From Haladaptatus sp. R4 (GTDB lineage Archaea; Halobacteriota; Halobacteria; Halobacteriales; Haladaptataceae), in assembly GCF_001625445.1 (NCBI RefSeq), contig NZ_LWHG01000029.1:248001-312000 (forward strand): a DNA stretch of 64,000 bases, given 5' to 3'. Made by a program: the position numbers and the translations under genes. Below are positions 1 to 64,000 of the stretch, in pieces. Under the pieces are notes generated by a model. It did not search any database. It was not told the DNA's origin and was given only the letters and a program-made list of their open reading frames with translations. Within the stretch, counting starts at the first letter, position 1. Each line of letters opens with the position of its first letter.

Positions 1-1
1 A

Positions 2-159
2 TTCGAACCACGCTCCGCCGCCCCCGAACACCGACTCGGCCGCGTCGCGCTCGCCGACGGCCGCTCGTGGGACCCCGATTCCGATGGACAACCGGAACTC
101 GTCGTCTCGAACGGGACGGAATGGATCGAACTGACGACCGCTCGCCGACGACGCCGTAG
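2..159 (+). CDS. C-terminal fragment of an unidentified protein, cut by the window edge
   Basis: The second frame from base 2 reads like real haloarchaeal coding sequence and contains GRVALADGRSWDPDSDGQPE followed by LVVSNGTEWIEL. After about position 134 this frame turns into an arginine run, whereas the first frame continues as TDDRSPTTP and stops with TAG at 157-159, only 15 bases from the end of the convergent ABC ATPase gene. That pattern would fit a single-base indel near 134. The family is not recognisable from this fragment. This is a weak call. Confidence 0.35.
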   Translation, partial: RTTLRRPRTPTRPRRARRRPLVGPRFRWTTGTRRLERDGMDRTDDRSPTTP

Positions 160-174
160 AAGCGGCGCTCGTTT

Positions 175-1386
175 TCACGCCTCCGAATCCACCGACCGCG
201 TCGTTTCCGAGATGGGTTCTGGCTCGGAATCGATGTGGAAGGCTTCCTCGCCGAGTCCTGCGGACTTGAGCGTGGTTCCGTCGTCCGCGAAGAGGTGGAG
301 GTCGGTTTCCTCGAAGACGTAGGAGATGGACTCACCCTCCGTGGCTTCCACGTCGTCATCGACGCGGGCGGTCCACGAGTCGGAGGCGACGAGGAGGTGG
401 AGGAAATCGTCGCTCCCCATCGGTTCGACGACGTCGAGCATCGCGGTCTGACGACAGTCGTTCGCCGTCCCGTCGTCCGTCACCGAGATGTCCTCCGGTC
501 GGACGCCCATCGTCAGTCGCTGGCCCACCGTCAACTCACATTGCCGGACCGTCGTCTCGTCGATCGGATAGGCGAACGGAGCGTCGGCGTCGTCGGCCGT
601 CAAAACGTACCGGCCGTCCGTCTCGTCCAGTTCGACTTCGAGGAAGTTCATCGACGGTTCGCCGAGGAAGCCTGCGACGAACCGGTTCACGGGATGGTGA
701 TAGACGTACTCCGGCGTGCCGATCTGTTGAAGCTCTCCGTTGTTCAACACGGCGATACGGTCGGACATCGTCATCGCTTCCGTCTGGTCGTGGGTGACGT
801 AGATCGTCGTCACACCGAGTTTCCGGTGAAGCCGCTGGATCTCGGTCCGCATCTGTGCCCGAAGCTTCGCGTCGAGGTTCGACAACGGTTCGTCCATCAG
901 GAACACCTCCGGATCGCGGACGATGGCGCGACCGAGTGCGATCCGTTGTTTCTGCCCTCCCGAGACCTGTGCCGGTTTTTTGTCGAGGATGTCCTCGATG
1001 TCCATGATGGATGCCGCATCGTCGACGCGTTTCGACCGTTCGTCGTCCGACAGGTCGGTCGTCATCTTCAACCCGAAACTCATGTTTTCAGCGGCGGTCA
1101 TGTGCGGATAGAGCGCGAAGTCCTGGAACACCATCGCCATATCCCGTTGCTGTGGCGAGTCGTCCGTGATATCCGTTTCGTCGAGACGTATCGCACCGGT
1201 CGTCGGTGTTTCGAGACCCGCGATGCAGCGGAGCGTCGTCGATTTCCCGCACCCGCTCGGTCCGAGAAGGACGAGGAACTCCCCCTCTTCGACGGTGATA
1301 TCCAACGTATCGACCGCGACGACTTCGCCTGTACTGTCCGCCGTAGTGAACGACTTGACCAATCGATCGATCCGAAGCGTACCCAT
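175..1386 (-). CDS. Carbohydrate ABC transporter ATP-binding protein (MalK/UgpC type)
   Basis: This is the ATPase that would energise sugar import through the permeases encoded downstream in the window. The 403-residue protein has Walker A GPSGCGKST (about residues 42-50), the ABC signature VSGGQKQRIALGRA, Walker B EVFLMDEPLSNLD and the switch histidine in VTHDQTEAM. A C-terminal region of about 130 residues matches a TOBE/MOP-type regulatory domain of the CUT1 sugar ATPases. A longer reading frame adds 22 residues upstream, but they do not look conserved; the start at MGTLRIDRL lets the usual N-terminal strand begin at once. It lies in the same orientation as the transporter genes at 3.9-7.1 kb, separated by the TIM-barrel gene and the divergent regulator. 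The substrate cannot be read from the sequence. Confidence 0.93.
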   Translation of the reverse strand: MGTLRIDRLVKSFTTADSTGEVVAVDTLDITVEEGEFLVLLGPSGCGKSTTLRCIAGLETPTTGAIRLDETDITDDSPQQRDMAMVFQDFALYPHMTAAENMSFGLKMTTDLSDDERSKRVDDAASIMDIEDILDKKPAQVSGGQKQRIALGRAIVRDPEVFLMDEPLSNLDAKLRAQMRTEIQRLHRKLGVTTIYVTHDQTEAMTMSDRIAVLNNGELQQIGTPEYVYHHPVNRFVAGFLGEPSMNFLEVELDETDGRYVLTADDADAPFAYPIDETTVRQCELTVGQRLTMGVRPEDISVTDDGTANDCRQTAMLDVVEPMGSDDFLHLLVASDSWTARVDDDVEATEGESISYVFEETDLHLFADDGTTLKSAGLGEEAFHIDSEPEPISETTRSVDSEA

Positions 1387-1450
1387 ACTAATTCTGTAGT
1401 CTGTGAAGGGATACCAAAACGATTGGCCTCGAAGTGGCCCGGAGACGAAC

Positions 1451-1462
1451 ATTTTCGAAAAT
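1451..1462. promoter_or_regulatory. AT-rich palindrome upstream of the ABC ATPase gene
   Basis: ATTTTCGAAAAT is a perfect 12-base palindrome about 65 bases upstream of the ATPase start. Its TTCGAA core recurs in a palindrome at 2600-2611 and as split arms at 9258-9281, all in the promoter regions of this sugar cluster. A shared operator is inferred. Confidence 0.4.
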
Positions 1463-1495
1463 ATTCAAACGACGACCGGGAACGGTCGATTCCGC

Positions 1496-2590
1496 CTAGC
1501 GCCTGCTCGCCGGACCGTATTCCCGGTCGAAGTAATCGAGTTCGTCGAACATCTCGGTCGCGGTGTCCCACTGATCGGCGGTTAACCGGCCGATGTTCGC
1601 CCCGTCCGAGAAGAGCGAAACGCCGTGTGCGCCGCCGTGGAGCGCGAGTTGAATCGCGCTGACCAGTTCGTCCTCCTCCAACCGATTGAACGGTCGTTCC
1701 CCCCGTCCGGTTCGAATGGAGGGTGTGATCGGGCAGTTCGTCTCCTCCCGAAACGAGCGGACGACTTCACGGATCCACACCGGATGCATGTCGAGGTCGA
1801 TGTGTGCCGTCCGTGGAGTGAGCATGTCGGCATACCGCGCGACGTCGCGTTGATCGACGCCGAGAATCCTTCGACTGTCGTCGATGGCCGTTTCGAGGTC
1901 CGAGAACGCTTCCAGTTCGATGTTGACGAGGAAATCGGATCGGTCGCGGAACGGATCGCTCAGTTTCCGGAGGAGCGAGGCGGTCTGCTTACACCGTCGG
2001 TCGATCCATTCCGTCGATCGGTCCGGGACGTCACCGAGTTCGTACTGCTCCCGGCAGTTATCACAGTAACAGGAGAGGTAGCTGGATTCGCCGTTGACTA
2101 TCGGCTGAAATTCGAAGTGGGTGAACTGAATCCCATCGACGTCGTACTCGGCTATCTCGCGGGTGATCGCGTGGAGATGCTCCGAGACGACGTCGTGACT
2201 CGGGCACGCCCAGTGCATGTGCTCGGCCGAGACGTTCGGATACCGGATTTCCGTCCCCTCCTTCGCTATCTGGACCGTTTCGGGGTACTGTTCGAGGAGG
2301 TATTTGTCACAGAGGACGAAGATCGTCGGAACGATGTTGATGTCGTGTACCGCCGCGGCGTCGGTGAGTTCGCCGAGCAGATCGCGGCCGGGAACCTCGT
2401 TCGGCGCGACGTCGGAATCGTAGAACACCCGCCCGTCGCTCTCCTTGGTCACGACGAAGACCGTGTTTACGCCGTTGTTGGCGAGTCGTTTCAATTCCGC
2501 GTCGGGTCGCATCGTCGCCCATGGGTAGAGGGTTACTGCCCGTAGTAACTGCGTGTTCCACCATGGCTCGTCTGTGTTCCCTCCGGACAT
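1496..2590 (-). CDS. Putative TIM-barrel glycoside hydrolase-like protein
   Basis: The 364-residue protein has no signal peptide and no membrane segment, so it should act in the cytoplasm. The pattern of strands such as NTVFVVTKESDG, INIVPTIFVLCD, VDGIQFTHFEF and GVSLFSDGANIG is that of a TIM barrel of the putative-glycosidase type. The phrase DGIQFTHFEF near residue 155 sits where such barrels carry an active-site strand, and CYCDNCREQY (about residues 174-183) could bind a metal. Its place between the ABC ATPase and the regulator argues for a role in breaking down or sensing the imported carbohydrate. The exact family and substrate are unknown. Confidence 0.6.
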   Translation of the reverse strand: MSGGNTDEPWWNTQLLRAVTLYPWATMRPDAELKRLANNGVNTVFVVTKESDGRVFYDSDVAPNEVPGRDLLGELTDAAAVHDINIVPTIFVLCDKYLLEQYPETVQIAKEGTEIRYPNVSAEHMHWACPSHDVVSEHLHAITREIAEYDVDGIQFTHFEFQPIVNGESSYLSCYCDNCREQYELGDVPDRSTEWIDRRCKQTASLLRKLSDPFRDRSDFLVNIELEAFSDLETAIDDSRRILGVDQRDVARYADMLTPRTAHIDLDMHPVWIREVVRSFREETNCPITPSIRTGRGERPFNRLEEDELVSAIQLALHGGAHGVSLFSDGANIGRLTADQWDTATEMFDELDYFDREYGPASRR

Positions 2591-2599
2591 CGCAATGTT

Positions 2600-2629
2600 C
2601 TATTCGAATAGATGCGGAAGTTTAACTCT
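2600..2629 (-). promoter_or_regulatory. Promoter with overlapping palindrome for the TIM-barrel gene
   Basis: On the minus strand a TATA-like GAGTTAAACTT (2619-2629) would place transcription start near 2597, seven bases before the ATG at 2590. The perfect palindrome CTATTCGAATAG (2600-2611) lies between the two, the usual place for a repressor site. The regulator encoded divergently at 2762 is an obvious candidate to bind it, by inference only. Confidence 0.5.
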
Positions 2630-2761
2630 ATGGCTCCTATCGACCGAATTCTTCTATCTTTGGACTCTATCAAACATCGTCGGTCATTATCGAATATCAC
2701 CCCTAATTTCAATACACCCCGATAGAGAGTCTCTCACGAGGCGAACCAGCCACCACTCACC

Positions 2762-3103
2762 ATGAACAATTCACGCTTTACTCGGCAAGTCCCCAACGCA
2801 CGGTCCCACCCGCGTCCCCGACGGACGCTCGAACCCGACGGGTCCGAAATCCTGTCCGTTGCGACGGCGATGGGGTCCGACACCAGGTGGGAGATAATCA
2901 AGGCGTTATCGACCGAAACGCGAACGATTCACGAACTGACCGAACTGGTCGGTCTTTCGAAGGGGACGGTTTCCGTACACGTGAAACAACTCGAAGAGGC
3001 CGGACTCGCCGCCTCGCGGTTCAACGTGAGTGACAACGGCGGCGTCGAGAAGGAGATATCGCTCGCGGTCGACGAGATTACGGTCGATCTGAGCGACATC
3101 TGA
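2762..3103 (+). CDS. Winged helix-turn-helix transcriptional regulator (ArsR-like)
   Basis: This 113-residue protein has an arginine-rich N-terminus of about 35 residues followed by a winged-helix domain. The segment MGSDTRWEIIKALSTETRTI starts the domain and IHELTELVGLSKGTVSVHVK is the helix-turn-helix, then a wing and a short acidic tail. No ligand-binding domain follows, so its signal may be bound by the wing or by a partner. It is divergent from the sugar-transport block, and a role as local regulator of that block is inferred. The last codons form the first copy of a 16-base tandem repeat that includes the stop codon. Confidence 0.8.
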   Translation: MNNSRFTRQVPNARSHPRPRRTLEPDGSEILSVATAMGSDTRWEIIKALSTETRTIHELTELVGLSKGTVSVHVKQLEEAGLAASRFNVSDNGGVEKEISLAVDEITVDLSDI

Positions 3104-3118
3104 TCTGAGCAACACCTG
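3087..3118. repeat. 16-bp tandem duplication across the regulator stop codon
   Basis: ATCTGAGCGACATCTG (3087-3102) is followed directly by ATCTGAGCAACACCTG (3103-3118), 14 of 16 bases identical. The TGA stop at 3101-3103 straddles the junction. Confidence 0.85.
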
Positions 3119-3185
3119 ACGTTCTTTTACGCGTGGGCGATAACCCATCGGTCCGACGGAGGACGCGAACGAGCGTCCGTCGGCC

Positions 3186-3281
3186 CACACCGCGACGATG
3201 TTTCCGTCGAGAGGTATCACACCGCGACGATGTTTCCGTCGAGAGGTATCACACCGCTACGATGCTCCCGTCGAGAGGTAT
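3186..3281. repeat. Three tandem 32-bp repeats at the 3' end of the YesL-like gene
   Basis: Copies occupy 3186-3217, 3218-3249 and 3250-3281. The first two are identical and the third differs at two positions. The third copy encodes the C-terminal residues and the stop (complement of 3257-3259); in the other copies one base change removes that stop. The unit is not a multiple of three, so the copies are not an in-frame protein repeat. Confidence 0.95.
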
Positions 3282-3880
3282 CGCGTTGCGAGCGTCAGGA
3301 CCGTCGCGACCACGCCGGGGCCGAGGAGGAGGAACCCCGCGACAGTAAACCCAAAGAGGAGACCGAGAGAGAGACAGAACGCGATCAGGCCGACGGTCGG
3401 AACGAACCGCTCGAACGCGAGTTCCGCGGAGCGTCGTGCCGTCTCCCGAGCAGAGCGGTCGGCATCGACCAGGAGGGGGTAGTAGTACAGCAACAACACG
3501 AGGAGCACGACCAGCGTATCGACCGCGAAAAACGCGAGAATTCCGTACGCAAGTTCGCCGGTTCGGTGGAACTGCAACCACGAGAGTCCCACGACGTCGA
3601 TGAGAACGAACGTCGGTACGAGCGGGAACTGACTCCGCCAGAAATACCGTCTGACCGCGGTTGTCGCGGTACCGAGTCGGAACCGGTCGCCGCGGAGCAC
3701 GGCACCGGCGGCGGCGACGGCGGTGGCAGTCGCCGGACCGAGGAGAACGATAGTCGGTGCCAAAAGACACCAACAGACGCTCACGGCGACGATAACGGGG
3801 AGTGACCGATACGCTGCTGCGACGGCCTCCTTCGAGAGTCCGATGAAATTGACTCGATTTCGGTGAGTGTCGTAAACCAT
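3257..3880 (-). CDS. YesL-like (DUF624) integral membrane protein
   Basis: The 207-residue protein has about five hydrophobic segments (around residues 22-45, 48-62, 90-108, 110-135 and 160-195). This size and topology, and the position right after carbohydrate permease genes, match the DUF624/YesL family that travels with CUT1 sugar transporters. The biochemical role of that family is not established. Its end lies inside the 32-bp tandem repeat array. It is probably the last gene of the transporter operon, starting 26 bases after the end of the second permease gene. Confidence 0.75.
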   Translation of the reverse strand: MVYDTHRNRVNFIGLSKEAVAAAYRSLPVIVAVSVCWCLLAPTIVLLGPATATAVAAAGAVLRGDRFRLGTATTAVRRYFWRSQFPLVPTFVLIDVVGLSWLQFHRTGELAYGILAFFAVDTLVVLLVLLLYYYPLLVDADRSARETARRSAELAFERFVPTVGLIAFCLSLGLLFGFTVAGFLLLGPGVVATVLTLATRYLSTGAS

Positions 3881-3906
3881 TGATGGTATTCTCCTTTTTC
3901 GAACGG

Positions 3907-4782
3907 CTATACTTTGAGCCCGGACATCGTGACGCCCCTGATGAAATACCGCCGTAACAGGAGGAACAGCAGTATCGTCGGCACCGAAAGGAGCGTCGCA
4001 CCGGCCATCAACGGCCCCAAACTGTTGCCGTAGAGGCCGGTTTTGGCGAACAGGGTGATGCTCACCGGGAGCGTGTACATGTTCTCGTTCTTGATGACGA
4101 TGAGGTCCCAGAGCATCTGGTTCCAGCGGTTCATGAAGGTGAAGATAGCGACCGTCGCGATGGCTGGCATCGAGTTGGGGAGCACGATACGGAAGACGAT
4201 GTCGAGTTCGTTACAGCCGTCCATTCGTGCGGCATCGATGAGGCTGTCCGGGAACTGCTTGAAGAACTGAGTCAGGAGGAAGATTCCGAACGAACTGATA
4301 GCGAAGGGGGCGATCATCGCCTGATACGTGTTGACCCAGCCGAGTTTGACGATGATGACGAACTGCGGGATCAACAACAGTATGCCGGGAATCATCATGG
4401 TCGCGAGGATGAAGTTGTACGTGATGCCCCGCCCGTACCAGTCCAGTTTCGCGAGGGAGTAGGCGACGATACACGACGTGATGACCACCGAGACGACCAC
4501 GGCCCCCGTGACGATGACGCTGTTGATGAACTGCCGAACGATCGGAACGTTGTGCAGGAGGAACCGATAGTTCTCCAGCGTGAACGACGACGGAATCACG
4601 TGCAACGAGTAGATGTCGCTCGCCGGTTTGAACGACATCGAGACCATCAGCGCGAACGGAAACACCGGGAGGATGACGCCGAGCGTCAGGACGATATACA
4701 CCAGTATTTTCCTGCCCGAGAGTTCGGATAACCGTTCGTGGCCGTCCGCGAAAACGCCGGAGTCGTCGGTTTCGATGCTCAT
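3907..4782 (-). CDS. Carbohydrate ABC transporter permease 2 (LacG/UgpE type)
   Basis: The 291-residue protein has six predicted membrane spans and the cytoplasmic EAA loop IDAARMDGCNELDIVFRIVL, which docks with the ATPase. It forms the inner-membrane channel together with the product of the preceding gene. The start codon overlaps the stop of the first permease gene by one base, which indicates translational coupling. The membrane pair, the lipoprotein at 5.8 kb and the ATPase at the window start make one CUT1 importer. Confidence 0.94.
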   Translation of the reverse strand: MSIETDDSGVFADGHERLSELSGRKILVYIVLTLGVILPVFPFALMVSMSFKPASDIYSLHVIPSSFTLENYRFLLHNVPIVRQFINSVIVTGAVVVSVVITSCIVAYSLAKLDWYGRGITYNFILATMMIPGILLLIPQFVIIVKLGWVNTYQAMIAPFAISSFGIFLLTQFFKQFPDSLIDAARMDGCNELDIVFRIVLPNSMPAIATVAIFTFMNRWNQMLWDLIVIKNENMYTLPVSITLFAKTGLYGNSLGPLMAGATLLSVPTILLFLLLRRYFIRGVTMSGLKV

Positions 4783-5762
4783 TACATCGACACCTCCTGA
4801 TCGACGTAGTTCCGCTCGACGTAGCTGATGACGAAGATCATCGCCGCGAGGATGACGCCGATGGTGCTCGCATAGCCCATGTCCAGATACGAGAAGGCGT
4901 TACGATAGATGACGAGGACGAACGTTTTGGTCGCACCGTTCGGCCCGCCGCTCGTCATGATGAACGGTTCGGTGAAGATTTGGAACGCCGTGATCGTCGA
5001 GAGGATCACGACGACCAGGATGCTCGGGTTCAACAACGGCAGGGTGATGTACCGGAACTGTTGCCACTCGCTGGCACCGTCGAGCGAGGCGGATTCGTAG
5101 ATCGTTTCCGGAAGCGACTGGAGGTTGGCGAGGAAGATGATCGCGTAGTAACCCACGAACTTCCAAGACACCATCAGCGCGATGGCGGGCATCGCCCACG
5201 AGGTGCTGCCGAGGAAATCGATCTTCGTACCGGCGACGGCCAACAACTGATTGATGTACCCGTCGGGCGCGTAAATCCACTTGAAGACGACGGCGACGAC
5301 GACGCCGCTCGTGACGTACGGGACGAAGTATCCCGCCATGTACAACGCCCGGCCGCGAACGATTCGGTCCAGCAACACCGCGACGCCGAGAGCGAGCGCT
5401 ATCTGCGTCGGCACGTTCACGACGAAGAAGTACAGCGTGTTTTCGAGCAGTTTCCAGAAGAGGTCGCTCGTCAGTAACTGGACGTAATGGTCGAGACCGA
5501 CGAACGGCGTTTCGGGGCTGATGATGGACCACTTGTGGAAGCTCAGGTAGAGTGCGAAGAGGAACGGGACGATGAGGAACACCGACGCCCAGAGGAACCA
5601 CGGGATGAGGAGCGCCCATCCCATCAGGTTGTCGTCGTGGTCGCCGAGGCGTTCCGTTGCGGTGCCGAGAAGGGGCAGGGATGCTAACCGCCGCCGAAAT
5701 CCACCCTTCGTGGTCGCCGTGTCCGTCTTCCTCGTTCCTGGTTCGGTTGTCGCGTCTGGCAT
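4782..5762 (-). CDS. Carbohydrate ABC transporter permease 1 (LacF/UgpA type)
   Basis: The 326-residue protein has a polar N-terminal tail of about 45 residues and then six membrane spans. The EAA-type loop YESASLDGASEWQQFRYITL lies at about residues 215-235. It starts 12 bases after the binding-protein gene ends and its stop overlaps the next permease start by one base, so the three are co-transcribed. The substrate is presumed to be a mono- or oligosaccharide from the family and its neighbours. Confidence 0.94.
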   Translation of the reverse strand: MPDATTEPGTRKTDTATTKGGFRRRLASLPLLGTATERLGDHDDNLMGWALLIPWFLWASVFLIVPFLFALYLSFHKWSIISPETPFVGLDHYVQLLTSDLFWKLLENTLYFFVVNVPTQIALALGVAVLLDRIVRGRALYMAGYFVPYVTSGVVVAVVFKWIYAPDGYINQLLAVAGTKIDFLGSTSWAMPAIALMVSWKFVGYYAIIFLANLQSLPETIYESASLDGASEWQQFRYITLPLLNPSILVVVILSTITAFQIFTEPFIMTSGGPNGATKTFVLVIYRNAFSYLDMGYASTIGVILAAMIFVISYVERNYVDQEVSM

Positions 5763-5774
5763 AGATTGTGTCCG

Positions 5775-7103
5775 TTACTGTCCGTTGAGTGCTTGGTTGA
5801 TGTCGCTCTCGGCGTCGTCGAGCCCTTTTTGCGGTGGTTTCTTCCCCAGCGCGACGGGCACGAAACACTGTTCGCCGAAGATGTTCATGACCTTCGAATA
5901 CTCCGGCGTGTACGCCGGCGGATGTGACGTTTCGAGGGCCTGTGCGTACGGTTTGACATCGGGGTTCTTCTCGAAGAAGCCGCTCGCAGAATCGACGAGA
6001 TCCTTTCTGAGCGGCAGTTGGAGCGTCTTTTTTAGGAGTTTCGTATCCCACTTCGAGCCCTGTTCGAAACTCACGAACTCCCACGCCTGCTTCGGTTGTT
6101 TCGCCGACGCGAAGATCGAGGTGTTCTTCGGATCGGCGTACGTGTGGCCGTTCGGCGTCGTTCCCTCCGGGACAGGCGGAGTCAAGTGTGACATCGAGAC
6201 GTCCTTGTTGACGCCTTCGAAGTACGGGATGACCCACGGTCCACCGGAGTTGATGACCGCCTCGTCGTGCGGGAATTTCGGCTTCTCGCTTCCCTGTGTC
6301 GGGGCGAGATCGGCACCGTAGAGGTCGGCGAAGAACTGGAGAACCGTCTTCGCGGTTTCGTTGTTGAACGCGGGTTCGACGCCGTCACCCTTTTGGGTAA
6401 ACATCGACTCCTTCCCCTCCGACGCGGCGAGGTACAGCGGGATGAAGTCGAACCACCGCTCGTACCACGTCGGTTTGGGCGCTCGATCCCACAGGACCTT
6501 CGCATTGCCGTCGCCAACGATCTTTTTCCCGGCCTCGATCAACCCGGACAGCGTCGTCGGATAGTCGTCCCGGCTTTTGAATCCGGCTTTCTTGAGAACG
6601 GTATCGTTGTATTGGAACAACACCGGGTTCGCCTTCCACGGCGTCTGATACAGGCCCCCGTCGGGCGCCTCGTAGCGTTTCAAAATGGTCTCGCCGCACC
6701 GCTCGGTTACGAACTTCTTCGCGCCATCGATGTCGTACAGGTTCTTCGCGGCACTGTTCTCCTGCAGTTGGGCGGCGAAGCCGGGAAACACGTTCGCGAA
6801 CACGTCCGGTTCGGTACCGGAGGCGAGCGCCGAGAGGACGACTTGTTCGGAGCTATCTCCCTCGGGGACCGGCTTCACTTTCAGTTTCGAGTCGTGGGCT
6901 TCGAGGAACGCTTTCTTTGCGTTCTTGTGAAACGCCAGTTCCTCTTTGTTCGGCGACGACCAAAACTCGGTCTTGCCGCTTTTCGATCCGTCCGACCCAC
7001 CCAATCCACCCGTACAACCGGCGAGGGATAGCATGGCTGCCGTACCCGTCCCGGCCGTGGCTCTCATGAATCGTCGACGCCGTAGTGTGTTTTGCCTCGT
7101 CAT
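5775..7103 (-). CDS. Sugar ABC transporter substrate-binding lipoprotein, Tat-exported
   Basis: The 442-residue protein begins MTRQNTLRRRRFMRATAG, a Tat signal, and has the lipobox LSLAGC, so it should be a lipid-anchored surface binding protein. The body looks like an extracellular solute-binding protein family 1 (maltose-type) fold, with PDVFANVFPGFAAQLQ in the first lobe and AWEFVSFEQG near the C-terminus. An upstream ATG 23 codons earlier is rejected because the TATA box at 7138-7144 would place the transcription start after it. It heads the transporter operon. Confidence 0.92.
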   Translation of the reverse strand: MTRQNTLRRRRFMRATAGTGTAAMLSLAGCTGGLGGSDGSKSGKTEFWSSPNKEELAFHKNAKKAFLEAHDSKLKVKPVPEGDSSEQVVLSALASGTEPDVFANVFPGFAAQLQENSAAKNLYDIDGAKKFVTERCGETILKRYEAPDGGLYQTPWKANPVLFQYNDTVLKKAGFKSRDDYPTTLSGLIEAGKKIVGDGNAKVLWDRAPKPTWYERWFDFIPLYLAASEGKESMFTQKGDGVEPAFNNETAKTVLQFFADLYGADLAPTQGSEKPKFPHDEAVINSGGPWVIPYFEGVNKDVSMSHLTPPVPEGTTPNGHTYADPKNTSIFASAKQPKQAWEFVSFEQGSKWDTKLLKKTLQLPLRKDLVDSASGFFEKNPDVKPYAQALETSHPPAYTPEYSKVMNIFGEQCFVPVALGKKPPQKGLDDAESDINQALNGQ

Positions 7104-7113
7104 AGGACTGCTC

Positions 7114-7144
7114 CACAACTGTGCAATCAATTGTGATGTATAAA
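7114..7144 (-). promoter_or_regulatory. Promoter of the sugar-binding protein gene, with possible operator
   Basis: On the minus strand TTTATAC (7138-7144) is a good archaeal TATA box, giving a start near 7114 and a leader of about 11 bases. Between TATA and start codon an inverted repeat CACAA-N12-TTGTG (7114-7135) could be an operator; its arms are short, so that part is weak. Confidence 0.55.
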
Positions 7145-7353
7145 CCTCGCTCTCGGATTTGATTTGCGTCAAACGGATTTGAGAGAGACCGATACTATAC
7201 CGCCAGCAAGTAATGTGTTCGCCGAAGAAGAGAGTGATAACTGAACGAAAAGAGCAGTAGATTGTCGATTACTAACATTCCCAACCGAGGGACGAACGGC
7301 GACGTACCGACCCACATCGATCGGGGAAAAATCGTCGATTTGGACGTCGTGCG

Positions 7354-8136
7354 CTACAGACAGCTACGAAGATAGTCAACGGCCTGCGGTACGGCCTCGA
7401 AGTTGTCCGCTTCGCCTTCGTATTCGAGCGTCACGAAGTCGTCGTAGCCGCGCTCGGACAGCGCCGTCAGCGATTCGTCGTAGTAGGGGTAGTTGGGTTC
7501 GGAGCCGTCCGCCGCGAGGTCGTCGTAGGCGGCGTGGACGTGGTCCGCCAAGTGCAGCGTCCGGTCGATAGACGGTTTCCCGTCGACGTAGTTCGCCAAA
7601 TCCAGAACGAGACCGAGGTCGCCGTTCACGAGGCTTCGAATCCGGAAGATGTCGTCAGCGGTTCGAATGAGACCGTCGTGGTTGTGGTTTTCGACCGCGA
7701 GCGTCGTCTCCACGGTTTCACCGTAGTCGATACACTCCTGCAGGCACGTCGAGACGTCCGTCCACACCTGCGGGTCGTCGTGTTCGCGGTCGTGGAGCCC
7801 CGGAAATCCGGTGAACGCTCGGAGTACCGGCGCGCCGAGACGGTCGCCGTGATCCAGCCACGTCTTGACCACCTCGACGTCTTCACGTCGCTCTTCTGGC
7901 GTCCCCTTGGCGAAGTCGTTGTAGAAGACCGACAGGCACGCGAGTTCCAGATCGTACTCGGAGAGGAGGTCGCCGACCTCCGCGATGGTCTCCTCGTCGT
8001 CGCCCGGAAGGTGACCGTCGAGCAGTTCGACCCCCGAGATTTCGAGTTCCGTGCTACAGATTTCGAGGAACTCCTCCAGGGACATCCCGTCTTCGAGTTC
8101 GTCGTGGTAGGAGTACGAACTGCAGGCGAGTTTCAT
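7354..8136 (-). CDS. Sugar phosphate isomerase/epimerase (xylose isomerase-like TIM barrel)
   Basis: The 260-residue protein matches the AP endonuclease 2/xylose isomerase-like TIM barrel: it starts MKLACSSYSYHDELEDG, has TTLAVENHNHDG (about residues 144-155) with a probable metal-binding glutamate and histidine, and ends with DFVTLEYEGEADN. Members isomerise or epimerise sugars and inositols with a divalent metal. The first codon overlaps the stop of the upstream oxidoreductase gene (ATGA), so the two are translated together and probably act in one catabolic path fed by the adjacent importer. Confidence 0.86.
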   Translation of the reverse strand: MKLACSSYSYHDELEDGMSLEEFLEICSTELEISGVELLDGHLPGDDEETIAEVGDLLSEYDLELACLSVFYNDFAKGTPEERREDVEVVKTWLDHGDRLGAPVLRAFTGFPGLHDREHDDPQVWTDVSTCLQECIDYGETVETTLAVENHNHDGLIRTADDIFRIRSLVNGDLGLVLDLANYVDGKPSIDRTLHLADHVHAAYDDLAADGSEPNYPYYDESLTALSERGYDDFVTLEYEGEADNFEAVPQAVDYLRSCL

Positions 8137-9194
8137 TCCTCCACCTCCGTTTCGAGCGGGAAGTGAACCCGGTTCTCGGACTCCGACGACCGATAGATGG
8201 CCATGACCACTTCGAGTGCACGCTTGCCGTCCCGTCCCGTCACGGTTGGCTCGCTGTTGGCCTTCGCCGACTGAATGAAGTGTTCCACCGGACCGTCGTA
8301 CTTGGATCGGTCCGGAATCGGAACGTCGACGGTCCCACAGTCGTTGCCCAATTCGAGCCTGAGCGATGGTGCGACTTTATCGACGTAGATGACGCCCTCT
8401 TCGCCGACGATTTGCATCTCGATGGATTCGGGGTCCGTTCGCCACGCCGTCTCGAAAGTGCCCAGGGCACCGCTTTCGAAGCGGAGCGCGGCGACGGCCG
8501 TATCCTCGACGTCCGCATCCATCGACAGCGTGTCGCTGTACCCGGAGAGGGAGGAAACCGAGCCGAACAGATAGTTGACGAGGTCGGCGTTGTGGACGCC
8601 GATGTCGATGAGCGCGCCGCCACCGGACGTCGCCGCGTCGGTGAACCACGTCGAACGGGGTGACCAACCCTCCGGCCCGGGGTGGCTAAACCGACTTCGC
8701 ACCGACAGTACGTCGCCGATAACGCCCTTTTCGAGTAGCTCCTTGGTCTTCTCGTACACCGGATTGAACCGTTCGGTTTGGTCGATCATCAGGAACGCGT
8801 CGCTGGCGTCCGCCGCGTCGATCATCGCGTCCGCTTCCGTCAAGGAGGTGCTGATCGGTTTCTCACAGAGAACGTGGACGTCGTGTTCGAGCGCGGTGCA
8901 GACGACTTCCTTGTGCAGATGGTTCGGAAGACAGACGCTCACGGCATCGACGGCACCGGATTCGAGCATTTCGACGTAGTCCGTGTAGTACGATCCGATC
9001 CCGAACTCCGCCGCGACGGTCGCGGCTTTCTTCTCCTCGACGTCGCAGACGGCGACCAAGTCGACCTGTTCGCTCTTTCGATAGGCCGGGAGGTGGAGTC
9101 GCTGCGCGATCGCTCCGGTCCCGATAACTGCTGCTCGTAGGTTCTCGGTGTCGAGACCTTCCGTCTCGGAGGAGATCATTATCTCTTGTCCCAT
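8133..9194 (-). CDS. Gfo/Idh/MocA family NAD(P)-dependent sugar dehydrogenase
   Basis: The 353-residue protein has a Rossmann NAD(P) motif VIGTGAIAQRLHLPAYRKSE near the N-terminus and the family signature HVLCEKPISTSL, whose lysine is catalytic in relatives. The C-terminal alpha/beta domain contains GGALIDIGVHNADLV. These enzymes oxidise or reduce sugars, inositols or their derivatives. The start MGQEIM at 9194 is preferred over an ATG ten codons earlier because a minus-strand TATA-like element at 9224-9232 would start transcription near 9200. Its stop overlaps the isomerase start by four bases. Confidence 0.9.
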   Translation of the reverse strand: MGQEIMISSETEGLDTENLRAAVIGTGAIAQRLHLPAYRKSEQVDLVAVCDVEEKKAATVAAEFGIGSYYTDYVEMLESGAVDAVSVCLPNHLHKEVVCTALEHDVHVLCEKPISTSLTEADAMIDAADASDAFLMIDQTERFNPVYEKTKELLEKGVIGDVLSVRSRFSHPGPEGWSPRSTWFTDAATSGGGALIDIGVHNADLVNYLFGSVSSLSGYSDTLSMDADVEDTAVAALRFESGALGTFETAWRTDPESIEMQIVGEEGVIYVDKVAPSLRLELGNDCGTVDVPIPDRSKYDGPVEHFIQSAKANSEPTVTGRDGKRALEVVMAIYRSSESENRVHFPLETEVEE

Positions 9195-9654
9195 ATTCAC
9201 GCGACTCTCGTTCGACACCCCCAATTAATGTCTTCCTCAAATTTGATCGAATCAATCGATATTCGATACTCGTCGAATATCTATGGACACAGGGGAACGT
9301 CGCCGGGGTCGAACTTCGAAAACGGAAACGTCCACCGTCGTCTACAAATCTTTATTATGATTGTGAGCGTATATGTAATAGTGGAGGAAGGAGGAGTCGA
9401 ATCTCCTCGTTCACGCGGGCGATAGAAACGGTCGAGTGGGGAACGCGTCCGTCGCGGATCGATACCGACGAACCACGGAGTGGGGGACGTCGCGTCGGAC
9501 GCGATGCGGTCGGTGGCCGAGTGGAGGGGTGAGACTCCGAATCGGAGGAACAGGTCCTTGCGCCGATGACGTGAAACATCGCACCGACGTTCGTGCTCCG
9601 TTCGGCACTGGAGTACGAAGTTCGTACCGGACAGTCTCCACAGGGGAGCCAATA
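9195..9654. other. Divergent intergenic region
   Basis: The region holds the promoter of the dehydrogenase on the left, a 9-base inverted repeat at 9258-9281, and a plus-strand TATA-like CTTTATTATG near 9350-9360. The hairpin GAGGAGTCGAATCTCCTC lies near 9390-9410. No convincing gene is present in it. Confidence 0.5.
9258..9281. promoter_or_regulatory. Perfect inverted repeat, candidate operator
   Basis: GATATTCGA (9258-9266) and TCGAATATC (9273-9281) are exact inverted arms with a six-base spacer. The site is about 30 bases upstream of the TATA-like element of the dehydrogenase. Its arms share the ATTCGA/TCGAAT core of the palindrome at 2600-2611. Confidence 0.5.
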
Positions 9655-10098
9655 ATGACGGATAAACAACAGGGGAGAGGAACCGAATACGACCGTGGCT
9701 ACGACGAAGGATACGAGGACGCCCGGCGTCGTACTCGCCGGGCGAACCGTCGGGGAATCGTCGGCACCGTTCTCGGGGTCGTCGTCACCCTGGCCGTGGT
9801 GGTCAGTCTCCTCTTCGCGGTGTTCCTCGACGGAATCTGGCTCGGTTCACTCGTTACCGACAGTCCCACCGACGCGCCAGTGACGCCAGTCGTCCCCGCC
9901 CATGCGGGTGCGGACGGTGACGTGACGATCGTCGAGGGCGATACGACGGTAACTGTCGCCGGGACCGGTGCGGCGACGGTACCGACACCGATGGGCGATA
10001 TTACGATTATCGTCGAACCGACGACGATAATCCTCCCGACGAACGGTGATCTCACGGAACTCGGAGTGCACGTCGGTGGGGTTACCGTCGCTCACTGA
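9655..10098 (+). CDS. Single-span membrane protein of unknown function
   Basis: The 147-residue protein has a charged cytoplasmic N-terminus (YDRGYDEGYEDARRRTRRAN), one hydrophobic segment at about residues 32-56, and a threonine- and valine-rich outer domain of regular short strands such as GDVTIVEGDTTVTVAGTG. No family is recognised. The start MTDKQQGRG is preferred because the frame upstream is arginine-rich and unlike coding sequence. It may be transcribed from the TATA-like element near 9350, which would give an unusually long leader. Confidence 0.65.
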   Translation: MTDKQQGRGTEYDRGYDEGYEDARRRTRRANRRGIVGTVLGVVVTLAVVVSLLFAVFLDGIWLGSLVTDSPTDAPVTPVVPAHAGADGDVTIVEGDTTVTVAGTGAATVPTPMGDITIIVEPTTIILPTNGDLTELGVHVGGVTVAH

Positions 10099-10253
10099 CG
10101 CCGTTTCAGTGCACCCGGCGGGCCACAAGCCACGGGCCCATTTTCCGGGTGCCCTCGTCGTTCGACCCACGACGAACCCCCGGCACAACTGTTGGACATA
10201 CTGCATCCATACAGCAATATATCGATATTTATTCCCGAGAGCGTGGATAATTA

Positions 10254-10261
10254 TTTTATAA
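10254..10261 (+). promoter_or_regulatory. TATA box of the small zinc-ribbon gene
   Basis: TTTTATAA would start transcription near 10284. This excludes an ATG at 10272 and supports the start at 10314. Confidence 0.55.
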
Positions 10262-10313
10262 CTTTTCAAGAATGAAGAACTATATACGAGTCACCTGTAT
10301 CCCCTACCAACCC

Positions 10314-10499
10314 ATGGAAATCCTTCACCAGTTACGAGACGCATTCAGCTCGAAAGAACCCTCCCAACAAGTGGAGGAGAATTCATCAAAATTTGGGGAT
10401 GTCTTCGAATGCCGGGAGTGCGGTACGACGTTTATTTCGAATCCGACCCAGTGTTCGAAGTGTGACAACGACGAGTTCCGGAATCACGGCAGTTGTTGA
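10314..10499 (+). CDS. Small zinc-ribbon protein
   Basis: The 61-residue protein has two CxxC pairs, CREC and CSKC, in FECRECGTTFISNPTQCSKC, a one-knuckle-pair zinc ribbon. The N-terminal half is polar and helical. Such small zinc proteins are abundant in haloarchaea and some alter biofilm or stress behaviour, but no function can be assigned here. A frame 14 codons longer exists but starts upstream of the predicted transcription start. Confidence 0.75.
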   Translation: MEILHQLRDAFSSKEPSQQVEENSSKFGDVFECRECGTTFISNPTQCSKCDNDEFRNHGSC

Positions 10500-10662
10500 G
10501 GTTTGGACCGACCCGAACTCCGCCGATTGAAGGAGATTCGAAAACCGAAACGCGAGTGATTCCCGCGAACGGAGACGGGGTTCCTGCGAGAACGATTCGT
10601 ACCGTTCGAGACGTCCGTATTTCGCGTCCACATCGGCACCGACGTTCGACTACCAGTCACCG

Positions 10663-11343
10663 TCAGCGATCCATTTCGGCAGCGCGGCCGGTCCCACTAC
10701 CGAAGCCTGCACCGATGATGACGAGTAGAATGAAGAGGACCAAAATCAGTACGTATCCTCCAGCGTACCCCTCGGCGTCCATATCGGTTTGAACACCGTT
10801 CCGAAGGCGGCGTTCGAGCGCATCCGCACCGCCTTCGTTCTCCAAGATCGCTCGGAGACGCTCGAACTCCCGGGTATCGATCCGATCGAAATAGTGAACC
10901 GCCGCCGGAGCAGTATCGAAGCCGTCGGGAACGTCTCCCTCCGCGAAGGAGTCGAGTATCTCCACGATTGCGTCGAGGAAGTCCTGGTGTATTTCGATGG
11001 AATCGACGTCCGTCCGGGCCACCGTCCCGTTCGTGACTGTCGCCACGAACCCGTCGATGGCGAATAGCTCCTCCATCTCACCATCGAGAACCGGTGCGAA
11101 CCGCAACCTATCGAGGCGGAATTCGTCATCGGAGAGGGAGAGACCGGTCACCTCGAAGCGATCACTGCGTTTCTCCTCGTGACCGGTGTCCGTGCAGTCG
11201 GTGTCGTGGGTGCCACTACCGGTAACGGACCCGGAAAAGGCCCCCATGGCGACCGCCGTGCCGAGGAGTTGAACGAGCGTGCGTCGCGTTCGTTTGGGTG
11301 GCGAACCGTCCGCGTCCGTTTTCGGAGAAGTTTCGTCGGTCAT
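10663..11343 (-). CDS. Exported protein with Tat-like signal and C-terminal membrane anchor
   Basis: The 226-residue protein begins MTDETSPKTD and carries a Tat-like signal (RTRRTLVQLLGTAVAMG). It has an acidic soluble body and a C-terminal hydrophobic span (GGYVLILVLFILLVIIGAGF) followed by a short tail. It should therefore be an outer-surface protein held by its C-terminus. The body resembles haloarchaeal proteins of unknown function only. A start 20 codons earlier is possible but less like a Tat signal. Confidence 0.7.
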   Translation of the reverse strand: MTDETSPKTDADGSPPKRTRRTLVQLLGTAVAMGAFSGSVTGSGTHDTDCTDTGHEEKRSDRFEVTGLSLSDDEFRLDRLRFAPVLDGEMEELFAIDGFVATVTNGTVARTDVDSIEIHQDFLDAIVEILDSFAEGDVPDGFDTAPAAVHYFDRIDTREFERLRAILENEGGADALERRLRNGVQTDMDAEGYAGGYVLILVLFILLVIIGAGFGSGTGRAAEMDR

Positions 11344-11665
11344 TCGTCGCTGAACTAGCGACGGACAGCGGTTTAGTTGTTCACTCCCTGACTCCGGTAA
11401 CAAAGACCCCGATTCGTGCGCCCCGTTTACAAGGGCCGCCTACGAAGCCGAATCCATTCGACAGCGACGAGACGCATCGTTCCCATCCCCATCCGACACA
11501 TTTTGTGAGAGATAGATGCAAGAATAGCTGGTTTCGAGGAGCCACAACAGATACTGCCTCGATGCCGAGGTCAAAGCCAATCGAGGTGTTCACATAGTGC
11601 GCTAGGAGTTAGCGGCACACTCGTTGGGTATCCGACGCGGACGGATGCCGAGGAGAACACACAAC
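11344..11665. other. Intergenic region upstream of the reductase gene
   Basis: No convincing gene is seen. A minus-strand frame at 11381-11593 opens with MNTSIGFDLGIEAVSVVAPR, which faintly recalls a transposase-like DLGIE stretch, but there is no catalytic motif and no terminal repeat, so it is not called. Confidence 0.4.
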
Positions 11666-13369
11666 ATGAATACAGTCGAACGCTGGAAACAGGAGAAACA
11701 CCCGCTCGACGTCATCGACGACGTGTACGCGTATGCCGAAGAAGGACTGTCCTTCGACGAAATAGAAGCGCGCGCCGGAGACGGCGAGTGGGAACGATTG
11801 AAATGGGCCGGGCTATACGCGCACGGACAACACGAGGATTACTTCATGCTTCGCACGAAGGCCCCGGGTGGTCGCCTCACCACGGAGCAAGCCGAAGTCA
11901 TCGGCGAAGTCGCCGAGGAGTTCGCCACCGCACCCGAGGAACACGGAGGCGACGAACAGAATCCCGTGTGGGGAGACGCCTATCTGGATATCACGACACG
12001 GCAGGACATTCAGATGCACTGGATCGAGATCGAGGACCTGCCGGAGATTTGGCGGCGCTACGACGAGGTCGGTCTCACCACCGTCCAGGGCTGCGGTGAC
12101 GGTGCTCGGAACGTGCTTGGATGTCCGGCCGCCGGGCTGTCGGAACACGAGTGTTTCGACGCACAACCCGTCATCGACGCGGTTTCGGGCTTCTTTACGG
12201 GCAACCGGGAGTACTCGAATCTGCCGCGGAAGTTCAAGATGACCATCACCGGCTGTCAGGAGGACTGTGCCCAGTCACAGATCAACGACGTCGGACTGAC
12301 GCCCGCCCGGAAGCGGATCGACGGCGAGGAGTACTACGGCTTCCACGTGAAGGTCGGCGGCGGCCTCTCCGACGGGCCACGAATGGGGTCCCCGCTCGAC
12401 GTCTTCATCCAACCGGAGGACGCAGTGGAGTTCTGCCGCGCCGTCGCGCAGGTGTTCAAGGAACTCGGCGACCGGAACAACCGCGGCGTCTGCCGGATGC
12501 GCTATCTCGTCGAACAACTCGGACCGGAAAACTTCGAAGCGGCGGTTCGCGAGCGGTGTGACGTTCCCCTCGAATCCCGTGGTACCGACCTCAGCGAGAG
12601 CTACACGGGCGACCACGTCGGCGTCCACGATCAGAAACAGGACGGACTGCAGTACGTCGGGTTCAACGTCATCGCGGGACGCATGGGCGGGGACGAGTTC
12701 GCCGAAGCGCCGGGCCGCACGGGAGTACGGAACGGACGAGGCGACGATTCGTCTCGCCACTGATCAGAACTTCCTGATTTCCCACGTACCCGCGACCGCA
12801 CCGACGAACTGATCGACGAACCGTTCGCACGCGACTATCAACCCGACCCCGGCCCGTTCTCGCGCGGTGCAGTCGGCTGTACCGGGTCGGAGTTCTGCAA
12901 CTACGGCATCATCGAGACGAAAAAGCGCGTCCGACGGTGGGCCAAGGAACTGGATGAGCGGGTCCAGACGCCGGACGGCTTGGACGTCGTTCGGATGCAC
13001 ATGAGCGGTTGTTCGGCGTCGTGCGCCCAACCGCAGATTGCGGACATCGGTTTCCGCGGCGAGACGGTGAAGGTCGAAGGCTCCGAGGAGACCACGAACG
13101 AGGAGGGCGACGCGGTGGTCGAAGGGATGGACGTCGGCCTCGGCGGCTCGTTGGGTGCTGACAACGAGTTCATCGACTGGGTCGAAACCGCGGTTCCCGC
13201 GAATGCGGTCATCCCCGCGCTCGAACGGCTCTTCGAGGTGTACGTCGAGGACCGAGTCGAGGGCGAACGCTTCTACGAGTGGCACCGCCGGGTCGGCAAC
13301 GACCGCCTCCGCGACATCATGCGCCGTGCCGACGCGCCCGTGGCGAAAGGGGTGGCGCAGGATGACTGA
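11666..13369 (+). pseudogene. Sirohaem nitrite/sulfite reductase, disrupted by two single-base indels
   Basis: Read across three frames this is a full-length (about 567-residue) ferredoxin-type nitrite/sulfite reductase. The first half has GCGDGARNVLGCPAAG and TGCQEDCAQSQINDVG, the pseudo-symmetric counterpart of the active site. The second half has the [4Fe-4S]-sirohaem ligands as CTGSEFC (C-x5-C) and CSASC (C-x3-C). The frame shifts by one base at about 12710 and returns at about 12790, so the end is again in the first frame, but a stop at about 12761 lies between. Reactions of the family are six-electron reduction of nitrite or sulfite. Its stop overlaps the next gene by eight bases, so the two were one operon. 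Sequencing error is as likely as decay. Confidence 0.9.
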
Positions 13370-14861
13370 GCGGCGGTTCCCGGGCGTTCCGGGCGAGTCC
13401 AGTTCGGCCGGTTCGTCGGACGATTGCTGTGAAGACGGCCAATGTACGTGTGCCGTGAATGAGGACGGAGCGGGTTCGTCTCCGCCACGGCTCCGCTCGG
13501 ACGGCGGGAGCACCCCCAGTAACGTCGATTCCGACGGGAGCCTCGGCGAGGTTCAGTTCACCGAACCCACGGTGGGCAAGAGTCAGAACGTCGAGGGCTC
13601 CGACGCGAATCCGACGGCCAGACCCGGCGTCCCGGAGGGCGTCGAACTGGACACGCCGGGATACTCCATCCGGAGCGAGATGAACGACATCGACACGCCC
13701 GACGAGAAGACGTGGTTCATGGAGTTGGACGAGGCGGTCATCGAGGAGGAGCGGTGTATCCAGTGTGGTACGTGTGTCGCGGCGTGTCCGTCCGATTCCA
13801 TCGGCATCGGCGACGACGGCCTGCCGGAACTGGTGAAGATGTGCACGGGCTGTTCGCTCTGTTGGGACTTCTGTCCTCGGGGTGGCCTCCGGTACGAACG
13901 ACAGTGGAAGATCACCGGCGGCGACGACAACGTGTCGGGTGCGGGTGATCCGATCACCGAGTTCTCGGCAAAAGTCTCCGATAGCTGGCGGACGAACGCA
14001 CAGGACGGCGGGATCGTGACGTCCGTCCTCGTCCACCTCCTCGAAGCGGGTGAAATCGACGGGGCGCTCGTCGCCACGGAATCCGATGAGGAACCGTGGA
14101 AGGCCGAGAGTTTCCTCGCGACGAGCCGCGAGGAGTTGATCGAGAACGCCGGGAGTTTCTACAACCAGACGATGGCGCTCGGCAATCTCGACTTGGAACA
14201 GTGGGAAGAACAGCTTCCGGACAAGGACCCGGAGGACCTCTCGCTCGCCCTCGTCGGGACGCCGTGTGAGATCGAAGGGATTCGTGCACTCCAGGATTTC
14301 GCGTGGGACCACCAGTCCCACGAGGATGGCGTTCGCGCGATCGAGTATACCATCGCGCTGATGTGCACGAAGAACTTCAACTACGAGCGGCTCATCGGGG
14401 ACCAACTGCAGGAAAAGCGGGACATTCAGCCCGAGGAGATCGGCAAACTCGACGTTCTCGACGGTGAGTTTCGAGTGTACGACCACGACGAGGAACTCAT
14501 CGTCGAGGAATCCATCAAGAACTTCCACGGTGCCACACTCAAGGGTTGTGACGAATGTGCGGACTTCACCGGCTACTGTGCCGACCTCACCGTCGGTTCG
14601 GTCGGCAGCCCGAACGAATATTCGAGCGTCATCGTCCGGACCGAAACCGGACTGAAAGCGTGGGAGTTGGCCGAACCCGACCTCGAATACGAGGACCTCT
14701 ACAGTCGGAAAGCGATCGGTAAACTACAGAGCTGGGACAAGAAAAACGCGTTCTCGTCGTTGGAACGGCAGTTCGATCCGGACGCGCCGCGGTTCATCGA
14801 GTACACGGATCACGCCGAGCAGTACGGCACCGAACCCAATCCGCACGAGGCGGACCACTAA
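13362..14861 (+). CDS. Ferredoxin-domain FrhB/FpoF-type coenzyme F420 oxidoreductase subunit
   Basis: The 499-residue protein has an N-terminal low-complexity region of about 110 residues with a cysteine cluster (C22, C23, C28, C30). Two [4Fe-4S] motifs follow, CIQCGTCVAACP (C132 to C142) and CTGCSLCWDFCP (C161 to C171). The remainder is the F420-hydrogenase beta-subunit fold, with LALVGTPCEIEGIRALQDF (about residues 287-305) and a later cysteine group KGCDECADFTGYCADL. Homologues move electrons between F420H2, flavin and Fe-S clusters. It overlaps the reductase gene by eight bases. In methanogen F420-dependent sulfite reductase the same two halves are fused, so this pair may be a split version; that is inference. 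Confidence 0.85.
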   Translation: MTERRFPGVPGESSSAGSSDDCCEDGQCTCAVNEDGAGSSPPRLRSDGGSTPSNVDSDGSLGEVQFTEPTVGKSQNVEGSDANPTARPGVPEGVELDTPGYSIRSEMNDIDTPDEKTWFMELDEAVIEEERCIQCGTCVAACPSDSIGIGDDGLPELVKMCTGCSLCWDFCPRGGLRYERQWKITGGDDNVSGAGDPITEFSAKVSDSWRTNAQDGGIVTSVLVHLLEAGEIDGALVATESDEEPWKAESFLATSREELIENAGSFYNQTMALGNLDLEQWEEQLPDKDPEDLSLALVGTPCEIEGIRALQDFAWDHQSHEDGVRAIEYTIALMCTKNFNYERLIGDQLQEKRDIQPEEIGKLDVLDGEFRVYDHDEELIVEESIKNFHGATLKGCDECADFTGYCADLTVGSVGSPNEYSSVIVRTETGLKAWELAEPDLEYEDLYSRKAIGKLQSWDKKNAFSSLERQFDPDAPRFIEYTDHAEQYGTEPNPHEADH

Positions 14862-14984
14862 CTCGGTGTCGTCCCGTTCGTCGTCTTTTTTGCAGTATCG
14901 AGATTCGAGCAGCAGATAGGAAAAGTAGAGCGACGGATGATTCCACACGGTCAGAAACGATGCCACGGGGATGGGTGAAAGAGT

Positions 14985-15056
14985 AGACGAAGGTACAGGG
15001 GAAGACGAAGTACAATGGGGGGACGAAGGCACAGGGAAGGATGAAAACACAGCCAA
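14985..15056. repeat. Four imperfect 18-bp tandem repeats between convergent genes
   Basis: Units start at 14985, 15003, 15021 and 15039, each beginning RGAYGAA and containing ACARGG-like sequence. The first is AGACGAAGGTACAGGGGA. They fill the gap between the F420 oxidoreductase stop and the toxin stop. Confidence 0.75.
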
Positions 15057-15078
15057 CGGCGGGTAAAAGGAACTCCGC

Positions 15079-15507
15079 TCAGCGGCTCGATACGACGCGC
15101 TCGATGAGTCCGTCGAAGTCGTCGTCGAAGCTCAACACCGCATCGATACCGCGGGACTCGCACAGATGAATGATGCTCGCGTCCGTGAAACTGAGGTTCT
15201 GATCCTCATATCGGCGAAACGTCTCCAGCGCGGCTGTAACCTCGTCCGGTTCGACGTGGAGTAGTTCCAAGACGTTCGGAAACGAGTCTTCACCGAGGAT
15301 ACGACGTGCCACCGTGTTTGCGGCCTCGAACGACCCAGTTCGAACGCGGGTTAGCGTTACCACCTCGTCCAGTACGTAGTCGCTCGTGTACGGCTGACCG
15401 TACGTTCCATCCAGCAGTTCGTCGAACGCAGCAACTGCTTGCTCGTGGCGCTCTGCGTCCGTATCATGATGTGCAAAGAGGACGCCGGTATCGACGAAGA
15501 CACTCAT
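15079..15507 (-). CDS. PIN-domain toxin (VapC family)
   Basis: The 142-residue protein is a PIN-domain nuclease: MSVFVDTGVLFAHHD gives the first acidic residue, DYVLDEVVTLT the second, and NLSFTDASIIHLCESRGIDA plus LSFDDDFD the last ones. Such toxins cleave RNA, often tRNA, in a Mg-dependent way. It overlaps the upstream antitoxin gene by four bases (ATGA), the standard arrangement of a toxin-antitoxin pair. Confidence 0.9.
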   Translation of the reverse strand: MSVFVDTGVLFAHHDTDAERHEQAVAAFDELLDGTYGQPYTSDYVLDEVVTLTRVRTGSFEAANTVARRILGEDSFPNVLELLHVEPDEVTAALETFRRYEDQNLSFTDASIIHLCESRGIDAVLSFDDDFDGLIERVVSSR

Positions 15508-15779
15508 CCGTACAGTACGTCGTCGATATCTTCTTCGGTCGTCGTGGTGCCGGACGAAACCATTCCCTCGTGGAACGTCTCTCGCTCGGTTCTGGAAAGA
15601 GGGACTCGTTCTTCGCGGAACGAATCCACGAGATCCGCTTTCGATTCGATCGCGTTCTCGACGAGCCGGGCCAAAATCGTCTGCTGTGTCACTTTCCGCC
15701 CGGTTTTCAGTCGGATTTCGGCCTGTAACCGTTCGAGACGGGATTTAGTGTCGTCGTCCATCTTCACCGAAGTCGTCAT
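15504..15779 (-). CDS. Antitoxin of the PIN-domain toxin (ribbon-helix-helix-like)
   Basis: The 91-residue protein opens MTTSVKMDDDTKSRLERLQA, a ribbon-helix-helix-type DNA-binding start, and continues with a charged acidic C-terminal half (EREREV-like residues, ending DIDDVLYG) that should wrap the toxin. The N-terminus should bind the operon promoter for autoregulation. The pair is inserted between unrelated transport and redox genes. Confidence 0.82.
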   Translation of the reverse strand: MTTSVKMDDDTKSRLERLQAEIRLKTGRKVTQQTILARLVENAIESKADLVDSFREERVPLSRTERETFHEGMVSSGTTTTEEDIDDVLYG

Positions 15780-15903
15780 ACACGCTGGTAGTATCTTCTA
15801 CTGGGTAAAGATTACTACCGGAATTGCGCCCGGTGCTAACCGCGTCGATTGGGAGACTCTCCGCACCGGTTGGTAGGTCCTCCCCGGGAGCGTTCCGAGG
15901 AGA

Positions 15904-17330
15904 TCAGTTGACCGGCGTCGTCCGGGAGGATTGACCGATGACGACCTGTCCGGCGACCAGTACCAGCACCGCGATACCGACGCCGAGGATGGTCGCTGGC
16001 ACGCCCAGTAGTGTGCCTCCCGTTAGCTTCGTGCCGATGCCGAATATCGCCCCGAGAACCATCGAGGAGAGGATGACTCGGCCGTCGATTCCCCGCCAGT
16101 ACAGCGCGACGTACACTGGAACCAGGAGTCCGGTGGTCAGCAGTACCGCCCTGAAATCGTACAGGTCGAAGATCGATCCGGGCGGGGACGCGCTGATAGC
16201 CGTCGCGAGAAGTCCGAATCCGATGGTGGCGGCCCTCGAAATTTTCAGTTGATGGGCGTCGGACGTGTCCGGGTTGAAGTAGTCGTAGATGTCCCGCGTG
16301 AGCGTCACACCGATGGAGTGTAACCGGGTGTCGGTCGTCGAGAGGATGGCGCTCATGATTCCGAGGATGACGATGGTTCCCAACGTGGTGGGGAGAACCC
16401 GCATGATGAGAACGGGAAACGCCCGGTCCGTATTCGAGACGGTTATCCCGGCGTTGTGGAGCGCGACGCCGGTTGCGGCACCGAGGAGCGACGTGACGAC
16501 GAGGAACATCGCGATGATGACGCCACCGGCGGCGATGTGGAACTTCGTCGTTTCGATGTCCTTCGTCGCGTTGATGCGGATGATGACGTTCTGGCCCGTG
16601 AAGATGGTCCCGAAGAAGGCGACGATTGAACTCACGATGGTGATCAGGGTGTACGATCCACCGCCGAGCGGTGTAACGTTGGAGGGGTCGATGGCGGCGA
16701 ACTGTTGGTTCATCGCCGTGAGACGCCCAGATCCGTGACGAGGTACACCACCGCGGCCGTCATCAGCGCGACCATGACGGTTCCCTGAAGGAGGTCGGTC
16801 CACGCGACGCTCACCAACCCGCCGAGCACCGTGTAGACGATGAAGACGAGACCGATCACCCACACCATGTACTCGTACGGAACGCCGGTGATTTCGGTCA
16901 CCAACACGCTCGCGCCGACGAGTTGAATGACGAGATACACCCACGCGTTACTCAACAGGAGAAAACCGGTGACGGGACGGGCGTACTGTCGTCCGGTGAC
17001 GTTCGCGACGATGTCCGAGAGGGTCACCTTGTTCAACTCCCGTATCTTGTGCGAGACGAAATAGAGGCCGCTCATGCCGAGTGCGAGTCCGAAGTTCACG
17101 CCGACCATGATGGCGTAGCCCGTCTTCGAAAACTCGCCGATGACGCCGATAGCGGCGACGGCGCTGAAGAAGTTCGCGACGAGCGACCACGTCGCGAGCC
17201 ACTTCCCGAGGTTTCGGCCGTACACCCAGAAATCGTCCTTCGTGTTCGTTTTCAGGTATCCCCACGCGCCGATAGCGAGGACGATGAGGAGGTAGAGAAC
17301 GAACGCGGCGAGATACGTTCGATTCACCAT
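15904..17330 (-). pseudogene. Sodium:solute symporter (SSS family), frame-shifted
   Basis: Two overlapping frames make one symporter of about 475 residues. The first 200 residues (MVNRTYLAAFVLYLLIVLAI, then DDFWVYGRNLGKWLATWSL) contain the first membrane spans and the conserved N-terminal region. After VTDLG at about 16728 the frame changes and the protein continues with NQQFAAIDPSNVTPLGGGSY to the end. The join costs one base. The family uses the sodium gradient to import sugars, amino acids, or organic acids; the substrate is unknown. The start overlaps the stop of a 48-residue membrane protein. Treat as broken unless the base is confirmed. Confidence 0.88.
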
Positions 17331-17476
17331 CAGTCGGTCCCCCCGCGAATGGTGTCCGAGAACGGTTTCCCCATCACTTTGTGGACGACAACGTAATGGA
17401 TCGCTCCCAAACTACCCGCGAGGAGCGTTGCGATTATCATTACAAACGTCGTGGTTGGAAGGCCGATTACAGTCAT
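17330..17476 (-). CDS. 48-residue membrane protein, probable symporter accessory subunit
   Basis: This short gene begins MTVIGLPTTTFVMIIATLLA and ends GKPFSDTIRGGTD. It has one hydrophobic span at about residues 8-30 and a positively charged cytoplasmic-type segment after it. Its TGA overlaps the symporter ATG by one base (TGATG). Small one- or two-span proteins encoded directly before SSS symporters are known in prokaryotes, and this context makes the same role likely. The length falls below common gene-finding cut-offs. Confidence 0.75.
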   Translation of the reverse strand: MTVIGLPTTTFVMIIATLLAGSLGAIHYVVVHKVMGKPFSDTIRGGTD

Positions 17477-17960
17477 GATTTCGTCCAGTTTTCACGTCTC
17501 CTTGCGGTTTTTCCGCCGAATTGTCGTCAAGGAGTGCTACTCGTTAGCGAGTATCCCAGAGATACTTATGAATGTTGGCCAATTAAAAATAAAGTCGTTT
17601 GAGTATGGATTTGATCGTGAAGTCTCCACTGGGCAGTCACGCTGAGCGTGGGAACCGCTCTCCTCACGATGATCCATAGCCGGTGGCCACGACGGTTATC
17701 GGAATCAACTAGCGTTATTGAGAACAATTTTGGCAGAAAAGAATCATATCTGAATCCTGATCTCGGATCACATCGTCCCACTCGGGGCGTCAAACGAGTT
17801 TTAGCTTCGGACAGCGGCTTCCGGAGGTAATTAAACGACAGATTCAGTACCGTTTTAGAATCAAATCGTTGTTATTCGTGATGCTAGTTTTCGATAATCT
17901 ATCGAAATCCCAATCAGGCACAAAGTATTTGCCGGGATACTGCAATCGATTGACTGGATT
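17477..17960. other. Intergenic region upstream of the symporter operon
   Basis: Besides the TrmB-like site at 17538-17553, the region has a minus-strand TATA-like TTTATTTTTAA near 17588-17598. No gene or RNA is recognised in the remaining approximately 350 bases. Confidence 0.5.
17538..17553. promoter_or_regulatory. TrmB-like operator
   Basis: TACTCGTTAGCGAGTA is a perfect inverted repeat that fits the haloarchaeal TrmB consensus TACT-N7-GAGTA. It lies 62-77 bases upstream of the symporter accessory gene. The TrmB assignment rests on the published consensus, not on any test here. Confidence 0.5.
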
Positions 17961-18686
17961 ATGGATAGCAATCGTCGAAAGGTACTGGCAGGAGTGGGAA
18001 CGCTGACGGCGCTCGGTCTCGGCACGACGCAGGTGTTGGGCCAATCGGGAGCCGGAACATCGGAGGATCAAAACGAGGGCGACGGCCACGACGATGCGCT
18101 CGGTCCGGCGGTGAGTTTCAAACATTCGGACCCCGAGTACGAGTTCGTCGTCTTCGGCAACGACGGCAGCGAGACCTACGACGCGTCCGGGTACTGGGTC
18201 GACTTCGAATACGGGAACGACGACGTCGATCAGCGTCGGCAACTCCCGGAAGGGAGCACCATCGATCCCGGTATGTACCTCTACGTGGCGACCGGTGCCG
18301 TCGATGACGAGAAGATCAATCCCGGAGATAACAACTTCGTGGAGTTCGATTACGATCACGACGTGATCGCCGACGACGGTTCGGACGTCATCGCGTTACT
18401 CGATGCGGATGGTACCGTGGTGGCGTCGTCGGACTACGACGCCGCCCCGATAGGATCGAATTCCGAAGATGGGTCGAGTGACGATTCGTCCGACGACACG
18501 CAATCCGGTGACGAGAATCAGGCGGGAGACGACACGCAATCGGATGACGACGAGCAGTCGGGTAACGACGGTGGATCCGATGGAAGCGAAGACACCGAAG
18601 ATAACGAATCCGGAAAATCCGACGACTCCGACGGCTCGGACTCGAAGGACTCGTCCTCGGGCGAAGATTCCGAAGACGGCTGCTAA
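17961..18686 (+). CDS. Tat-exported lamin-tail-like protein with Ser/Asp-rich tail
   Basis: The 241-residue protein starts MDSNRRKVLAGVGTLTALGL, a Tat signal. Residues 45-150 (VSFKHSDPEYEFVVFGNDGS, then PGMYLYVATGAV) look like a lamin-tail beta-sandwich domain (LTD), known from secreted proteins and nucleases. The final 90 residues are an acidic serine- and aspartate-rich repeat ending in a lone cysteine. An extracellular structural or binding role is inferred. Confidence 0.75.
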   Translation: MDSNRRKVLAGVGTLTALGLGTTQVLGQSGAGTSEDQNEGDGHDDALGPAVSFKHSDPEYEFVVFGNDGSETYDASGYWVDFEYGNDDVDQRRQLPEGSTIDPGMYLYVATGAVDDEKINPGDNNFVEFDYDHDVIADDGSDVIALLDADGTVVASSDYDAAPIGSNSEDGSSDDSSDDTQSGDENQAGDDTQSDDDEQSGNDGGSDGSEDTEDNESGKSDDSDGSDSKDSSSGEDSEDGC

Positions 18687-18776
18687 GGCGACCGACAGAC
18701 GACTTTTTGTTTCGCTCGTAACCGAGCAGGTGTGCGTATCGAATCCCGATGAAGGAGGAAAGCGGATAGCCGGACG

Positions 18777-20831
18777 TCAGTCGGACGAGGAGGGTTGGTC
18801 GATCAGTTCTCCTTCGACCGGGAAGAGACACGCCGCGGAGTGGTCGTCGTCTCCCGTCGTATCGACGTCGGGGTCCGTGGATCGGCACTCCTCGCGGGCT
18901 TTCGGACACCGTGGTGCGAAGACGCAACCCGACGGGAGGTCGATGGGGTTCGGCGGTTCCCCGTCGAGCGTGACCCGGTCGCGGTCGGTGGACGGGTCCT
19001 TCTCCGGCGTCGCCGAGAGCAACCGTTCCGTGTAGGGGTGCAGCGGTTCATCGACGACGCGTTCGGTGTCGCCGATTTCGACGATTCGGCCCAGATACAT
19101 GATCGCCAGTTGGTCCGAGACCTGCGCGAGACTCGCCAAGTCGTGTGAGATGTAGATGATCCCGATGTCCTCCTCGTCCGCGAGCGAGCGGAGGAGGTTG
19201 AGCAGGTTGACTTTCAGCGAGACGTCGAGCATCGACGCCGGTTCGTCACAGACCAGGAAGTCGGGGTCGAGCACCAGCGCCCGAGCGATGGCGACGCGTT
19301 GGCGCTGTCCCCCCGAGAGTTCGTGCGGATACTGGTCGAGGAACTTCGAGGGGGGCGTCAGTCCGACCCGTTCCAGCGTCTCGCGGACCACGGATTCGCG
19401 GTCGCCCGGGTTTCGGTCGTGGATCGTGAGCGGTTCGCTCACGAGCTTCCAGACGGTCATCCGCGGATTGAGCGAGTCGAAGGGGTCCTGAAAGACGATC
19501 TGTGCCTTTTCGCGAAACCGCTTCATTTCGCCGCTCTGGTACTCCGACGCCGACTTGCCGTCGAACAGTATCTCGCCGCCGGTCGGCTCTTCGAGGAGCG
19601 CGACCGTCTCGCCGAGCGTCGATTTCCCGCAGCCGCTCTCACCGGCAATGCCGAGAATCTCCGACCGTGAGACCGAGAACGAAACGCCGTCCACGGCCCG
19701 GACTTTGGGCGGTTCGTTCCCCCGGAATTTATCCATCAGCGGTTGGCTCTGTGCGTAGTGTTTCTCCAGGTCGGAAACCGAGAGGATGACGTCCCGCTCC
19801 GTCCGTGTCTCGTCCTCGGCCGTTTCGACGCCCCACGTCTCGGGACGGCGGGCTTCACGTCGAATCTGTGCGGCGCGCTCGACGTGGTGACAGGCCGAGC
19901 GTTGGTTTCGATTCGGCAGGTACACGAACTCCGGGTGGGACGCTTCGCAGGTCTCGTCGGCGAACGGGCACCGCTCGACGAACGCACATCCGGTCTGCGG
20001 CGTGGCCAAGTCGGGCGGTGAGCCAGGGATGGACACCGCGTCCTCCGTCCCGGATTCTATCTCCGGGAAGGAGTTCTTCAGCCCCATCGTGTACGGGTTC
20101 GTCGGATTGATGAGCACGTTGCCCGTGCTCCCCTGTTCCATCACCTTCCCCCCGTAGAGTATCGAGAGTTCGTCGCAGGTCTCGGCGATGACGCCGATTT
20201 CGTGCGTGATGAGCAACAGCGAGCTATCGACGCGCTCTTGAATGTCGAGAATCGTCTCGATGATCTTGTCTTGGACGATGACGTCCAACCCGGTCGTTGG
20301 CTCGTCGGCGATGATGAGGTCCGGTTCGAGCGCAAGCGCCATGGCGATGGTCACCCGCTGTCGCATCCCGCCGCTGAACTCGTGGGGGTAATCGTCGATT
20401 CGGTTCGGGTCGAGACCGACCAGATCGAACAGTTCTCGCACCCTCTCGCGGGCGTTCGGCTTCGAGACGTTCCGGTGTTTCTGAATCGCCTGCCGGATCT
20501 GTGCACCGGTCGTCATAACGGGGTCGAGGGCGTCCATCGCGCTCTGTGGGATGTAGGCTATCTCCTCCCAGAGGACGTCCCGCCGTTCCTGTTCGGAGAG
20601 CGAAAGCAAGTCCCGGCCTTTGTACAGGACTTCGCCACCGGTGACGGAGCCGTTGTCGGGAAGCAAGCCGAGGACGGCTTCCGCCGCCGTCGACTTGCCG
20701 GACCCGCTCTCGCCCGCGAGGCCGTAGTTCACACCTTCGTCAACGGTGAACGAGACGCCGTTGACGGCGTGGATCGATCCCTTCTGCGTTCGGTACTCGA
20801 CTTCGAGGTCGGTTATCTCCAAGAGCGTCAT
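18777..20831 (-). CDS. Fused dipeptide/oligopeptide ABC transporter ATPase (DppD-DppF)
   Basis: The 684-residue protein contains two complete ATP-binding domains. The first has GESGSGKST, FSGGMRQRVTIAMALAL and IIADEPTTGLD, and ends with the peptide-transport motif PTNPYTMGLKNSFPEIESG and a cysteine group CAFVERCPFADETC. The second has GESGCGKST, LSGGQRQRVAIARALVL and LVCDEPASMLD with its own C-terminal cysteine group. These match the two ATPases of peptide importers, here in one chain. The start MTLLEITDLEVEYR overlaps the permease stop by four bases (ATGA). Confidence 0.95.
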   Translation of the reverse strand: MTLLEITDLEVEYRTQKGSIHAVNGVSFTVDEGVNYGLAGESGSGKSTAAEAVLGLLPDNGSVTGGEVLYKGRDLLSLSEQERRDVLWEEIAYIPQSAMDALDPVMTTGAQIRQAIQKHRNVSKPNARERVRELFDLVGLDPNRIDDYPHEFSGGMRQRVTIAMALALEPDLIIADEPTTGLDVIVQDKIIETILDIQERVDSSLLLITHEIGVIAETCDELSILYGGKVMEQGSTGNVLINPTNPYTMGLKNSFPEIESGTEDAVSIPGSPPDLATPQTGCAFVERCPFADETCEASHPEFVYLPNRNQRSACHHVERAAQIRREARRPETWGVETAEDETRTERDVILSVSDLEKHYAQSQPLMDKFRGNEPPKVRAVDGVSFSVSRSEILGIAGESGCGKSTLGETVALLEEPTGGEILFDGKSASEYQSGEMKRFREKAQIVFQDPFDSLNPRMTVWKLVSEPLTIHDRNPGDRESVVRETLERVGLTPPSKFLDQYPHELSGGQRQRVAIARALVLDPDFLVCDEPASMLDVSLKVNLLNLLRSLADEEDIGIIYISHDLASLAQVSDQLAIMYLGRIVEIGDTERVVDEPLHPYTERLLSATPEKDPSTDRDRVTLDGEPPNPIDLPSGCVFAPRCPKAREECRSTDPDVDTTGDDDHSAACLFPVEGELIDQPSSSD

Positions 20832-21739
20832 TTGTCTGATTGAATTTCGGGGTTGATGACTTCCTCGTACGCGCGGCCGATGAGGAACACTGCGGTCGTG
20901 ACGGCGGCGATGCCGACGGCCGGTGGGACGACCCACCACCAGGCGACTCGGATCGCGCCGGATTCGAACACCATCCTGAGCATCCGCCCCCAACTCGTCG
21001 AGGTCGGGTCGCCGAAGCCCAGGAACGCCAGACTCGCCTGCGAGGCGATTGCCCACGCGACGCCGTAGGCCACGTAGAGGAACCCGATGGGGAGGACGTT
21101 CGGCGCGACGTGGACGAACATCGTCCGCAGGTGACCGGCACCGCTCGCCCGCGCCGAGCGGACGAACGTCTGCTCGCGGACCGAGAGGACTTCCGCCCGA
21201 ACGACGCGGGCGGGCATCTTCCAGAGAAAGAGGACGATGATCGCCGTGATGAGCCAGATAGAGGGCGTCACGAACGTCAACAGCAACAACGCCATCGGCA
21301 TGAACGGGAGCGAGAACGTGAGGTCGGTCAACCGCATCAGGAGTTCGTCGACCCACCCGCCGAAGTAGCCGCTGACGAGGCCGATCAGAAACCCGAGCGC
21401 GCCGGTGCCGACGCCGCCGATCAGACCCACGATGAGCGTCGGTCGTGCGCCCGCCAGGAACTGGCTGAGCACGTCCTTGCCGAACTCGGTGGTTCCGAAC
21501 GGGGCCGCCGCGTTCGGCGACGCCAACCGCATTATCTCGCCGTTCTTCGTGTGCACGTCCGAGATGATCGGGTCGTGCGGCGCGAGATACGGTCCGAACA
21601 GACCCAGGAAGACGAACGCGCCGAGGATTATCATCCCCGCGAGCGCGAGGCGGTCCCGGGCGAGGAACAGGAGTTGGGACTGGATTTGGCTGGCTCTGTT
21701 CGAGAGGCGGGTGCGATACGAGACGGATTCGGTGCTCAT
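20828..21739 (-). CDS. Peptide ABC transporter permease (DppC type)
   Basis: The 303-residue protein has an N-terminal polar tail, one early membrane span (LALAGMIILGAFVFLGLFG), and the typical five-span transport domain. The conserved loop VRSARASGAGHLRTMFVHVA contacts the ATPase. FGTTEFGKDVLSQFLAGARP marks the start of the domain, as in DppC. Its stop overlaps the ATPase start, and its start overlaps the stop of the first permease by one base. Confidence 0.93.
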   Translation of the reverse strand: MSTESVSYRTRLSNRASQIQSQLLFLARDRLALAGMIILGAFVFLGLFGPYLAPHDPIISDVHTKNGEIMRLASPNAAAPFGTTEFGKDVLSQFLAGARPTLIVGLIGGVGTGALGFLIGLVSGYFGGWVDELLMRLTDLTFSLPFMPMALLLLTFVTPSIWLITAIIVLFLWKMPARVVRAEVLSVREQTFVRSARASGAGHLRTMFVHVAPNVLPIGFLYVAYGVAWAIASQASLAFLGFGDPTSTSWGRMLRMVFESGAIRVAWWWVVPPAVGIAAVTTAVFLIGRAYEEVINPEIQSDK

Positions 21740-22731
21740 CAGGCGGCACCTCCGGTGGCCGAAACAGTCGGGTCGAAGTAGGCGTAGAGGAGGTCAGCGA
21801 CGAGGTTCATGACGATGACCGCGAGCGCCATGATGAACACGGCCGCCTGGACCAACGGATAGTCCTGTTGCTGGATGGCGAGCACGAGTTCCCGTCCGAT
21901 ACCCGGCCACCCGAAGACGACTTCGAGGAGGATGAGTCCCTGAAAGATCATCCCGAGTCGAAGCGCGAAGTAGGTCAGTATCGGAAGCATCGAGTTCCGA
22001 CCAGCGCGGAGGAGTTGTTCGAACTCGGACAACCCCTTCGCCCGGTGCAGTTTGAGGAACTCGGACCCCTGTTTCTCGACGACGCCGTTTCGCGCCAGGA
22101 GAAGAAAATCGCCGCTGTAGTAGAGGACGGCGACGGTGAACGGGAGGACGTAGTGGTGAAGGAAATCGACGGAGAGATAGGTCGCGCCTAACCCGTCGGG
22201 CGTCGCCGTGATGTCGCGCATGCCGAACGCGGGGGTGAGGTCCAACGTGTAGGAAAAGAGGATGATGAAGAGGATGGCGGTGATGAACACCGGGGTCGAG
22301 CGGAGCGCCGTCGTCGTGAGGATACTCCCCGTTTCGAGCGCCGAACCGCGGTTCCACCCGGCGACCATTCCCAAGAGGGAACTCAAGACGGCCGTCGTTA
22401 TCAGCGCCGGAACGAGCAGGACGAGCGTGTTCGCCAGTTTCGGAGCGAGGATATCCCACACCGGCCGACTCTGCAGGATGGAGTAGCCGAACTGGAACGT
22501 GAGCAGGTTCCGAAGGTAGAGCAGATACTGCTGCCAGAGCGGCTTGTCGAGGCCGTACAACGCCATGATCCGGTGAGCCTGTGCCTCGTTCAGATTGCCG
22601 GTGGTGATCAGCGACTCGAACGGACTGCCCGGGAGCATTCGCAGGACGACGAAAATCACCGTGACGGCGACGAGCGTGAGCACCGCCGCGATGCCGATTC
22701 GCTTCAGGAACACCCGTCGGAAGTCACTCAT
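21739..22731 (-). CDS. Peptide ABC transporter permease (DppB type)
   Basis: The 330-residue protein begins MSDFRRVFLKRIGIAAVLTL and has six predicted spans. The loop LKLHRAKGLSEFEQLLRAGR is the ATPase-docking EAA motif. FGYSILQSRPVWDILAPKLA is typical of DppB. It follows the binding-protein gene after 142 bases and is coupled to the second permease by a one-base overlap. Confidence 0.94.
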   Translation of the reverse strand: MSDFRRVFLKRIGIAAVLTLVAVTVIFVVLRMLPGSPFESLITTGNLNEAQAHRIMALYGLDKPLWQQYLLYLRNLLTFQFGYSILQSRPVWDILAPKLANTLVLLVPALITTAVLSSLLGMVAGWNRGSALETGSILTTTALRSTPVFITAILFIILFSYTLDLTPAFGMRDITATPDGLGATYLSVDFLHHYVLPFTVAVLYYSGDFLLLARNGVVEKQGSEFLKLHRAKGLSEFEQLLRAGRNSMLPILTYFALRLGMIFQGLILLEVVFGWPGIGRELVLAIQQQDYPLVQAAVFIMALAVIVMNLVADLLYAYFDPTVSATGGAA

Positions 22732-22873
22732 CGCGCTGCCTCCGGTGGGAAGCGGTCCGCCGGTCGTGCGGTCGATTCACGTCGTCCTCGGGCATCGAAA
22801 CCCGAGTCGAGACGGGGTGGGAACGGTCGGTTTTCACCGTCGTCGTGGTCGAAAGGGTTCGTGTCATGTGTTT

Positions 22874-24817
22874 TTATGCTGTGGTCGTGTTCGTTTCGTC
22901 CGAGAAGTCGGGTTGGCCGAGTTCCGTCCGGCGTTCGTGCGTCTTTCCGGGTTTGGTTCGTTCGACGAACGCTTCCCAAGCCTTCCCGTTCGGAAAGTGC
23001 ATCACGCCGTCGTCATCCCAGATGTAACCCGCTCGTTCCAGGATTCTCCGCGCGCGCTTCGGATCGTACTCGTAGTGTTTGACGCCCGTTGCGTGCCACT
23101 TCGTCAGTTCCGAAATGTAGTTCTCGCCGTCCGGAACCGTCGCCTCGCCGAGCAGCACGTCGTCGACAAACTGTTTTTTGGGGAGTGATTTTGCGAGGGC
23201 GACGCGGAACTCCTTGTCCCGAATCAGCGGGTTCGAGTGCATGAGTTTCACGGCGACAGGGGCGAAGTTCTTCGTCGACATCCGTTCGATGTGGGCCGAG
23301 TTCGCGGCCCGGTCGGCTTGGGTGTTCGAGAGCGTCGTCCCGATGGCGTCGAGTTCCTCGTTTTTCAGCGCGCCGATCATCGCGTCGATGTTCCCGACGT
23401 TGATCCAGACCACGCGCTCGATTCCCGGACCGCTCACGGCAACGTCACCGAGGTGGTTCCGCCGCCACTCGTCGTCGAACATCCAGTGGCCGTCGTTGCG
23501 CGAGACGGCGAATCGGGTTCCTTGATCCCAATCCTCGAATTCGAACGGGCCGGTTCCGACGGGGGAGCCCGGATTGTGCTGCGACGGCGTTTCGATGTCC
23601 TTCCAGCGGTGTTTCGGAACGATGATGCTCCGGACCATGCGCTGGTCGTGAACGAAGCGTCGGGGCGTTTCAGTTCGAACCGGACCCGCGAGTTCGAGAG
23701 TTTCTCCACCGACTCGATTGGCTCGTAAAACGTCCCCTGACTCGTCGACGTCTTCTCGATGTAGAGGTTCGTCGAGGAAGACGACGTCGTCGGCGCTGAA
23801 CGGTTTCCCGTCGTGCCACTCGACGCCGTCTCGAAGCGAGACTTCGACGGTGGTGTCGCCGGTGAACTCGGCGCTCGTCGCCAATCCGGGGATCACTTCG
23901 AGCGACGGGGACGCGTCGAACAGTCCGTCGTAGATGAACTTGAGACGCGCCTCCTCGGCCCCACCGGCGGACCAGGGGAGGTTGAGCGAGTTCATCGAGG
24001 TCGAAACCCCCTTCACGTACGTCCGCTCGTTCGTTTTCGGTTGGAGGTTCACCTCCGTCCACTGGAACGAATCGCCCGTCGGCCCGTTTCCGGGCGTCGG
24101 AACGTATCCCTTCCACTTGTCGGTGTTGACCGCCGTGATCACGTTCGGAAACAGCGTGATTATGTCGCCGACGTCCTCGCCGAACAGCCGCTGAACCTTC
24201 GAAACCAGCTTCTTGCGCTTTTCCTCTTCGCCGGTCATCTGGCGCTGTTTTTCGAGGAGCCGATTGATCCGGTCGTCCCAATAGTTCGTGTAGTTCGAGG
24301 AGTTCTCCTCGTACAACCGCATCAGGAACGGGTTCGGGTCGAGTCCGCGCTGCGGGTCCGGACCCTGCGAACTCATCGAAATCATGTTTTCGAGCCCGCC
24401 GGTCTCCCAACTCTGTGCGTACAGTTGGTTGAGCGGCCGGTCGATGAGCGTCATCGGGGCTCCCAAATCGCCGAGCGCGCGCCGAAACATCAGCGCGTGT
24501 TCGCGCATCCAGGGGTCGTCCTCGCTCGAATATTCGACCGTGATCGGATCGAGCCGTGCACCTGCCGATGCCGTGTACTCCATTCCAGGTGCGTCGGCGT
24601 CGATGGTCGGCCAATCGTGCCAGTACCGTGTTTCGACCGAGCGCGGGACGCCCGAAGGGACGTTCGCCGCGATGGATTCCCCGGCGTTGCCGTTACACCC
24701 AGCTAACGACCCGACTGCGGCCGTCGTAGCGAGAGCGGAAGAGAGATATCTCCTGCGTGAGAGCGTCCCCTCCTGACCGTTTGCCTCTGTTGATCTCCCA
24801 TGTTCTTCCATGGACAT
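22874..24817 (-). pseudogene. Peptide-type ABC substrate-binding lipoprotein (SBP family 5) with a cryptic internal double frameshift
   Basis: A continuous 647-residue frame exists, with a Tat signal (LSRRRYLSSALATTAAVG) and lipobox SLAGC, then the two-lobed peptide-binding fold. Between about 23770 and 23655, however, the main frame is out of register: another frame reads NLYIEKTSTSQGTFYEPIES and then VEKLSNSRVRFELKRPDASF, which fits the family better than the main-frame DEPLHREDVDESGDVLRANR. About 38 residues are therefore scrambled by one insertion and one deletion. It is the receptor for the fused-ATPase importer downstream. A minus-strand TATA-like CCATATAAAG near 24885 may drive the operon. 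Confidence 0.8.
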
Positions 24818-24923
24818 TGGTGCTCTATATACTCTTGATTCATGGTCCTATGTCCGAAGGGGTCCGATATGGATTTTTCTTTATATGGGGTATGAAGTTA
24901 TGGCGAAAGTTCGATCACGATAT

Positions 24924-25668
24924 TCAGCCGTCGGCATCCGACGAGGTCGGACCGAAGAGTAGTGAGACGAGATTCCGTTCGGCTCGTCGGAGCCGTTCGC
25001 TGAAACTCGATTGGCTGACGCCGATGCGGTCCGCGACGTCCGTCGCGGAGGTCCGTCGCGGGACGTCGAAATATCCCATCTCGTACGCGGTTTCGAGCGT
25101 CTGGAGCTGTTCGTCGGAGAGTTTCGAGAGGACGGTGGCCGTCAATCGGCCGCTATCGAGCGGTTCGCCGATGGTATCGACCTGCGTGACGCTCTCCAAC
25201 CCGAACGTTCCGAGTTTGTGTTCGATATCGTCGCCCAACGCCCTGAACTGCTCCCAGTCGCGGACGGTCGCGACGACCGTGATTTGATCGTTGGCGAGGA
25301 CGATTCGGTTCGGAATCGCTTCGTTCCTGAGGACGAGTCCGAGTATCGATGGATACGGTTCCTCGCGGTGATGATCGCCGCTCGGACTGAATCCCCATCG
25401 GCCCGGTCGGAAGCGGGGAGCGGTTGAAGATACTGACGCCGGAGATGGCTTCACAGATACTCGAAAAATCGAACGAATCGGTCGCCGAGACGGTGAGCGA
25501 CTCGATCCACGTTCCGTCCTCGATGTAAAATGCGTTGTCGAGTTCGACGCTCCGAACACCGTCGATCAGATCTCCGAGGTGTTCTATGACACCGGTCGGT
25601 CGTGTTCGGAATTCCACTCGCAGCATCGTATCCGGCATCCAGTGCGCGAGGATATAAGTTACTATCAT
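24924..25668 (-). pseudogene. HTH-10 (bacterio-opsin activator-like) regulator, frame-shifted
   Basis: The N-terminal frame (MIVTYILAHWMPDTMLRVEF to GVSIFNRSPLP) is a typical sensor-like start. The C-terminal frame carries LVLRNEAIPNRIVLANDQIT and then the HTH-10 domain LSDEQLQTLETAYEMGYFDV with DVADRIGVSQSSFSERLRRA. The two frames join near 25385 at the cost of one base. Proteins of this family activate transcription in haloarchaea in response to oxygen, light, or metabolites. Start is uncertain among three ATGs. It is transcribed away from the ribose-type transporter. Confidence 0.8.
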
Positions 25669-25818
25669 TCGCGGATTTGTCTTCTCCTCGACACCGTCGA
25701 ACTATTGCCGGTTCCTGACCGGTACGACCGAGGAAAAACCGATATCGGACGGCGGGTGTGGTCGGCAGACCGGGTGGCACACGACGGGAACGATGTCCAT
25801 CGAAAACGGATTTATTTC

Positions 25819-26613
25819 TCAGTCACCCGACGACGCCGTTCCGGCGATCATCAGTTCGGTAAGCGTCTCGACGTCGGTATCGGTCGTGGATTCGACTTCG
25901 ACCAGTTCTCCCTGATAGAGAACCGCGATACGGTCGGCGTACTCCATGACCGTCTCCAAGCTATGGCTGACGATGATGATGGTGTGGCCGTCCTGTTGCA
26001 ACCGCCGAATCGTTTCGTAGACGAGTTCGGTCGCATCGACCGAGAGTGCGCTGGTCGGTTCGTCGAGGATGATGACGTCGGGGTCGAACGCGAGCGCGCG
26101 TCCCACCGCGACGAGTTGCCGCTGGCCGCCGGAGAGGAACTCCACCTCGGTTTCCGCGTCGATGTTGCGGCCGAGCAGGTCCGACATGATGTGGTCGGCG
26201 CGTTCGTACGTCTCCTCCCAATCGATGACGCTGAGCGGTCCGACGCCACGCTTCGGGAACTGCCCCATGAAGATGTTCGTGGCGACGTCGAGGTCGTTCA
26301 TCAGGGCCAGATCCTGATACACGGTTTCGATCCCGGTTTCCCGAGCGTCGTTGGGGTTGGAGAACGACACCGGTTCGCCGTCGAAGTACAACTGACCGGC
26401 CGTCGGTTCGTGCACGCCGCACAGCACGTTCATCATGGTCGACTTTCCGGCACCGTTGTCGCCGACGAGCGCGAAGATTTGGTCCTCGTACACGTCGAGG
26501 TCGATGTCTTCGAGCGCGACGATGCGGCCGAAGCGCTTCTCCACGCCTTCCAACCGCATTTTCACGTCCGGTTCCGCCGTCGTTCGGGTCGTTTCGTTGG
26601 GGTTCGCGTTCAT
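25819..26613 (-). CDS. Ribose/xylose-type ABC transporter ATPase (single domain, FrcA type)
   Basis: The 264-residue protein has Walker A GDNGAGKST, signature LSGGQRQLVAVGRAL, Walker B VIILDEPTSALS and switch histidine IIVSHSLETV. It contains only one ATP-binding domain, unlike the double-domain RbsA, which matches the FrcA form that dimerises. It follows the permease by two bases and shares an operon with the permease and binding protein. Confidence 0.92.
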   Translation of the reverse strand: MNANPNETTRTTAEPDVKMRLEGVEKRFGRIVALEDIDLDVYEDQIFALVGDNGAGKSTMMNVLCGVHEPTAGQLYFDGEPVSFSNPNDARETGIETVYQDLALMNDLDVATNIFMGQFPKRGVGPLSVIDWEETYERADHIMSDLLGRNIDAETEVEFLSGGQRQLVAVGRALAFDPDVIILDEPTSALSVDATELVYETIRRLQQDGHTIIIVSHSLETVMEYADRIAVLYQGELVEVESTTDTDVETLTELMIAGTASSGD

Positions 26614-26615
26614 GG

Positions 26616-27626
26616 TCAGGCGCTTGCCGCGAGGATGCGGTTTCGAATGCTTTCTTGCGTGTTGTACAGGAGGATGGCGACGAGCAGGACGAATCCGTTG
26701 ACGACCTGCACTTGCGTCGCCGGAACGCCGCTGATGTTCAGGGCCGCCTGAATCACGCCGAGCAGGAGGACGCCGCCGAGCGCGCCCGAAATCTTTCCTC
26801 GGCCACCGAACAGGCTGATGCCGCCGATCACCGCCGCGGCGAACGCCGGGAACACCTGCCCTTCCCCGATGAGCGGCGGAACGACGCCGGTGTAGCCGGT
26901 GCTCATCAGTCCGGCGAGTCCGGCGAGAACCCCGCTAATCGCGTAAACGGCGATGGTGATGTGGTCGGTGTTGACGCCGACGGCGCGCGCCGAATCCTTG
27001 TCGCTCCCCAGTGCGTACACCTCCTGTCCGAACTCGGTGTACTTCATCGCGTAGCCGACGATGACGAAGGCGACGAGGGTGAGCAGGATGGCGAGGTTGG
27101 GGATCGAACCGGGAACGAGGTACCCCTTGGGAACGGGGACCGGCTGTGTGTTGAGCGCGGTTTTCGCGCCCTCAAGGATGATGAGCGTCGAGAGGGTCTG
27201 CAGGAAGGGGTTGATACCGAGTTTACTGATCATCGCGCCGTTGAACACGCCGATCAGTCCCCCGACGACGAGGATGATGACGAAGCCGAGCGCCGGACTA
27301 CCGACGACGCCCCAACAACTCGGGCAGTTTCCGAGCAACATCCCGGTGAACATGGCCGAGAAGCCCATTATCGCCCCGACCGAGAGGTCGAAGTGACCCG
27401 AGAGGAGACAGATGCTCTCCCCGAGGACGAGCAGTCCGATGGGAACCGCCTGCCACAGGATCAACTGGACCGAGATGATGTTCCGAAACGTGTTCGGAAC
27501 GAGCACTGCCACGCAGACGACGACGAGGAGCAGGATCGGCCAGATCATGTACTCCAGCAACGTGAGGACGAGGTCCTCGGAATCGTCGGCGAACCGCCCG
27601 AGGAACCCGCTGGTTGATGTGCTCAT
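26616..27626 (-). CDS. Ribose/xylose-type ABC transporter permease
   Basis: The 336-residue protein has about nine hydrophobic spans and the branched-chain/ribose permease signature region GISLFGGRGKISGALGGVLL (about residues 262-281). GLLVLGESICLLSGHFDLSV near residue 62 is characteristic of RbsC-like CUT2 permeases. It starts nine bases after the binding-protein gene. Confidence 0.92.
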   Translation of the reverse strand: MSTSTSGFLGRFADDSEDLVLTLLEYMIWPILLLVVVCVAVLVPNTFRNIISVQLILWQAVPIGLLVLGESICLLSGHFDLSVGAIMGFSAMFTGMLLGNCPSCWGVVGSPALGFVIILVVGGLIGVFNGAMISKLGINPFLQTLSTLIILEGAKTALNTQPVPVPKGYLVPGSIPNLAILLTLVAFVIVGYAMKYTEFGQEVYALGSDKDSARAVGVNTDHITIAVYAISGVLAGLAGLMSTGYTGVVPPLIGEGQVFPAFAAAVIGGISLFGGRGKISGALGGVLLLGVIQAALNISGVPATQVQVVNGFVLLVAILLYNTQESIRNRILAASA

Positions 27627-27635
27627 GGATCTCGA

Positions 27636-28775
27636 TCAACCCCAAATATTTCCCCAGAGGTAGGGTTTGTCGGCGTTTTCCTGCGTGATGACGATGCTGT
27701 TCGTCTGGAACCACGGATGACCGTTCTGCTTTTTGATTGACGCAGGACTCCAGATCGGCTTCTTCCACAGGTCCACGCCCTTGTGCTTGTGCGGTTTGAT
27801 CTGAACGTCGCTCTTGGAGACCTTCTTTCCGACGCTCGGCAGCGCGTCATCGCCGTTTTCGATGTACTGACGCATGTACTCGATGGCGATGGGCATGTAG
27901 AAGTAGTTGGGTTGGTCGACGGCGGCGTCGATGTATCCCTTCTTGACGAGGGGGTTGACCTGCGGGCTTCCGTCCATCTGCGTGAGGACGATGTGGCCCT
28001 TCTCCCCCTTCTTTTTCAGCTTTCCGACCTGTTCGACGGCCGTCTTCACGCCGAGTCCCATCGAGAGGTTACCGGAGTAGATACCGTCGACGCTCCCGTT
28101 CGAGTTGAGCCACTGACTTACCTTGTTCTTCGCGATGTCCTGTGCGAACTCCGCGTTGATGGTGTCAGCGACTTCGATCTTGTCGTTTTTCTTCACGGCG
28201 TCGAGGAACCCTTGACTGCGCTGGTCCGCGGATTGGTTCCCCTGTACGCCGCGAACGTTCAGCACGCGCCATTTGTCCTTGTCGCCTTTCTGTTTTTGCA
28301 GCGCCTTGATCATCTGTTCGCCGGATTTCTGCCCGCCTGCGGTGTTGCTGAACCCGACGTACAGTTTGGCCTTCGAACTCGCCGTGTCCGCGTTGGCGGT
28401 GAACACCGGAACGCCCTGTTTCTCCGCGAAGTCGATGGCGGATTTGATGGTACCGGTCGACCAGATGCTCGCGAGGATGCCGTCGTATCCCTGATTCGCG
28501 AACTGGCGGATGTCCGATGCCTGCTTGTTGGCACTCTGTTGGTTCGGGACGATATCGACTTCGATCCCCTGATCCTTGCAGTAGAACTCCGCGGCTTGCT
28601 TGAACGCGGTAATCCAGGAACCGCCGCGAACGTACATCGAGATACCGAGTTTGTTCAGTTCGCCGCTCCGGGGACCGCTACTCGTGCTGAAAAATCCCGA
28701 ACAACCGGCGAGGCCCGAGAGGGTGGCCACACCGGTGCCGGCGATGTATCGTCTTCTGGTTACGGATGGCATCAT
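27636..28775 (-). CDS. Ribose/xylose-type substrate-binding lipoprotein (CUT2)
   Basis: The 379-residue protein has a Tat signal (TRRRYIAGTGVATLSGLAGC) with lipobox GLAGC and then the periplasmic-binding-protein-like fold of RbsB (DIVPNQQSANKQASDIRQFA, KAKLYVGFSNTAGGQKSGEQ). The N-terminal two codons (MMP) allow either ATG as start. It heads the importer operon; a strong TATA box lies 32-39 bases upstream. Ribose, xylose or a related pentose is the likely cargo, by family only. Confidence 0.9.
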   Translation of the reverse strand: MMPSVTRRRYIAGTGVATLSGLAGCSGFFSTSSGPRSGELNKLGISMYVRGGSWITAFKQAAEFYCKDQGIEVDIVPNQQSANKQASDIRQFANQGYDGILASIWSTGTIKSAIDFAEKQGVPVFTANADTASSKAKLYVGFSNTAGGQKSGEQMIKALQKQKGDKDKWRVLNVRGVQGNQSADQRSQGFLDAVKKNDKIEVADTINAEFAQDIAKNKVSQWLNSNGSVDGIYSGNLSMGLGVKTAVEQVGKLKKKGEKGHIVLTQMDGSPQVNPLVKKGYIDAAVDQPNYFYMPIAIEYMRQYIENGDDALPSVGKKVSKSDVQIKPHKHKGVDLWKKPIWSPASIKKQNGHPWFQTNSIVITQENADKPYLWGNIWG

Positions 28776-28806
28776 TAACGATGTGGGAGGGATGGTTATA
28801 ACCTTA

Positions 28807-28814
28807 ATTATAAA
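28807..28814 (-). promoter_or_regulatory. TATA box of the ribose-type transporter operon
   Basis: On the minus strand TTTATAAT is followed by AAGGTTATAACC. It places transcription start near 28784, about 10 bases before the start codon. Confidence 0.6.
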
Positions 28815-28926
28815 TATATGAATAGTATAATATACAATATAATATCTAGAAGTAAAGTGTGATTTAAACGGAGGGTTTCACAGTCGCCGTTCTATCCACG
28901 CGACGGAGAGCCTCACCAAACGTTCG

Positions 28927-28944
28927 TTTTAGGCTGACCAAAAA
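28927..28944. promoter_or_regulatory. Second, imperfect Idr/DtxR-type site
   Basis: TTTTAGGCTGACCAAAAA keeps one perfect half of the downstream operator and differs at two positions in the other. It lies 36 bases upstream of the perfect site. A lower-affinity iron-regulator site is inferred. Confidence 0.45.
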
Positions 28945-28962
28945 ATCGAAACTGCTTTAGTG

Positions 28963-28980
28963 TTTTAGGCGAGCCTAAAA
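28963..28980. promoter_or_regulatory. Iron-dependent regulator (Idr/DtxR-type) operator
   Basis: TTTTAGGCGAGCCTAAAA is a perfect 18-base inverted repeat ending four bases before the start codon of the siderophore-binding protein. It fits the haloarchaeal Idr/SirR consensus TTAGGnnnnCCTAA. Lying over the transcription start, it would repress when iron is plentiful. Confidence 0.8.
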
Positions 28981-28983
28981 AAC

Positions 28984-30216
28984 ATGCCACAAGGCGGCGA
29001 CACACGCGATACACCGACACGACGGGACTACCTCAAAGGCGGCGGCGCAGTCATCGGGGGCGGCCTGCTCGCCGGGTGTTCCGGCAGTAAATCCGAAACG
29101 ACCACGACGCAGAAGACCGGTACCGACTCCACGACGACAACCGAAACGGAATCGGAGACGAAGACGTCCGAGAACGGATCGTACTCTGTGACGATGTCCC
29201 CCGTAGGGACCGTCGAGTTCGACGCCGTCCCGAAGAAGATATTCACCCGGTTGTCACACCACACCGGCATGGCGTTCGCGCTCGGCCGCGGCGACGACGT
29301 CAACGCCGTCAACGGACCGGAGTACTACGACACGACGTGGAACCAGTTCACACCTCGTCTCCCGGGCGTTTCGGTGGACTGGTCGGATTTGTACCCGTCG
29401 TGGGAAGTGAGCAAGGAGAAACTCTACGCACTCGACAGCGACGTTCACTTGGCCGACCCCGCGTCGGTGATTCAACTCGACAATTGGAACATGAAGGACA
29501 TCGACGAAATCGCCGACAACATCGCGCCGTGGTTCGGCAATTCGTTAAGCGCGCGCGAGCAGAAGGTGACTTCCGAGTGGACCGGCGATTATCAGTACTA
29601 CACCCTGTGGGAGCAGTTCGAGAAGGTCGCAAAGGTGTTCCGCGAGGAGAAGCGCTACGAGGCGCTCGCCAGCGTTCACGACGACCTCCTCGCAACGATA
29701 CGAGACGGTCTCCCGCCGAAGGACGACCGTCCGAGCGTGGCGATGATCACCGCCGGAGACGTGACGAAGCAGATCTGGGCGTATCCGGTCGTCAGTCAGG
29801 GATTCCTGACGGCGCACACGCGACCGCTACGGCCCAAGGACGCGTTCGGTGGATCGGTCGATTCCGGGGCGACGGTCGACTTGGAAGCGATGTTGGAGGC
29901 GAATCCGGACGTGATACTGTTCCTCGGCGGGATGCAGCCGGACGTGAGCATGAACGACCTCCGCTCGACGCTCGAATCCGATCCCGTCGCCGCGAAGATT
30001 TCCGCGGTCGAGAACGGCCACGTCTACCCGCAAGGGGCGCGTTATCAGGGGCCGATCCTGAACCTCTTCCAGTTGGAGATGAGCGCCAAGCAGTTCTACC
30101 CCGACCAGTTCGGCGAATGGTCCACCTCCGACGGCGGACCGTATCCCGAATTCCCGGAGGACGAACAACTGTTCGACCGTCAAGAAGTCGCGGATATCAT
30201 CAAGGGGAACTTCTAA
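28984..30216 (+). CDS. Iron-siderophore ABC substrate-binding lipoprotein
   Basis: The 410-residue protein has a Tat signal (RRDYLKGGGAVIGGGLLAGC) with the lipobox and a 45-residue threonine- and glutamate-rich linker. The body has the FepB/TroA-like fold: KIFTRLSHHTGMAFALGRGD, EAMLEANPDVILFLGGM and AVENGHVYPQGARYQGP. Surface capture of chelated iron is the family role, and the Idr-type operator supports it. No permease or ATPase gene is adjacent, so it must use one encoded elsewhere. Confidence 0.9.
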   Translation: MPQGGDTRDTPTRRDYLKGGGAVIGGGLLAGCSGSKSETTTTQKTGTDSTTTTETESETKTSENGSYSVTMSPVGTVEFDAVPKKIFTRLSHHTGMAFALGRGDDVNAVNGPEYYDTTWNQFTPRLPGVSVDWSDLYPSWEVSKEKLYALDSDVHLADPASVIQLDNWNMKDIDEIADNIAPWFGNSLSAREQKVTSEWTGDYQYYTLWEQFEKVAKVFREEKRYEALASVHDDLLATIRDGLPPKDDRPSVAMITAGDVTKQIWAYPVVSQGFLTAHTRPLRPKDAFGGSVDSGATVDLEAMLEANPDVILFLGGMQPDVSMNDLRSTLESDPVAAKISAVENGHVYPQGARYQGPILNLFQLEMSAKQFYPDQFGEWSTSDGGPYPEFPEDEQLFDRQEVADIIKGNF

Positions 30217-30218
30217 CG

Positions 30219-30479
30219 ATGGTCGACGAAACCGCCCGAGTCGCCGGGAAGGAGAATCGAAACCGTCGTCGGAGTGACCTCGGGACGTCCCCGGCGTCAC
30301 CGTACGACGAGTGGTCCGACGAGCGATTGGTCGATGGGTACCGACGCAATAGCCTCCTCCTCCGGGAGTACGGTGTCGACGACCGGACGATACGGGCCCT
30401 TTGTGCCATCGAGGAACGCCTTCGCGCTCGCGACATCGACCCGGACCGAATCGTCGAAGGATTGGATAACCGACGGTAA
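30219..30479 (+). CDS. Small protein of unknown function, co-transcribed with the siderophore receptor
   Basis: The 86-residue protein starts two bases after the receptor stop and contains DEWSDERLVDGYRRNSLLLR followed by a helical segment EERLRARDIDPDRIV. It is highly charged and soluble. The conserved helix pair suggests a folded domain but no function is known. Tight spacing places it under the same iron control. Confidence 0.7.
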   Translation: MVDETARVAGKENRNRRRSDLGTSPASPYDEWSDERLVDGYRRNSLLLREYGVDDRTIRALCAIEERLRARDIDPDRIVEGLDNRR

Positions 30480-30523
30480 CGCCCGCATCAAATTTTATCT
30501 GGCACACCGACGAAACGGAACGC

Positions 30524-31402
30524 ATGCCCGAACCGACGCGCGTCGCGGATACGCACAATCACACCGGCGAAGGACCGCTCTGGCACCCGGACGAAAACCG
30601 CCTCTACTGGCTCGATATCCCGAACGGCGAGTTGCTTCGATACGACCCGGCGACGGACGAGCACGAACGGTGCTACGAGGCGGACGCCATCGGCGGGTTC
30701 ACCATCCAAAAGGACGGGTCGTTGCTGCTGTTCGAGGACGCCGGGAAGGTCGAAATCTGGCGCGACGGTACGACGGAGACCGTCATCGAGGAGATACCGG
30801 AAGAACGCGACACGCGCTTCAACGACGTGATCGCCGACCCGGAAGGACGGGTGTTCTGCGGCACGATGCCGACCGACGACCGACTCGGTAGCCTGTATCG
30901 ACTCGACCCCGACGGGACGATTACGAAGGTGCTCGACGGGTTGCAGATTCCGAACGGGATGGGATTCACCCCGGACCGCTCAAGATTGTATTTCAACGAG
31001 ACCGAGGCGGAGTCGGTGTATCGGTTCGAGTACGACGCGGAGACGGGGGAGATTTCGAACCGGGACGTGTTCGTCGATACGGAAGACGAAGAAGGAAGCC
31101 CCGACGGGATGACCGTCGATGCGGACGGGTACGTTTGGACCGCCTACTGGAACGGAGGGTGTCTCGTCCGCTACACGCCGGACGGCGAAGAAGATCGACG
31201 TATCGACTTTCCCGCGCGGAAGGTCTCCTGCGTGACGTTCGGCGGCGAGGGATACGAGGACGCGTACGTCACGACCGCTCTCGGTCCGGGTGAGGGCGAA
31301 GCGGGATTGCGGGAGGAAGAAGGCGACGGAGCGGGTGCTCTGTTTCGGTTCTCGCCCGGCGTCGCCGGTCGTCCGGAATTCCGCTCGGACGTCTCCCCGT
31401 GA
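30524..31402 (+). CDS. SMP-30/gluconolactonase family lactonase
   Basis: The 292-residue protein is a six-bladed beta-propeller of the SMP-30 type: GEGPLWHPDENRLYWLDIPN gives the metal-binding glutamate, FNDVIADPEGRVFCGTM the asparagine, and PNGMGFTPDRSRLYFNETEA with DGMTVDADGYVW the later ligands. Members hydrolyse sugar lactones such as gluconolactone, arabinonolactone or xylonolactone. A role in oxidative sugar catabolism is likely. It may be transcribed on its own, since 44 bases separate it from the gene before. Confidence 0.9.
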   Translation: MPEPTRVADTHNHTGEGPLWHPDENRLYWLDIPNGELLRYDPATDEHERCYEADAIGGFTIQKDGSLLLFEDAGKVEIWRDGTTETVIEEIPEERDTRFNDVIADPEGRVFCGTMPTDDRLGSLYRLDPDGTITKVLDGLQIPNGMGFTPDRSRLYFNETEAESVYRFEYDAETGEISNRDVFVDTEDEEGSPDGMTVDADGYVWTAYWNGGCLVRYTPDGEEDRRIDFPARKVSCVTFGGEGYEDAYVTTALGPGEGEAGLREEEGDGAGALFRFSPGVAGRPEFRSDVSP

Positions 31403-31464
31403 GAAATCACTGTAGGAAGTCACGTGGGCAGTCACTGTAGGCAGCCACCGTAAGCAGATACCGT
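31402..31464. repeat. Five degenerate 12-13 bp tandem repeats starting at the lactonase stop
   Basis: Units end in ACTGT, CACGT, ACTGT, ACCGT and ACCGT at 31413, 31425, 31438, 31451 and 31464. The first begins with the A of the TGA stop. Confidence 0.7.
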
Positions 31465-31472
31465 AAGTACGG

Positions 31473-32498
31473 TCAGTGCCCCCAGAGCGTGTCGTCGTCC
31501 TTGTATCGGGCGTCCATGATACGGTCCCACAGTTCCCCGGAAAGGTCGATGTCACATGCCGCGACGTTCTCGTCCAACTGCTCGGGCGTGCGTGCGCCGA
31601 TGATCGGAACACAGGTGAAGTCGTCGTGGTCCATCAACCACCGAAGCGACACCTGTGCAGGCGTCGCATCCACCTCGTCCGCGACCGATCGAATCTCGTC
31701 GAGCACTTTCCACCCGCGCTCGGAGACGTAATAGTCGCCGAACAGGTCGTCGAAATCCCCGCGGGCATCGTCGGGGCCTTTCACCGCCTTCGGGTCGTCC
31801 GGGTCCGCGCGTTCGTATTTTCCGGTCAGGAACCCACCCGCGAGCGGGGAGTACGGACAGACGGCGATGTCTTGGTCCGCACAGACGTCGAGGAAATCGG
31901 CGACGTCCGTGTAGTAGCCCGCGTGGTGGAGGGGTTGGGTCACGTCGAAGCGCTCGAAACCGTTCACGTCGGATTTCCAGAGCGACTTCGTGAGTTGCCA
32001 CGCCGCCATCGTGGACGCACCGAGGTAGTTCACTTTCCCGTCCTCGACGAGTTCCGTCAGCGTCGCGAGCGTCTCCTCGATGGGGGTCTCGTCGTCCCAG
32101 CGGTGGATGTAGTACAGGTCGAGGTAGTCCGTGCCGAGGCGGTCGAGCGTGCCCTCTATCTGGGCGCGGATGTGTTTGCGCGAGAGTCCCGAGTCGTTCG
32201 GTCCCGGTTCGCCCCAACCGTCGAACGGGAAGTACACCTTCGAGGCGATGACGAAGTCCTCCCGGTCGTGGTCGGCGAGCCATTCCCCGATGTACTCCTC
32301 GCTCCTGCCGTTCGGGGTGCCGTACACGTTTGCGGTATCGATGAAGTTGATACCGTTCTCCCACGCGGCGTCGAGCAGTTCGTGTGCTTCCTCACGGTCC
32401 GTTTCGAGGACGTCGCCGGTGCGTTTCCCGAACCGCCACGTGCCGAAACAGAGTTCGGAGACTTTCGTACCCGTCGAACCGAGCGTTCGATAGTTCAT
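31473..32498 (-). CDS. Aldo/keto reductase
   Basis: The 341-residue protein has the AKR catalytic tetrad pattern: INFIDTANVYG supplies Asp and Tyr, VIASKVYFPF the Lys and LDLYYIHRWD the His. PIIGARTPEQLDENVAA near the C-terminus is the NADPH-binding end. It reduces aldehydes or keto-sugars in the cytoplasm. The substrate is unknown. Confidence 0.93.
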   Translation of the reverse strand: MNYRTLGSTGTKVSELCFGTWRFGKRTGDVLETDREEAHELLDAAWENGINFIDTANVYGTPNGRSEEYIGEWLADHDREDFVIASKVYFPFDGWGEPGPNDSGLSRKHIRAQIEGTLDRLGTDYLDLYYIHRWDDETPIEETLATLTELVEDGKVNYLGASTMAAWQLTKSLWKSDVNGFERFDVTQPLHHAGYYTDVADFLDVCADQDIAVCPYSPLAGGFLTGKYERADPDDPKAVKGPDDARGDFDDLFGDYYVSERGWKVLDEIRSVADEVDATPAQVSLRWLMDHDDFTCVPIIGARTPEQLDENVAACDIDLSGELWDRIMDARYKDDDTLWGH

Positions 32499-32600
32499 CT
32501 ACCTGTCGGTACGGATAGCGACGGAAAATAACTTACCGGCCACGAGGACCACGTTCGAAGAGAAGGGTCAACACGACCCGTCGAATACGACGACGAAGGC

Positions 32601-32642
32601 GTTCACATCGAGACGTTCACATCGAGACGTTCGCATCGAACC
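32601..32642. repeat. Three 14-bp tandem repeats
   Basis: GTTCACATCGAGAC occurs twice (32601-32614 and 32615-32628) and GTTCGCATCGAACC follows. They lie in the divergent gap between the aldo/keto reductase and the P-type ATPase. Confidence 0.9.
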
Positions 32643-32768
32643 GTCCGTACGCGAAATCGGTGGTGTCGGGTACGCAAAATCGATGGCGTTGAATCGTCGG
32701 GCGGACATTTATTGAAACGGACATCGTACGCCGATTCGGAATTTCGAACGGCGTTCGTCGAACACTAC

Positions 32769-35291
32769 ATGCAACGCGAACTATCATTCTGGAGCGAATC
32801 GGTCGACGACTTGTTTGCCGAGCTGGATACGACGCGGGCCGGTCTCTCGACGGAAACCGCACGCCAGCGGTTGGAAGCGTACGGATACAATCGGTTCCAA
32901 CGAAAAGAACGGCTCTCGGTAGTTCGATTGTTCGCTCGCCAGTTCAAGAGTGCGATCGTCCTCTTGCTCCTGTTTGCGGCCGTCCTCTCGTTTCTGCTCG
33001 GCGAGAGAACGGAGACGTGGATCATCTTCGCGATCGTCCTTCTGAGCGGACTACTGGGGTTCTGGCAGGAGTACAACGCGACGAACGCGGTCGAGGAGTT
33101 GCTCTCGCTCGTCGAAGTCGAAGCGGAGGTCGTTCGGGACGGGGAACCGAGCGCGGTCAAGATCGACGACGTCGTTCCGGGCGACATCACCCGTCTCAAC
33201 GCTGGCGATACGATTCCGGGGGACTGCAGGCTCCTCGAAGCGGAAAGCCTGCACGTCAACGAAGCCGTGTTAACGGGGGAGACGTTCCCCGTCGAGAAAA
33301 CGCCCGGGACCGTTTCCCCGACGGCACCGATCGCCGACCGGACGAACTCGTTGTTCATGGGGACGCACGTCGTGAGCGGTGAAGCGACGGCCGTCGTCGT
33401 TCGAACCGGCGAGAGGACGGAGTTGGGCCAAATCTCGGAGCGGCTACAGTATCGACCGCCGGAAACGGATTTCGAACGCGGTATCAGGCACTTCGGCCAC
33501 CTGCTGTTGGAGGTGACGTTGCTGCTGGTGCTCGCCATCTTCGCCATCAACGTCTACTTCCAACGGCCGATTTTCGATTCGTTTCTCTTCGCCCTCGCGC
33601 TCGCAGTCGGGTTGACCCCACAACTGTTGCCAGCGATCATCACCATCAACCTCGCCAGCGGGGCGAGAGACATGGCGACGGAGAACGTCATCGTCAAGCA
33701 ACCATCCGCCATCGAGAACTTCGGCAGTATGGACGTGTTCTGTGCGGACAAGACGGGCACGCTCACCGAGGGGACGATTCGGGTGCACTCCGCGATCGAT
33801 ATCGACGGAAACGAGAGTGAGCGCACCTTTCTCCACGCGTATCTGAACTCGTCGTACGAAAGCGGCTTCGAGAATCCGATCGACGAAGCGGTCCGGGAAG
33901 CCGACGACATCGACACGACGCCGTATCGAAAGCTCGGCGAGGTGCCGTACGATTTCACGCGCAAACGCCTCAGCGTCCTGCTCGCGGATCGGGACGAATC
34001 GCGGTTGATAACGAAAGGGGCGGTCGAAAACGTCCTCGACGTCTGTACGACGGCGGAAACGGCATCCGGGGACGCCGTTCCCATTTCAGAAGCCGAACCG
34101 TCGATTCGGGACGAGTTCGAAGCGGCGAGCGAGGACGGGTTTCGAGTGCTCGGCGTCGCAACGCGAACATGGGAGGAAAAACGGCAGGTCACCCGGGCGG
34201 ACGAGGCGGGGGTGACCTTTCTCGGACTGCTCCTACTGGAGGACCCACCGAAAGACGGCATCGCGGAGACGGTGCGCGATCTCGAATCGCTCGGTGTCGG
34301 ACTCAAGATCATTTCCGGGGACAACAGATACGTGGTCCACCACGTCGGTGAACTCGTCGGGTTGGCGGACGAACGGCAGGTCCTGACTGGAACGGATATC
34401 GCCGGGATGAGCGACGACGCGCTCCGTGCACGGATCGACCGGGTCAACCTCTTCGCGGAAGTCGAACCGAGCCAGAAAGAACGGATCATCGTCGCGTTGC
34501 AGGATCAGGGTCACGTGGTCGGCTATCTGGGTGACGGTATCAACGACGCGCCGTCGCTTCGCGCGGCCGATGCCGGGATTTCGGTCGATAGCGCCGTCGA
34601 CGTGGCAAAGGAGGCGGCGAACATCGTGCTTCTCGAACGGAATCTGTCCGTCCTCGTCGACGGTATTCGATCGGGACGACGGACGTTCATGAACACCCTG
34701 AAGTACATCTTTCTCACCACGAGCGCGAACTTCGGCAACATGTTCAGCATGGCGGGTGCGTCGCTCTTCTTGCCGTTCCTTCCCCTCCTGCCGGTTCAGA
34801 TACTGCTCATCAACCTCCTTTCGGACCTGCCAGCGATCACGATTTCGACGGACACGGTCGATAGCGAATGGGTCGATACTCCCCGTCGATGGAACATCTC
34901 GTTTATCCGGGATTTCATGGTCACGTTCGGAACCGTCAGTTCCGTCTTCGATTTCTTCACGTTCGGCGTGCTACTGATCGGTCTTCGAGCGACCGTCACG
35001 GAGTTTCGGACCGGATGGTTCGTGTTCTCCGTCCTCACGGAGGTGCTGATGGTCCTCCTGATCCGAACCCGAAAACCGATTTTCGAGAGTCGCCCGAGCG
35101 GACCGCTCGTCGTCGCCTCGCTCGCAATCGCGCTCCTGACCCCGCTCTTTCCGATGCTATTCATCGGTCGGGTGTTCGACTTCACGCCGCTGACGATACC
35201 CCTCTTCGTGGCGTTGCTCGGCCTCTTGGTCGGCTATCTGCTCACGATCGAAGTCGTGAAGCGGGTTTTCTATCGACATATCTCGCTCTGA
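32769..35291 (+). CDS. P-type ATPase, Mg2+-importer-like (type IIIB)
   Basis: The 840-residue protein has the full P-type set: TGET in the actuator region (LTGETFPVEK), the phosphorylation motif DKTGT (D327), and the hinge motif GDGINDAPSLRAADAG. VGLTPQLLPAIITINLASGA in the fourth membrane span follows the MgtA/type IIIB pattern. It should import Mg2+ or a similar cation. A TTG start 19 codons earlier overlaps an ATTTATTG TATA-like element, so the ATG in MQRELSFWSESVDDLF is chosen. The C-terminus has six further spans. Confidence 0.9.
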   Translation: MQRELSFWSESVDDLFAELDTTRAGLSTETARQRLEAYGYNRFQRKERLSVVRLFARQFKSAIVLLLLFAAVLSFLLGERTETWIIFAIVLLSGLLGFWQEYNATNAVEELLSLVEVEAEVVRDGEPSAVKIDDVVPGDITRLNAGDTIPGDCRLLEAESLHVNEAVLTGETFPVEKTPGTVSPTAPIADRTNSLFMGTHVVSGEATAVVVRTGERTELGQISERLQYRPPETDFERGIRHFGHLLLEVTLLLVLAIFAINVYFQRPIFDSFLFALALAVGLTPQLLPAIITINLASGARDMATENVIVKQPSAIENFGSMDVFCADKTGTLTEGTIRVHSAIDIDGNESERTFLHAYLNSSYESGFENPIDEAVREADDIDTTPYRKLGEVPYDFTRKRLSVLLADRDESRLITKGAVENVLDVCTTAETASGDAVPISEAEPSIRDEFEAASEDGFRVLGVATRTWEEKRQVTRADEAGVTFLGLLLLEDPPKDGIAETVRDLESLGVGLKIISGDNRYVVHHVGELVGLADERQVLTGTDIAGMSDDALRARIDRVNLFAEVEPSQKERIIVALQDQGHVVGYLGDGINDAPSLRAADAGISVDSAVDVAKEAANIVLLERNLSVLVDGIRSGRRTFMNTLKYIFLTTSANFGNMFSMAGASLFLPFLPLLPVQILLINLLSDLPAITISTDTVDSEWVDTPRRWNISFIRDFMVTFGTVSSVFDFFTFGVLLIGLRATVTEFRTGWFVFSVLTEVLMVLLIRTRKPIFESRPSGPLVVASLAIALLTPLFPMLFIGRVFDFTPLTIPLFVALLGLLVGYLLTIEVVKRVFYRHISL

Positions 35292-35351
35292 GATTTCTCA
35301 TCGCTCGGAATCCCGCCACACGTTTTTACACGACCGCGGTGTGTGAGAGTC

Positions 35352-36378
35352 ATGGTCGTACGGATGGGAGGGATAGGAATCGGGGGAATCGGCCAACTGG
35401 AGTTGAATTTGGCAGCGGGGATGGACGACGTCACCATCGTTGCTGGCGCGGATACAGCGACGGGGGCGCGTGCCGTGTTCGAATCCGAGTTCGATGCGCC
35501 CGGGTACGAGGACTACCGAACGCTTCTCGACGAGCATGGCGGGGAGTTGGACGGGATGGTGATCGCGACGCCGCACGCCTATCACTACGAGCAAGCGACC
35601 GCTTGCTTGGAGGCGGGAATCGACGTTTTACTGGAAAAACCGATGACGACCGACGTACGGGATGCCGTCGATCTGGTGGAAACGGCACGACGACACGACC
35701 GTGTCCTCAAAGTCGGGTACCAGCGCCACTTTCATCCCGTCTTTCAGATGATTCGCCACCTCATCGCCAGCGACCGTATCGGGAATGTCCACACCGTCGC
35801 GTGTTACATCGGGCAAAACTGGTTCTCCTCACATCGAGGGTCGTGGCGGGTCGATCCGTCGCTATCGGGTGGTGGACAGCTATACGACACCGGTTCACAC
35901 CTCCTCGACGCGCTCCTGTGGGTGACGAACGGGATTCCGGAGACAGCAACCGCGTCCATCGAGTTCGCCAAGCCGGACATCGACGTGAATGCGGCGCTCA
36001 CGACACGACTGCGACTGGACGGGAGGACGGCGATAGCGAGTATCACCGTGACGGGGGATGGCGTCGAGATGGACCCGCGCGAGGGGTACGTCGGTGTGGG
36101 GGACTCGCGGCGGTGTGGTGTACACCGGAGACTACCTGTACATCGAACACAAGGGGGCGACCAGATACACGGTACCGACGGGGACGAAGTCGAACTTCGA
36201 TATCGCGACGAGACGGAAGGTGGCGGACTTCGTCACCGCCATCGGCGACGGCGAACGACCGGTCGTCCCGGACGAGGCCGTCCACGTCACTGCGCTGACG
36301 GAGGCGGCATACATGGCCGCCGCCGAAGAGCGAACCGTCGACGTTCAGCGTCTGGTTTCCGAGGCGAAACAAGCGTGA
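35352..36378 (+). pseudogene. Gfo/Idh/MocA family oxidoreductase, frame-shifted
   Basis: The N-terminal frame begins MVVRMGGIGIGGIGQLELNL (Rossmann motif) and contains IDVLLEKPMTTDVRDAVDLV and VGYQRHFHPVFQMIR. After DGVEMDPREGYV near 36092 it loses the frame. The last 100 residues lie in the next frame (WGTRGGVVYTGDYLYIEHKG to the end RLVSEAKQA). A GTG (35343) and an ATG (35364) are alternative starts. The enzyme would oxidise sugars or derivatives with NAD(P). One base restores it. Confidence 0.87.
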
Positions 36379-36439
36379 ACCGGTGGGTTCGAAGGGGGAA
36401 AAGCGGTTCCGGAGAGCCGACAGGAATCGCCGTTCCCCT

Positions 36440-38752
36440 TCAGTCGTCCTCCAGTTCTGCGACCCGAAGCATCGTTTCGAGCGCGACGTCGGGGGTGACT
36501 GAGATCGAGTCGATATCCGCGTCGAGGAGGAACTCGACGAATCCGGGGACGGTCGATGGGGCATCGCCACAGATACCGACGCGACGCTCGTGGCGATGTG
36601 CCGTTTCGATCAGCGAACGGATGGAGCGTTCGACGGCTTCGTCGTCCTCGTGGAACAGTGGTGCGAGTCGTGCGGAGTTCCGGTCGATGCCGAGCGTGAG
36701 TTGCGTGAGGTCGTTCGAGCCGATGGAAAAGCCGTCGAAGACGTTGCTGAACCGATCCGCCGAAACGACGTTCGATGGGAGTTCGGCCATCACGTACACG
36801 TCGAGGTCGTCCATCGCCAACCCGAATTCTGCCATGAGTCGCTTCACCCTCCGACCCTCGTCCGGCGTTCGACAGAACGGTACCATCACGATCACGTTGT
36901 CGAGACCGACGTCCTCCCGAACGCGACGAAGCGCTTCACATTCGAGGCGAAACGCCTCCCGAAACCGCGAGTCGTAGTATCGGGAGGCACCGCGCCAACC
37001 GAGCATCGGGTTCGCCTCCGTGGGTTCGTACCGACGGCCGCCGCGGAGGTTTCGATACTCGTCAGTCTTGAAATCGCTGAGACGGACGATCACGTCCCGA
37101 GGGTGGAACGCGGCGGCGATCGTCGCGATGCCGGTTCGTAGCTGTTCGATGAATCGCTCCGACGCGTCGTGTTCGATGGCGTATAGCGGGTGGTCGCCGA
37201 TGGCGGACGTGATGATGAACTCCTCGCGGGCGAGTCCGACCCCATCGACTGGGAGGTCGGAAAACGAGAACGCACGGGACGGGTCCCCGAGGATGAGCAT
37301 TACGTCCGTTTCCGTCTCGGGGATCTCGTCGATCCGCTCCTCGTGAACGTCGTAGACGAGCGTTCCGGCGTACACGCGGCCCGTCGTTTCGGTACAATCG
37401 ACCGTCACTTCGTCGCCGTCGCGGAGCGTTTTCGTCGCGTCGTCGGCGGCGACGATGGCGGGAAGGCCGAGTTCCCGCGAGACGATGGCCGCGTGCGACG
37501 TTTTCCCGCCGTGCTCCGTGATGATTCCCGCCGCCTTCCGCATCACCGGTTCCCAGTCGGGGTCGGTCGTCTCGGTGACGAGAACGTCCTCCGCTTCGAA
37601 GCGGTCCATCTCGCGGATATCGGAGAGGATTCGAACCGGTCCGGTACCGATGGCGGTCCCGATCGAGACGCCTTCCAGTAGAACGTCGCCTTCCTCGGTT
37701 CGGTGGTAGGTTCGGACGGTTCGTTCCGTCGCCGCCGCGTGCACCGTTTCCGGCCGCGCTTGGACGATGAACAGTTCGTCCCGCTCGCCGTCGAGCAACC
37801 ACTCGATATCCATCGGTCGGTCGAAGTGGTCCTCAATCCGTTTCGCGTACGTCGTGAGCGACGTGACTTGGTCGTCAGTGAGCGTCAAACGACCCCGTTC
37901 GTTGTCAGGCACCGCTTCAATGGCGGTGTCGCTTCCCCGCCGGACCATCCGTCGTTCTTTCGTCCCGAGTTCCCGCTCGATGATGCCGTTCGTCGGTTTG
38001 AAGGCGACGTATCGGTCCGGATCGACCTGCCCTTGGACGAGTAGCTCCCCCAACCCGTAGGTCGCCTCGATGACGACGGCGTTCTCGAACCCCGTGTCGG
38101 GGTCGAGGGTGAACGCAACTCCGGAACAGCCGATGTCCGCCCGGCCCATCGCCTGAACGGTACAGGCGAGTTTGACCGCGAGGTGGTCGAACCCGTGGTC
38201 GAAGCGGTAGGTGATGGCGCGGTCGGTGAACAACGACGCATAACAGCCTTCGATCGCCTCGATCAGTTCCGTCTCCCCGGAGACGTTGAGAAACGTCTCC
38301 TGTTGGCCCGCGAACGACGCGGTCGGTAAATCCTCCGCCGTCGCGGAACTCCGAACGGCGACGGTGGGGTTCTCGACGTCCAGTCGTTCGCCAAGCAGAC
38401 GATACTCCTCGACGATTGCCCGTTCGAGGTCGGCGGGTATCGTCGCCGATTCGATGTCGTCTCGGATCTCCGATCCTCGCCGCTGCAACGTATCGATATC
38501 GTCCGGATCGAGGCCGTCGAGCCGAGCGGCGATCGATTCTTCGAGGCCCGTTTCCGACAAGTAGTGGTCGTACCCCGCCGCGGTGGTCGTGAATCCCGGA
38601 AGTACGGGTACGTTGAGCGTGGTAAGCTCGCCGAGGTTCGCGCTTTTTCCCCCAACTATATCGACGTTGGCACTCCCTACGTCCGCAAGTTGTCGTACGA
38701 ACTGATCGTTCCCCACGATGATTCCCCCGTCACCACACTCGTCGCGCACCAC
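36440..38752 (-). CDS. ppsA: Phosphoenolpyruvate synthase
   Basis: The 770-residue protein converts pyruvate and ATP to phosphoenolpyruvate, AMP and phosphate, the entry step of gluconeogenesis. The N-terminal nucleotide-binding domain has VGGKSANLGELTTLNVPVLP and RSSATAEDLPTASFAGQQE. The swivelling domain carries the catalytic histidine in HGGKTSHAAIVSRELGLPAI. The C-terminal TIM barrel has NPMLGWRGASRYY and the cysteine in RVGICGDAPS. The start is a GTG at 38752. The neighbouring TbsP-type regulator and TrmB-like site make metabolic control plausible. Confidence 0.96.
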   Translation of the reverse strand: MVRDECGDGGIIVGNDQFVRQLADVGSANVDIVGGKSANLGELTTLNVPVLPGFTTTAAGYDHYLSETGLEESIAARLDGLDPDDIDTLQRRGSEIRDDIESATIPADLERAIVEEYRLLGERLDVENPTVAVRSSATAEDLPTASFAGQQETFLNVSGETELIEAIEGCYASLFTDRAITYRFDHGFDHLAVKLACTVQAMGRADIGCSGVAFTLDPDTGFENAVVIEATYGLGELLVQGQVDPDRYVAFKPTNGIIERELGTKERRMVRRGSDTAIEAVPDNERGRLTLTDDQVTSLTTYAKRIEDHFDRPMDIEWLLDGERDELFIVQARPETVHAAATERTVRTYHRTEEGDVLLEGVSIGTAIGTGPVRILSDIREMDRFEAEDVLVTETTDPDWEPVMRKAAGIITEHGGKTSHAAIVSRELGLPAIVAADDATKTLRDGDEVTVDCTETTGRVYAGTLVYDVHEERIDEIPETETDVMLILGDPSRAFSFSDLPVDGVGLAREEFIITSAIGDHPLYAIEHDASERFIEQLRTGIATIAAAFHPRDVIVRLSDFKTDEYRNLRGGRRYEPTEANPMLGWRGASRYYDSRFREAFRLECEALRRVREDVGLDNVIVMVPFCRTPDEGRRVKRLMAEFGLAMDDLDVYVMAELPSNVVSADRFSNVFDGFSIGSNDLTQLTLGIDRNSARLAPLFHEDDEAVERSIRSLIETAHRHERRVGICGDAPSTVPGFVEFLLDADIDSISVTPDVALETMLRVAELEDD

Positions 38753-39017
38753 AGTGAAACTACCTCCGTCGAGTTTGACTGCGTCTCTCCGACTCCCCCT
38801 ACCACGCCGTAGGCTGGCCTTTCGGGGTCACCCGTCGGGGGAAACGATCACCGTTTCTTATTGAGCCGTTCGGTGTTTGGAACACGTACATGAGGAGCTG
38901 TCGTCTATCCGTTACGAGCGCCCGCGAGCGTCGTGACGGCCCTGTAAAACGAGCACGGCGGGTGTCGAGCAGCCGAAGCGGTGAGAAACCGTCGTTCACC
39001 ACCGGTCCGATCGAACG

Positions 39018-40136
39018 ATGAGGAACATCCGTCTCGGGTCGTTGTTCGGGATACCCATCCAACTGAACCTGAGCTTTCTCATCGTCCTCCCGTTAGTCGC
39101 GTATCTGATCGGCATTCAAATCGCCCCGCTCGCCGACGTCCTCAATCAGTTGTGGAACGCTCGGATCGAGACGGGCACGCTCGTCCGCGGGTGGATGCCG
39201 TGGATACTCGGAGTGCTGTCGGCGGTCGGGTTGTTCGTCTGCGTGATCCTTCACGAACTGGGTCATTCGCTCGTCGCACGACGGTTCGGGTTCGGCACCG
39301 ACTCGATCACGCTCTGGTTTTTGGGTGGTGTTTCCGCCCTCGAAGAGATTCCCGAAGATTGGCGTCAGGAGTTTCTGGTCGCCATCGCCGGTCCGTTCGT
39401 GAGTATCGTTCTCGGCGTGATCTGTTACGGGGCTCTCGTGGTCGTCCCGACCGGTCTCGATGCGGTTCGGTTCATCGTCGCCTATCTCGGTCTGCTCAAC
39501 TTCGTTCTCGCGCTGTTCAACCTGTTACCCGGGTTTCCGATGGACGGCGGGCGCATCCTCCGTGCGCTCCTCTCCCGGACCCGCTCTCACGCCCGTGCAA
39601 CACAAATCGCCGCGACCGTCGGGAAGGGCGTTGCGGTCGTCTTCGGCATCCTCGGACTCCTGTCGCTCAACATCTTCCTCATCGGTGTCGCCTTCTTCGT
39701 CTATCTCAGTGCCAGCGGCGAAGTCATCCAAGAGACGCTATCCGGGGTCGAGGACATCCCAGTGAGCGACATCATGACTCCGGTCGCCGACTGGGATACC
39801 GTCGAACCCGAGGCGACCGTCTCGGAGCTGTTCGAACGGATGTTGGACCAGCGACACGTCGGCTATCCCGTGATCGAGGACGGTCAGGTGGTCGGCATCG
39901 TCACTCTGGACGACGCCGCTCGCGTTCCGGTCGAAAAGCGCGACGAGAACACGATCCGATCCGTGATGAGCAGTGACCTCGAAACCGTGTCCGCCGACGA
40001 GAGCGTCGAGGAGTTCATGACGGAGTTCCAACGCAGTAACGTCGGCCGCATGTTCGTGGTCGATCCTTACGGGGAGATCATCGGCTTGGTCACACGGACC
40101 GACCTGATGACGGTTCTCGAAATCACGAGGCAGTGA
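39018..40136 (+). CDS. Membrane site-2 protease (M50) with C-terminal CBS domains
   Basis: The 372-residue protein has about six membrane spans in the first 240 residues, with the zinc motif HELGH (H79, E80, H83) and the third ligand in FPMDGGRIL. Two CBS domains follow (about residues 248-305 and 314-372; MTPVADWDTVEPEATVSELF, then IGLVTRTDLMTVLEIT). CBS domains bind adenosine nucleotides and would couple intramembrane proteolysis to energy state. It may process a membrane-bound regulator. The next gene starts four bases after it. Confidence 0.93.
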   Translation: MRNIRLGSLFGIPIQLNLSFLIVLPLVAYLIGIQIAPLADVLNQLWNARIETGTLVRGWMPWILGVLSAVGLFVCVILHELGHSLVARRFGFGTDSITLWFLGGVSALEEIPEDWRQEFLVAIAGPFVSIVLGVICYGALVVVPTGLDAVRFIVAYLGLLNFVLALFNLLPGFPMDGGRILRALLSRTRSHARATQIAATVGKGVAVVFGILGLLSLNIFLIGVAFFVYLSASGEVIQETLSGVEDIPVSDIMTPVADWDTVEPEATVSELFERMLDQRHVGYPVIEDGQVVGIVTLDDAARVPVEKRDENTIRSVMSSDLETVSADESVEEFMTEFQRSNVGRMFVVDPYGEIIGLVTRTDLMTVLEITRQ

Positions 40137-40140
40137 GCGG

Positions 40141-41203
40141 ATGCTGCAAGGTGCCTCGCTTCCCCTTCTCTCGGTGGTGTTCCTCGGCGCGGCCGCGGTC
40201 GTGTACGTCGCCAGCATCTACGTCTCGGATACGACCGACGTCCTCTCGGTACGGTGGAAACTGGGACAGGCGCTGAGCGGGCTCGTCCTGCTCGCAATCG
40301 TCACGAACCTCCCGGAACTCGTCATCACGGTGAGTGCCGCGCTCACCGACAACGTGGACTTGGCGGTGGGAAACGTTCTCGGCGGAATCGCGATCCAAAC
40401 GGTCGTTCTGGTCGTGTTCGACGTCTTCGGTACCGGACGGTCGGAGGGACTCACGCACTGGGCATCGTCGCTGCAGTTGGTCATCGAGGCGAGCGTCGTG
40501 GTCGCGGTCCTCTCCGTGACGGTGATGGGGAGCCAACTGTCGTCGGCGTTTCTCGTGTTTCGCGTGACACCGCCGGAGATACTGATCGTGTGCCTCTGGC
40601 TCGGCGGCGTGTGGATCATCGCGAAGGCCCGCACAGGGTTGCCGTGGGAACGGGAGGGTGCGGCCCCCGGCGGGCAGCAAGCGCCGCGGGGAACCGCCAA
40701 ACGGAAGAAACATCGCCGAATGAAGGCCGCCGGTAATTCGACGCGGTACGTCGTGGGCGTCTTCCTGCTCGCCGCGCTTGCGATCGCTCGTCGGTGGCGT
40801 GGTGCTCGAACGCACCAGCGACCTGATCGCACGCAAGACGGGGGTCAGTGGCGCAATCTTCGGAGCGACAGCGTTGGCGGCGGTCACCTCGCTGCCGGAG
40901 GTCGCGACGGGGATGGCGGCGATCAGGCTCGGCGACTGCGAACTCGCCATCAGCGACATCTTCGGCGGCAACGGGTTTCTGCCGACGCTGTTCCTCGTGG
41001 CCTCGCTCCTCTCCGGTCGGGCCGTACTCGCCACGATGCCGCCGAGCACGCTGTATCTCACCGCCCTCGGCATTCTCCTCACGAGCATCTACAGCATCGG
41101 CTTCATCGTCCGACCGCGTCGGCAACGGTTCCGGATGGGAATCGACTCACTGCTGGTACTCTCCCTCTACTGTCTGGGCGTTTTGGGTCTCGCCACGATG
41201 TAG
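40141..41203 (+). pseudogene. Ca2+/Na+ antiporter family (CaCA) exchanger, frame-shifted
   Basis: The first frame (about 215 residues) holds the alpha-1 repeat (LLAIVTNLPELVITVSAALT) in membrane spans, and a hydrophilic loop. After AALA near 40783 the frame is lost. The second frame has the alpha-2 repeat LAAVTSLPEVATGMAAIRLG and ends with more spans. A one-base change links them. The two inverted repeats with a conserved Pro-Glu are the ion-binding site of cation exchangers. It directly follows the M50 protease gene. Confidence 0.88.
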
Positions 41204-41376
41204 CTAGTCGGATAGACGACCGAGGAGGACCACCTGTCGAACGACGGATCGAGTCTACTGCACGTTTCGGGAAGGCTACGAAAACGAACCCTCCCGGTAG
41301 GCACGGGCTGTGAGGGGTAGGCATCGATTATCCGCGTCGTGCGGTTCTCATCACGGGGGAGAGATCGGACCCGCGA

Positions 41377-42390
41377 CTACGGCGTTACGACGAGCTTACC
41401 GACGCTCTCACGGTCCTGCATCGCCGCGAACGCCGCGTCGGTTCGTTCGAGCGAGTAGGTTTCGTCGATCTCCGGTGTGAACGCGCCGTCGACGACGAGT
41501 TCGACGAGCGTCTCCAAATCGCCTTGTGTCCCCATCGTGCTGCCGATGACGTGTTTGTGACCGAGGAAGAGGTCGGGAACGTCGATTTCGGACGTTCCAC
41601 CGGCCGTCCGCCCGCAGACTGCCATTCGGCCACCGCGTCGCAGAACGTCCAAGCCGAGTTGGGTGTACGCGCCGCCGAGGTGGTTGAGGACGCCATCGAC
41701 GGGCCCGACGTCGGCGACCGCATCCCGGATGTCGCTCGGGTCGGTACCCTCGACCGGGTGATCGAGTCCGAGCGATTCGAGGCGGTCTAGTTTCGCCCGC
41801 GAGGAGGACGTCCCGACGCTCCGTGCATCGAGGACGGCCGCGAGTTGCACGCCAGCGACGCCGACGCCGCCGGTCACGCCGGGGATGAACACCACGTCGG
41901 TCGGACCGGTTTCGACCCGGCGGAGCATGTGATACGCGGTCATGTAGGCCGTTGGGAGCGCGGCCGCTTCGACCATACCCACGGAATCCGGGAGCGGAAC
42001 GAGGCGGTCGGCTTGGACGCGAGCGGCCTCGGCGAGGCCGCCGTGGTAGAGGGAGAAGTTCTCACAGAGGTTCTCCGGACCCTCCCGACAGTAGCGACAC
42101 GTCCCGCACGTCTCGTTCGGGCATAGTACCACGCGGTCACCGGGTTCGATATCGGTGACGTCCTCGCCGACGTCCCGGACGGTTCCGGCGACATCGAGGC
42201 CGCTGACGAACGGCAAATCGTCCGTATCGACCATCGCGGAGTCGCCTTCGAGGATCCAGAGGTCGTGACGGTTTATCGAACACGCCTCGACCGATACCAC
42301 CGCCTCTCGACGTCCCGGTTCGGGAATCGGTCGGTTGAGTATCGAGACGCCATCCGGTCCGGAAAGATCACTGAAAGCTGCGACACGCAT
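41377..42390 (-). CDS. Zinc-type medium-chain dehydrogenase/quinone oxidoreductase
   Basis: The 337-residue protein has the cysteine cluster ETCGTCRYCREGPENLC, matching the structural zinc lobe of MDR dehydrogenases, and the nucleotide-binding GVTGGVGVAGVQLAA motif. The catalytic zinc ligands are not clearly complete, so a quinone reductase-like role is also possible. The ATG in MRVAAFSDLSG is chosen; a start 21 codons earlier is also open. It is divergent from the TbsP-type regulator. Confidence 0.87.
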   Translation of the reverse strand: MRVAAFSDLSGPDGVSILNRPIPEPGRREAVVSVEACSINRHDLWILEGDSAMVDTDDLPFVSGLDVAGTVRDVGEDVTDIEPGDRVVLCPNETCGTCRYCREGPENLCENFSLYHGGLAEAARVQADRLVPLPDSVGMVEAAALPTAYMTAYHMLRRVETGPTDVVFIPGVTGGVGVAGVQLAAVLDARSVGTSSSRAKLDRLESLGLDHPVEGTDPSDIRDAVADVGPVDGVLNHLGGAYTQLGLDVLRRGGRMAVCGRTAGGTSEIDVPDLFLGHKHVIGSTMGTQGDLETLVELVVDGAFTPEIDETYSLERTDAAFAAMQDRESVGKLVVTP

Positions 42391-42761
42391 CGAATGGGGG
42401 TTCGCTCCCCTCGTAGTTAGTGATAAGGGGAGGATAACAGGGTAGAAGCACATAACTAGAGGTCATCGAGACATTCAATGATCGACAACGTCGGACGTGA
42501 ACGATCCGTCGTCGGGAGGGAGAGAACGCTCTTACCGTCGGATTTCGAGAGGTTTGACGGTAGGACGGGCAGTATCGTTCGTCCCAGCATCTCCGAGATT
42601 CCCTCCGAATCGGACACGATTCGACTTCGTACAAACCCGTGGCAAAACGGCTTTTCGGCTCGAAATTCATGGAGTTACTCCGTTCCATCTCCTATTTTTA
42701 GGAACGACCTTCGAGTAGTAATGTGCGTAGAACAATGGAAGCACTACTCGTGTGAAAAAGT
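42391..42761. other. Divergent gap with promoter of the TbsP-type gene
   Basis: A TATA-like TATTTTTA (42693-42700) is bracketed by CGTTCC (42681-42686) and GGAACG (42701-42706), exact inverted arms. A second pair, TTACTCC and GAGTAGTAA, surrounds it. Both suggest control of the TbsP-type gene, perhaps by its own product. No gene is seen. Confidence 0.45.
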
Positions 42762-43568
42762 ATGTCCGCAGATGCAACAGTCATGGACCAGGAATTCGCC
42801 GATATGATCGATTCGTTCTTCGAAGACGCAGACACGGTGCTCATCGTCAATCCAGCGCCGAACGTCTTCCAAACGGTGATGTTGACGGCAGCCTCGTTCG
42901 ACGGTGATCTGCCGCACATGCAGGTACTTGCCGACCCGGACGTGCTGAAAGCGTCGCTGGACGATTTCATCCTCGCGAGCCAGGTTTCGGATTTGATCGA
43001 CCAGGACTCCCTCGAACTCCGGACGACGGGCGATATCGCACGTAGTTCGTTGCTCGTCAGCGATGACGAGGTCGTAACCGTCATCACGTTGGATGGGGAG
43101 TTGACGGGACTTCGCTCGGCGGATGGCGATCTGGTCGAAAACGTCCAATCGACGTTTTCGGACGACTGGGAGGACGGCGATGTGTATTCCCTGCGTACGC
43201 CACCGCTGTCGCGCATCCAGGAAACGCTCAGTGAGGATTTCGGCGACGACGTCGAAGAGGACTTCATGATGGTCGTCGAGTCGGTCGATACGATTCCCGG
43301 CGAAGACGACGAGTTGGATGAAGTGGCCATCGCCTTGTTGGTGGCGGCGAACAACGAGGTTCTCCTCTACGACATCAGCAAGTGGGGTGAGGACACCGGT
43401 GTCGCGAGCAAAGCGACCTTCTCGCGGACGAAGACACGACTCGAAGACCGTGGCCTCATCGATACGGAGAAGGTCCCGATCGACGTCGGTCGCCCACGAC
43501 TTCGGTTGATCTTGGTACCGGACGATTTGGGTGACGTCGAGGGTCTCGCTAGCCAAGTGAGCGGCTAG
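42762..43568 (+). CDS. tbsP: TbsP-type (DUF5821) transcriptional regulator
   Basis: The 268-residue protein has an N-terminal domain of about 180 residues (NVFQTVMLTAASFDGDLPHM, LLVSDDEVVTVITLDGELTG) and a C-terminal winged helix: VAIALLVAANNEVLLYDISK, then VASKATFSRTKTRLEDRGLI. This layout and the last motif match the haloarchaeal TbsP/DUF5821 family, which regulates carbon-metabolism genes with TrmB in Haloferax. A TATA-like box flanked by inverted repeats lies upstream. Symbol is by family recall, hence the moderate score. Confidence 0.65.
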   Translation: MSADATVMDQEFADMIDSFFEDADTVLIVNPAPNVFQTVMLTAASFDGDLPHMQVLADPDVLKASLDDFILASQVSDLIDQDSLELRTTGDIARSSLLVSDDEVVTVITLDGELTGLRSADGDLVENVQSTFSDDWEDGDVYSLRTPPLSRIQETLSEDFGDDVEEDFMMVVESVDTIPGEDDELDEVAIALLVAANNEVLLYDISKWGEDTGVASKATFSRTKTRLEDRGLIDTEKVPIDVGRPRLRLILVPDDLGDVEGLASQVSG

Positions 43569-44190
43569 ATTCGTGTAAACGCGACCCCGTCGAGGGGTTC
43601 GAGAACGGGCGTCACTGTCGAGAATAGATGATAGATCGACCGACCGTTCGAGATCCAGTTACGAGTGCGTTCGTGTGTTCGGTGTCCGGTTCACGTTCTA
43701 TGTTGTGGACACGCTCGCCCGGGAAACGGGACGACGCATTGACATGGCTCGTCGACGACGGGATCAGTGCGACCACAAATCGGCTGACCCAGAGAATTTA
43801 TTGGAGGGTTAGTACGGAACATAATATCCATATATTGGAGAATTAATATATGTGTTTTCGAATTTTCTCGATGTATGTCTGACGCTCGTCTAACAATGGC
43901 CGATGAATCAAGACGTGTTACAGACACCACCTCGCGGCGGTGTTCGCACTCGTCCCGGAGAACAGACAGCAGCGACTGTCAGATCGGTAGGTTTAGATCG
44001 AAATCGGTAGTACCGTAATTTGTCTCGAAAGAGACACAGATGTCCGTCGATCGCTATGATACGTCTGAAGACGGTGTGTGCTGAGGTTGATAACTCTCCG
44101 CACTGTCTTCGCCATACGGCGAGCGTTCGCCGCTCGATTGGTCGCTGACCGATTCGGTTATTATTCTCCCCGAGAGTGTCTGTTTATATA
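43569..44190. other. Longest gene-free stretch of the middle region
   Basis: No gene or RNA is convincing here. An inverted repeat CATATATT...AATATATG with an eight-base loop (43829-43852) lies in an AT-rich block. Near 44157 a TATA-like TTATTATT serves the protease gene. Confidence 0.45.
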
Positions 44191-45099
44191 ATGAGTTCAG
44201 TAGTCGTTCGAGCGTGGGGAATCACGCTCGGACTACTAACCGCCACGCTCCTCGCGGTTGCGGCCGTCGTTCGGACGGGGGCGCCGCTTCCGATCGTCGG
44301 CTTCGGATTTCTCGTGTTCGTCGTCATCGCGTATCTGTCCTATCGCTCCGGCGGGCGCTACGAGTTCGAACACGAACACGCCGAACCGTTCGACCCCAAC
44401 GAGTTTCCGGACGTCCAACGAGCGATCCTCGACGTCTGCGAGCGTGCCGGTCGTCCCCTCCCTCGGATCGTCGTCATGGAGATGGACGCACCAGGTGCCG
44501 TCGTCGGTTACGACGATGGCGAACCAGTCGTCGCTCTCGATCCGCTGCTCCCGCAAATCGTCGGGCGGGCGGGAATCGAGGCGCTGTTCGCACACGAACT
44601 CGGCCACCTCGGGAACGATATTCACACGGACGCGGTCCGTGCGTACATCCCGCAGATACTCGGGTTCTGTACGTTCTGGCTCGTCTTTCTCGCGGGACGG
44701 GGTCCGTTCGTAGCCGCCGTCGGCTCGCTGCTGTTCAGCGCGGTGACGTTCATCGATGATCGACGTATCCGCCGTATCCGCTACGTTTGCAGTCTCGGTA
44801 TCGAACCGCTCGCGCTCGCGCTGAGTCGATACGCGAATCGACTGGAGGAGTACCGCGCGGATGCGTACGCCGCCCACGTCGTCGATCCCGAAACGCTCGC
44901 CGCCGCGCTCTATCGGGTCGCCGCAATCGCAACCGGCGACAACACGGAGGACATCGCCGGACCGATACCGTGGAACGCGGATCGTTCGTTCCGCTTTGCG
45001 GTGTTCGCCACCCATCCGTCCATGGAAAACCGCGTCGCTCGACTCGACTGTGAAATCCCCACGTGGGCGAGTCCATATCGACCGCGGCAAGTCGCGTGA
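44191..45099 (+). CDS. HtpX-like membrane M48 zinc metalloprotease
   Basis: The 302-residue protein has two N-terminal membrane spans (residues 7-25 and 30-45), the zinc motif HELGH (H135, E136, H139) and the third-ligand glutamate in LEEYRADAYAAHVVD, then a pair of central spans. ATHPSMENRVARL resembles the family end. M48 proteases degrade or trim misfolded membrane proteins. The TATA-like TTATTATT at 44157-44164 gives a very short leader for the ATG at 44191, while the GTG five codons upstream is less well placed. Confidence 0.9.
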   Translation: MSSVVVRAWGITLGLLTATLLAVAAVVRTGAPLPIVGFGFLVFVVIAYLSYRSGGRYEFEHEHAEPFDPNEFPDVQRAILDVCERAGRPLPRIVVMEMDAPGAVVGYDDGEPVVALDPLLPQIVGRAGIEALFAHELGHLGNDIHTDAVRAYIPQILGFCTFWLVFLAGRGPFVAAVGSLLFSAVTFIDDRRIRRIRYVCSLGIEPLALALSRYANRLEEYRADAYAAHVVDPETLAAALYRVAAIATGDNTEDIAGPIPWNADRSFRFAVFATHPSMENRVARLDCEIPTWASPYRPRQVA

Positions 45100-45149
45100 C
45101 ACCGCGCGGAGTCTTCAGCCACTACGGACGGTGTGACCGCGTTTTCGGG

Positions 45150-45575
45150 TTATTTCCGTCCGCCGGAAAAAAGCGAGTGCCAGAGACTCGTATCGGATTG
45201 AAACTCCGAAATGATCCCCTCAACGGTCACGAATACCCGTTCGTTCGCGTGCGATTCGTCGCGGAACGTCGATGAGACCAGTTCCACGAACGTTTCCATC
45301 TTTTCGATTGCCGTCGTCGTGTCGTCGTATTCGGCGACGACGTAGTCGTGCCGGTGGATCAACGCCGTACTATCGACGACCGAAACGCGGAGTTGGATGT
45401 CGCCGGACGCGTCCGAGGAACGAAACACGAGACCGACGACGACTCGTGCGGAATCGGTTACGTCGTACGCGTAGGTCGCCCGTGGATCGGTGACGCTACC
45501 GGTTGTTTCGTCCCATCCGTCAGGAAGATCGACTGACCGAGAAACCGCATCCGATCCACTGTGATTTTCTAACAT
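45150..45575 (-). CDS. Conserved haloarchaeal protein of unknown function
   Basis: The 141-residue protein is acidic and soluble with alternating strands (YAYDVTDSARVVVGLVFRSS, IQLRVSVVDSTALIHRHDYV) and a helical end. No family is recognised. It converges on the HtpX-like gene and faces the HalOD1 gene across a shared intergenic region containing TTGAACGT boxes. Confidence 0.6.
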   Translation of the reverse strand: MLENHSGSDAVSRSVDLPDGWDETTGSVTDPRATYAYDVTDSARVVVGLVFRSSDASGDIQLRVSVVDSTALIHRHDYVVAEYDDTTTAIEKMETFVELVSSTFRDESHANERVFVTVEGIISEFQSDTSLWHSLFSGGRK

Positions 45576-45938
45576 GACTAGGTATCACCACGCCGTTGGA
45601 AGACACTCGCCGAGATTCGATCCCCGTAGGGGATTCACTACACCATCCCCGACGTCCATCCGAGCCACAGTTCAGGGGACGTTTCGACGACACGTCCTCT
45701 CGCCCGCAGTATCCCCATGGACGTCTTCGTCTTCATCCTCCCTTGAACGTACCAACCGATCGGTCAAAAGCGCTTTGATTGAACGTTCAATAAACGGGCC
45801 TCGAAGCACGTAGGTCGACGCGAAGATAGGTTAACGCGAGGAGGGGTTTCGACTGACGCCATATTACTGTTAGTCGAACGATACTAATTTTGGAGGTAAG
45901 CACGTGTTACTCAAATAGATAGAGTACGAATAGAAACT
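45576..45938. other. Divergent gap with candidate operator boxes
   Basis: TTGAACGT occurs at 45743 and again in the palindrome TTGAACGTTCAA (45779-45790), 36 bases apart. Between them lies the palindrome ACCGATCGGT. The rest, including the AT-rich start of the HalOD1 promoter after 45880, holds nothing recognisable. Confidence 0.45.
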
Positions 45939-46322
45939 ATGTCTAATGGCACGAGAATCACCGAGACGACGAACTGGTTCGAAAACGGGCACGCGCCCAC
46001 GGACCCGACGGATCCACCGCAGTACGCGTTGGTCGCCGTTCGTTCGATCGATCCGTGCCAGTCGCTGACCGTAAGTCTGATCGAAACGATCGTCGATGTT
46101 TTGGAACCGCCGAACGGTCAGACCTCGCTCAGTTTGTACCAGTACGTGAACCCGGACGCGCTCGAAGACCTCGTCGAGACGGGCGGAACGAAAAAGAGCG
46201 GCGTCGAAGTTCGATTCGTGATCGAGAACCATCTCGTCACCGTTCGGAGTAACAACACCGTCCTCATCTACGAACCGCTCGGCGCACGGCGCGACAGCGA
46301 CAGAAATCCCATACTCAACTAA
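45939..46322 (+). CDS. HalOD1 output domain protein
   Basis: The 127-residue protein has a central HalOD1-like domain (SLTVSLIETIVDVLEPPNGQ, then YVNPDALEDLVET and VRFVIENHLVTVRSNNTV). HalOD1 is a haloarchaeal output domain found alone or at the end of receiver proteins, and its molecular function is unknown. It is a stand-alone copy with a polar N-terminal tail. Confidence 0.8.
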   Translation: MSNGTRITETTNWFENGHAPTDPTDPPQYALVAVRSIDPCQSLTVSLIETIVDVLEPPNGQTSLSLYQYVNPDALEDLVETGGTKKSGVEVRFVIENHLVTVRSNNTVLIYEPLGARRDSDRNPILN

Positions 46323-46512
46323 GGCCATCACGGGCGAATGCCGTTCGAGGATGTCGTGTCATCGAGAATGTCGAGCGACGAATCGTCTCACTTGGATCAC
46401 CGGAATCAGTCGGTTAATGGGCCTGGACGAATCAGTACTTCACCATGCAAACGAAAGCCACGGTTAATCATCGACGATATCGACCGTTCGGCCAGCGTAC
46501 GGGGAGGACGCT

Positions 46513-48894
46513 ATGAAGATAGACACGGTCGAGTACGACGAGGTCAGACCCGGCGAGATGACGGGAACCGCGGTTCAGCGTCGAGAAGACCGACATCTTC
46601 TGACGGGGGATGCTCGGTACACCGACGACATTCAATATCCGGGGATGGGCTATCTCGCGCTGCTCGGCAGCCAGTACGCTCACGCCCGAATCGAGTCGAT
46701 CGACGTGAGCGACGCCGAAGCCCGCAGCGACGTGATCGCCGTCTATACGTACCACGACCTGCTCGAATCCGGCCTCGATGGCGCGATGCCGACCGCCGAA
46801 CTCGACGCCGAGGACCTTCAGGAGGACGGCTCCAACGAGGAGGACACGTCCGTCAAACGACCGCTCCTCGCCGACGACCGGGTTCGATATCAGGGCCAAC
46901 CCGTCGCGGCGGTCGTCGCCGAAGAGCGCTACGCCGCCTTCGACGCGCTCGATGCGATCGACGTGGAGTACGAACGACTCGATTCGGCCCCGGAACTCGA
47001 CGACGCGGTATCGTCGGACGCGCCGACGATTCACGACCTCGCACCGAACAACGTCGCTTTCGAGTGGGAGACCGGCGACCGCGAGGGGACCGAGGAGGCG
47101 TTTTCAGGGGCCGCACACACGGTCTCGCTCGATCCGTCGAACAACCGCGTGATTCCGACGGCGATCGAACCCCGAGCGGCGGTCGCCCAGTACCAACCAT
47201 CGGACGACAAACTGACCGTCGAACTATCGAGTCAGAACCCGCATGCAGTACAGAGCCGACTCGGCGACGTTCTCGGATTACCTCGTCACCGCATCACCGT
47301 CCGCGTGCCGGACGTCGGCGGCGGCTTCGGCGCGAAACTCCAACCGTACGCCGGTCATCTCTTGACGGCGTGGTGTTCGATGCAACTCGAACGGCCGATC
47401 AAGTGGCAAGCCCGCCGGACCGACGACTTCCAATCGATGGTTCACGCTCGCCGACAGCGGACCAGCATCGAAGCCGCGCTGGACGAATCGGGACACATAG
47501 TGGCACTTCGCGGGGATATCGACGCGGACCTCGGCGGCTATCCCACGGTCGGTGGCGTCGGCATTCCGAAGGGAACCGCCGGGATGCTCTGTGGGGCCTA
47601 CGACATCGACGTCGGACACGTCGCCGTTCGCGGGGTGATGACCAACACGGCCCCGATATCGGCCTACCGCGGTGCCGGTCGACCGGAGGCGGCGTACATC
47701 ATCGAACGACTGGCGAGTGCCTGCGCCCGCGAACTCGACATGGACCCGGTCGAATTCCGTCGCCGAAACTTCATTCCGCCGGAGTCGTTCCCGGTCGAGA
47801 CCGGCCTCGGGATGAACTACGATAGCGGCGAGTACGAGAAGACCCTCGACCGAGCCCTCGAACACGTCGAGTACGACGCGTTCCTCGAACGGCAGGAACG
47901 TGCCCGGGACGACGGACGGTATCTGGGCATCGGGATTTCGTCGTACGTTGAGATCTGTGGCGGGTCCGCGGGAAGCATCGAGAGCGGCCAAGTGAGGGTC
48001 AACGCCGACGGGCAAGTCGTCGTTCACACTGGCACCCAAGACACGGGGCAGGGTCACGCGACGAGCTACGCACAGATCGTGAGCGACGAACTGGGCGTCG
48101 ATTACGACACCATCGAAATCGTCGAGGGGGACACCGACAAGGTCACCGAAGGGGGAGGAACCGCCGGTAGCCGCAGTTTGCCGATGGCGGGGAACGCCAT
48201 TCGGAAGGCGTCCCGAGGGATAGAGGAGAAGGCCCGTACGATCGCCGCCCATCAGCTCGAAGCGTCCGAGGCGGATATCGAATTCTCGGACGGCGAGTTC
48301 CACGTCCGCGGCGCACCGGAGTACGGCGTTACGTTCCAAGACGTCGCTAACGCCGCGTATAATCCGCGAAAACTCCCGGACGACGTCGATCCCGGCTTAG
48401 AGACGTCGGTGTACTTCGAACCGGAGGGATCGACGGCACCGTTCGGAACCCACGTCGCGATCGTGGAAATCGATCCGGAGACCGGCGAAATCTCGTTCCA
48501 GCGGTACCTCGCCGTCGACGACGTCGGCCCGCAGGTCAATCCGAAACTGGTCGAGGGGCAGGTCGTCGGCGGGATCGTTCAGGGAATCGGTCAGGCGTTG
48601 TACGAGGACGGTCACTACGACTCGAACGGGAACCTCGCGACGTCTTCCTTGCAGGACTACGCGATCCCGAAGACGATCAGCGTCCCCGACATCGAGTGGG
48701 ACAGCACCGTGACACCGTCGCCGAACAACGCCCTCGGCGTGAAGGGCGTGGGCGAGGCGGGTACCATCGGCTCGATGCCCGCAGTCGTCAACGCGGTACT
48801 CGACGCGCTGGAACCGTTCGGGGTCGAGACGCTCGACATGCCGTTGACCAACGAGACGGTGTGGTCGGCGATAGAAACGGCGAACGGCGGATAG
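46513..48894 (+). CDS. Molybdopterin hydroxylase large subunit (xanthine/aldehyde dehydrogenase family)
   Basis: The 793-residue protein has the molybdenum-cofactor motifs GGGFGAKLQPYAGHL, AYRGAGRPEAAYIIERLA and TGTQDTGQGHATSYAQIVSD, and ends with the active-site glutamate loop GVKGVGEAGTIGSMPA. The AYRGAGR loop, instead of AYRCSFR, excludes true (form I) CO dehydrogenase, so it should oxidise an aldehyde or heterocycle. The usual FAD and [2Fe-2S] subunit genes are not adjacent. It is preceded by about 190 bases with no gene. Confidence 0.92.
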   Translation: MKIDTVEYDEVRPGEMTGTAVQRREDRHLLTGDARYTDDIQYPGMGYLALLGSQYAHARIESIDVSDAEARSDVIAVYTYHDLLESGLDGAMPTAELDAEDLQEDGSNEEDTSVKRPLLADDRVRYQGQPVAAVVAEERYAAFDALDAIDVEYERLDSAPELDDAVSSDAPTIHDLAPNNVAFEWETGDREGTEEAFSGAAHTVSLDPSNNRVIPTAIEPRAAVAQYQPSDDKLTVELSSQNPHAVQSRLGDVLGLPRHRITVRVPDVGGGFGAKLQPYAGHLLTAWCSMQLERPIKWQARRTDDFQSMVHARRQRTSIEAALDESGHIVALRGDIDADLGGYPTVGGVGIPKGTAGMLCGAYDIDVGHVAVRGVMTNTAPISAYRGAGRPEAAYIIERLASACARELDMDPVEFRRRNFIPPESFPVETGLGMNYDSGEYEKTLDRALEHVEYDAFLERQERARDDGRYLGIGISSYVEICGGSAGSIESGQVRVNADGQVVVHTGTQDTGQGHATSYAQIVSDELGVDYDTIEIVEGDTDKVTEGGGTAGSRSLPMAGNAIRKASRGIEEKARTIAAHQLEASEADIEFSDGEFHVRGAPEYGVTFQDVANAAYNPRKLPDDVDPGLETSVYFEPEGSTAPFGTHVAIVEIDPETGEISFQRYLAVDDVGPQVNPKLVEGQVVGGIVQGIGQALYEDGHYDSNGNLATSSLQDYAIPKTISVPDIEWDSTVTPSPNNALGVKGVGEAGTIGSMPAVVNAVLDALEPFGVETLDMPLTNETVWSAIETANGG

Positions 48895-48986
48895 TGCTAC
48901 CGATTATCTAAATATAGATTGTACTACTCACGATTTTACTAACGGAGGTTTTGCTAATCCGGTGACGGCTACTGAATTCGGGCTGT

Positions 48987-49024
48987 TAGTCACAATTTGG
49001 GCAGATAGTCACAATTCGGACAAT
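48987..49024. repeat. Two 19-bp imperfect tandem repeats
   Basis: TAGTCACAATTTGGGCAGA is followed by TAGTCACAATTCGGACAAT. They lie between the convergent hydroxylase and SDR genes. Confidence 0.7.
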
Positions 49025-49062
49025 TTCCACCTATCGCGTCACGAATCAGTCGAAACAACGCC

Positions 49063-49841
49063 TCACGCCGTGTTCACCATCCCGCCATCGACGATGATCG
49101 ATTCGCCCGTCACGTAACTTGCGAGGTCGCTCGCCAAGTACAGCGCCGTGTCGGCGATGTCGTCGGGAGTTCCAAATCGCCCCAGTGGAATCGACTTGCG
49201 CATCTGCTCGCCGGATTCCGTGCCGATGGTCGGGACGTCCTCGTCGTCATCGCTGTCTCGATGACGCCCGGGTGGATGGCGTTCACCCGAATCCCGTCCC
49301 CTCCGAGTTCCGCGGCGAGCGAGTACGTGAGCAGTCTGATACCGCCTTTCGACGCACAGTAGGGCGAGAGGTCGCTGTAGCCCTGAATCCCCGCGATGCT
49401 GGAGACGTTCACGATGCTGCCGCCGTCGTCCTCGCGCATCCGCCGTGCCGCCGCCTGTGAGCCGAAAAACACGCCGTTCAGGTTGATATCCAGCAGTCGC
49501 TGGTACGCGTCCGGTTCGATGTCGGTCACCGGAGCGGTCGGGCCGACGATACCCGCGTTGTTCACCATCACGTCGATACCGCCGAACTCGTCCACGGCCG
49601 TGTCGACGGCCGCCGTCACGGCCGCGGGGTCGCTGACGTCACACGGAACGAAGACGGCGTGCGCGTCGGTCTCCTCCTCGATCCGTTCGTGGGTCTTCGC
49701 CCCGTCCTCACGGGGGTCGTCCCGCGCGTCCGCGACGACGACGTCGGCCCCCTGTTCGGCGAACGTTCGTGCGATAGCTCGACCGATTCCGCTTGCAGCG
49801 CCCGTTACGACCGCTGACCGTCCCCCAAGCATCCCATCCAT
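49063..49841 (-). pseudogene. Short-chain dehydrogenase/reductase, frame-shifted
   Basis: The N-terminal frame (start MDGMLGGRSAVVTGAASGIG) has the Rossmann motif, the NNAG strand in [11 protein letters not shown] and the active-site SxnYxxxK in [12 protein letters not shown] (cysteine follows the tyrosine). After [10 protein letters not shown] near 49250 the frame changes and the other frame reads [20 protein letters not shown] and then [18 protein letters not shown] to a TGA at 49063. One base restores the full 259-residue enzyme. An in-frame read ends at 49110 with an unrelated tail. It is divergent from the GH32 gene. Confidence 0.9.
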
Positions 49842-49934
49842 ACGATAATAGAGGATGTCATTCGTTGTCAATGTTGCTGCGGCCTGCTTGGCGGCGGCGA
49901 ACCGTCATTTCGTATCATCGAACGAGCCGTGTCC

Positions 49935-49942
49935 ATTATATG
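49935..49942 (+). promoter_or_regulatory. TATA box of the GH32 gene
   Basis: ATTATATG gives a transcription start near 49965, one base before the ATG at 49966. This favours that start over one 37 codons upstream. Confidence 0.6.
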
Positions 49943-49965
49943 ACGTGCGCCGATATGTACTGTCA

Positions 49966-52119
49966 ATGGTACCGTCGTCTCCGACCATCGGGTTCCTGCA
50001 CTGTGACGACCTCTCTTTCGAGCAACAGTCGGCGCTCGATTGGGCGACGACCGAACTGGGTACCGTCGACCGCGTCCCGATTACGGAACGCGGCGACGGC
50101 GGTTTCGAGGAATACGACGTCCTCTGGTGGCACCGTGATACACCGGTGGACCCGCAAACCACCCCCGAGGCGGAAGACGTGTTTGCCGCCTATTTCGAGC
50201 GCGGTGGAACCCTGCTGTTGACCGGCCAGGCGTTGACCGCGGTCGAAGCGCTCGGGGTCGACCCGGTCGCACCGGACGCCGTGGGAACGGAACCGGTCGA
50301 GACGCCCGTCGGTCCGCTGTGGAAGACCCAGTACGCCGACCATCCGGCGGTCGCCGCCTTCGATGACGTTCGGTTCCACACCCGTGGCGGTGGCGACATG
50401 CAGTCGTTTGCGCGATACGACAAGGTCCTCCCGGAACGCGCGGACGTCCTCGCGGGGACCGTCCGAGGGGACATCGACCGCCCGAACGAGGTGTCCGTCG
50501 TCGAATGGAAACCCGGAACGGGGACGGTTCTCGGCGTCGGTGCGAACGTCGAATTCGACGCTCACGGCGCGGACGGCGGCCGCGAAACCTTCCTCGCGGG
50601 GTGTCTTCGTTTTCTCGGGGAAAATGCCGACGACGGTCTCGTCGGGCGGCCGAAGGCCGCCGCGGACCTCGCCGCGATGCGGACCGACTTTCGTGACGAC
50701 TACGACCGTCCGAGCTACCACCTCACACCGCCCGCGAATTGGTTGAACGACCCGAACGGCCTCATCGAGTGGAACGGCACGTATCACGCGTTCTATCAGT
50801 ACAATCCGGGCGGACCCTACCACGACACGATTCACTGGGGGCACGCGACGAGCGATGACCTCGTCCACTGGGAGGACCGTCCGGTTGCGCTCACGCCCGA
50901 CCCCGACGGTCCCGACCGCGATGGTTGTTGGTCGGGATGCGCAATCGACGACGACGAAACGGTTCACATGCTCTACACGGGCGGCCGCGACGGATGCCAA
51001 CTCCCGTGCCTCGCGACGGCGGTCGACGAAACGCTCGACGTGTGGAAGAAAGACCCCGAGAACCCGGTCGTGGCCGAGCCACCGGTCGAACTCGATATCC
51101 TCTCGACCGACCACTGGGACGCCGAGTTCCGCGACCACTCCGTTTGGCGCGAAAACGGCTCGTGGTATCAGCTCATCGGCTCGGGTATCGAGGGCGTGGG
51201 CGGGACGGCACTCCTCTACCGCTCGGACGACCTCCTCGACTGGACGTATCTCGGGCCACTGTACACGGCCGAGTCGGAGGCGGAAGGCCACATGTGGGAG
51301 TGCCCCGAACTCCTCGACTTCGGCGAGGAACGCCTGCTCCACGTCTCGAACTACGAGCACGTGCGCTACTTCCTCGGGACCATGCGTGATGCGCGCTTCG
51401 AGCGCGAAGCGTCCGGAATACTCGATTACGGCGACTTCTATGCCCCACAAACGCTGCGGGACGGGTCGGGTCGACTGCTCACGTTCGGTTGGCTGAAGGA
51501 AGCCCGAAGCGAGCGCGCACAGTGGGACGCGGGGTGGTCCGGAGCGCTTTCGCTCCCGCGAGTCCTCAGCGTCGAGGACGGCGAACTGCGCCAACGACCC
51601 GCCGCCGAGGTCGAATCGCTTCGCGGCGGCCATCACGGATTCGAATCCCGGGGGCTCTCCGACGGCCACCGTGAAGTGCTCCAAACACGCGGCAGGGCGC
51701 TCGAACTCGCTGTCTCACTGGATCTCGGCACCGCCGACGAGGTGGGTATCGTTCTCCGGGAAACCGTAGACGGCGAGGAACGGACGCCGTTGCACGTCCG
51801 CCGGGACGAACTCACCCTCGAACGCTCCACGTCGAGCCTCCACCCGGAGACGGCCGACGACCCGATACGGATGCCGCTCGACGGGGAGGGGAGGGTCGAC
51901 CTCAGGGTGTTCATCGATGGATCGGTCATCGAAGTGTTCGCGAACGAACGGCGCTGTCTCACCGGGCGAATCTATCCGACTCGCGCGGACGCCGACGGCG
52001 TTTCGCTCTACGCCGCGGGCGGGGATGCCCGTATCGTGACCCTCGACGCGTGGGAACTCGACGTTGCCGCCGCCTCGTCGGTGGATGTCGGGTCGACCGC
52101 CGAGGTGGGCGACGATTGA
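49966..52119 (+). CDS. GH32 beta-fructofuranosidase with an N-terminal extra domain
   Basis: The 717-residue protein cleaves fructose from sucrose, inulin or levan. Residues 1-225 form an extra domain ([20 protein letters not shown], then [20 protein letters not shown]) resembling a glutamine-amidotransferase-like fold. The catalytic five-blade propeller begins near 245 with WLNDPNG (nucleophile D262), then the second motif FRDHSVW (R389, D390), where the usual proline is histidine, and ECPEL with acid/base E445. A beta-sandwich with [20 protein letters not shown] ends the protein. There is no signal peptide, so it acts on imported sugar. It converges on the GH68 gene with one base between them. 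Confidence 0.93.
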
Positions 52120-52120
52120 A

Positions 52121-53422
52121 TCAGTAGCTGCCGTTATGGTTGCCGTCCTCGTCCTCACCGTCGCCTCCAGACCCGCGATAGCGAATGTGGTCGGGAGGGG
52201 TCGGCGACTCTTCTTCGAGCGGGATTTGTCCGTAGTCGAGTTCGCCCCAGATTCGGGTTCGGTCGCCCCCGACCTGTAATCGGAGCGTCGGCGCGTACGT
52301 CCCGCCGAAGCGGCGGAACTGCTCGGCCTCGGGGAGGAGCGCCACGTCGTCGAGCGAGAGGCCGTTGAGGTCGAAGTAGTTGAAAAAGGACGTGACGAGG
52401 ATTTCGTCGCCGTGGGGGAAGGCCAACCACGAGTACGCCTGAAACGGGGCGTTTTCGGGATTCGCCACGACGAGACCGGTCTCGTTGAGGGGTTCGTACG
52501 GCCCGAAGACGGAGTCGGCGACGAAGCCGTAGAGCGCGTCGAAGCCGCTCAGCCCGGGCGCGAACGTGTGGAGATGACTCGGGGTGAAGAGGTAGTAGCG
52601 CCCGTTCCGGACGACGATGTGTGGCCGTTCGAGTTCCTGATTCACGCGTTCGGCGTCGAGGATCGGATCGAGCGGTTGCCAGTCGGTCGGGTCGCCCGTC
52701 TCCGAGCGTGCGATGCCGATACAGCCGTTGTACGTCCGTTCCGGGTCGGGGTCGTCTATCGGGGTGTTGGCCTCGAATAGGAGATACGACTCGCCCGTCG
52801 CGGGGTCCTCGAAGAACCACGGGTCGCGAAACGTGTAGATGGGACCGTTCTGGCGGTTCGACTGTTCCTGTGTCTGGTACCGTACCCCGTCCGGTTCGAA
52901 GAGAACCGACTGTTCCCACGGGCCGTCGATGGACAGTCCGCGTTCGTCCGTCGAAACGGTGCCGCCCGCTCCGACGCAGATCCGTTGTTCGTACGTGAGT
53001 TCCGGTTCGTCACGGTGACCAGCGGCGGTGTAGTAGGCGTACACGGTGCCGTCATCGTCCAGCAGGGCCGACCCCGCCCACTGTCGGGAGCCGAACGCCT
53101 CCCCCTCGGGGAAAATCGGTCCGCCGTAAGTCCACTCGCGCCCGTCCGTCGAGTAGAAGTACCGGATGCGCGCTTCGTCGTGCCGTTTTCCGGGGAGGAG
53201 CGACGACGAAGCGGAGAGCGAGAACGCGACTCGATAGCCGTCCACCTCGGCGAGCGAGCCGTCGCGCGAGCGGAGAAACCACGTATCCCAGAGGTGGAAC
53301 TCCTCGGAGACCGCCCGTTCGGGCGGGTAGATGATCGGTGCCACGGTGTCGGGCGTACGACGAAGTCGGGACGCGTGATCACGCGTCCACTTTGACCGCC
53401 TGTACTCGTCCGGACGGGACAT
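52121..53422 (-). CDS. GH68-type levansucrase/inulosucrase-like protein
   Basis: The 433-residue protein has the GH68 motifs WDTWFLR (nucleophile D46), SRQWAGSALL, TFRDPWFFED (transition-state Asp) and ELERPHIVV with the acid/base glutamate. GH68 enzymes transfer fructose from sucrose to fructan chains, or hydrolyse it. There is no signal peptide or lipobox, which is unusual for levansucrases. The C-terminus is an acidic, glycine-rich tail. Pairing with the GH32 gene suggests fructan turnover. Confidence 0.85.
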   Translation of the reverse strand: MSRPDEYRRSKWTRDHASRLRRTPDTVAPIIYPPERAVSEEFHLWDTWFLRSRDGSLAEVDGYRVAFSLSASSSLLPGKRHDEARIRYFYSTDGREWTYGGPIFPEGEAFGSRQWAGSALLDDDGTVYAYYTAAGHRDEPELTYEQRICVGAGGTVSTDERGLSIDGPWEQSVLFEPDGVRYQTQEQSNRQNGPIYTFRDPWFFEDPATGESYLLFEANTPIDDPDPERTYNGCIGIARSETGDPTDWQPLDPILDAERVNQELERPHIVVRNGRYYLFTPSHLHTFAPGLSGFDALYGFVADSVFGPYEPLNETGLVVANPENAPFQAYSWLAFPHGDEILVTSFFNYFDLNGLSLDDVALLPEAEQFRRFGGTYAPTLRLQVGGDRTRIWGELDYGQIPLEEESPTPPDHIRYRGSGGDGEDEDGNHNGSY

Positions 53423-53520
53423 GAATATCCTCCCCTTCTTACTTCACCGACTAAAGCTTCCCTCCTCTTTCGGGTCGGAAGTCCGCTCGGTAGGGTCGTT
53501 TACCGCAGACGTGGGAGGGA

Positions 53521-53560
53521 AGTTACGTGTCCCCGTCGGAGGTTACGTGTCCCCGTCCGT
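53521..53560. repeat. 20-bp tandem duplication across the nuclease-like stop codon
   Basis: AGTTACGTGTCCCCGTCGGA (53521-53540) and GGTTACGTGTCCCCGTCCGT (53541-53560) match at 17 of 20 bases. The second copy contains the gene's stop (complement of 53543-53545). Confidence 0.85.
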
Positions 53561-55381
53561 ATCGATGGCCTCCCGTATCTCCTCCCGAACGAGACGACGA
53601 AGGTCCGACTCGCTCCACGTCCCTTCGTCGTGTCGGAGCGCGGCGAGTTCCTCGTTCAGCGACGCGACCTCCGTGTGAAGCGTCTTCACTTGATTTCGGA
53701 GGCGGTCGGGACCGCGTTCGAACTGTTTGGGCGTCAACGTCGGCGTGTCGAGTTCGATATCGCGGGAGACCGGAATCGGAGTGAGGAGCCGTGATCTGGT
53801 CACCTGCTCCGCGCTATCGAGGTTCTTTCCGAAGTGACGGGCGAGGTGGTCCTGTGCGTAGTCGGGACCGTGAACCATCGCCACCGTCGACGGTTCGACG
53901 GCCCTGGCGAACTTCAACAAGCCGGATTGTGCGGCATGGGCGCTGAGGCCGTCCACCGTTTCGATCCATTCCGTCGGAACGGTCGCTCGGGTGGTCCGCT
54001 CGAACCCGTCGTCGGTCTCGACGCGCGTCCACGTCACGGAATCGGAACTCGGCCAGTCCGTCCCGAACGGCGTCGCGTCCGTCGTGATCGTTACTTCCTC
54101 CTCGCCTGCGTCGAGGTAGTTCTGGAGCGTCCGCCCGGTCGTTCCCTTCGACTGATAGCCGGTGAGGAACACCTTCGCGTCCTCGAACCGGGCCGCGAAC
54201 TCGACGAGATACCGGGGGGAATGTCCGCCGGTCAGCATCCCGGAGGGCGCGATGACGACCGGGACGGTCCCTCCCGACAGCGGGTCCGTATCGGTGAGCA
54301 GCTCCCGTCGCTCCTCGTCGTTCCGCGGAAACCCGGCACCGTCCGGGAGGAAGGGGCGGTCCTGCCCGCTGTTTTTCGCGCGGTTGACGATGGATTCGTC
54401 CATGTAGGTGTCGTCCAGCACGTACTCGTGGTAGATTTCGGTCGCGTCCTGGGCCATCCCGTCCACGACGAGTTGTACCCGTGAGCCGATGTCGCCCGGA
54501 TGCGACGTGAACCGCTCCTTGAACAGCAGTTGGAGGAGTTGTGCCCGGCCGACCGCGAACGTCGGGATGAGAACGGGTTGGCGGTTTTCGACGGCCTGCG
54601 CGACGGCGGCGAACAGCCCCGACCGCGCGTCGTGCATCGACGTGTGACTGTGCTGGCCTCCGTACGTGGACTCCGTCAGGAGAACGTCAGCGCCCGGCGG
54701 CGACTGGACGTCCGGCAGATGGGTCGCACGCCCGCCGATATCCCCCGAGAAGACGACTCGGTAGCCGCCCGTCTGGAGCATGAGCCACGCCGAACCGAGG
54801 AGGTGGCCCGCGTTCCCGTACTGGAAGACCAGCGGTTCCTCGTCGGGCGTCGGGGCGAACGGCTCGACGCGACCGCCGCCGTAGTCCACCGGTTCGAAGC
54901 GTTCGAAGACCGCATCGACGTGTTGCCGGTCGAACCGCTGTTCGGTGCCGGGGCGCTGTGTCTCGCGTCTGTGGATGTGGAGCGAATCTTCGAGGAGGAG
55001 CTTTGCGAGGGCGATGGTCGGCGGCGTGGCCAGAATCGGCGCGTCGTCGTCCAACAGCCCGTTCGCTTCGAGGACGGGGAGCCCTCCGCAGTGGTCGATG
55101 TGCGCGTGCGTGAGGAACACGGCATCCACTCCTTCGATAGACAGTCCTCGAAAGTCGGGGAACGTCTCGCCGGACCCTTGACGCAGACCACAATCGACGA
55201 GGTACGTCGCGTGTTCCGTATCGACTTGGTAGCAACTCCGTCCGACTTCGCGTGCGCCGCCGCGCGGCGTGACGACCAGCGGGGTGTTCCCGTCTGGAAG
55301 CGCGTCGAAGTGTTCGAGCGGGTCGAACTCCGGTCCCGCGTCGGCCGGGAGCCACGGCGTGTCAGTGTCAAATTCGGTCAT
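53543..55381 (-). CDS. MBL-fold beta-CASP nuclease-like protein
   Basis: The 612-residue protein has the metallo-beta-lactamase signature THAHIDHCGG, motif ESTYGGQ and the beta-CASP region (APSGMLTGGHSPRYLVEFA, TGYQSKGTTGRTL). DGLSAHAAQSGLLKFARAV and the MVHG motif lie further along. Beta-CASP enzymes are RNA exo/endonucleases; a role in RNA processing is likely. The last 60 residues form an extra helical tail (KTLHTEVASLNEELAALRHD). The ATG of MTEFDTDTPWLP is chosen; a start 40 codons upstream has no matching conserved sequence. Confidence 0.9.
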   Translation of the reverse strand: MTEFDTDTPWLPADAGPEFDPLEHFDALPDGNTPLVVTPRGGAREVGRSCYQVDTEHATYLVDCGLRQGSGETFPDFRGLSIEGVDAVFLTHAHIDHCGGLPVLEANGLLDDDAPILATPPTIALAKLLLEDSLHIHRRETQRPGTEQRFDRQHVDAVFERFEPVDYGGGRVEPFAPTPDEEPLVFQYGNAGHLLGSAWLMLQTGGYRVVFSGDIGGRATHLPDVQSPPGADVLLTESTYGGQHSHTSMHDARSGLFAAVAQAVENRQPVLIPTFAVGRAQLLQLLFKERFTSHPGDIGSRVQLVVDGMAQDATEIYHEYVLDDTYMDESIVNRAKNSGQDRPFLPDGAGFPRNDEERRELLTDTDPLSGGTVPVVIAPSGMLTGGHSPRYLVEFAARFEDAKVFLTGYQSKGTTGRTLQNYLDAGEEEVTITTDATPFGTDWPSSDSVTWTRVETDDGFERTTRATVPTEWIETVDGLSAHAAQSGLLKFARAVEPSTVAMVHGPDYAQDHLARHFGKNLDSAEQVTRSRLLTPIPVSRDIELDTPTLTPKQFERGPDRLRNQVKTLHTEVASLNEELAALRHDEGTWSESDLRRLVREEIREAIDTDGDT

Positions 55382-55491
55382 TGTTTCGCGCTCGTACGCC
55401 GAGCGTCGTTCGAAGTAATCGACGCTCGGCACCAAGCAGTAAAAAAACGGGATGCCGCGATCATAAACCCGTTCATGGGATGCGCGGTCAA

Positions 55492-55551
55492 TCCACGTCA
55501 TTCAGATCGCGTTCCAGGTATTCCACGTCGTTCAGATCACGCTCCAGGTGG
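55492..55551. repeat. 30-bp tandem duplication around the DUF8156-like stop codon
   Basis: Two 30-base copies (55492-55521 and 55522-55551), 25 of 30 identical, start TCCACGTC. The stop of the short protein falls in the second copy. In a different frame the minus strand reads LERDLNDVEYLERDLNDVD, a heptad-like repeat. Confidence 0.8.
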
Positions 55552-55803
55552 TGTCGAGTCGGTCTTCGAGGTCTCGATCTGTCGTTGCTGTTCGAGGAGC
55601 ATGGAGAACAGTGCGGGAGTCTCCACGGGTTGGGGATGTTGGTGGGAGTGTTGGCGCCCGCTCGCGTCGACGTGTGCGCGTGCGAACTCGAAAAGTCGGT
55701 CGAACACCAACTGGTCGTCGCGCCGGAGACCGCGCCGATACGGCGTCCAGCGACTTTCCATCGCGCGGAGCAGGTCCCGGTACGTCGTAGTCGTTCGACT
55801 CAT
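55537..55803 (-). CDS. Small haloarchaeal protein (DUF8156-like), C-terminus possibly frame-shifted
   Basis: The 88-residue protein begins MSRTTTTYRDLLRAMESRWT, a start shared by a family of small haloarchaeal proteins of unknown function. After LLEQQRQIE the frame gives TSKTDSTPPGA and a stop, whereas a one-base change near 55590 would give LEDRLDTTWSVI ending at 55532, a better coiled-coil-like end. Function unknown. The 3' end lies in a 30-base tandem repeat. Confidence 0.65.
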   Translation of the reverse strand: MSRTTTTYRDLLRAMESRWTPYRRGLRRDDQLVFDRLFEFARAHVDASGRQHSHQHPQPVETPALFSMLLEQQRQIETSKTDSTPPGA

Positions 55804-55966
55804 GGATTCACCTCGATTCCGTGAGCCACCTCGTAGCGCGTGGCGTCGATTCCATTTTCGAGGGGCGAAGCCGTCGATGCGTGCTGTGCTGTCATCACAA
55901 TTACTCGATCACCCGCCGGAACCATAGGCAAGACCGGGTCGTTTCCGACGCTTCCGAAACTCGATA

Positions 55967-56968
55967 TCAGCGCAGTCGATAGGTCCGCGCTCGGTTCTTC
56001 CCCTCGGCGACGACGAGCCGATAATGTTCCATCTTCGAGAGGTGGTTTCGAACCGTTCGGTTCGTCTTCGGGTTCTCGACGCGCTCCCGGTACGCATCGT
56101 ACAGGTCGCCCGGCGCGAGTTCGCCGGTTTCGTCCAAAATGTCGTAGAGGGCGCGCTGATGGGAGTTGAGTTGGTCGATGGTTTTCTGCCGGACTTCGTG
56201 GCGTCCGTCCGGTATCGCTTCCCGGACGATATCGCCAGTGATGTGGTCGGCGTCGCCCTGCTCGGCGCGACGTGCCGCATTCCTGAGGATCCCGATCGCG
56301 ATCCGTGCGTCGCCCGCTGCCGCGTCCGCGATCAGTTCGAGTTGGCGGTTTCCGATTGCGTCTTCCGAAAGTCCCCACTGGACGCGGGCACGGAGGATAG
56401 AGACGAGTTCGTCGAGGTGGTACTTCTCGAACGGAACGCGAACGCACGTCCGAAGCCGACTCGCCAAGCGACCGTCGAGGTGCGAAAACAGTTCGTCCTC
56501 GTGATTCGTGATGAGTACCATCGAAATCGTCGGCATTCGATACAGGTCGTAGAGAACGCTCTTGTCTTCGAGTTGGTCGACTTCGTCCAGGATGACGACG
56601 AACTGCGGCCCGTCGTACCGCTGGAGGCGGTCGAGGAGTTCGTCCTTCGGCGTCGAGCGACGGTGGATGTTGACGGTACGACCGATGCCTTCGAGGATGC
56701 GATAGAGCACCTGAAACCGCGTGTAGTCCTGCCAGCAGTTGACATACTGTCGGTTGATGTCGAGGACGTTCTCGCGCAACCGGTCGGTGGTGAACTTGGC
56801 GATACAGGTCTTTCCCGCACCCGACGGACCCAACAGGAGCGAGGTTTCGCCGTTCTGCCCGTCCATGATGGGTTTGAGCGTGTTGGATAACGTGTTGATT
56901 TCCTCGTTTCGATGCTCGACCTCTTCGGGAACGAACTGTGGTTGCAGGACGCGAGCATCGTGAATCAT
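55967..56968 (-). CDS. Orc1/Cdc6-family replication initiator-like ATPase (orphan)
   Basis: The 333-residue protein has the AAA+ core with Walker A GPSGAGKT and Walker B VVILDEVDQL, and a C-terminal winged helix (RTVRNHLSKMEHYRLVVAEG). It is Orc1/Cdc6-like and shorter than most. No origin-type repeats are seen beside it. The ATG in MIHDARVLQPQFVP lies one base from the transcription start expected from the TATA box at 56992-57000. A longer frame adds 52 residues from repeat sequence and is rejected. Confidence 0.85.
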   Translation of the reverse strand: MIHDARVLQPQFVPEEVEHRNEEINTLSNTLKPIMDGQNGETSLLLGPSGAGKTCIAKFTTDRLRENVLDINRQYVNCWQDYTRFQVLYRILEGIGRTVNIHRRSTPKDELLDRLQRYDGPQFVVILDEVDQLEDKSVLYDLYRMPTISMVLITNHEDELFSHLDGRLASRLRTCVRVPFEKYHLDELVSILRARVQWGLSEDAIGNRQLELIADAAAGDARIAIGILRNAARRAEQGDADHITGDIVREAIPDGRHEVRQKTIDQLNSHQRALYDILDETGELAPGDLYDAYRERVENPKTNRTVRNHLSKMEHYRLVVAEGKNRARTYRLR

Positions 56969-56991
56969 ATGAAACTGTGTATTCCGCCCGT

Positions 56992-57000
56992 CATAATAAA
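56992..57000 (-). promoter_or_regulatory. TATA box of the orphan orc gene
   Basis: TTTATTATG on the minus strand gives a start near 56970 and a leaderless transcript for the ATG at 56968. Confidence 0.6.
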
Positions 57001-57040
57001 CGGAAGTGGGCGGTTTCCGATTCTTCCGAAAGCATCGGAA

Positions 57041-57148
57041 CATCGTTCGTATCAGCGGTGTCCGGCACATCGTTCGTATCAGCGGTGTCCGGCACATCGT
57101 TCGTATCAGCGATGTCCGGAACATCGTCCGCGTCGGCAGTATCGACTA
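57041..57148. repeat. Four 27-bp tandem repeats abutting the DUF4350 stop codon
   Basis: Copies start at 57041, 57068, 57095 and 57122. The first two are identical, the third differs at two bases and the fourth at about ten. The array ends one base before the TGA complement at 57149-57151. In another minus-strand frame the repeat is an acidic nonapeptide, DTNDVPDTA. Confidence 0.93.
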
Positions 57149-58252
57149 TCAATCGGACCGTTCCTCACGATACGCCGCGACGATACGCTCGATACGTTCG
57201 GTATCCCAGTCCGGGTGTTGCTCCCGTAGGTAGTCGACCATCGCCGATTCGGACAACGATGGATTCGCATCGATCGACCGGTTCGGCGACATCGTCGTCG
57301 TTCGGGCGTCGGACGGGGAAATTCGAGCGACGAGCGAGTTCCATCGGCGAGTCGCACTCTCCGGTCGCTGCGCCCAGAGGAGAACGAAGGAGAGACACCC
57401 GCACCCGACGAACAGTTGCCACAGCGCGGATTCCCGAAGCGTCAAGACGGCGAGCGCGAGCGGCGGGAGCCGGGCCGTGTGTGAGTAATCGAGCAGGACA
57501 GTCCGATTCCCGTCGAGGATAGCACGGACGAACGCCCGGTTGTCCGACCGGTCGAGCATCGTGTTGATCATGATGCTGGAGTCGCTGACGACGAACACGC
57601 GTCCCTCGCCGACCCGTTCGACGGTTGCGACGAGCATCGAGGAAATCGTCTCGTCGTCGTCCAGTTTCCGGTTGCCGTTCGCGTCGAGATAGGCGTACTC
57701 GGACGTGCTGACGAGCACCGTCGCGTTTCCTGGGGTAACGACGGTACCGTGATTGAGCGAGAGCGCCGAGATGTTCGCCACGGGCGAGCGGTTCGACACG
57801 TTGTTCGCAACCGGTAACGCCGGGGAACGGTACTGTCGCTGGTCGTCGCGGACCGGGCGGCCGTCGAGGCGGGCGTCGGTTCCCAGCGCCGAGAGCAGTC
57901 GGTTCGTCTGTCCCCCGTAATCACCCGCGACGAGCAGCGTTCCGCCCTGTCGCACGAATCGTCGAAGGCGAGCGCGGTCGGTAGCCGAGTAGTTCTCGTC
58001 CGGCGAGAGGATGATTCCGACGGTGCCGTTGGGAGTCACACGCGAATAGGCGGCGGTATCGTGGGCAATTTGCGAGGTCGCACTCGTCTCCGATGCGACG
58101 CCGCGGAGGTCGCTCGTGCCGTCCCACGCGTGATTGTACGCGCCGAACGAGGCGGTCGACGTGGAAGCCGTGACGAACAGACCGACGACGACAACGAGGG
58201 CGAACGCACCGAGGACGCGCGTCGGCATCGGGTAATCGGACGGTCGTTTCAC
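57149..58252 (-). CDS. DUF4350 domain membrane-anchored protein
   Basis: The 367-residue protein has a N-terminal membrane span (residues 10-28), a large extracytoplasmic domain with RRFVRQGGTLLVAGDYGGQT (DUF4350 motif) and EGRVFVVSDSSIMINTML, and a second span near residue 280. It starts with a GTG directly after the TAA of the small membrane protein upstream (no gap). Members often occur near MoxR and DUF58 genes, but none are present. The C-terminal cytoplasmic tail has a helical segment DYLREQHPDWDTERIERIVA. Confidence 0.82.
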   Translation of the reverse strand: MKRPSDYPMPTRVLGAFALVVVVGLFVTASTSTASFGAYNHAWDGTSDLRGVASETSATSQIAHDTAAYSRVTPNGTVGIILSPDENYSATDRARLRRFVRQGGTLLVAGDYGGQTNRLLSALGTDARLDGRPVRDDQRQYRSPALPVANNVSNRSPVANISALSLNHGTVVTPGNATVLVSTSEYAYLDANGNRKLDDDETISSMLVATVERVGEGRVFVVSDSSIMINTMLDRSDNRAFVRAILDGNRTVLLDYSHTARLPPLALAVLTLRESALWQLFVGCGCLSFVLLWAQRPESATRRWNSLVARISPSDARTTTMSPNRSIDANPSLSESAMVDYLREQHPDWDTERIERIVAAYREERSD

Positions 58253-58528
58253 TTAGAATACCCCCGACGGAAGGACCGCCAAGACATGACGGGCGAGGAT
58301 GACGACGAAGATGGCGAGTCCGACGAGGATGAACCACTTCAGCCGTCGTCGCCACGTCGGCGTTACGTTGAACGGTGCTGTAAATTCGATGATGACGAGC
58401 AATCCGATGAGCGAGAGGACGAAAAACAACTCCAACGAGAGGGCGTGCAGCACCGCCAACCCGAGGAGGGAGACGAGCATCCACGCGATTTGCCCGTGAA
58501 CGAACCGTTGGCGGCGTCGAGTTGACAT
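58253..58528 (-). CDS. Small three-span membrane protein coupled to the DUF4350 gene
   Basis: The 91-residue protein begins MSTRRRQRFVHGQIAWMLVS, has three hydrophobic segments (about residues 13-30, 32-48 and 65-85), and ends with VLPSGVF. Its stop directly precedes the GTG start of the DUF4350 protein, so the two are translated in series. It may form a complex with it. The family is unknown. Confidence 0.75.
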   Translation of the reverse strand: MSTRRRQRFVHGQIAWMLVSLLGLAVLHALSLELFFVLSLIGLLVIIEFTAPFNVTPTWRRRLKWFILVGLAIFVVILARHVLAVLPSGVF

Positions 58529-58742
58529 CTACTAATAACACAGGAAGCTGGCTTACCAAAGTATCGGTCGAACATAGTTCATCTTCGATAGATAGTGTAA
58601 TTTATACGATCGTCGTGGACGTCGCCAGTCAACGCCACCGATGGTTATCGATGGTCGGCGATATCGCTCCCTCGGTCGCACCGCACCGAACGTTCGGTTG
58701 GAAGCCGAAGTTCCTAACACGGTCGTCGTGAAAGGGGAAAGC

Positions 58743-59303
58743 ATGTGGCCATGGGGACACCTCGCCGTCGGCTATCTCCTGTATTCGTTCTGGTGCCGAA
58801 CCGAGAACCGTTCACCGTCCGCAGTCGGGACGGTCGCGGTCGCGTTCGGCACGCAGTTTCCGGATTTGGTCGACAAACCGCTCGCGTGGACGTTTTCCGT
58901 ACTCCCAACCGGACGGACGTTAACGCATTCCCTGTTGACAGCCACACTGCTCCTCGGACTGCTGTGGATCGGCGTTCGTCGATCCGAAAGGCGGATTCCG
59001 CTGGGTGCGTTCGCCATCGGCTACTTGAGTCACCTCGCGATGGATTCCGTGCATCCGTTTCTGCAAGGGAGGCTCGCGGACGTGAGCTTCCTGCTGTGGC
59101 CCGTCCTTTCTCCCCCGTCGTACGAGACGTCAAAGAGCTTCTCCGCTCACTTCGCGAACTTCGGCCTGACCCCGTTCGTCCTCCTTCAGTTCGCGCTCGC
59201 CGGAATCGCTCTCGGCGTCTGGATCGCCGACGGCTCTCCGGGAATTGCCGAACTGCACGACCTGTGGTCCGGAGTGACGCAGGACCATGTCGGAGAGCGG
59301 TGA
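58743..59303 (+). CDS. YdjM-like metal-dependent membrane hydrolase
   Basis: The 186-residue protein begins MWPWGHLAVGYLLYSFWCRT and has His and Asp residues lining several spans: HLAVGYLL, GTQFPDLVDKP and LSHLAMDSVHPFL. This spacing matches the YdjM/PF04307 family of membrane metal-dependent hydrolases. An upstream frame of 34 codons is not conserved-looking. The substrate is unknown. Confidence 0.85.
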   Translation: MWPWGHLAVGYLLYSFWCRTENRSPSAVGTVAVAFGTQFPDLVDKPLAWTFSVLPTGRTLTHSLLTATLLLGLLWIGVRRSERRIPLGAFAIGYLSHLAMDSVHPFLQGRLADVSFLLWPVLSPPSYETSKSFSAHFANFGLTPFVLLQFALAGIALGVWIADGSPGIAELHDLWSGVTQDHVGER

Positions 59304-59378
59304 CGAACGTGAACCGGGAAAGGGGAAGCGCTGACCGGAATCAATGGGATTCAAGCAGATTGTTGGACAATCACGGGT

Positions 59379-60056
59379 ATGGCGCTTCCAAACGGAGTGT
59401 ACGATCTTCCGATAGATGTCTCGCTCGGCGACCGAGAGATGACGCTCACCCCGACGGCCGTCGAGACGCCGCGCGGTCTCCTCCTCCTCGACGTCGGGAT
59501 GCCCGACGGTATCGACGACCTCGCAGGTGTGCTCGATGGCGAAGGACTGGACCTCGACGACACGTGGGCGGTCGTCCTCACGCATCAGGATATCGACCAC
59601 GCTGGCTGCCTCGCGGCGGTCGTCGAACGAACCGACGCCGTCGTGTTCGCACACGAAGCGGACGCGCCGTACATCGAGGGCGAAAAAGAACTGCTGAAAT
59701 CGAGCGAGGAACGCCCGATGGCGATCGATCCGACGTCGATCGATGTGCGTCTTACTGGTGGCGAGGCGTTCGCGACCGACGCCGGGCCGATGGAAATCAT
59801 CCACACGCCCGGACACACGCCGGGGCACGTCTCCTGTTACTTCCCCGAAGAGGAGTTGTTGATCACGGCAGACGCGCTCAACGCGCCCGAGGGCGAACTC
59901 GTCGGCCCACGCGAAGGCGCAACCCCCGAGATGGAAACGGCGTGGGAGAGCGTCGAAACGATCGCGACCCACGACATCGACCACGCGGTCTGCTTCCACG
60001 GCGGCTACGTCGAGGACGGAACGGAGCGAATCGAGGCGCTGCTAGCGGATCGATAA
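59379..60056 (+). CDS. MBL-fold metallo-hydrolase
   Basis: The 225-residue protein has the metallo-beta-lactamase motif THQDIDHAGC, the histidine in HTPGHTPGHVSC and the last histidine in VCFHGGYVED. These place two metals in a single-domain hydrolase of the glyoxalase II/lactamase type. The second residue of the first motif is Gln, a modest departure from HxHxDH. Substrate is unknown. Confidence 0.9.
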   Translation: MALPNGVYDLPIDVSLGDREMTLTPTAVETPRGLLLLDVGMPDGIDDLAGVLDGEGLDLDDTWAVVLTHQDIDHAGCLAAVVERTDAVVFAHEADAPYIEGEKELLKSSEERPMAIDPTSIDVRLTGGEAFATDAGPMEIIHTPGHTPGHVSCYFPEEELLITADALNAPEGELVGPREGATPEMETAWESVETIATHDIDHAVCFHGGYVEDGTERIEALLADR

Positions 60057-60199
60057 CCGCTTCGACGAGGGTTCTCTTCCGGTCCGGCCGTGATCGAACC
60101 CCCGTGCTCGACGCGATGGGTGAGGTCGGTGCTCACCGAAGCGTTCTGGAATACCTTCCCGACACCGGTGAAGAGTTCACTACGATGTGAGTTCAAGAA

Positions 60200-60619
60200 T
60201 TAATTACACACAGAGGACAGGATACGATACGCACTGGTGCGCGAATACGCGACGTCGAACTGTTCCGCTACGAGACGCTGGACGAGCGGGATGTTCCACT
60301 CCTCTGCGTCGTAACCGGCTGCTTTGGGGGAGTCCCGTAGCAGCCGAAGGAGTTCGTCCCGGTCTTCCCCCCCGAGCTTCGGCGGCCGACCGGAACGAGG
60401 CTTGTCGCTGGCCGCGCTCCGAATGGGTTCCTCCTCGAATCGTTGCAGCCAGTTATAAACCGTCTTGCGGGAGAGGCCGTACCAGTCGGCCAACTCCGTC
60501 TGTGAGACGCCCTGTTTGTACGCGATTGCGACCATGATGCGTTTCGTGGTGGTGGCGTCGTCCGCGTCCTGCAGCGCCTCCCGAAGCGCAGCCGTCGAGA
60601 CGTCCTCCAGTTGTGCCAT
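60200..60619 (-). CDS. IS630-type N-terminal helix-turn-helix protein, transposase remnant
   Basis: The 139-residue protein begins MAQLEDVSTAALREALQDAD and contains the helix-turn-helix GVSQTELADWYGLSRKTVYN and RSGRPPKLGGEDRDELLRLL. These are the DNA-binding segment of IS630-family transposases, but the DDE catalytic domain is absent and no terminal inverted repeats are seen. It is either a domesticated regulator or a decayed element. A minus-strand TATA (60645-60651) implies a leaderless transcript. Confidence 0.8.
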   Translation of the reverse strand: MAQLEDVSTAALREALQDADDATTTKRIMVAIAYKQGVSQTELADWYGLSRKTVYNWLQRFEEEPIRSAASDKPRSGRPPKLGGEDRDELLRLLRDSPKAAGYDAEEWNIPLVQRLVAEQFDVAYSRTSAYRILSSVCN

Positions 60620-61127
60620 CGTCCCGTACGACAGAAAGAGTGGGTAAATAATTTTGGCAATATGCTGTAAAGTCGAGGGATCACTGTACCATCTCGACCT
60701 TGCACACATCGGCTACCGCGATATCTATTACAAGAGTAGCTGTGTAATAGAACGATAATCGTGTAATTGCCGGCGATGACCGTCGTAGAAACGAGGCGGG
60801 GAGATTCGGTACTGTCTGCATCGGTTAGTTGGCCCTGTTCGTTTCCGCTCTGAAGAACACCACTCCTTAGTGACTCGCCCGAAACGATTCGAGGGCGGCT
60901 GCGATATCCCTTATATTCGTATCTTTTCCCCCGAAGGGTGGTCTTTGTATCGCAACATATGATTTATATACTACCAACAGCCGCAGTTGTCCGATTTCAA
61001 TCGGCGGACTCGGTACCATTTGTCCCGGTAGCAACCCGATTTCCATCTCCGTGCCGAAAATCCAGATCGGCGAAATAGCAACCCGGTTCGTACCTCGGAC
61101 AACCGAACGTCTCCGCGGTACGGAACG
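60620..61127. other. Gene-free region between the IS630 remnant and the LLM oxidoreductase
   Basis: A plus-strand TATA-like GATTTATATAC (about 60960-60970) could start a short transcript from near 60990, but no start codon with a reasonable frame follows. The stem CCGAT...ATCGG lies near 60990-61005. No RNA family is recognised. Confidence 0.4.
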
Positions 61128-62111
61128 TCAGTAGCTCGACGGTGCCAAGGCGTCGATGGTCCGTTCGACCATTCCTTCGTCGGCGTTGCTCGGAATCGTC
61201 ACTATCGGTCGCGTGATGCAGTCGATTTCGCTGACCGCTCGGAACTGCTCCCGGGCCCGTTCCGGCGTTCCCGCGACGCCGAGCGCCTTGACCATTTCGT
61301 CGGTGACGTTCGCGGCGGCGGCCTCGCGGTCACCGTTCCGCCACGCCTCGGCGACCGCCGTAGCGTCCGTCGGGAACCGCTGGGCGACCGCCTGCTCGTA
61401 GCCGCGACCGTTGCCGACGTAGTAGGCGACGTGACCCCGAATGGCGTCCTTGGCGGCAGCAACGTCGTCGCTGACGGCGGCGGGGACGTACGGTGCAACG
61501 TCGATGGCGTCGTCACGACCGGCCGCCTCGGCTTGATCGGCGATGTACGAGAACGCCTCATCGAGATCCGGAAACGGGATGTTGTGTGGAATCCAGCCGT
61601 CACAGAGCCGTGCGACGACCCGACGGTTCGCCCGCCCGAGCGCGGCGTGGTAGATGGGGACGTCGGCGTCCAGTGATGGGAAATCCCGAACGGTGAATAT
61701 TTCCCCGTCGTATTCGACACGGCCGTCCTCCCCGAGGAATTTCGAGGTCAGTTCGATGGTTTCGTGCGCCCGCCGAACCGGATTGGGATCGTCCCATTTC
61801 ATCCCGTGAAGGTCCTCGATGGCTTTCTTCGTCGACGTCCCGACGCCGAGTCGGAATCGACCGTCGGAGACTTCGTCGAGCGTCGCCGCGGTCATCGCCA
61901 GTACGGCGGGCGTCCGCGAGAAGACGTTGACGATCGCCGTTCCAAGCACGACGGTGTCGGTGTGGGCTGCGATGTCGGTGAGTTGGACGACCGAACTCGT
62001 TCCCCAGAGTTCGCCGAGCCAGAGGCCGTCGTAGCCGAGCGTCTCGGCACGGACGCTCAATTCGGTGTGATCGAGGGTAGTCACCTGGGGCAACAGTAGA
62101 TCGGTTGGCAT
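61128..62111 (-). CDS. LLM-class flavin/F420-dependent oxidoreductase
   Basis: The 327-residue protein is a bacterial-luciferase-like TIM barrel: YDGLWLGELWGTSSVVQLTD, RTPAVLAMTAATLDEVSDGR and FRLGVGTSTKKAIEDLHGM match the family. Members use FMN or F420 with diverse substrates; this one falls among the haloarchaeal F420-type group by appearance. It ends near the orc origin region and is the last gene before it. Confidence 0.9.
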   Translation of the reverse strand: MPTDLLLPQVTTLDHTELSVRAETLGYDGLWLGELWGTSSVVQLTDIAAHTDTVVLGTAIVNVFSRTPAVLAMTAATLDEVSDGRFRLGVGTSTKKAIEDLHGMKWDDPNPVRRAHETIELTSKFLGEDGRVEYDGEIFTVRDFPSLDADVPIYHAALGRANRRVVARLCDGWIPHNIPFPDLDEAFSYIADQAEAAGRDDAIDVAPYVPAAVSDDVAAAKDAIRGHVAYYVGNGRGYEQAVAQRFPTDATAVAEAWRNGDREAAAANVTDEMVKALGVAGTPERAREQFRAVSEIDCITRPIVTIPSNADEGMVERTIDALAPSSY

Positions 62112-62172
62112 GGTCTATAGCACGTCGTGGCGGATGAAAAATCGGCAGGGTAGACTCGGCCAAATCGGTCAG

Positions 62173-62373
62173 CCCCCACCCCTCAAACCGAGTGAATGGC
62201 AGACAACGGGGGGACACCGGACACCGAGTGAATTCGGAAATACATGAACGAATGGGAAGAACGAGCACCCCCACCCCTCAAACCGAGTGAAATGGTTCGA
62301 AGGGGTACCCCCCTCGAATGACGTCAGACGTTTGGCTGACAAGCGGCGGACACCCCTCGAACCGAGTGAAAAA
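62173..62373 (-). repeat. Left-hand origin recognition boxes (four copies)
   Basis: Core ACCGAGTG (plus strand) occurs at 62187, 62223, 62282 and 62361, each preceded by a CCCCTCAAA-type run. The best copies are at 62173-62196 and 62268-62292. On the minus strand they read TTCACTCGGTTTGAGGGG followed by GTGGGGG, so the G-string points away from the AT-rich core. Confidence 0.88.
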
Positions 62374-62453
62374 CGACGGTGAACGGCACGGAGACAATGT
62401 GAAAACGGAGAGCGAGAACGGTTCTCTAGCGGCGTCTTTCCCGCTCCTCTTTC

Positions 62454-62545
62454 GCGTATATTATATATTTTACTATATAGGTAAACAACACAACTAGCTT
62501 ACTCCCTAAACAACTAGAAGAAGTGTTCTAATAACGATTTACAAT
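62454..62545. other. AT-rich duplex-unwinding element of the origin
   Basis: The core TATATTATATATTTTACTAT (62456-62475) is the AT-richest stretch in the window, with no G or C for about 15 bases. It sits midway between the inverted origin boxes. Confidence 0.75.
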
Positions 62546-62624
62546 GAGACGATGTCATCACCGTCTGTCTTTTATATACTTCTCCCCGTGCAACCGTCAT
62601 TCCCCTCCACCCCTCCGAACCCCA

Positions 62625-62756
62625 TTTCACTCGGTATGAGGGGTGGGGGGCTATACGATTACGATCCCTGAAAACACGTTCTCGTTCCGGATAAACGAGG
62701 ATTTCACACAATTCACTCGGTTCGAGGTCGGTAGTTTTATCTTTATGCCACTCGGT
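62625..62756 (+). repeat. Right-hand origin recognition boxes (three copies)
   Basis: Core CACTCGGT occurs at 62628, 62714 and 62749. The first is TTTCACTCGGTATGAGGGGT followed by GGGGGG (62625-62650). The last lies inside the orc1 promoter and suggests autoregulation. Confidence 0.85.
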
Positions 62757-62767
62757 CACATAACGTA

Positions 62768-64000
62768 ATGACCGACGCGGAGAAGGACGAGGGCTTGGAC
62801 GGCGAATCGGACTCTCCCGACGCCGATAGGGAGGGTGACCTACGGGATTTCGGCGGCGAATCGGCGTCATCGAAGCGGTACGACCACGACAACGGCGACA
62901 ACAGCAACGACGACAACGGCAACGACGACAGTCACGATGAGGACGACTACGGGTTCGACAATAACAACGTTCTCGACGCTCACGACGAGAACGACGCTCA
63001 CAACGAGAACGACGACGCCGATAACGGATTCGACGAATCCAGCCGTCCCAATTCCACCAACGAAGACGACTTTGGCGACCCCTTCGCTGTCGGTGATATC
63101 TTCGCACGCGAGGAGCTATTACGAGTCGGCTACGTTCCGGACCGGGACCGAATCATCGGGCGTGACGACGAGATTCGAGCGGTCGGGAAAGCACTCGGCC
63201 CCGCCGTCCGTGGCGGACCCCCACGGAATCTGTTGTTGTACGGAAAAACTGGAACTGGGAAGTCGCTCGTCTCGAAACACATGGCTCGCGAGGCTCGGGA
63301 CAGGGCACACCGCAACGACGTCAATCTCATCTATCAGTACATCGATTGCTCGAACGACGATACGGAAACCCGTGCCGCACGGGAACTCGCACTCGGGGTC
63401 CGTGATACGCTCGCGCCCGACTTCGATATCCCTCGCAAAGGGATCGGCGCCGCCGAGTACTTCCGTCACCTGTGGGATATGCTCGACGAACACGAGGTTC
63501 GCTCGCTCATCGTCATCCTCGACGAGGTGGACAAACTCGGTGGCGACGACGACATCCTCATGACGCTCTCCCGAGCGGAAGAGACGGGGAAGACGAACTC
63601 CTACGTCGGCATCATCGCCATCAGCAACAAGATTCAGTACCGTGAGACCATCGGCGAACGCGTCGATTCGTCGCTGCAGGACCGCGAATTCGTCTTTCAT
63701 CCGTACGATGCGAACCAACTCCGCCACATCCTCGAAAATCGCCGCGACGCGTTCTACGAAGACGTGCTGTCCGAGGACGTGATCCCGAAGGTTGCCGCCC
63801 TCGCTGCGCGGGAACACGGCGACGCTCGGAAAGCGATCGACATCCTCCGCTATGCTGGCGCGATCGCCGAGGAGTCGGGCACGTCGGAAGTGCTGGGCGA
63901 GCATATCGACAGCGCGATGGAGCGCGCCGAGGCGGACCGGTTCGCCGAACTGGTGTCCGGAAGCACCCCGCACGTGAAACACATCCTCGTCGCGCTCGCA
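62768..64000 (+). CDS. cdc6: Orc1/Cdc6 replication initiator (3' end beyond window)
   Basis: At least 411 residues are encoded. Residues 1-104 are an unusual acidic extension rich in Asp, Asn and Glu (YDHDNGDNSNDDNGNDDSHD). Then comes an Orc1/Cdc6 AAA+ core: FAVGDIFAREELLRVGYVPD, Walker A GKTGTGKS (G159 to S166), Walker B ILDEVDKL (D252, E253) and sensor SNKIQYRETIGERVDSSLQD. The C-terminal winged helix lies beyond position 64000. It should bind the adjacent origin boxes and load the helicase. A TATA-like TTTATG at 62742-62747 is 26 bases upstream of the ATG. Confidence 0.93.
   Translation, partial: MTDAEKDEGLDGESDSPDADREGDLRDFGGESASSKRYDHDNGDNSNDDNGNDDSHDEDDYGFDNNNVLDAHDENDAHNENDDADNGFDESSRPNSTNEDDFGDPFAVGDIFAREELLRVGYVPDRDRIIGRDDEIRAVGKALGPAVRGGPPRNLLLYGKTGTGKSLVSKHMAREARDRAHRNDVNLIYQYIDCSNDDTETRAARELALGVRDTLAPDFDIPRKGIGAAEYFRHLWDMLDEHEVRSLIVILDEVDKLGGDDDILMTLSRAEETGKTNSYVGIIAISNKIQYRETIGERVDSSLQDREFVFHPYDANQLRHILENRRDAFYEDVLSEDVIPKVAALAAREHGDARKAIDILRYAGAIAEESGTSEVLGEHIDSAMERAEADRFAELVSGSTPHVKHILVALA

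Follow-up and report, generated by a model that had tools for sequence, protein, structure and literature searches.

Gene organization at the locus

The window analysed here, a stretch of 64,000 nucleotides from Haladaptatus sp. R4, contains on its forward strand a gene for a sirohaem-reductase-type protein (alpha), directly followed by a gene for an FrhB-type protein (beta). Alpha starts with an ATG at 11666 and ends at 13369, beta extends from 13362 to 14861, and Pfam identified PF03460 and PF01077 repeats in the upstream gene, in agreement with the gene order put forward in an earlier sequence-only reading of this DNA. Also as described there, the stop of alpha and the start of beta overlap by eight bases (ATGACTGA, 13362-13369). 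An overlap of either 8 or 11 bases is found in nearly all relatives, which suggests translational coupling of the two genes. Just downstream of beta, on the reverse strand at 15079-15779, a PIN-domain-like gene of the VapC type is located together with a short upstream partner, probably a toxin-antitoxin pair as judged by eye.

A pair restricted to this genome would have refuted the sequence-only reading, but a search among haloarchaea showed that alpha lies directly upstream of beta in all 20 sampled genomes. The same holds for 79 of 80 named loci, with one alpha cut by a contig end. This pairing is far from chance. At more than 60% identity, beta was present in 83 of the 294 sampled Halobacteria genomes; note that the raw tally of 221 genomes is inflated by weak ferredoxin matches. 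The closest named relatives, with 81-82%, belong to Haladaptatus, where the pair is located on plasmids or a second chromosome (L134-L136), a hint of mobility. A beta gene lacking an adjacent alpha was observed in Halobacteriales archaeon YIM A00010 (L163), a genome that also holds a normal pair (L151). Alpha and beta form a two-gene unit. A conserved metabolic neighbourhood did not emerge, apart from siroheme genes that adjoin the pair in a few cases, CbiX and SUMT at L038, L041 and L140 and SUMT at L146 and L150. Other recurrent neighbours look positional.

Architecture of alpha

Unnoticed in the sequence-only reading, alpha is not one open frame as assembled; frame translations showed that it is disrupted by two small deletions and a stop. 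Frame A encodes residues 1-348 (11666-12709) with the first repeat (Pfam NIR_SIR, E=1.3e-40, and NIR_SIR_ferr). At about 12710 two bases are missing with respect to relatives, where the sequence E-A-A-R-A-A-R-E is expected, and the protein continues out of frame with the segment RAAREYGTDEATIRLATDQNFLISHVP (12711-12791), identified from the frame translations and the sequence of the relatives. Frame A meanwhile runs into a TGA at 12761-12763 that ends its called ORF. At about 12790 a single further base is missing, reducing CCCC to CCC, and from 12791 to 13369 the gene is back in frame A and encodes the second repeat (NIR_SIR, E=3.3e-14).

With two NIR_SIR repeats alpha is an aSir/NirA protein, as are its intact relatives, and Pfam detected no Fer4 domain in it. 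The cysteines for the sirohaem-[4Fe-4S] centre, C406-x5-C412 and C450-x3-C454 in read-through numbering, are located in the second repeat (12791-13369) and are invariant in 75 of 75 relatives. Three further cysteines, C153, C197 and C201 (window 12122, 12254 and 12266), mirror this site in the first repeat; they are present in all alphas of the group described here (group A), in 16 of 17 alphas of a second group (group B, see below) and in both other copies of the genome, are absent from the plant reductases aligned, and possibly represent a degenerate or extra Fe-S site. An additional metal site formed by C163, C257, C276 and C298 was considered and rejected, because C276 alone among the four is invariant, with independent losses of the other three.

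Architecture and family of beta

Beta is an intact protein of 499 amino acids that consists of an N-terminal tail, a ferredoxin dicluster and an FrhB/F420-oxidoreductase domain. The two [4Fe-4S] ferredoxin motifs and the FrhB-type fold named in the sequence-only reading were both recovered by Pfam: the Fer4 models cover C132/C135/C138/C142 and C161/C164/C167/C171-P (13734-13880), all in invariant columns, and the FrhB models PF04422 (E=6.1e-22) and PF04432 (E=1.2e-33) match the domain at 13956-14696. Here the [4Fe-4S] ligands C302, C335, C396 and C399 and the stretch Q214-D-G-G are invariant or nearly invariant throughout the family, such that beta retains the ligands of three Fe-S clusters in addition to the QDGG stretch. 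The N-terminal cysteines C22, C23, C28 and C30 are present as claimed, forming a motif C-C-x4-C-x-C (13425-13451) within a linker rich in D, E, S and G that varies in length. Of the group A betas examined, 18 of 20 contain a similar motif, as do 65 of 78 named loci, but all 17 betas from group B lack it.

An AlphaFold2 model of residues 111-499 built from 84 sequences was of good quality (pLDDT 91.4, pTM 0.91) and identifies beta with confidence as an F420-type flavoprotein, while an earlier one from 8 sequences was poor (pLDDT 48.8). In Foldseek searches with the good model the leading matches were 8riu (E=3.8e-28), the Fsr structure 7np8 (2.7e-23), 8rja (3.3e-23), 7npa and FrhB (6qgr, 4.7e-21).

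The sequence-only reading had regarded the pair as a split version of methanogen Fsr, and this did not withstand a tree of 57 FrhB-family proteins. All haloarchaeal betas of groups A and B form a single group with a support of 100/100, outside the Fsr N-termini, which constitute a separate group (95/89), and also outside FqoF/FpoF, FrhB and the CODH type. Since the tree sets the betas apart from the Fsr N-termini, beta is to be seen as a protein of the F420 family rather than a detached half of Fsr. The reductase domain type leads to the same rejection, as alpha is a two-repeat protein of the aSir/NirA type while the corresponding half of Fsr is Dsr-like with a single repeat. In a tree published in 2012, aFsr-beta grouped with FpoF/FqoF and FGltS(I) (PMC3448663); our tree agrees that beta stands apart from Fsr, but shows no support for that grouping.

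Integrity of alpha, substrate and electron donor

The stop in frame and the two deletions that break the frame are what a true pseudogene would display, with beta as a remnant, and another sulfite-type reductase is retained in the same genome on contig C31; such decay would concern this genome only and leave the question of the family's function untouched. Both deletions however fall within G/C runs, one of them a homopolymer, and when codon usage was scanned over about 86 kb of coding sequence on the contigs of this genome (the window and L078-L080), the frame switched internally 13 times, as opposed to 4 times over the 283 kb taken from 20 relatives. Frameshifts, also in unrelated genes, are therefore some tenfold more frequent here than in the relatives, and the scan yields a lower bound, as it missed both indels in alpha, only 80 bases apart, and took the break in a symporter gene at about 16722 for a junction between genes. 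Many unrelated genes also appear to be frameshifted, at 16700-16730, 23650-23770, 36104, 40786 and 49257 of the window and at 12051-14805 of L078; CbiX and a gene for a sodium:solute symporter-like protein are examples, and the pattern fits indel errors in the assembly. Against its relatives the disrupted alpha shows a dN of 0.14-0.17 and a dS of 0.88-1.03, and the resulting dN/dS of about 0.16 is not above that between intact relatives, with no relaxed selection visible. The out-of-frame segment is conserved and aligns residue by residue with the relatives, and every one of the 78 named loci with a readable alpha carries the gene intact. Because the contigs carry frameshifts at about ten times the rate of the relatives and alpha shows no relaxed selection, sequencing errors are the likeliest cause of the deletions, and we consider a pseudogene unlikely.

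For the reaction of the pair, the sequence-only reading had offered reduction of nitrite or sulfite with F420H2. The link to F420H2 and the assignment to two gene products are supported by the fold, the cofactor residues, the pairing and the F420 genes, and the substrate residues point to sulfite rather than nitrite. The same two subunits might physiologically reduce nitrite to ammonia, and the best NCBIfam models for alpha are indeed those of ferredoxin-nitrite reductase/NirA; an intact relative reaches 369 bits, below the equivalog cut-off of 594. Among solved structures alpha matches plant nitrite reductases best, an FsrII from ANME archaea reduces nitrite and not sulfite with F420H2 (PMC9295563), and nitrite is also commonly reduced by sulfite reductases (PMC10229431). 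In the first repeat, however, all 75 alphas checked contain Y51 (11816-11818), R63, C143 (12092-12094), R148, K189 (12230-12232) and K191 (12236-12238), and none has the set of the nitrite enzymes NiR/NirA, that is Phe, Met or Gly, and Lys-x-Asn. Plant nitrite reductases have Met at the position of C143 and K-x-N at K189/K191, whereas NirA/SirA of Mycobacterium tuberculosis has Cys and K-x-K. Tyr51, in place of the Phe of nitrite reductases, lies outside the alignment displayed; we take it to be the equivalent of Tyr69 in the M. tuberculosis enzyme, presumably part of the substrate site. The latter enzyme is a sulfite reductase according to the title of a cited reference, and in Fsr sulfite is bound by four basic residues of the same kind as those in alpha (PMC10229431). 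Within the same genome, a separate copy on contig C11 combines the nitrite-type set F, G and K-x-N with the neighbours of a nitrate-assimilation (nas) arrangement, a molybdopterin oxidoreductase, an MFS transporter and SUMT, while the C31 copy, which neighbours CbiX and SUMT, shows the sulfite-type set Y, C and K-x-K and was assigned to sulfite by its residues and neighbours. Nitrite as the main substrate is thus disfavoured, and we regard an F420H2:nitrite reductase as highly improbable. Concerning the donor, the FrhB superfamily includes the ferredoxin-dependent 7-hydroxymethyl chlorophyll a reductase (HCAR), to which the beta model has a structural match (5dqr, E=1.4e-15), and with a ferredoxin domain of its own beta might be an adaptor of this kind that draws electrons from ferredoxin instead of F420. 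Beta is nevertheless much closer to the F420-linked members, in fold as well as in sequence (8riu, 7.9e-43; Fsr, 4.7e-37), with no HCAR among the sequence matches at E<=0.01. The solved members that combine ferredoxin and FrhB domains use F420 (PMC10229431, PMC11493965), and the genome encodes CofD and NpdG, so that F420H2 is plausibly made. A ferredoxin-dependent adaptor is therefore quite improbable, and as the F420-binding residues are not sharply defined, we infer F420 as the donor from fold and kinship.

Relation to stand-alone reductases and a second version of the pair

Among 98 genomes, a reductase of the C31 type, counted as present at 64% identity or more, was found in 6 of the 22 genomes that carry the pair, compared with 60 of the 76 that lack it (p=1.3e-5 in a Fisher test that ignores shared ancestry). 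In genus g6, one genome (G097) has only the C31 type and seven others only the pair, and in genus g13 this is the case for G020 on the one hand and G057 and G088 on the other. Without correction for ancestry, the pair thus tends to replace the stand-alone sulfite-type reductase across haloarchaea. This pattern, along with the CbiX-SUMT neighbourhood that the pair shares in some genomes with the stand-alone copy of Haladaptatus sp. R4, suggests that the pair and the stand-alone enzyme serve one and the same function with different electron donors. As ATP sulfurylase (PF01747) was not found in this genome, which is about 96% complete, the sulfite may come from outside, from thiosulfate or from the breakdown of organosulfur compounds rather than from sulfate, and detoxification is as possible a role for the pair as assimilation.

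In group B, a beta of about 400-440 amino acids with 38-50% identity is paired with an alpha of 746-843 amino acids in which two N-terminal rhodanese domains are fused to the NirA/aSir-type reductase (L058-L075). The cysteine in the LYCNTARR loop of the second rhodanese domain is kept in nearly all members displayed, and this alpha-beta pair is possibly an enzyme that converts thiosulfate to sulfide. Rhodanese-NirA fusions in haloarchaea have been noted in a survey, the relevant passages of which draw no link to FrhB (PMC11237513).

Discussion

Having weighed these alternatives, we consider it probable that alpha and beta together make up a cytoplasmic F420H2:sulfite oxidoreductase of haloarchaea, the predicted 'aFsr', with the two proteins as its subunits; the alpha gene is interrupted here, most likely by sequencing errors. 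In such a complex F420H2 would be supplied by NpdG, an NADPH:F420 oxidoreductase, and the flavin in beta would take up its hydride. From there single electrons would travel via the [4Fe-4S] cluster in the FrhB domain, and via both clusters of the ferredoxin type, until they reach the [4Fe-4S]-sirohaem centre in alpha, where sulfite would be reduced to sulfide with six electrons.

The pair itself is not new. The same arrangement in haloarchaea, an aSir-type alpha with a beta homologous to the N-terminal part of Fsr, was named aFsr and proposed for F420H2-dependent sulfite reduction by Susanti and Mukhopadhyay in 2012 (PMC3448663), and was still termed putative in 2022 (PMC9295563). The present locus shares with it the two NIR_SIR repeats, the FrhB domain with two N-terminal [4Fe-4S] motifs, and the joint encoding of alpha and beta, and differs in the disrupted frame of alpha in this assembly. 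Beyond the proposal of 2012, the analysis adds the substrate residues, the genome-wide distribution, the finding that the pair tends to take the place of the stand-alone enzyme, the cysteine motif near the N-terminus of beta and the second version with fused rhodanese domains. In the open-access literature we found no report of activity, complex formation or F420 binding for any member of aFsr.

Methanogen Fsr of group I (7NP8, 7NPA) likewise combines an F420H2 oxidase module, a ferredoxin dicluster and a sirohaem sulfite reductase, and its four basic substrate residues are the same in kind (Arg, Arg, Lys, Lys). It is however a single polypeptide rather than the product of two overlapping genes, its single-repeat, Dsr-like reductase has an inserted ferredoxin domain (PMC10229431) in contrast to the two-repeat alpha of the aSir type, and it lacks the complete second ferredoxin motif C-x2-C-x2-C-x3-C-P found in the separate clade of beta. 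A similar addition of ferredoxin and FrhB domains to another redox enzyme is seen in the F420-reductase subunits of Ca. Ethanoperedens (8RIU, 8RJA), to which beta shows some of its strongest structural similarity, although their partners are CO dehydrogenase and formylmethanofuran dehydrogenase and their physiological direction is the opposite. NirA/SirA of M. tuberculosis (1ZJ8) resembles alpha as a two-repeat sirohaem sulfite reductase in which Cys and Lys-x-Lys occupy the corresponding places of the alignment, but is a stand-alone, ferredoxin-dependent enzyme without an FrhB partner.

Haloarchaea make F420, and in 2021 a review of open issues counted only one F420-dependent reaction reported for them and called the role of the cofactor enigmatic (PMC8305020). 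The alpha-beta pair is a widespread and directly testable candidate for such a system, in which an F420 module was joined independently to a class of sulfite reductase unlike that of the methanogens. A more far-reaching picture, which we advance only tentatively and regard as rather doubtful, is that F420H2 would be a main source of electrons for sulfide in haloarchaea through two versions of the enzyme, version A with its tethered cysteine motif having repeatedly replaced the ferredoxin-type reductase, and version B carrying the double rhodanese. If this were true, version B, with its double rhodanese fused to the reductase, could split thiosulfate and reduce the sulfite on the spot.
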